Source: a virus. Taken from it: a stretch of 22,023 nt of DNA. The translations under genes and the position numbers were made by a program. The notes below the pieces were generated by a model, which saw only the letters and a list, made by a program, of their open reading frames with translations, was not told where the DNA came from and did not search any database. How positions within the stretch are numbered: position 1 is the first letter of the stretch; every line of letters starts with the position of its first letter. Below are positions 1 to 22,023 of the stretch, one piece after another. Where the stretch lies: positions 1 through 22,023 of IMG/VR virus record IMGVR_UViG_3300022220_000026; one strand, 5' to 3'.

Positions 1-1623
1 AGTTGTGTTGTCATAGTGAGAACCTAGATTGTAATCGACATCCTCGTATATGATTGTCGTATGGGTAGTATTGGGAATTGACTGCCCATTATTTGAGGTT
101 GCCCTGAACTTTACATTCTCATACTGCACATCAGAAGCTGTGGGTGTGTGAGCGTTGGCTAGAGCAGATGACTTGTAGGTAAACTCAAAATCAATCTCAT
201 CACCAGACACGAACGATATTCCACTAGTCGGGGTTTGTTCTTGCAATCCTTCAAGCGTACTATTGTCTTGAAACTGTCTGAATTTTACAGCCGATGCAGA
301 GCTATAATTAATGCGGCCTACATTGTTCTGGGCACCCCCAGAAGAGTCAAAGTTGTTGTAGCTACCAAAGATGGTGTTATTAGCCCTTAAATAACTAGGG
401 GCTGTATCTACCGGTAAGTGACCAGGTACAGTTAATGTCAACCCTGAGCCAGAAGGAGTACCAGTACATACTACTCTACCCTTAACAGTAACCCTTTGAC
501 CAAGGATAGTGTAATTAGCGTCTACTGTCACATTTGTCCATGACGGTGTAGAAGAGTAAGACGTTTCCTTACCAACAACACCAGCAACTGTCTGCGAAAC
601 AGGCTCAATAGTAACACTGGAAAGACCGATATTAGTAGGACTAGCCGTCTCAGCCTTAAGGTGAAACTCATAGTCGCCTTCAGCAGTAAGCGGAACATCA
701 AGATAATAAACACCAGTACCAGTGATAGTATCCTCATCACCAACATATACACTGTTATCAACATCATAAACCTGAATGGAATACTCGCCGTTGATAGTTG
801 TAGAGATATCTTTTACAGCGACCCTTGCAGAGCCAAACCTACCACCATCAGCATCATCGATGCCTGTTGCTATGATAGCAAACTTGACGGCGTCACCTAC
901 AGTCAAGCCAGATCCTGATATTTTAAATGCCGAGCTAAGTGATTCCTCAGGTAGCTCAGAGGCGGTAGTCGTTTGGGCTATAGTCCAGCTTCCACTTGTA
1001 GCCGTATTGGTCACGCCTGTAGTCGCATCATCCGCCGCGCTTGGGTTTAGTATGTAGTTTTTGCCACCCACTCCACTGCCACCAGCAGCCGAGCCTGCGG
1101 CGTTTGTAAAACGCCAACGGCTAGTTAGGGAGTCATAAACAAAATGGACTGTGTTGCCATCTTCAAGGGTGAACGTGGCAGCACCTGGAAGGGTTAGCCT
1201 GTTTGCGGCTGTAGCACCAGCCGACTCGTTTAGTAGCAAAATATCGCTACCTGTTGCATTAGATAAATAACATATATTTGTTTGACCAGGATCGAGAGAT
1301 CTAACTGTGGCAAGTGATGCATTGGTCAGCTTTACAAGGTTGTTATATGTCGGGTCTATATCCTGGTCAGATCCGGTACTAGTAGAATCTTCTAGCGCAT
1401 TAATTCCGTTTTGATTATAAACCCAAGCTGTACCGTTGTGCTGCCTTAGCAATAGCTCAGTAGAGTTGAAGTAGGCGTCACCCTGGCTGCCTGCTCCATA
1501 CACAGCCTCATAGGCCGCATCATTTGCGAAAACTTCCCAGCCTGCCACGCTAACATTCACTGACGTTGGTGCGGTTATCGGCTCGCCATCACTAGAATTA
1601 ATTTGTCTTATATAACCTGACAT
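1..1623 (-). CDS. Tail fibre / receptor-binding protein, partial (3' end beyond left edge)
   Basis: An open frame of 541 codons with no stop runs from ATG at 1623 off the left edge, so the C-terminus is missing. The start has a good ribosome site (AGGTGA, 4 bases before ATG) and lies 4 bases after the stop of the 149-aa gene. Visible architecture: residues 1-75 form an N-terminal module with a DAAYEAVYGAGSQGDAYF segment; residues about 90-175 form a beta-rich module ending LVYD-like (HFVYDSLTSRWRF); a glycine-rich linker follows; residues about 188-345 begin GKNYILNPSA and look like a carbohydrate-binding-module-like jelly roll; from about 350 there is a further beta domain typical of fibre tips. 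This stacking of small beta domains and the position after the tail-tip genes fit a fibre contacting the host surface. The role is inferred from architecture and order; the receptor is unknown. Confidence 0.8.
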   Translation of the reverse strand, partial: MSGYIRQINSSDGEPITAPTSVNVSVAGWEVFANDAAYEAVYGAGSQGDAYFNSTELLLRQHNGTAWVYNQNGINALEDSTSTGSDQDIDPTYNNLVKLTNASLATVRSLDPGQTNICYLSNATGSDILLLNESAGATAANRLTLPGAATFTLEDGNTVHFVYDSLTSRWRFTNAAGSAAGGSGVGGKNYILNPSAADDATTGVTNTATSGSWTIAQTTTASELPEESLSSAFKISGSGLTVGDAVKFAIIATGIDDADGGRFGSARVAVKDISTTINGEYSIQVYDVDNSVYVGDEDTITGTGVYYLDVPLTAEGDYEFHLKAETASPTNIGLSSVTIEPVSQTVAGVVGKETSYSSTPSWTNVTVDANYTILGQRVTVKGRVVCTGTPSGSGLTLTVPGHLPVDTAPSYLRANNTIFGSYNNFDSSGGAQNNVGRINYSSASAVKFRQFQDNSTLEGLQEQTPTSGISFVSGDEIDFEFTYKSSALANAHTPTASDVQYENVKFRATSNNGQSIPNTTHTTIIYEDVDYNLGSHYDNTT

Positions 1624-1627
1624 ATAA

Positions 1628-2077
1628 TCACCTATTGTTGAATAGTGTTAAGTAAGAACCCTTGTTTGCTAGAACCTCGAAGCTACTCCCTGCGCTATCT
1701 AGATAGTTCAGGATAGCACCTATTTCGGTTGAACCTCTAGTATATGACCCCGTACCCAGAAAAACTTGGATAGTTTCTCCAGAGGTCAGTGTCTCTTTGT
1801 TGAAGTCAAACCTAACATTGCCAATCCAAGACTGGCTGCCAGATATAACGCTAGCAACAGTCACATTGCTAGACTGTACCGGCGTTCCGGTAAAGGTAGA
1901 ACGGACGACCCTTAAATATATTGTTTCAATTACAAAGCTAGGAACGCCATTGAATAGCATTACTAGATATAGATTAGACAGCTCGCCGTCAGCATCTACG
2001 GTGTAGGTGCCTACTTCAACCTCTCCCGTTTCGACAACAATCTCATACATATAATCAGGGAATTTTTTCAAACTCAT
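1628..2077 (-). CDS. Tail-tip protein of unknown function (149 aa)
   Basis: ATG at 2077 lies inside the end of the 692-aa gene (23-base overlap), and the stop is 4 bases before the fibre start, so it is part of the same operon. The protein is rich in beta-prone Thr/Val/Ser stretches, has no cysteine, signal peptide or membrane segment, and ends NYLDSAGSSFEVLANKGSYL. I do not recognise a family. Its place between the hub candidate and the fibre suggests a small structural or fibre-connector protein at the tail tip. It could also be an assembly factor. Confidence 0.7.
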   Translation of the reverse strand: MSLKKFPDYMYEIVVETGEVEVGTYTVDADGELSNLYLVMLFNGVPSFVIETIYLRVVRSTFTGTPVQSSNVTVASVISGSQSWIGNVRFDFNKETLTSGETIQVFLGTGSYTRGSTEIGAILNYLDSAGSSFEVLANKGSYLTLFNNR

Positions 2078-4133
2078 AGCCTGTTAATCCTATCTTTTCG
2101 ACTGACCTAGTTCGGGCTACTATAAGCAACCTAATAACGTCATCAGCATTTAATACTCGGCCGCCTACATTTTCTATCTGTACTATGTCACCAATGTCTA
2201 TATCGAAGAACTCATCTGCCATGACTGTGAACTTATAAGTAACCATGGGAGTGTTGTATGTCTCAGACTTGTAGTCAATAACTACGCTAGAATCTGTTAG
2301 GTAGTGCGTGAGGGTCTTTATCTTCTCCTCAGCATTAAATGCCCTAGAGAAGGAGGACGTTGTTGACGAGTTGTTGCCGTCAATGAAGGACACGCCTTCA
2401 CCCTTTGCATAGGGGTGATCCATTCTTATAGTATTTGCAGTGTCTCCATAACTAATGGATGGTGCTAGATCTGGCTCTAAAATATCATTAGCAGATAGTG
2501 TCCAATCAGTGCCAGCCATAGTGCTGTCCACTATCTTGTACTTATAACTATCGCTATCGGTGTTGTAGTAGAGTATGCCATTGCATGACGTGGATATGTT
2601 CTCTACAACTTCGTGAACGCTTTGGATCTTGTTGTCATTATTCACAGTGTATAGGACATCGGTGTCAGCATCTGTTTGCGCCTGCGAGAAGCTTGAAGTA
2701 TCTACAGTAGAGCCTGTTGACTCGATGTATTTTTTTAGAAAATCCGACTGCCCTATGTTCTGTGATTGTAGAACAAAATAATGATCCCACTCATCATAGC
2801 CGTCATTATTAAAAACGGTTTGATCGTTTACGCGGTAGGTGAAATATAATAGGTATTGGCCTGAGTCCGTCGCCTCAAATGTCCATTGGTGAAGCGCGTT
2901 TGAAGACGTGGTAGGATCGAAGGAGAAGCTTGCACCTGATAGTGATTCTAATCGTTCAGTGTAGGCAGCACCTGCTGCTGCTGTACTCTCCCTAGGCGGC
3001 TCCCTTCTGAACATTTGAGCTGGGAACATTGCAGCCGAAACGAGACCGGCCGTGTCAACCCATACATTGTTATTTTCATAGTCGATATGAAAAATTAGTA
3101 CGTTACTAGTGCTTGTTCCGCCTGTCGAAAAACGCCACGCAACACCCTCAACAAAATATCCAATATAGTCTTTAGATACAGAGTAGATATAGGCTGTTCT
3201 TCCAAAGAAGGTTGTTGAACTTTGGTATGATACTGATACTGATTGCGAGGACGTCCTAGACCAAGGGTTATCAGATATCCCTAGCAGAAATTTATAACTT
3301 CCAAGGTAGACGGCCTTCCTAACAACGCTATCAGGAGGCAACCTAAATCTTTGCGACCCAACGTAGCCGCTGTTAGGTTCCCTAGAATAAAGATATTGAT
3401 ACCTCCCTCTAGGCATAACCTGACTTGTTGGCCCGTAGCAAACTGGTATGGGCTTGCCTTCTAGTTCATCAGGAAGGTTAGTTATATGTGATCTAGTGTA
3501 TTGATAATATTTTTCTGCGTTATTTAAGGTAGCAGCCGCTTCAAGTAGTTTCGTAGATGACTTGATGGATATGGTTACTTTTTTGCCAGACCTGGCAGCC
3601 GTTATATAACCAAAAGCAAGCTGCTTGTAGGCAGCTCCAATCTGACCATATATAGTAGCCGTTTTGTTTTTATAATTATCATACTTGGTCAAGTATTGGT
3701 TCAAGGCATAGTCATTATTGTCTAGTGAGATAGTTGTAGATGACGTTGAGAGAACCCCATTCAACATATTACTTGCCGACTCTAGCACTGAGGGGTGAGC
3801 AGTTAGCCTTGGATCCCACTTTACGACATCGCCTGAAGGTGTCACGGGGTCATCTTGAACGTATTCCACTGCAGACGTGCAAAACCTAATCGGATAATCG
3901 ATAAAAATATTTTCATTAGGCGCGCTAGTTGTAGTGAAGGTCAGGGTTTTTGTAGATTCTACCCATGTGAAGGCACCTAAGTCTGTGACGCTTTGAGCGC
4001 CTCTATCCTGATAAACCTTCTCTGGCTTCACAGTCACCCATTGAGTCGTATATTGATTAGAGCCTATCGAAACTATCTCGGCGTCAGGCGTAAAGCGTCT
4101 AGGCAATAGCTTTATAAAGGATTGGCGTTTCAA
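2055..4133 (-). CDS. Tail hub / tail-tip structural protein candidate (692 aa)
   Basis: The frame starts with TTG at 4133, preceded by AGGAGG at normal spacing and overlapping the TGA of the upstream gene (TTGA). No ATG occurs in frame before about residue 123, so TTG is the supported start. Residues 1-75 look like a beta domain (FTPDAEIVSIGSNQYTTQW). Residues about 110-240 contain a second module ending GKPIPVCYGPT. The C-terminal third (about 530-690) has hub-like beta segments with KIVDSTMAGTDWTLSANDI and DIDIGDIVQIENVGG. Its position two genes after the tape measure, just before fibre genes, is where siphoviruses carry the hub or tail-associated protein. The call rests mainly on gene order and size; I saw no lysozyme or peptidase motif. 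Confidence 0.65.
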   Translation of the reverse strand: MKRQSFIKLLPRRFTPDAEIVSIGSNQYTTQWVTVKPEKVYQDRGAQSVTDLGAFTWVESTKTLTFTTTSAPNENIFIDYPIRFCTSAVEYVQDDPVTPSGDVVKWDPRLTAHPSVLESASNMLNGVLSTSSTTISLDNNDYALNQYLTKYDNYKNKTATIYGQIGAAYKQLAFGYITAARSGKKVTISIKSSTKLLEAAATLNNAEKYYQYTRSHITNLPDELEGKPIPVCYGPTSQVMPRGRYQYLYSREPNSGYVGSQRFRLPPDSVVRKAVYLGSYKFLLGISDNPWSRTSSQSVSVSYQSSTTFFGRTAYIYSVSKDYIGYFVEGVAWRFSTGGTSTSNVLIFHIDYENNNVWVDTAGLVSAAMFPAQMFRREPPRESTAAAGAAYTERLESLSGASFSFDPTTSSNALHQWTFEATDSGQYLLYFTYRVNDQTVFNNDGYDEWDHYFVLQSQNIGQSDFLKKYIESTGSTVDTSSFSQAQTDADTDVLYTVNNDNKIQSVHEVVENISTSCNGILYYNTDSDSYKYKIVDSTMAGTDWTLSANDILEPDLAPSISYGDTANTIRMDHPYAKGEGVSFIDGNNSSTTSSFSRAFNAEEKIKTLTHYLTDSSVVIDYKSETYNTPMVTYKFTVMADEFFDIDIGDIVQIENVGGRVLNADDVIRLLIVARTRSVEKIGLTGYEFEKIP

Positions 4134-4915
4134 ACGACCTCCTCAATGGAAAACTTCATTGTGAACCTTGTTTTAGAAACGTGCTTTATTCCTAGAGACT
4201 TTGAAAATCTTGCAAGCCTAGTCAGCTCATCGAAGTTAGACGTTATGTAGTTCCCAGGGTCGATAGCTATCGGCATCCAATTAGATATGCCGTTCCTGTT
4301 GTACAGGTTTTGTATCACCTGCCTATCATCTTCATCGATTAGGGCATAGGAGAAGCCGCTCAAGGAGTCGTACTTAGTGCGCTCACTAAAATACGGCGTC
4401 CCGTCTAGCGACTTACTTACTTTTGTCGAGTCGTTTTGTGTCCATGAGAAGCCAGGAGCTACGTTCCTAATTGTTGTAGTGGTGTAGTCACCCAGGAAAA
4501 TATCAGCAAAGCTTATGACGCCGTCAGGATTAGTGGGGTCATCTATGTAGATGCTCACATATCTATAATTTATGTCTGTGAAATAAACAAGCCTGTCATC
4601 ACTTGTCATTGTCAGTGTGACATCTACTTCAGGGCTAGCCCAGTCTGCAAGATTATCAGCCTGAAACTTTATAGTAGCTTCCTTAGTGATGCCTAAAGCA
4701 CTGCCAAGTGGAGCAAACAAAGTAAAGGCTCTAATGCTATCAGGAAAGCCCAGGTCAATAGTGATCCTAGTGCTGGTAGTTGATGTCTTGAATAGCTCAG
4801 ATCTAATATCAGATATAGCATTTGTTAAGGGGTAGCTTGCGTCTTCATTGGTTACTGTATAGTTACCATCTATTTTAAGGTTGTCCATAAAACGGACATT
4901 GCAATCTTGACTCAT
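4130..4915 (-). CDS. Distal-tail-like protein (261 aa)
   Basis: ATG at 4915 overlaps the tape measure stop (TGATG), showing tight coupling. The N-terminal 150 residues resemble a galactose-binding/discoidin-like beta sandwich: the segment TRITIDLGFPDSIRAFTLFA followed by ITKEATIKFQADN is typical of that fold. The C-terminal part (about 155-261) has a different composition with a SGFSYALIDEDDRQVIQNL segment. The gene directly after the tape measure in siphoviruses usually encodes the distal tail protein that joins tube and tip, and I infer that role here. The domain reading is from sequence pattern only; a general tail structural protein is the fallback call. Confidence 0.65.
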   Translation of the reverse strand: MSQDCNVRFMDNLKIDGNYTVTNEDASYPLTNAISDIRSELFKTSTTSTRITIDLGFPDSIRAFTLFAPLGSALGITKEATIKFQADNLADWASPEVDVTLTMTSDDRLVYFTDINYRYVSIYIDDPTNPDGVISFADIFLGDYTTTTIRNVAPGFSWTQNDSTKVSKSLDGTPYFSERTKYDSLSGFSYALIDEDDRQVIQNLYNRNGISNWMPIAIDPGNYITSNFDELTRLARFSKSLGIKHVSKTRFTMKFSIEEVV

Positions 4916-6954
4916 CAGGCAATCCTTGCATTATCTTGGTTCAATTCTAATATTCTACTAGCCAGAACCTCGCCGTCAATTGTTAGCTCAACACTCAGAG
5001 GCTCAGATTGTGCAGCTTCATCGGATGCGCTGATTTTAATTGCTAGAAGCGATTCTATCGACTGTTGAATTGAGCCAAGGATTGAAACGACTTCGCCGTC
5101 ACTCATCTTTAGATCTTTAAAGCTCCGCTCAGGTACTACAACTTCACCAGGAGTCAGCAAAGCGGGAACAGAATCGAGCCCTGGAATACCACCCTGGACT
5201 AGACCACCATCTGCAAAGCCGGTAATTTTCGTAGATCTAATTTGATTCACTCTAGCAGTACCAGCAACAACGGCGGCGGCGGCAGCGGCTGCACCTAACG
5301 CTGGACCAGCAATAGGGATCCCAGCCAGTGACTTATAAGCCTCAATTGCAGTGGTGGGAATAGCTACCAAGGCCTGGGCTATCGACGCTGCCTTACCAAT
5401 TTCAAATGCCTGCTTATTGCCTGAACTCTGAAGGGATGATATAGCCGATAGGCCAACATTTACCGCCTGTGCCCTTTGCTTCCAGGTACTATTTTCAAAC
5501 TTAAGCCGCGCATCTGCATTAATTTTACTTAAGCTTAGCTCGTCTTTTCTAGCCTTTTCGGCAACAGCCTTCTCTTGTTCAGCTTGGCGTGCCTTTAATT
5601 CAACCATCATGTCAGCTTGAGTTTGAGCCTGCAGAAGCGCAGCCTCGTCAAATAAACCCTTGGATTCTAGTAGGGCTATATTTTTCTCAGCTTCTTTTTG
5701 TAGAATTATATCCCGTTGGCTATCAAGCTGTTCAAGGACTAGCTGGTTTTCAGTCGCAGCCGTTGCCTTTGTATTGGCTAGCTTTTGAGCGTTGAGTACT
5801 TGCAGCTCGTCATTGATCTTAGCCTGCTGGACTGCTGCTGCGTTAGCCTCTGGCTCTTCCTCGGCCTTCTCAGCCTTTGCTTCCGACTCGGACGGCGCTT
5901 GGCTAGCAGTAGAGACATCTACTATAGACTTCTCTAACTTCTCTATCTCTTCTCTTAGCTCGCGCGCTCGTTTTTCTGGGTCTTTGATACCCTCAGAAAC
6001 GCCTACAAATTCCAGCATGCTTTGAGTTATAGATTTGGTTCCGCTCTCGACTTCCTCTAGTTCTGATTTGAGGTCACCTAACTCGCCGGTCATCTTTCTA
6101 AGTTGTTCTGGCTTAGTTTCATTAAACCAGGCGCGTATTGCTTGAACGCCTGTGGTCAGAGCTACTGTGACATCAGTAGCGGCTGGTAGCAAAACCTTGC
6201 CTAGGTCAGCAGCTAGCAAGTCAATATTATCTTTTAGTGTTGAAGTGGCACCACTGAAAGTCTTAGATAGCCGCTCCATACCACCTGCAAACTGCCCTGA
6301 CCCTGTAGTCATGGTAGCGAATGCCTTTGCTACCTCTTCGCTAGATATCTTGCCAGCGCTAATCAAACCTTTTATAGACGACTCAGCAACGCCTAGACTT
6401 TTAGCTAGTACCGGACCGAGGTTTACCGTTCTTTCAGCTAACTGATTGAACCTTTCACCCGTCAATTTTCCGGCTACTTGTATCTGTCCGAATATCTGTG
6501 ATAGCTCGCCAATGTTCTGGCCTGTAGCCGCTGCGACTTCACCTAATTGCTTTAGTTGTACAAAGGACTGCTCGGTATTGGATCCAAAGGCAAGAAGCGT
6601 TTTATTTGCCTTGGCTAGCTCATCAACTTGGAAAGGTGTTTGACCTGAAAATTCAGCAATCCGCTCCACCTGCTCGGCGGCAGCGGCGGCGCTTCCAGTA
6701 AATGCTATAAATTGGGTTTCTAGGTCTTGGAATTTTGAGGCTTGATTGATTGCGGCGACTGCAGCCGCGCCTATAGCAGTAACTGCTACGGCTGCCCCTG
6801 CTGCAGCACTGGAAATTAAGGATAAGCCTGCGCTGGTTTTTTTGCCAGCCTTCTGGGCTTCTGCTCCTAGCCCCTTAAATTCTTTTTCTAGTTTCTGTAG
6901 TTCTTGAGTAGCTTTCTTTGTTGCTATAGCAATCGCTATATTAATGTCAGCCAT
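4915..6954 (-). CDS. Tail tape measure protein (679 aa)
   Basis: ATG at 6954 is preceded by AAGGGG (start of the gene is 4 bases after the stop of the -1 chaperone frame). The protein is long, Ala/Gln/Lys rich and mostly helical. Residues about 75-260 match the phage tape measure N-terminal domain pattern (FIAFTGSAAAAAEQVERIAE, then SGQTPFQVDELAKA and FNQLAERTVNLGP). Hydrophobic Ala-rich segments lie at about 45-72 and 540-570; coiled-coil-prone helices fill 275-490. Near the C-terminus FADGGLVQGGIPGLDSVPAL followed by LTPGEVVVPERS is a widespread tape measure signature. It fixes tail length and is threaded through the tube; hydrophobic segments may insert in the host membrane. At 679 aa it predicts a tail near 100 nm. 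No lytic domain is seen. Confidence 0.95.
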   Translation of the reverse strand: MADINIAIAIATKKATQELQKLEKEFKGLGAEAQKAGKKTSAGLSLISSAAAGAAVAVTAIGAAAVAAINQASKFQDLETQFIAFTGSAAAAAEQVERIAEFSGQTPFQVDELAKANKTLLAFGSNTEQSFVQLKQLGEVAAATGQNIGELSQIFGQIQVAGKLTGERFNQLAERTVNLGPVLAKSLGVAESSIKGLISAGKISSEEVAKAFATMTTGSGQFAGGMERLSKTFSGATSTLKDNIDLLAADLGKVLLPAATDVTVALTTGVQAIRAWFNETKPEQLRKMTGELGDLKSELEEVESGTKSITQSMLEFVGVSEGIKDPEKRARELREEIEKLEKSIVDVSTASQAPSESEAKAEKAEEEPEANAAAVQQAKINDELQVLNAQKLANTKATAATENQLVLEQLDSQRDIILQKEAEKNIALLESKGLFDEAALLQAQTQADMMVELKARQAEQEKAVAEKARKDELSLSKINADARLKFENSTWKQRAQAVNVGLSAISSLQSSGNKQAFEIGKAASIAQALVAIPTTAIEAYKSLAGIPIAGPALGAAAAAAAVVAGTARVNQIRSTKITGFADGGLVQGGIPGLDSVPALLTPGEVVVPERSFKDLKMSDGEVVSILGSIQQSIESLLAIKISASDEAAQSEPLSVELTIDGEVLASRILELNQDNARIA

Positions 6955-6958
6955 CTTG

Positions 6959-7467
6959 TTACCCCTTGCTCTTTGTCATAACCTCATTATAGGCCGCTTT
7001 GATTATATAGATTCTGTCAAAATCCATATGCGAAAAATCCTTAACATTGAGGCTAAGGCTAAGAGAAGACGCTTTTGTTACTAAGTTATGAAGCCTCAAA
7101 CCCCGTAAGGCTACGGCTGCATTATCAGCACCTGTTATGCCATCAAGGGGTGGGAACCCGATCCCTATATTAGAACCGACTTCCCTTAAGATTTTTTTTC
7201 AATGTCGTCCACTTCATTGCTAAGCAAAGACAAGGCAAGAGACGACAAGTCATCAGCCATTGATCTATCAGCTAAGCAATCTTCCCAGCTTTCCTTGCCT
7301 TTTATCGATTCTATAAAAGGAGCAGTATGTTCTAACGCTCGCGCTAGTCTATAGAATCCTGATTTATCGCTACCCCACCCGCAAGCGTCCTGCAGGTCGA
7401 ATAGTTCGATGACATTAGGAAGTCTATACTTGATAACTGTTCCGTTTTTACATTCAATACTAGGCAT
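6959..7467 (-). CDS. Tail assembly chaperone, -1 frameshift fusion (gpG-T type, 169 aa)
   Basis: The short frame (7467-7186) ends GAA AAA AAA TCT TAA, with eight A in a row at 7192-7199. A slip of -1 on AAA AAA continues into an open frame from about 7192 to TAA at 6961-6959, adding 77 residues (ILREVGSNIGIGF at the start, YIIKAAYNEVMTKSKG at the end) to the first 92. The extension has no start codon with a ribosome site of its own near its beginning, and its stop is 4 bases before the tape measure ATG. This is the place and layout of the conserved G/G-T programmed frameshift, whose long product links the chaperone coat on the tape measure to tube subunits. The slip is inferred, not shown. 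Confidence 0.8.
7186..7467 (-). CDS. Tail assembly chaperone, short form (gpG type, 93 aa)
   Basis: ATG at 7467 follows AAGAGA at suitable distance. The 93-aa product (MPSIECKNGTVIKYRLPNVI at the start) is acidic and helical with a PNVIELFDLQDACGWG segment, then a helical C-terminal half ending VDDIEKKS. Size, composition and the position between tube and tape measure genes are those of siphovirus tail assembly chaperones, which coat the tape measure before tube growth and are absent from finished virions. Most ribosomes should stop here and make this form; a minority would shift to give the 169-aa fusion. Confidence 0.85.
   Translation of the reverse strand: MPSIECKNGTVIKYRLPNVIELFDLQDACGWGSDKSGFYRLARALEHTAPFIESIKGKESWEDCLADRSMADDLSSLALSLLSNEVDDIEKKS
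7192..7199 (-). other. Slippery sequence for -1 programmed frameshift
   Basis: The minus strand reads G AAA AAA AAT CTT AAG: eight consecutive A containing the A AAA AAA heptamer in the chaperone frame, two codons before the TAA. Downstream, TTAAGGG (7189-7183) can pair with CCCTTGA (7149-7143) with one G-U pair, and GGGA/TCCC within it could form an inner hairpin, a possible stimulator. Confidence 0.75.
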
Positions 7468-7476
7468 AAAAGTCTC

Positions 7477-9033
7477 TTAAAGTTGTGTTATATAAACATC
7501 TTGAAGGCCCGCAGTCCCTACGACTGCAGTCCCTGCAAATTCTTCAACTATATAGCCGTCACTGTCAATAATATTCTTAGTCGTGATTGACACTTCAGGG
7601 CAGTAGTTGCACTGAACCGTTCCTGCCACCCAATTGCCGCCGAGTTTTGTACCAGTGACAAAGGCTAGCGATACAGTTTCATTCTTAAGCATCTTATAGG
7701 TTCGGTCTGAGTCGTGCTTTTTAAACTTTAAAGTTCCCGCGACTGACACTTCTCTAGAAAGAATAGCCGACTCGTCAACGCCACTAGCTGCGCACCAATT
7801 AGCCACGTCTGTTTTTGGGGTGCCTATAGTTATGTTGAACGCTTGACCACCAAAGCAGATGTAGTCATCAAAATCACCCAGTATCAACATATTATCTTTT
7901 ACTACAGACGGCTCGCTAGCATCATAGGTAGGCGTGACTGCAGGCGCGTAGGTTAGAGCGTTGTCAGAGGTGTATGTCAAGGCCGCTGTATCATCGGCGG
8001 CGACAAGGAAGCCGATGGTAGTCCCTACTGAATTGGCGGTGTTTGCTCCTGTATTCCAAAGAAGACTTAAAACCGAGCCGTCTGAAACAATAGTGAACTT
8101 TCCAGTAGAGCTATCAAATGTACATGTAATAGCATCGGCTGCGCTTGGAGCAGAAGCCGCTGTCATTTTAGATGCAATGGCATCAGCTAGATGTATCGGT
8201 GTTTGATACGGACCCTCTACTAAAGTGGCTGCCACTGTGCCTGAGCTATCTGTGAAGTCGATGTATTTGTTGTTTGCATCGATAGTGATTAGGTTTTCAC
8301 CAAAATTAATACCACCAATTTCAAAGGTGACTGTGGCTAGCTCATTAGCAGGAAAATCCATGGCAATAGAACTTGTTCGACATCCTGCGTGAGTCAAGTG
8401 GTAGGCACTAGCTGAACTAGAGGACTGAAATTCGTGAGCTGAAAACGTAGGCTGGCTATCGTCAGCAGTGTCCCAAAATACAGCCTTGCCTAGGCCAACG
8501 CCAGATGCTGGAGCAGCACCGAGATTGAAACCTAGCGTTACCTCATCGGGTGAAGCCGAAGAGTCAATAGCATAAATAGGCCTAACAGCGTAGCCGTTCA
8601 CGCCGTCCTTAATCAGAACCGCTTGGCCTACTTTTAGTTCTCCGGCCAAGATGTCGCCGTCAGCAACCTTAAGATTAGCCCTAGCAGAAGCAGTGCCCGC
8701 AGTAGATCCTGCTACAGTAGAAACCTCGGTAGCGTGAACCTCTTGACCGCCTAGAGCAGCCTCGTACAGAATAGCGTCTTCGGGTGCTACACCTTCCGTT
8801 CCGCTTGTCTTGATGTATCTACTAATGGACCCTGTAGGCGCTTCTTTTGTCACAAAAGACTTACTTGCGCCGATTGAATTTCTGAGCTCATCAGAGCTAG
8901 TCGTCTCAACCGCACCTACTAGGGCTGACCCTTCTCGGACAACACTGAAACTAGCAGCGGTAGGATCTACGATAACGCCTTCTGTTGTTTCTTTGATGAA
9001 TGCCATCACTTTAGATTTTGAGCTAAACGCCAT
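7477..9033 (-). CDS. Major tail tube protein with inserted domain (518 aa)
   Basis: ATG at 9033 follows AAGGGG. The N-terminus (MAFSSKSKVMAFIKETTEGV, then SKSFVTKEAPTGSISRYIKT and EDAILYEAALGG) has the pattern of phage tube-2 type tail tube proteins, in which a beta barrel forms hexameric rings around the tape measure. The family core reappears at about 197-246 (DFPANELATVTFEIGGINFG) and 375-518 (DYICFGGQAFNITIGT, then a C-terminal YIVEEFAGTAVVG). Between them, residues about 247-362 look like a separate inserted module (NNKYIDFTDSSGTVAATL, then TFDSSTGKFTIVSDG and SVGTTIGFL). At 518 aa it is much longer than a minimal tube subunit; the insert probably projects from the tube surface. Tube identity is also supported by the chaperone and tape measure genes that follow. 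Confidence 0.85.
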   Translation of the reverse strand: MAFSSKSKVMAFIKETTEGVIVDPTAASFSVVREGSALVGAVETTSSDELRNSIGASKSFVTKEAPTGSISRYIKTSGTEGVAPEDAILYEAALGGQEVHATEVSTVAGSTAGTASARANLKVADGDILAGELKVGQAVLIKDGVNGYAVRPIYAIDSSASPDEVTLGFNLGAAPASGVGLGKAVFWDTADDSQPTFSAHEFQSSSSASAYHLTHAGCRTSSIAMDFPANELATVTFEIGGINFGENLITIDANNKYIDFTDSSGTVAATLVEGPYQTPIHLADAIASKMTAASAPSAADAITCTFDSSTGKFTIVSDGSVLSLLWNTGANTANSVGTTIGFLVAADDTAALTYTSDNALTYAPAVTPTYDASEPSVVKDNMLILGDFDDYICFGGQAFNITIGTPKTDVANWCAASGVDESAILSREVSVAGTLKFKKHDSDRTYKMLKNETVSLAFVTGTKLGGNWVAGTVQCNYCPEVSITTKNIIDSDGYIVEEFAGTAVVGTAGLQDVYITQL

Positions 9034-9043
9034 GATAAACCCC

Positions 9044-9505
9044 TTACGTGCTTATAGTTTCAGAATATAAAATTGATAGACCTATAGTAACTGTTATCAT
9101 TTGTTCTTGCGATTCATTATCTACAAGGTATTGTATTCCCGTATCACCTGTTGGGCTAGTGTCAATCGCCAAACCACCCAGTTGAACATCCGCTTGTAGA
9201 TCCTCTAAAATTGTAAAGGCTGACTCCATTATAGCAGCCTCTAGCAGATCTCTGTTGGTTTCATCATGGCTAGGAACATAAATATTTGTAAGGTGAACAT
9301 CGTATTGCCTAGTGATTAGTAGCTCACCTTGACAAAAGTTCTGGGTATTATTCTCAGCCGGACCATATGCTACTGCAAAACCCTTCTCCAAGTGGAGATT
9401 TGAGTTTTCGCTAGTGGCCAGGTTGTCAGGTAGCTGGTAGTAGTCTGTTAGAGCGGCTGAAACCAAGGCATTTATTGCTGCTTTTATGTCTGCTACTTTT
9501 GACAT
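9044..9505 (-). CDS. Tail terminator / tail completion protein candidate (153 aa)
   Basis: ATG at 9505 follows AGGTAGGATA. The protein begins with a helix (VADIKAAINALVSAALTDYY), then shows alternating strands with RQYDVHLTNIYV, a helix (ESAFTILEDLQADVQ) and a final strand ITVTIGLSILYSE. This helix-strand pattern and 130-150 aa length fit phage tail terminator proteins, which form a ring that stops tube growth and docks to the neck. The position directly before the tube gene supports it. No family motif is decisive, so the call rests on length, predicted secondary structure and order. Confidence 0.6.
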   Translation of the reverse strand: MSKVADIKAAINALVSAALTDYYQLPDNLATSENSNLHLEKGFAVAYGPAENNTQNFCQGELLITRQYDVHLTNIYVPSHDETNRDLLEAAIMESAFTILEDLQADVQLGGLAIDTSPTGDTGIQYLVDNESQEQMITVTIGLSILYSETIST

Positions 9506-9510
9506 TTATC

Positions 9511-10356
9511 CTACCTTGACATGAAAATTGTAGATGCTTTTCTCTCATTTTGATCTAGCAAGCCATCGCCGTCAAGATCCATCCGCCACTGCTTTTTATT
9601 CATCGTAGAGTGGTACTTTCCAATTGCGTCCTTGAGCTGCTCTGGGTTTCTATTAGCGCCTAAGCCTCTAAATATAATTGTAGCCGCCTTGTGGACTGCT
9701 GGGTTTTTCAAAGAAGCTAGGTCAATCACCTGGTTTCGATCCCATGCGATACGGCGACTTATTAAATCTTCCACTAACTCATCTGCAGCTAGAAAATGCT
9801 GCTTGTCCCAGTTTGTTTTTCCTGACTGCCAGGCAGTGAGTAGGCTAGAAGAATCAAAAGTGGGGTATTTTCCGTATAGGTCAGCATCATCAGCAAACTT
9901 CTGGCCTACATAGTCTAGGCTAAATGTGATTGTTGCACTAAAGGAGATACGCATCCAATACTTGTTATATGTCAATGGCGCGTTGACTAGCTCAGCTATG
10001 TCAATGCTGTCCTGTTCGATATCCCACCCAAAATCCCTGTTGGGTGTGAACTCTAGGTTTCCAGACAATGCCATCGAGGCACCAGAGGAAGACGTTCTGT
10101 CGAGGATATCCACAGCCTCCTTCCAAGCGCCTGCATACCACACCTCTATAGTAGGTGTTGAGGCTGTAGCGTTTGCCGTTCCTATCTCAAGCCATCTGTG
10201 ATTGAAGGGTAGAGACGTTCCTACATATATATAGTCAGTACCTAGATCCATAGTGATTGATGAACTAATAGAATCAAATTGCGATACTGCTAAAGTTAGA
10301 TCTGTCGCTGCCCCGTTCTTTAAAAGATAAACTCTTTGATCCATTGTGCTAATCAC
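9511..10356 (-). CDS. Adaptor-like virion protein with C-terminal EF-hand loop (281 aa)
   Basis: The frame starts with GTG at 10356 (AGGGAG, 8 bases upstream from GTG region); an in-frame ATG at 10344 is a weaker alternative. Two parts are visible. Residues 1-155 are a beta-rich discoidin-like domain (HRWLEIGTANAT, TIEVWYAGAWKEAVDI, KYWMRISFSATITF). Residues about 165-255 are helical (WDKQHFLAADELVEDLISRR, then AVHKAATIIFRGLG), the pattern of head-tail adaptor proteins that bind under the portal. Residues 260-271 are DLDGDGLLDQNE, an exact canonical EF-hand calcium loop (acidic residues at 1, 3, 5, 9, 12 and Gly at 6). The order between capsid and tail genes suits a neck role. Adaptor function is inferred. 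Confidence 0.6.
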   Translation of the reverse strand: MISTMDQRVYLLKNGAATDLTLAVSQFDSISSSITMDLGTDYIYVGTSLPFNHRWLEIGTANATASTPTIEVWYAGAWKEAVDILDRTSSSGASMALSGNLEFTPNRDFGWDIEQDSIDIAELVNAPLTYNKYWMRISFSATITFSLDYVGQKFADDADLYGKYPTFDSSSLLTAWQSGKTNWDKQHFLAADELVEDLISRRIAWDRNQVIDLASLKNPAVHKAATIIFRGLGANRNPEQLKDAIGKYHSTMNKKQWRMDLDGDGLLDQNERKASTIFMSR

Positions 10357-10366
10357 TGTTTTCTCC

Positions 10367-10798
10367 CTAAGCGTCTACATAGTAACCTAAAACCGTAGCT
10401 GCTATATTATCATCAGTGGTTTTGATATTTAGCCACTCACCTTGAGTGACGACCAAGCTAATGCCTGTGATTATTCTATTAGTGTTTTTAAGCATTTCAA
10501 GAGACAGTATACTTCTGGATGCCGCTAGGTCAGTAATGTTTGAAGCTTCATATAGTTCTACCGTTGCGGCTGTTGTTCCAGACACGCTTTTATCTGCGTC
10601 TAGTATTATAGCTGTTATGATAAACCTTCTGTCAGGCTTGGGCTTAACTAAATTAAAAGCCGTATTTGCTGCACTTACCTGAACAGTGTAGGCTTCGGAG
10701 TAGGATAAACCATCCAATACTAGAAGCTGGCCTAACTCATTTACCTTAGCTTCAAACCCGTCTCCGCCGCCGCTTTTTATGGTCGATGAAAAATTCAC
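10367..10798 (-). CDS. Beta-rich virion protein, third member of tandem set (143 aa)
   Basis: GTG at 10798 overlaps the stop of the preceding gene (GTGA) and follows GAAGGA. The N-terminus STIKSGGGDGFEAKVNELGQ matches the motif of its two upstream neighbours (K-I-x-D-G-x-G-x-G-x-x-A-x-[VI]-x-x-x-N-R-L), with a shorter body of strands (DRRFIITAIILDAD, TAATVELYEA) and an end ATVLGYYVDA like the others' IEGYFE and AIVGFE. I infer a head decoration or fibre subunit. It has no membrane segment, signal peptide or cysteine cluster. Confidence 0.65.
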   Translation of the reverse strand: MNFSSTIKSGGGDGFEAKVNELGQLLVLDGLSYSEAYTVQVSAANTAFNLVKPKPDRRFIITAIILDADKSVSGTTAATVELYEASNITDLAASRSILSLEMLKNTNRIITGISLVVTQGEWLNIKTTDDNIAATVLGYYVDA

Positions 10799-11352
10799 TC
10801 GAAGTATCCTTCTATAGCTATACAGACCTCTCCTGCAACGGCAACCTCAAAGGTCACAGACAAGCTATCATTTTTTCCTAATATAAGCGCGTCCCTTGTA
10901 TCTACAGTGGAGTGGCCTACATGGTTTATATGCTGACCGAACCATGTGCCACCCGTAACAGTCTTTGCATTTGCGCCTATATAAACAGTCGCTTCTGCAC
11001 TATTGGAGCTAGTGAAATTCAAATTAGTAGATTGCCCTGGTGTCTGGTCGGAAATTAATGTTCCGCCTGTAGCGTTTTTGTAGAAGGTGACTTTTTGAAC
11101 CTGCGTCCCGCAAGTTCTAATTGAACTTAAAATCAGCTTTTTTGTGCTACTGTCATTTTTAATATAAAAGCATCCCGTTTCTGTGCCTGTTGTGGTGATA
11201 GAGGTGAACTCACCACTTGAGAACATATATACTTGCTCTTCTTTCAATGAATTTTCGTGTAACTCAGAAGAGGCGGCAGCCTGTGTAAATAGGCGATTGT
11301 TTTCGTCTATCTTTGCCGCTCTACCTGTTCCTGTACCATCTTCAATTTTCAA
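10795..11352 (-). CDS. Beta-rich virion protein, second member of tandem set (185 aa)
   Basis: TTG at 11352 is supported by AAGGAG 7 bases upstream and by the alignment of its first residues (MKIEDGTGTGRAAKIDENNR) with the neighbouring paralogue. Further shared segments with the 194-aa gene: FYKNATGGTLISDQTP against LIRNPTGGDLITDATP, and a VTGG stretch further on. The fold is probably a beta sandwich, and the protein is likely exposed on the virion. The family occurs near capsid genes in other phages, but its exact role is not established from sequence. Confidence 0.65.
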   Translation of the reverse strand: MKIEDGTGTGRAAKIDENNRLFTQAAASSELHENSLKEEQVYMFSSGEFTSITTTGTETGCFYIKNDSSTKKLILSSIRTCGTQVQKVTFYKNATGGTLISDQTPGQSTNLNFTSSNSAEATVYIGANAKTVTGGTWFGQHINHVGHSTVDTRDALILGKNDSLSVTFEVAVAGEVCIAIEGYFE

Positions 11353-11363
11353 TGTAAGACTCC

Positions 11364-11948
11364 TTAGTCTGTTGTGTCGTCCTTTTCAAACCCTACAATA
11401 GCGCAGTAAAAATCAGCCGAACCACTAGAGACATTAGCCGTTAGCTTTATGGCCATCGAGGACCCTTTTGGCAGAACAAAATTAATTGTGAAAAATGACC
11501 TGCCTGAAGCGGATGTCTGCAATAGTGCTATATCATCTCCTCCTGTCACTGTGCCGCCTACCTTGCCTTTATAAGTGAGACCTGAAATAGTTTCTGTTGA
11601 TCCAAAATTTCTATTTTGGTTCAGACCTAAAGGGGTTGCATCTGTTATTAGATCGCCGCCTGTAGGGTTTCTAATCAGTGTTATATAGGGTTTGTCGGAG
11701 TAGGTTATCCCGTCAAAAGATGCTGTCGCTATGGCCTCAACTACAAAATCTTTAGTACCTGTATTTTTATAATACATCAAAGTAGCATCGCCACTGATTG
11801 ATATTAGGCCTGTATTGAGATTGTAACTAGTCCCCTCCTCTGAGGCGTGCAAGGATTCCGACTCTGTCACGGAGTGGGTTCTTAGCCTGTTCTGGCTGTC
11901 AACTTGAGCTTCTTTCCCTGAGCCTTTGCCATCTTCTATCTTAGCCAC
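11364..11948 (-). CDS. Beta-rich virion protein, first member of tandem set (194 aa)
   Basis: GTG at 11948 follows AGGGAG and lies 11 bases after the stop of the 89-aa gene. It starts MAKIEDGKGSGKEAQVDSQN with the RL that closes the shared motif, continues with SESLHASEEGTSYNLNTG and the paired segment RNPTGGDLITDATP, and ends in FYCAIVGFEKDDTTD. The similarity to the next two genes indicates duplication. Position after the capsid genes suggests a head decoration or head fibre role; this is inference. Confidence 0.65.
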   Translation of the reverse strand: MAKIEDGKGSGKEAQVDSQNRLRTHSVTESESLHASEEGTSYNLNTGLISISGDATLMYYKNTGTKDFVVEAIATASFDGITYSDKPYITLIRNPTGGDLITDATPLGLNQNRNFGSTETISGLTYKGKVGGTVTGGDDIALLQTSASGRSFFTINFVLPKGSSMAIKLTANVSSGSADFYCAIVGFEKDDTTD

Positions 11949-11959
11949 TTTATAGCTCC

Positions 11960-12229
11960 CTAAGTTAAGGTGTCAGAAATGTCTGAGGGTGTAGGGGTCA
12001 CTTCTGTCATTAATTCAAAATAGAAATTGATCTTTTTCAACTGAGTAGAGACGTCTCTTAAGGCAGATATCATCTGGGTCTGTTCTACTTGAAGCTGGCT
12101 AGCGTCTTTTATGACTGGTATTGGCTCAGTAGTATCATTGCCTACGTTGACTCTACGTGTTGATTCAATCGCATCAGAATCGGCTGTGTAGTTAGCTCGC
12201 TCTAAGCCTTGTAATGGAATATTAGACAT
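11960..12229 (-). CDS. Small protein of unknown function (89 aa)
   Basis: I place the start at ATG 12229 (MSNIPLQGLERANYTADSD) because GAAGG lies 8 bases before it; a TTG 15 bases upstream has no ribosome site and would add only KVFF-type residues encoded by the T-run. The C-terminal half is a helix with coiled-coil character (LRDVSTQLKKINFYFELMTE) and ends in an acidic/Pro tail. It is the first gene after an internal terminator hairpin and precedes the tandem set, so it may be a partner of those virion proteins. No family recognised. Confidence 0.6.
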   Translation of the reverse strand: MSNIPLQGLERANYTADSDAIESTRRVNVGNDTTEPIPVIKDASQLQVEQTQMISALRDVSTQLKKINFYFELMTEVTPTPSDISDTLT

Positions 12230-12240
12230 AAAAAAAACCT

Positions 12241-12286
12241 TCAAAAGATTAAAGCCAGGTTACAAAATATAGGTTTGCAACCTGGC
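12241..12286 (-). terminator. Intrinsic terminator within late operon
   Basis: On the minus strand GCCAGGTT pairs with AACCTGGC (8 bp, 12279-12286 with 12254-12261), extended past one mismatch by CAAA/TTTG, with a 7-base loop. It is followed by TTTAATCTTTT. It sits between the 135-aa gene and the 89-aa gene. It may end or thin the capsid transcript unless an antiterminator is active. Confidence 0.65.
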
Positions 12287-12309
12287 AATATTGAGGCTAA
12301 TCAATCACT

Positions 12310-12717
12310 CTACAGTGCTACGTACTCAAAGATAAAAGTAGCTTTTCCGGCTGTCAATGCTGCAGTGTTGATATCCATTTCGATATCGTCAGCAGCCGCA
12401 ACGGCGATGTAGTCGCTTACACCTGGAACAAAGGCACCGGCTGAAAAACTTGCAACAGCCTCAGCACTAAGAAATTCAACAGCAGAACCACCAGCAATGC
12501 CGCAGTCGATAGTAGCAGTAGCACCGACAAAAGCCGTTTCTACGGAGATACCTAGAAGCCTAACAGCGCAGCCGTCAGTGAAGCTTGTTAGAGTTACCTC
12601 GTCAGCTAGAGCGCCGCCGTCTAGTGCAAAGTCATAGACCCTGCGAATGATTGTTGATCCGTTAGAAAACGGAACGCCTGATACCGCTCGGTACCCGTCT
12701 GCCTGTACTTTAGCCAT
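12310..12717 (-). CDS. Head decoration protein candidate (135 aa)
   Basis: ATG at 12717 overlaps the end of the upstream gene by 8 bases and follows GGAG by 7 bases. The protein is small, acidic and beta-rich, with many Ala/Val/Thr residues (VRLLGISVETAFVGATATID, then EFLSAEAVASFSAG and AAADDIEMDIN). Such small beta proteins just after the major capsid gene are commonly decoration proteins that bind the outside of the head. The terminator hairpin immediately downstream suggests the capsid and this protein may be made at higher levels than later genes. The role is inferred from position and composition. Confidence 0.6.
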   Translation of the reverse strand: MAKVQADGYRAVSGVPFSNGSTIIRRVYDFALDGGALADEVTLTSFTDGCAVRLLGISVETAFVGATATIDCGIAGGSAVEFLSAEAVASFSAGAFVPGVSDYIAVAAADDIEMDINTAALTAGKATFIFEYVAL

Positions 12718-12985
12718 TAGTATTCTCCACTTTTAAAATTTCTGTTTTAGTTTCTTCTATTCGTTTAGCCCTAGGTGCCCTGGGTTTTAAAGTTCTTTCT
12801 TTTCTACCCTGGCCTAGTATCTCAACGTATGCACCATGCCCAATCTCACCAATAAGTGGCCCAATATGTAAAATATTAGCCGCCTTTGTTATTTTGTTTA
12901 GCTCCTCTAGCAAGATTTTTGGTGACCTTGCTTGGATCCAAACGAGATTGTCAAAGTTGTTCTGTCTGTTTAAGTCGTCAGCCAA
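12710..12985 (-). CDS. Small basic-tailed protein of unknown function (91 aa)
   Basis: TTG at 12985 is preceded by AAGAGG with a 6-base spacer, 10 bases after the capsid stop. Residues 10-60 mix helix and strand (SPKILLEELNKITKAANILH, GHGAYVEILG). Residues 60-80 are strongly basic with prolines (RKERTLKPRAPRAKR), then a short acidic end. Position next to the capsid gene suggests a virion or head-assembly role, and the basic tail could touch DNA or RNA. I do not recognise the family. Confidence 0.6.
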   Translation of the reverse strand: MADDLNRQNNFDNLVWIQARSPKILLEELNKITKAANILHIGPLIGEIGHGAYVEILGQGRKERTLKPRAPRAKRIEETKTEILKVENTNG

Positions 12986-12995
12986 TTAAAACCTC

Positions 12996-13835
12996 TTAAT
13001 TTGCAATACTAATGTGCTTGTTAGCACCATTAATACCCAAACCAGCACCAAACACAAGATCAACACTAAGGACGTGGCCAAACTGCTTGTTGCTATGAAG
13101 GTCGGAGATCTTAAATCTAGGCTCAGTTTGCATTGCAAGAAGCAGCCAGTCAGGGTGAAAAGCTAGAGCTGATTTTGCTGAGCGGCTATCATCTTCGATA
13201 ACATTGAAACCATAACGGCGAGCGCCTACACGTCCGGTCATTCCTGGGATGTCCATACCGTTGAAGTCGGTTTCAGAGTAAGACTGATCCGCAACAATGT
13301 CGGAATAGTAATCAGGGTCAGCTAGAAGCCATCGTTCCTGAGAAGGCCAGTTTAGCTGTGAGGCCAACGTCCTGATAGGAAGTAGATTAGCCGAGCTAAG
13401 TGAGGCAACGCTAGTTTGCGGGTTTGCAGATGCTACCAAAGAGTAAAGGTAGTCATTGATCTGCTTGCCGACTGAGAACATCATAGAGCGGCGGATCTTA
13501 GGATCATTAGTATCGATGATAGTCTGCAGGTCAACTAGGTCTTCAAACTCATATGACTCAGTCGCTCTTTTGTTGGCAGTGATGTCAACAGATAGAGTCT
13601 GAAGCTTACGACTTTCAAAAGTATCAGCGTCAACACCTACTGTGCGAAGCGCTGTATCGGTAGGTGAAACAATTTGAGAAACTGTAACCTTGTCGTTTCT
13701 CTTTCTGATATCGCCTTCATAGTCCTTATTGACAAGGGCTGCCAATAGGTGACTTTCAAGAAATTCTTGCATAAAAAGAGCTGACCACTCAGTCTGAATC
13801 TGTGCCTGTACATCGGCTAATCTAGTAGTTCCCAT
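12996..13835 (-). CDS. Major capsid protein (279 aa)
   Basis: ATG at 13835 follows AGGGAG by 8 bases. The 279-aa protein begins with helical segments (MGTTRLADVQAQIQTEWSAL, FMQEFLESHLLAALV), then a VTVSQIVSPTD strand, the segment SVDITANKRATESYEFEDL, a long helix RRSMMFSVGKQINDYLYSLV, and a WLLADPDYYSDIVAD motif. The last part (FKISDLHSNKQFGHVLSVD) reads like the P-domain strands of HK97-fold phage capsid proteins. It follows a scaffold gene, as usual. No separate protease gene is visible in the window, so the capsid may mature without cleavage. The fold call comes from pattern and order; a structure prediction would settle the subfamily. Confidence 0.85.
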   Translation of the reverse strand: MGTTRLADVQAQIQTEWSALFMQEFLESHLLAALVNKDYEGDIRKRNDKVTVSQIVSPTDTALRTVGVDADTFESRKLQTLSVDITANKRATESYEFEDLVDLQTIIDTNDPKIRRSMMFSVGKQINDYLYSLVASANPQTSVASLSSANLLPIRTLASQLNWPSQERWLLADPDYYSDIVADQSYSETDFNGMDIPGMTGRVGARRYGFNVIEDDSRSAKSALAFHPDWLLLAMQTEPRFKISDLHSNKQFGHVLSVDLVFGAGLGINGANKHISIAN

Positions 13836-13893
13836 CTAAAACACTCCCTAATATTTAAAAATTAAAACTTTGCATCAGGGAAAGCTTTAGGTT

Positions 13894-14571
13894 CTACCGG
13901 AAGTCAACATTCCCTTGACGGATTTGTTGTTGCATCCATTTTGAACCCTTAGCCCTTCCTTCAGCTTCGTACTCTGACTTGGACATTTTCTTAGACGTTC
14001 CCTGAGGAAAGTCGCCTGGTGCACTTGAAGAGGGACGCTTGAATATTTCGGGGTAATCAGTCTTGAACCTGCCCGCTACTTCCTTAAGATTATCGAGGTC
14101 AATCTGACCATCAACAAATTTAATATCATCTAGCGGGATGACTGGTAGGAATTTATCAGGAACCCGCTGCCCTAGAGCATCGGTTAACGCACTACATTTT
14201 GCGGCCTGTTCATCCCTAACCCTGAAATTGCTAATAGCTCCATTTAGCTCTTCAATTTCTTTGTTCTTAGTGTCAATGACTTGCTGGAAGTTCTTTTCCT
14301 CAAGCAATTTTGTTTCGGCTCGCGCCTTCGCCTCGGTTTCGTACTCGTTGTTTTTGCTTTCAGATTCCCTAGCACGAGATTTAAATCTGTGAAGGTCTTT
14401 TTGCATACGCTCGTACGACTCTCGACTTACAAATTTGCCTTTGTCATTTTCATCATCGTCAACGCTGTTGCTCGATGTTTGGCTGCTAGCCGGAGGTGTG
14501 CTTGATCCGAACCCGCCTTCAGGCTGCCCGTCCCCGTCCACTGGACTGAGGAATTTTGATCTAGTAAACAT
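13894..14571 (-). CDS. Capsid scaffold protein (225 aa)
   Basis: ATG at 14571 follows AGGGG. The first 45 residues are low-complexity Ser/Gly/Asp with many acidic residues. Residues about 50-125 are a charged coiled coil (RMQKDLHRFKSRARESESKN, then a run rich in Glu/Lys/Ala). The middle has LTDALGQRVPDKFLPVIPLD; the end is polar (SKSEYEAEGRAKGSKWMQQQ). This acidic head, coiled-coil core and polar tail directly before the major capsid gene are typical of phage scaffolds (gp20-like), which guide capsid assembly and then leave. No serine-protease motif is seen. Confidence 0.85.
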   Translation of the reverse strand: MFTRSKFLSPVDGDGQPEGGFGSSTPPASSQTSSNSVDDDENDKGKFVSRESYERMQKDLHRFKSRARESESKNNEYETEAKARAETKLLEEKNFQQVIDTKNKEIEELNGAISNFRVRDEQAAKCSALTDALGQRVPDKFLPVIPLDDIKFVDGQIDLDNLKEVAGRFKTDYPEIFKRPSSSAPGDFPQGTSKKMSKSEYEAEGRAKGSKWMQQQIRQGNVDFR

Positions 14572-14595
14572 TTTAATTGAAACCCCTATACTATG

Positions 14596-15102
14596 TCAAA
14601 TTTTTGATAGAGCAGGCTTGATAATTGTATTCTGATAGAACCTCAATAATCGCTTGTACTCTAAGTTTGTGATGTCCATATATGTTCTACCTGCTACCTG
14701 TACCCATTTCGACAACTTTCTATTACTGAAGTTGTCGCCATTCCTAGCAGATGTAGAGTGGCCTATCTTAAAATTGTTCTTTGTGGCCTTTAGAAGTTGA
14801 ATGTCTCGGACTAGCTGGCCTGTGAAGGTTAGGTTTTGTTTTCTAGCAGAAGTAGTAGAATCAAGATCCGATTGATAACGCTTTCTATAAGCTTTATAGG
14901 CAGGACTATGATCCCTTAAGCTTTTTAAAGATTTCTTTGGCCCAAGCTCCTTAGTAGATCCAAAGCCAAGGCGCACGCGCTTTTGCATACCAATGACAGC
15001 AAAATTGCCGAGCATGGTCATTGATTTTTTGCTTGGAATAACGCTGAATTGCTTTTCAAGCCTCTTATTCAAGTCTTTTATTTGTGATTCTGTAGTAGCC
15101 AC
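14596..15102 (-). CDS. Neck / virion-morphogenesis-like protein (168 aa)
   Basis: GTG at 15102 follows AAGGA and directly abuts the stop of the upstream gene. The sequence is very basic. A helical N-terminal part (ESQIKDLNKRLEKQFSVIPS) leads to MQKRVRLGFGSTKELGPKKS, then LTFTGQLVRDIQLLKATKNN, where the L-T-x-T/S-G-x-L-x-x-x-I pattern matches phage virion-morphogenesis and HK97 gp10-like proteins. It ends in a helix. Such proteins act in head completion or the head-tail joint. It shares the motif with the gene before it, so the pair may be distant relatives with different neck roles. Confidence 0.6.
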   Translation of the reverse strand: MATTESQIKDLNKRLEKQFSVIPSKKSMTMLGNFAVIGMQKRVRLGFGSTKELGPKKSLKSLRDHSPAYKAYRKRYQSDLDSTTSARKQNLTFTGQLVRDIQLLKATKNNFKIGHSTSARNGDNFSNRKLSKWVQVAGRTYMDITNLEYKRLLRFYQNTIIKPALSKI

Positions 15103-15540
15103 TTAAAAATTTTCCTTAACCTTGCTGATTAGTCTTTGCAAGTCAGTATCGTCTATACCCATAAAATCTCTAGCCTTGCTAGGATTAGGATTACTCGATC
15201 CGTAGGTGCCTCTGACGTTGCCATCTGCCTTAGCGTTCTCCTCGCTACCCCTTTCAAAACCTATCAGAACAGATCCTCGCTGGTGACTCAAAACATCCAA
15301 AGATATAAGCATGTCGCCTGATAGCGTTAGGTCAACTTTACTAGTCTTCCCTGCGTTTTTGAAGTCTAAGGACTGCATATATTGCTTTGAATATTTTGGG
15401 AACTTGTCGCCGTTCTTGTCCCTGCTTGCCTCGCTGCGCTTTCTGATAAACTCCGTGACTTCCCTGCCTAGGGCTTCCCTCATGCTTGGAGTGAAGTCGT
15501 CAGGCGCGTCTACCCTAAAGCGCTGCCACTTAGCTGTCAT
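15103..15540 (-). CDS. Virion-morphogenesis-like / neck protein (145 aa)
   Basis: I set the start at ATG 15540 because GAAGGTGA lies 5-8 bases before it; it overlaps the portal end by 11 bases. A TTG 15 bases further upstream has no ribosome site. The protein has KNGDKFPKYSKQYMQSLDFK, then VDLTLSGDMLISLDVLSHQR, SVLIGFERG and SKARDFMGIDDTDLQRLISK. The ordered pattern (G-x-x-F-x-x-Y-S-x-x-Y, L-T-x-S-G-D-M-L, IGF, R-x-F-x-G-I) is that of phage virion-morphogenesis/tail-completion proteins. The place between portal and scaffold, rather than after the capsid, is less common. Confidence 0.65.
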   Translation of the reverse strand: MTAKWQRFRVDAPDDFTPSMREALGREVTEFIRKRSEASRDKNGDKFPKYSKQYMQSLDFKNAGKTSKVDLTLSGDMLISLDVLSHQRGSVLIGFERGSEENAKADGNVRGTYGSSNPNPSKARDFMGIDDTDLQRLISKVKENF

Positions 15541-16981
15541 CGTCTTCACCTTCAAACGGATCTTTCAGACCAACAACTATAGACGCCGACTCCTCTTTTA
15601 TCTCTTGGATCAATTGGTCTATCTTGGCCTCGTTTAGCTCAGGATTAAGCCTTCGCATAACCTCTTTCCTTGATATCAAGCCGCCATCTATCTCGGTCAT
15701 ATAGTCCTTAGCAAGCTGCCCTCGGCTATGGAGTGGTACCTTTTTAGTAAATATAGTCAGCACTGAGCTGTTGACGTTGAATAGGTTCTTAGGTGCGAAC
15801 GGGTCAAACTTAGGGTCATTAAGCCAAACAGGATGCATGTACTTCAATACAAGATCCCAATAGCCCTGCTCCCATCCCTTATATAGCTCTGTCTGCTTGT
15901 TTTGATGATCTAGGATATCAGCCTCATCGATGACCTTGGATATCCCAGAGGAGAAGCTATCGCCGTCCAGCTTGCCAATGGATCCTGGCCTAATGCCAAG
16001 CGATTGCAGCCATAGAGCTAGTTCTGTTGCAGCAAGGTTTAGAACCTGATCGATATCTACTTCTGGTTTGATAGATCCGATCTGAGGTGTTTTGTCAGAG
16101 CCTTTTTGTGATTTGAAACGCCAAAAAACGGCTGGTGACATTTTTAGATTCTCGTCATCTACGTCAACGCCGTACAGGATTGAGAAGACTTGAAACTTTG
16201 CAGCAAAATTTAAATCAGTCATTAAGACTGGGATCAGTAGCGATAGCTGAAGGATGTCGCTGGGAACCTTGGGCATCACTGAATTGCGAGAAGTCGTTAG
16301 GTACTCAAAGGGTATTCTACCGAAAGGGTTTTCATAAAGAAGTGGCTCGCCGTCCTCGAGGTCAAGCTTGTCCCTCATGATGTCGTCCCGTATCTCACCA
16401 CTACTATCGAATATTACAAATTGATTATCTGACCATGCCCAGCGGATCTTAACGCTTCCAGTCCCTGCCTTGTCGGTACTTTCACCCATAAAAAGAATGA
16501 TGACATTAGCTTCTGTAGGATCTACAGGGTTAAGGTTCACTGGCAGAAAGGAGTGGTTTGGAATTGATCTAGTTGTGGGCTTTCCCTTATTTAAAACAAC
16601 CTGCTGCAGGGAGTATTGGAATACGTTTTGCAGCTCATTATTGTAATTTAGCTCATAGTTGATTTTAAGATTCTTCTCGTAGTACTCAAGGATCTTAAGA
16701 TCCTGCTCATTATCTGGGTCGATAGATCGCCTTGGCGAGTTTTGGTATATCTGAGCAAGCTTGTTGTCCACTTGCCTTAAAATATTCACTGGAACAGCCC
16801 TAGAGTGTGCCTGGGATGCTGAGCTTTCGCCTAAGTCGTTTATCAGCTTTTCCATGAGCTGACTTAGTACGTCACCCTCTAGGATATCGAAAAGCTTCTC
16901 ATTCACATCTAGCCGGTTGCTGTTGTCTTGTATCTGCCTGTTCAGAAGCCCAATCGACTCCTGTGCGGTTAGGTCTATCAT
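15530..16981 (-). CDS. Portal protein (483 aa)
   Basis: I place the start at ATG 16981, in an ATGA overlap with the TerL stop and with AAGGGA upstream; an in-frame TTG at 17032 would add 17 residues encoded inside the terminase gene and has no ribosome site. The protein has a helical N-terminus (LLNRQIQDNSNRLDVNEKLF), a central part with FGRIPFEYLTTSRNSVMPKV, a long helix near SLLIPVLMTDLNFAAKFQVF typical of the portal stem/wing region, and a C-terminal helical end after LISRKEVMRRLNPELNEAK, where the ISRKEVMRRL motif is common in phage portals. It forms the dodecameric DNA gate at the capsid vertex. Immediate neighbour of TerL, as expected. Confidence 0.9.
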   Translation of the reverse strand: MIDLTAQESIGLLNRQIQDNSNRLDVNEKLFDILEGDVLSQLMEKLINDLGESSASQAHSRAVPVNILRQVDNKLAQIYQNSPRRSIDPDNEQDLKILEYYEKNLKINYELNYNNELQNVFQYSLQQVVLNKGKPTTRSIPNHSFLPVNLNPVDPTEANVIILFMGESTDKAGTGSVKIRWAWSDNQFVIFDSSGEIRDDIMRDKLDLEDGEPLLYENPFGRIPFEYLTTSRNSVMPKVPSDILQLSLLIPVLMTDLNFAAKFQVFSILYGVDVDDENLKMSPAVFWRFKSQKGSDKTPQIGSIKPEVDIDQVLNLAATELALWLQSLGIRPGSIGKLDGDSFSSGISKVIDEADILDHQNKQTELYKGWEQGYWDLVLKYMHPVWLNDPKFDPFAPKNLFNVNSSVLTIFTKKVPLHSRGQLAKDYMTEIDGGLISRKEVMRRLNPELNEAKIDQLIQEIKEESASIVVGLKDPFEGEDDDS

Positions 16982-18333
16982 AAAAATACCGTCCCTTGCT
17001 TTTTCTGTGTTGTTGACTCTAGTGTAGCACAAATTGCGTAACCAATTGCAGTGGTGACGTGCTGATAACTCTTGCTGTCATCTTCTATAAAATTTGCACC
17101 TTTTTTAAGCACGGTCAACTTCATGCCATCGATAGCAGTAGGGCACTTTTTATAGAAAAACACCCGAACCTGACCAGCATCGTTACAACATTGAGCGTTG
17201 ACCTTAGAATGTCTAGTTCTGATAGGCGGGTTAGATCTTGGTACATCAATCTCATACCGAACTCTACGCCTCGTCAAAAACTCCTCAATGACATCATAGT
17301 TAGTATGCAGGCTTGATGGATCTCTAGCGCGTCCGGTAGCATCGCCTTGAATGATGTAGTGGTGCTCTGTGTCAATAAGCCCTCGGTTGAAAAAGTCGTC
17401 AACACCCTCATAGGTGTATGCTCCCTCTATTATCGACTCAGCAAAGAAGTGGAAGATTTTGCCAATGTATTGATACATTATTGAGGAAAGAGGCTTTTTG
17501 TGCCCTATATTAAAATCGAAGCTAAGGTAGATCGGGTAGTCAGGATCTACTTTGTAGTCCTTTTTATGTATGTTTTTCTCAGAGAATGCATGGTAGATGC
17601 CTTTGCCAATTAAGGATATCCATTTACCCCTTAAATAGCGTTCGGCCTCAAGGAATGAGTAATCTTGCCTTAATTGCTTTATGTAAATAGGATCCAGGAA
17701 AGGGTTGTCCGTGGTGACTGAATAAAATACATATCTAGAGTCGTATTTGTCTTTGCCATCGATAAAATATCTGTAAAGAAAGCTAGAGGGGTCACCAGGA
17801 TTCGTTGCAAGCAAAAGGAAGTTTTCAGGCACGTTATGTATCCGCCTGAGCCTTGCCTTGAATTGCATAAAGCCGCCGCCCTCCTCGAAGAAGTCGTCAG
17901 GAAAATCTGTAGCCTCTTCCATGATGATGCCGCTTAGCTTTAGCGACCTGACCTTGGAGAAACGCTTGTCTCCAAAGCTGACTGCCATTATCTCAGAGCC
18001 GTTTGCAAACACTATGTCGCACGTGTTAGACCTTGTTTTGTAGTGAACTCCCTCTACAAAGTTAGCGTCTAAGTGCTCAATTATTTCAGTGTAGATAGTT
18101 TTTCTAAGGTCTGGCAAGGATAGCCTTGATATGGCAATTCTAGCGCCTGACCATCGCAAACAATGTGAGATAGCCCAATGAGCACAAAGGATACTCTTAG
18201 CAGACCCCACGCTACCGCTTAGCAATATCTCAGGCGTATACAGTGAGTAGTCGTGGTGGTAGAGAAGATCTAGAGCCTTTTGCTGATAGCCAAAAGGTTT
18301 GAAACCACTAAAATAGGGACTACTATCTAACAA
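16978..18333 (-). CDS. terL: Terminase large subunit, ATPase and nuclease (451 aa)
   Basis: The motor that cuts and packages phage DNA. Positions here count from TTG 18333. Visible motifs: Walker A-like GSVGSAKS at about 40-47; Walker B GIIMEE at about 135-140; coupling motif LLLATNP at about 173-179; nuclease-domain acidic residues in LSFDFN (Asp about 273) and in QGDATGRARD (Asp about 331). The end (YQHVTTAIGYAICATLES) is the usual closing helix. For the start, GAGGG lies 6 bases before TTG 18333, while TTG 18348 (5 residues longer) has no ribosome site; neither affects the domains. It lies between TerS and portal. Length is normal for the family. Confidence 0.95.
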   Translation of the reverse strand: MLDSSPYFSGFKPFGYQQKALDLLYHHDYSLYTPEILLSGSVGSAKSILCAHWAISHCLRWSGARIAISRLSLPDLRKTIYTEIIEHLDANFVEGVHYKTRSNTCDIVFANGSEIMAVSFGDKRFSKVRSLKLSGIIMEEATDFPDDFFEEGGGFMQFKARLRRIHNVPENFLLLATNPGDPSSFLYRYFIDGKDKYDSRYVFYSVTTDNPFLDPIYIKQLRQDYSFLEAERYLRGKWISLIGKGIYHAFSEKNIHKKDYKVDPDYPIYLSFDFNIGHKKPLSSIMYQYIGKIFHFFAESIIEGAYTYEGVDDFFNRGLIDTEHHYIIQGDATGRARDPSSLHTNYDVIEEFLTRRRVRYEIDVPRSNPPIRTRHSKVNAQCCNDAGQVRVFFYKKCPTAIDGMKLTVLKKGANFIEDDSKSYQHVTTAIGYAICATLESTTQKKQGTVFL

Positions 18334-18353
18334 GCGAAACCCTCGCAATTAAT

Positions 18354-18524
18354 TTATTCGTACTCATATCCAACAATGCGTGTTTCTGTATCGTCCATAT
18401 TGTCGCTGTAGACAAGGCAATAGTGAGCAGCTTCAGCCTGCGCCTGGTGTTTCCTGCCTTCAACACTCCAGCCGCTTTTAGGGTGGGTAATTTTATATAT
18501 TGGTACGCTTGGCCTTGATCTCAT
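18354..18524 (-). CDS. Small protein of unknown function between TerS and TerL (56 aa)
   Basis: A 57-codon frame starts at ATG 18524 (GAG 7 bases upstream and GAAGG further up, inside the TerS end), 5 bases after the TerS stop, and ends 5 bases before the first possible TerL start. It begins MRSRPSVPIYKITHPKSGWS and has two aromatic/acidic stretches, ending DTETRIVGYEYE. It fills what would otherwise be a 180-base gap in a tightly packed operon, which argues that it is real. No family recognised; it might modulate the terminase. Confidence 0.6.
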   Translation of the reverse strand: MRSRPSVPIYKITHPKSGWSVEGRKHQAQAEAAHYCLVYSDNMDDTETRIVGYEYE

Positions 18525-18529
18525 TTTAT

Positions 18530-18913
18530 TTACTCATCACCTTCTCTTAAAGCCTTTGGGTCATATGCAAGATTGAAGTTGAAGGTATTAGACTTCTCAT
18601 TGTCAGGGTCATGACCATATGTTTCAGACTTTCTAAATCTATTTTTACAGTTATAAATGTATGCAGCGGCACTAAAATTCTTTAACTTACCAGCTGCACC
18701 ATGTATACCCAACTCCTCCCAAAAAGCTTGGCAACGCTGAAAACCTATCTTTTTGGCCTGCAAAAATTCGTCATGAACCTCCCATTCGTATACAGTACGT
18801 TTACATACCTCGATCGTAGCTCCAAATGTTTCATAACTCATACCCTTAGCCATATGCTTGATCAACATCTGGCAGTATTTCTTTTTGTATTTTGTCGGTC
18901 TACCAGCTGGCAT
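18530..18913 (-). CDS. terS: Terminase small subunit (127 aa)
   Basis: ATG at 18913 lies 5 bases after AAGGAG and overlaps the methyltransferase stop (TGATG); a GTG one codon earlier is too close to the ribosome site. The start MPAGRPTKYKKKYCQMLIKH is the GRPTKY-type N-terminus common to small terminases with a helix-turn-helix. The helix-turn-helix is at about 25-48 (GMSYETFGATIEVCKRTVYE). The EELGIHGAAG segment follows, as in many family members, then a helical oligomerisation part. It recognises the packaging site and recruits TerL. The C-terminal end is polar and less conserved. Confidence 0.88.
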   Translation of the reverse strand: MPAGRPTKYKKKYCQMLIKHMAKGMSYETFGATIEVCKRTVYEWEVHDEFLQAKKIGFQRCQAFWEELGIHGAAGKLKNFSAAAYIYNCKNRFRKSETYGHDPDNEKSNTFNFNLAYDPKALREGDE

Positions 18914-19602
18914 CACGGCTCCTTTACGATAGTTCCATTACAATAATCAGAGTATCTTTTTAGAATTACGTTTATATATTTTATATCTATTTCCATTCCA
19001 AAACATCTGCGCTCGGTCTTCTCGCAGGCTATTAGTGTGGAGCCGCTGCCTAGGAAATAGTCTAATATTATTTTTTTATTTCCACCCCATTCGTCAAAAA
19101 AATTCAAAATTAAATTAATGGGCTTTTGGGTTGGATGTAGCCTTTTTTCTCCCTTTTCCTTGTTTATAGCGCCCGTCCATATTGTTTCAAAAAGCTTTAT
19201 CCTGTGTTTTTCTTTAGACCAGCATAATTCAAAATCACTATTGAAAAACATTTTATTTTGACGCTGTTCTTTCGTTTTCTTTGACCAAACTAACCACGAT
19301 CCGCCCTTTGGTAAGTCCCAGCAGTAGTAATTACTTCCCCACCAAAACTGTTCTTTTATATCTTTGTTAAATATTTTCTTAAAATAATCTGTTTTATCAT
19401 CACCTATAATACTCCCTAAATTACTTGGCCTCATACTTGTTGTGTTTTTTTTAGAAATCTTTACCCTATCGTCATATTCAATCCCATAAGGCGGATCAGT
19501 AAACACCATATCAGCCTTCGCACCATCCATTAGATCAGCAACATCAGCCTCACTAGTGGAGTCACCGCATTTAATACGGTGCTTACTTTTTAATCTAAGC
19601 AT
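18913..19602 (-). CDS. DNA methyltransferase, beta-class N6-adenine/N4-cytosine type (229 aa)
   Basis: ATG at 19602 follows GAGG by 7 bases and overlaps the upstream stop (TGATG). The catalytic motif DPPYG is at 36-40 and the S-adenosylmethionine-binding motif FLGSGST at 183-189, with HPTQKP at 156-161 and GMEID at 202-206. The order catalytic then cofactor motif marks the beta class; DPPY most often means adenine-N6. The first residues (KHRIKCGDSTSEADV) match the junction where ParB-like domains are usually fused to such enzymes, so this and the upstream gene look like the two halves of one protein. It is AT-rich: about 31% GC in 300 bases counted within 19081-19440, against about 45% in the capsid gene, suggesting separate origin. 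Probably protects phage DNA from host restriction. Confidence 0.9.
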   Translation of the reverse strand: MLRLKSKHRIKCGDSTSEADVADLMDGAKADMVFTDPPYGIEYDDRVKISKKNTTSMRPSNLGSIIGDDKTDYFKKIFNKDIKEQFWWGSNYYCWDLPKGGSWLVWSKKTKEQRQNKMFFNSDFELCWSKEKHRIKLFETIWTGAINKEKGEKRLHPTQKPINLILNFFDEWGGNKKIILDYFLGSGSTLIACEKTERRCFGMEIDIKYINVILKRYSDYCNGTIVKEP

Positions 19603-20234
19603 CAAGCAACCTCACAATCGCATGGGGTATCGACTCTAGATTTATCATATTCTATTTTTACATTGCATTTATCACATTCCAAATAAGCGCCTAGTAGAAA
19701 TACATCGCCACGCTCGACGTCATATGTGTTTTCATTTTCCTCTACTTCGGGAACCTCGTCCTCACGCTCATCACGGTCTGACTGTTCTTGCTCCTCCTGC
19801 GCCGATTGAAAAAAGTCCTCGCCAATATCAGGAAAGTCAAAGTCGTCTAATTCAAAATTCTCACCTTCGATAAAATCCTGAAAGCCGGTTTTGTTTAGTT
19901 TACCATATTGGGATACCGCAAGTAGAACAGTCTCCTTGGCCTCGCTATATGTTCTGGCTTGAACTATGACGCAAGGGATTGGCGGGATCTCGATTCCCTC
20001 TTTCTGCATTTGTTGCAAAACGTGAACACGCTGGTGCCCATCGATGAGATAGTTGATACCGCCGTTTTTCCAAACGTGAAGAGATAGCTTAAAACCTTTC
20101 TCTAGCATCGACTTGCGAAGCTTAGAATGATTAGCGTCTGAGAGCGTCTTAAGCTCGCCTTGGAGCGGCTCCAGGCTGTCTACTGATATATGTTCCAGAT
20201 TCTTTTCGACCTTGATCTCGACTGATTTAGCCAT
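19602..20234 (-). CDS. ParB-like (ParB/sulfiredoxin-fold) protein with C-terminal Cys motif (210 aa)
   Basis: ATG at 20234 has AGGGG 5-6 bases upstream; a GTG 15 bases further up has none. Residues about 15-120 form a ParB/Srx-like domain: SVDSLEPLQGELKTLSDANH, then LIDGHQRVHVLQQM (the DGHQR nucleotide-binding-type motif at 65-69) and VIVQARTYSEAKETVLLAVS. Residues 145-170 are strongly acidic. Then YDVERGDVFLLG appears, which in ParB-methyltransferase fusions leads straight to HRL-CGDST; here it is followed by a tail with C-x2-C (187, 190) and C-x-C (205, 207), a possible zinc site, and a stop. The next gene resumes with KHRIKCGDST. A role with the methyltransferase or packaging is inferred. 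Confidence 0.8.
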   Translation of the reverse strand: MAKSVEIKVEKNLEHISVDSLEPLQGELKTLSDANHSKLRKSMLEKGFKLSLHVWKNGGINYLIDGHQRVHVLQQMQKEGIEIPPIPCVIVQARTYSEAKETVLLAVSQYGKLNKTGFQDFIEGENFELDDFDFPDIGEDFFQSAQEEQEQSDRDEREDEVPEVEENENTYDVERGDVFLLGAYLECDKCNVKIEYDKSRVDTPCDCEVA

Positions 20235-20306
20235 TGAAACCCCTATCACTAATATTTTTATATGTTGGCTCGAATCTACATTAATATGGCAGTGAATACA
20301 ACGGCT

Positions 20307-20342
20307 TATACATAAAGACTGGTCTTGGTGTTTTTATGTATA
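20307..20342. promoter_or_regulatory. Inverted repeat, candidate operator in divergent intergenic region
   Basis: TATACATAAAGAC at 20307-20319 faces GTTTTTATGTATA at 20330-20342: 13-base arms with one mismatch, 10-base spacer. It lies in the 170-base region between the divergent 118-aa gene and the ParB-like gene. No U-run follows on either strand, so a protein-binding site or promoter element fits better than a terminator. I could not fix a convincing -35/-10 pair. Confidence 0.5.
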
Positions 20343-20404
20343 CACGGGAAAATTCAGATGGTATGGCATTCTCTTTTGATAAAGACAAATAGGGAGTGAG
20401 AAAA

Positions 20405-20761
20405 ATGAAGGACAAGAGCAAAGTGGAAAAGATGATGCAAGAATATTTAGAAAAAACCAATACTGAGAGCTGGTCAAAGGCAGATTTTGAGCGATTCGAG
20501 CGATTGGTCAAGGAAGGTGCTCAAGATGTTCAGCGCTTTGTAGAGAAGTGCGGAGAGCACAGAGACGCTTACTTTTCCGAGCGAGACGTCCTTTTCGGTA
20601 TTGTGCAAAGTTTTTTAGTTGAGCTAGAAAGACAACTTAATTTCATTTCTGAGGCAGACCCTGTGGACGTTGCCTTGAAGCTGGACAATATGGTGAGCAG
20701 ACTGAAAAAGTCCACCGGTCACTTGTCGAAAGCCTTGGCCGCTCTGAGCTTTGACGAATAA
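20405..20761 (+). CDS. Helical protein of unknown function, only plus-strand gene (118 aa)
   Basis: ATG at 20405 has AGGGAG 8 bases upstream; an in-frame GTG at 20396 overlaps that site and is unlikely. The protein is charged and almost wholly helical: KVEKMMQEYLEKTNTESWSK, FERLVKEGAQDVQRFVEKCG, FGIVQSFLVELERQLNFISE and VALKLDNMVSRLKKSTGHLS. No DNA-binding, membrane or catalytic motif is visible; one Cys. It is divergent from the late operon and shares its intergenic region, so it could be a regulator of late expression or a host-interaction gene added on its own. No family recognised. Confidence 0.7.
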   Translation: MKDKSKVEKMMQEYLEKTNTESWSKADFERFERLVKEGAQDVQRFVEKCGEHRDAYFSERDVLFGIVQSFLVELERQLNFISEADPVDVALKLDNMVSRLKKSTGHLSKALAALSFDE

Positions 20762-20785
20762 AAATATAGAGCCAAGGACGGCTCT
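20757..20785 (-). terminator. Intrinsic terminator after the 66-aa gene
   Basis: On the minus strand AGAGCC, a 6-base loop, GGCTCT, then ATATTTTTATT: a clear hairpin plus U-run. It lies 35 bases after the 66-aa gene stop and closes the right-hand transcript. It overlaps the last codons of the plus-strand gene. Confidence 0.8.
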
Positions 20786-20794
20786 CCACTTCCA

Positions 20795-20813
20795 AGCAGG
20801 GGATGCCCCCGCT
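20795..20813. repeat. Second GC-rich hairpin between convergent genes
   Basis: AGC-A-GGGG-ATG-CCCC-C-GCT can fold with one internal mismatch. It lies between the 66-aa gene end and the terminator. No U-run follows on either strand, so it may block readthrough or protect the transcript end. Confidence 0.45.
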
Positions 20814-20819
20814 CTAGAC

Positions 20820-21020
20820 TTACTTAACTACTTTGAATTTTGCGTAGTCAGTAGCAGTAAGATCATCAGAAGGAAGACGTGCCTTTGTCTCAGTTCCGTT
20901 GGGTCTTACTCTATAGATAGTATTCTCAACTTGCTTGAGATGAGTTCCTTCTTTCCAAGCTCTCCTAGTAACAAGATTTCCAGTAGACAAGTTTTTTAGT
21001 GCTGCTGCTATTGTAGCCAT
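20820..21020 (-). CDS. DUF2829/Tad2-like small protein, possible anti-Thoeris factor (66 aa)
   Basis: ATG at 21020 has AAAGGA 8 bases upstream. The sequence starts MATIAAALKNLSTGNLVTRR, followed by AW: the A-L-x-x-L-x-x-G-x-x-V-x-R-x-x-W pattern seen in DUF2829 proteins. The rest is beta-like (TIYRVRPNGTETKAR) and ends with DLTATDYAKFKVV, where that family has a T-x-x-D-x-x-A-x-D-W end. It is shorter than typical members (about 80-90 aa) and ends in DYAKF rather than DW. Members of DUF2829 include Tad2, which sequesters the cyclic signal of Thoeris defence. The match is by eye; the function is inferred. It has its own 150-base leader and a strong terminator, so it may be expressed well. Confidence 0.55.
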   Translation of the reverse strand: MATIAAALKNLSTGNLVTRRAWKEGTHLKQVENTIYRVRPNGTETKARLPSDDLTATDYAKFKVVK

Positions 21021-21170
21021 ATGTGCTTTCCTTTGGTTTTAAATTGGTGGGTGGTACCGAGGGTAGTAAAAAGGTACGACGTTGAAACCACCCCCAGCAA
21101 CGCCTGGTCTTCAATTCAGGAATGTAAGTCGTAGCATGACATAGAACAGTTTTCAATATTTAAAACCTGT
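21021..21170 (-). promoter_or_regulatory. Leader region of the 66-aa gene with inverted repeats
   Basis: No gene is seen in this 150-base stretch apart from the ribosome site. It holds an imperfect inverted repeat AACAGTTTT/AAAACCTGTT (21145-21153 and 21162-21171, one bulge) overlapping a TTGAAA -35-like hexamer, and GGGTGGT/ACCACCC (21049-21055 and 21087-21093). A -10 at proper spacing (TACGAC) is poor. Likely a promoter/leader; details uncertain. Confidence 0.35.
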
Positions 21171-21311
21171 TTATTTTGCTGAATTCCACCAGTCTCTGAT
21201 CCAAGTCATTAATTTAAAAACCCCCATCACTGTGCATATCGGAACCACTACAAAAACGAGAAAAGTGATTCCAGAAATCCAATACCAAGGCTCGGCAAAA
21301 AATGCATCCAT
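21171..21311 (-). CDS. Single-span membrane miniprotein (46 aa)
   Basis: ATG at 21311 has a near-perfect AAAGGAG with a 7-base spacer and is 2 bases after the preceding stop. The 46 residues are MDAFFAEPWYWISGITFLVF at the start, a membrane segment at about 10-33, and a basic/aromatic end MTWIRDWWNSAK. The basic end after the span suggests the C-terminus is inside. Together with the 75-aa gene before it, it forms a pair of small membrane proteins, as seen for holin/antiholin or superinfection-exclusion genes. No lysin is nearby, so the function is open. Confidence 0.65.
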   Translation of the reverse strand: MDAFFAEPWYWISGITFLVFVVVPICTVMGVFKLMTWIRDWWNSAK

Positions 21312-21313
21312 AA

Positions 21314-21541
21314 CTAGTCTCCTTTTAAATATCTAATGGCTTCACGTATCGAGAAAAACAAATGTCTAGCGTGCTCGTTTATAATTTGCAGGACGTTATT
21401 GAAAACACTGAGAGATATCACTAAGAGGAAATATGTAGCGATGATAAAAATCACGGTGTACTCATCAAAGGCATTGACTATGCCCTCGATTAGTTTTTCG
21501 GATAGATCTTGTAGTAGTTTGTCTTTGTCGAACCAAGCCAT
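21314..21541 (-). CDS. Single-span membrane protein (75 aa)
   Basis: ATG at 21541 has AGGGGGTGA upstream. Residues 1-26 are an amphipathic, charged helix (MAWFDKDKLLQDLSEKLIEG); residues about 27-48 are hydrophobic (VIFIIATYFLLVISLSVF); residues 50-75 are a second amphipathic helix with several Arg/His (IINEHARHLFFSIREAIRYL). One membrane span with cytosolic-type basic residues after it is likely. No family recognised. It is followed within 2 bases by another small membrane gene, so they may act together; a holin or membrane-exclusion role is possible but not shown. Confidence 0.65.
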   Translation of the reverse strand: MAWFDKDKLLQDLSEKLIEGIVNAFDEYTVIFIIATYFLLVISLSVFNNVLQIINEHARHLFFSIREAIRYLKGD

Positions 21542-21589
21542 GCATCACCCCCTAGATGCTAGTATATCATGGCTTAGCTCGACTTCGTT

Positions 21590-21829
21590 TCAAATGTTGC
21601 GTATTTCTATATTTTGCTCAAGGGTGTTGTGTAAGTCCTCCTCGCAGAAATATCGAGGGTCCGGTTTTAGGGCCATTAGCTTTTCAGTGTCGATTCGATC
21701 ACAGATAAAGTATGGATCCTGGTCCTTGAAGTAAATAACTCTAATCAGAGCTAAGTCATTGACAACGTCCCAGGTCCATCCGTCCTTCTCGTAGAACCGC
21801 ACGGCCATGGAACTAAAGCGGATGATCAT
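21590..21829 (-). CDS. Small protein of unknown function (79 aa)
   Basis: ATG at 21829 overlaps the upstream stop (ATGA) and has GGAG 5 bases away. It is aromatic and acidic: FYEKDGWTWDVVNDLALIRV, IYFKDQDPYFICDRIDTEKL, then an acidic helix (CEEDLHNTLEQN). There is no membrane segment. The two Cys are spaced widely. I recognise no family; the tight overlap implies co-expression with the gene before it. Confidence 0.6.
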   Translation of the reverse strand: MIIRFSSMAVRFYEKDGWTWDVVNDLALIRVIYFKDQDPYFICDRIDTEKLMALKPDPRYFCEEDLHNTLEQNIEIRNI

Positions 21830-22008
21830 CCAAGCTCCTCGGTTTTCCTAGCGACCACGATAATTGATTTACTGATATATGCTTGACCGTCCTCATTCTT
21901 TCCTGGTGCTTGACAGACATCTACTTTTATAATTTCGAGCCCATCATTTTCCATTGCTATAATGTCTTCTCTGGCACTTTTTACGCTTGTATATTGGTGT
22001 ATTATCAT
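21826..22008 (-). CDS. Small protein of unknown function (60 aa)
   Basis: I place the start at ATG 22008 because GGAGG lies 5 bases upstream; an ATG at 22020 overlaps that site and is poor. The product begins MIIHQYTSVKSAREDIIAME, then GLEIIKVDVCQAPG and ISKSIIVVARKTEELG: an alpha/beta pattern of about one helix and three strands. No motif recognised. It lies next to the right edge, so its promoter and any preceding gene are outside the window. Confidence 0.55.
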   Translation of the reverse strand: MIIHQYTSVKSAREDIIAMENDGLEIIKVDVCQAPGKNEDGQAYISKSIIVVARKTEELG

Positions 22009-22023
22009 ATTTCCCTCCATAAA

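Follow-up and report, generated by a model that had tools for sequence, protein, structure and literature searches.

Does a short gene in an uncultured tailed phage encode a Tad2-like protein, and if so, is that protein likely to act against the Thoeris defence system? An earlier note, made from the DNA letters, had proposed the 66-aa product of this gene, here designated P0001, as a Tad2/DUF2829-like anti-Thoeris candidate. The window we analysed is the whole of a 22,023-base IMG/VR record, which is probably a fragment, and which carries tailed-phage genes on its minus strand, among them those for a tape measure protein, a major head protein, large and small terminase subunits, a DNA methyltransferase and a ParB-like protein. 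The P0001 gene lies directly upstream of this structural/terminase/methyltransferase/ParB-like module, between it and a run of small ORFs; four small ORFs of no assigned function precede it, and a single gene on the opposite strand (20396-20761, plus strand) stands between it and the ParB-like gene.

The gene and its surroundings

The P0001 ORF is a real gene. It is found on the minus strand at the coordinates where it was first claimed, it begins with ATG, and its codon usage (+0.36 log2 odds per codon) is as in the structural genes of the phage; the ORFs that overlap it score -0.10 and +0.03. The features of the locus are collected in Table 1.

Table 1. Features of the P0001 locus, with coordinates in the 22,023-base window
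Feature	Coordinates	Strand	Basis
P0001 gene, Tad2-like (PF11195 / DUF2829-like), 66 aa	20820..21020	-	ORF, coding score, profiles, predicted fold
Ribosome-binding site AAAGGAAAG, 5 nt before the ATG	21026..21034	-	sequence
Terminator-like hairpin AGAGCC-GTCCTT-GGCTCT, then ATATTTTTAT	20768..20785	-	site scan and RNA fold
Second G+C-rich hairpin, between stop codon and terminator hairpin	20791..20818	-	RNA fold
150-nt gap upstream of the P0001 gene	21021..21170	-	no promoter-like site, no unusual structure

Two flanking signals had been read by the earlier note as the marks of an early anti-defence gene: a leader of its own and a strong terminator. An intrinsic terminator after the gene is plausible, with a hairpin followed by a T-run and a fold of the region just 3' of the gene (20762-20825) at z -3.0. 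The argument for it rests on position and folding, because the count of hairpin plus T-run sites in the region is near chance (two found, against a shuffle mean of 1.3). The leader did not hold up: a scan of the upstream gap found no promoter-like site in it, and its RNA folding is not unusual (z -0.4), so that the gap is no evidence of separate early expression.

Several neighbouring genes deserve description in their own right. The opposite-strand gene encodes 121 aa and is convergent with the P0001 gene, whereas nearly all other likely genes of the record are on the minus strand; its codon score (+0.28) is like that of the phage's own genes, and its product has no meaningful family match. 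The ParB-like protein (215 aa) and the DNA methyltransferase (230 aa) are encoded by minus-strand genes with a 4-nt overlap (18913-20249), and match successive parts of the methyltransferase PHROG phrog_498 (positions 29-199 and 200-425); judged by these matches, the pair represents a ParB-methyltransferase gene that is split in two. Directly upstream of the P0001 gene are adjacent ORFs of 46 and 75 aa (21171-21541, minus strand), for each of which a single membrane-spanning stretch is likely; neither has a family match, and their products may serve in lysis or as membrane accessories.

Neither the terminase nor the methyltransferase, when used as a search query, led to a sister phage of this record, and a Tad2-like gene was present in none of 62 methyltransferase-bearing loci. 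The best terminase matches among phage records are about 25% identical, many genes of the head/tail region are without a PHROG match, and the record seems to represent an orphan lineage.

Relationship of P0001 to Tad2

The comparison with DUF2829 that the earlier note had suggested as a check returns a match, albeit a sub-threshold one. PF11195 is the sole Pfam-A family matched by P0001, over residues 3-43 only, at 17.1 bits (E 0.008), where the curated Pfam cut-off is 25 bits; this is also the one match to the family in the whole record (E 5.3e-4 per genome). A custom profile of classical Tad2 gives P0001 12.9 bits, a score equalled by one of 20,000 shuffles. The C-terminus of P0001 goes unrecognised by a profile confined to that of classical Tad2, and the claim that the protein is Tad2-like therefore rests on intermediates and on fold. 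NCBIfam, PADLOC and PHROGs gave no informative match, and searches of IMG/VR, INPHARED phages, PLSDB plasmids and GTDB genomes turned up no close relative.

The Pfam score below threshold and the C-terminus missed by the classical profile would both fit a protein that is no relative of Tad2 at all and matches its motif by chance. The motifs themselves argue otherwise. The N-terminal motif that had been noticed near the start is present, as A7-L8-x2-L11-x2-G14-x2-V17-x-R19-x2-W22, and a slightly looser form of it appears in none of 400,000 shuffles of residues 2-31. The end of the protein had been described as T-x-x-D-like; a C-terminal motif is indeed there, but is better described as D53-L-T-A-T-D58-Y59, and the family form, D-[LIVMF]-x-[AS]-x-D-[WYF], arises in 3.4e-4 of shuffles of residues 32-66. 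In an alignment with 48 Tad2 sequences and seven short relatives, both the N-terminal A-x3-L-x2-G-x2-V-x-R-x2-W and the C-terminal D-x2-A-x-D-[WYF] are present.

As the direct evidence from Pfam and the classical profile is marginal, closer relatives were sought by pattern. The IMG/VR DNA-pattern search used the N-terminal half only (G-x2-V-x-R-x2-W-[KP]-E-G) and returned, among chance matches, several short ORFs with a C-terminal D-[LI]-x-A-x-D-[WYF] that was no part of the pattern. Both motifs occur in L164/L171, L180, L206 and L158, and weaker forms of the C-terminal one in L207 and L208. L180 (65 aa), L206 (a 62-aa domain) and L218 exceed the Pfam cut-off alone; the two-domain frame of L158 passes it only with both domains counted. 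This last frame (L158:10620-10970, minus strand; L169:3519-3869, minus strand) encodes a 117-aa phage protein consisting of two tandem short Tad2-like domains.

A profile built from seven short relatives, with P0001 left out and with L180 and L206 (each above the Pfam cut-off alone) included, gives P0001 36.6 bits over residues 4-60, a score whose N-terminal half is inflated because the relatives were picked by their N-terminal motif, while the C-terminal match is free of such selection. The maximum reached in 50,000 shuffles is 17.4 bits, and none of about 46,000 scored shuffles is as good. When 13 further Tad2 sequences are added to the seven relatives, P0001 scores 25.2 bits against a shuffle maximum of 13.1. 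A profile of P0001 and the seven relatives, without classical Tad2, finds only Tad2/AcrIIA7 chains at E < 0.01 among 177,635 distinct PDB sequences (best E 4e-7), and in the alignments of two of the best matches the N- and C-terminal stretches stand in the correct order. Profile-profile comparison with classical Tad2 gives a probability of 97.6%.

Other searches yielded candidates that were set aside, or none. A made-up short consensus gave no match among phages at E 0.01. From a combined W-K-E-G ... D-x2-A-x-D pattern only L164/L171, already known, was accepted; the other four viral matches and all 38 bacterial or archaeal ones were judged to be chance occurrences in unrelated frames. We also observed that Tad2-like proteins of Klebsiella phage N1M2 (L067:383-622) and several Vibrio phages are labelled methionyl-tRNA synthetase or methionine--tRNA ligase in GenBank; this looks like an annotation error that has spread.

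Structure prediction is the second line of evidence. The AF2 model of P0001 alone is too poor to be used by itself (pLDDT 59); its fold search gave no significant match, and SPO1 Tad2 (8smf_A), at rank 22, has the top TM-score (0.49) of the 50 matches listed. With the short relatives in the alignment, and classical Tad2 kept out of it, pLDDT rises to 93.5 and pTM is 0.77. The first 23 matches of this model in a PDB fold search are all Tad2/AcrIIA7 chains (TM 0.79-0.88, probability 1.00), and the next match has a probability of 0.41. Of the top BFVD matches that have a name, most are labelled Thoeris anti-defense 2-like or DUF2829, among them proteins with lengths of 60 and 65 aa; entries without a name (63 and 67 aa) match as well. 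The model consists of an N-terminal helix that carries A-L-x2-L-x2-G-x2-V-x-R-x2-W, strands, a short helix, and a last strand at D-L-x-A-x-D-[W/Y]. The predicted fold is thus that of Tad2, and with the sub-threshold profile match to DUF2829 the Tad2-like assignment withstands the refutation that the earlier note had set for it.

Taken together, the profiles and the predicted fold indicate that P0001 almost certainly belongs to the Tad2-like superfamily. With independent motifs at its two ends, profile scores far above those of shuffles and top fold matches that are all Tad2 chains, an accidental resemblance is very improbable.

The length of P0001, which had been thought unusual and among the smallest for the family, is not exceptional. 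Tad2-like proteins this short are already common in phages: L130 has 64 codons (Pfam E 2e-23), the protein of Bacillus phage Pavlov has 60 aa (E 4.3e-5), the BFVD entries have 60, 63, 65 and 67 aa, and L180 is likewise about as short.

Ligand pockets and possible function

While the fold of P0001 is in all likelihood that of Tad2, what can be said of its ligand? Tad2 is a homotetramer whose gcADPR pockets are lined by the beta1-beta2 and beta3-beta4 loops, strand beta4, the beta4-alpha3 loop and helix alpha3, and which binds cyclic dinucleotides through an insertion between beta2 and beta5 (PMC12043709). Tad2 proteins are demonstrated sponges for both kinds of molecule (PMC12043709), and a relative binds His-ADPR (PMC13299392; PDB 9eib); the fold thus accommodates more than one specificity.

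P0001 keeps the family core (A7, L11, G14, V17, R19, W22, S51, D53, A56, D58 and an aromatic residue at 59); the loops that line the pockets in Tad2 are not conserved in it. First, K-E-G stands where classical Tad2 has N-G-K-G, the WNGK loop being represented by K-E with one residue deleted - a comparison in which conservation of the WNGK and FG-A-E residues is partly due to selection, since the pattern used to choose most of the Tad2 sequences included WNGK or an FG-A-E start. Second, R48 replaces the W that precedes the PS-D turn in all 48 of the Tad2 sequences compared, and the S-Q-T-D turn (W-x-[AP]-S-Q-T-D) is one residue shorter. Third, the central insertion is absent.

Because these altered regions border the known ligand pockets, binding of gcADPR or cyclic dinucleotides is not to be assumed. 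Judging from the sequence, P0001 probably lacks the site for cyclic dinucleotides and has a changed gcADPR site. Since the bordering loops differ, a ligand of P0001 would probably be bound otherwise, neither as SPO1 Tad2 holds gcADPR nor through a central insertion. Of the original proposal, then, the fold and the superfamily stand, whereas its ligand and anti-Thoeris level is unsupported; that P0001 is specifically anti-Thoeris seems doubtful.

The missing pocket-lining motifs, together with the lack of close relatives, could also mean that P0001 is a decayed or non-functional Tad2 copy that binds nothing. However, its ORF is intact, with a good ribosome-binding site and phage-like codon usage, the core residues are retained, and the same 'losses' recur among independent short relatives, all of which make decay very improbable.

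The main rival is a different one: P0001 may be a Tad2-fold domain with another job, a general phage module whose partner is some other metabolite, a protein or nucleic acid; the sponges for immune signals would then be confined to the classical WNGK / W-x-[AP]-S-Q-T-D subgroup. Consistent with this, the classical NGK loop is absent from all the short relatives and the S-Q-T-D turn from most, and Tad2-like domains are found in tandem (L158), inside larger phage proteins (as the C-terminal part of a longer frame in L164, and in BFVD proteins of 200-270 aa) and adjoining lysogeny regulators in Staphylococcus phages. Against it, MoTad2 has changed its ligand specificity within the fold and kept the sponge role (PMC13299392), so that altered pocket loops are compatible with a sponge. 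We regard another job as a serious possibility, at somewhat less than even odds.

The explanation that we favour, with a probability of roughly 0.6, is that P0001, encoded by an uncultured tailed phage, is a minimal, divergent, single-domain member of the Tad2-like superfamily and a putative nucleotide-signal sponge. Like Tad2, P0001 would assemble into an oligomer; the oligomer would hold a small nucleotide that a host defence system produces as its signal, and with the nucleotide so held the host defence effector would not be switched on. By analogy with its family, sponging of some defence nucleotide is the most likely role of P0001, and we put it at about an even chance. A further suggestion, that the short W-[KP]-E-G Tad2-like domains, P0001 included, form a separate functional subgroup binding a signal new for Tad2, we consider distinctly unlikely; if true, it would indicate a defence signal or system for which no phage sponge has so far been matched.

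Either outcome would be informative. A sponge role for P0001 would show to what extent the Tad2 fold can shrink and still work, and would make the short W-[KP]-E-G subgroup a cheap panel in which to look for further phage sponges and for what they bind. Should P0001 have no such role, this would be a warning that the many small phage proteins now carrying the Pfam label 'Thoeris anti-defense 2-like' are credited too readily with anti-Thoeris function.

Comparison with known Tad2 proteins

SPO1 Tad2 (gp34.65; PDB 8sme/8smf/8smg) has the same fold as that predicted for P0001, with TM 0.83-0.87 (normalised by query length; chains A and H of 8smf), and the two share the N-terminal A, L, G, V, R and W and the C-terminal S, D, A, D and aromatic residue. 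They are 15-18% identical in structural alignments of 8smf/8smg/8sme. SPO1 Tad2 has about 89 aa against 66, and three of its features are missing from P0001: the WNGK loop, a W in the turn preceding helix 3, and the central insertion. In the same respects P0001 differs from the Tad2 of a Myroides odoratus prophage (ModTad2; PDB 8v3e, 9eib), which binds His-ADPR and is its best PDB match by sequence profile (E 4e-7), with TM up to 0.88 to the P0001 model. AcrIIA7 / HgmTad2 (PDB 8kbi, 8kbk) again has the fold of the model (TM 0.79-0.80), but is 104 aa long; its long central insertion, which P0001 does not have, is in the region that Tad2 uses to bind cyclic dinucleotides (PMC12043709).

In length and reduced architecture P0001 is like the short phage Tad2-like proteins, namely those of L180, L206, L164 and L158, the 60-aa Pavlov protein and a 60-aa DUF2829 protein of Klebsiella phage KpS110 in BFVD. 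With the IMG/VR members of this set (L180, L206, L164 and L158) it is only 19-33% identical, yet shares both the W-[KP]-E-G loop and the D-[LI]-x-A-x-D-[WYF] ending.
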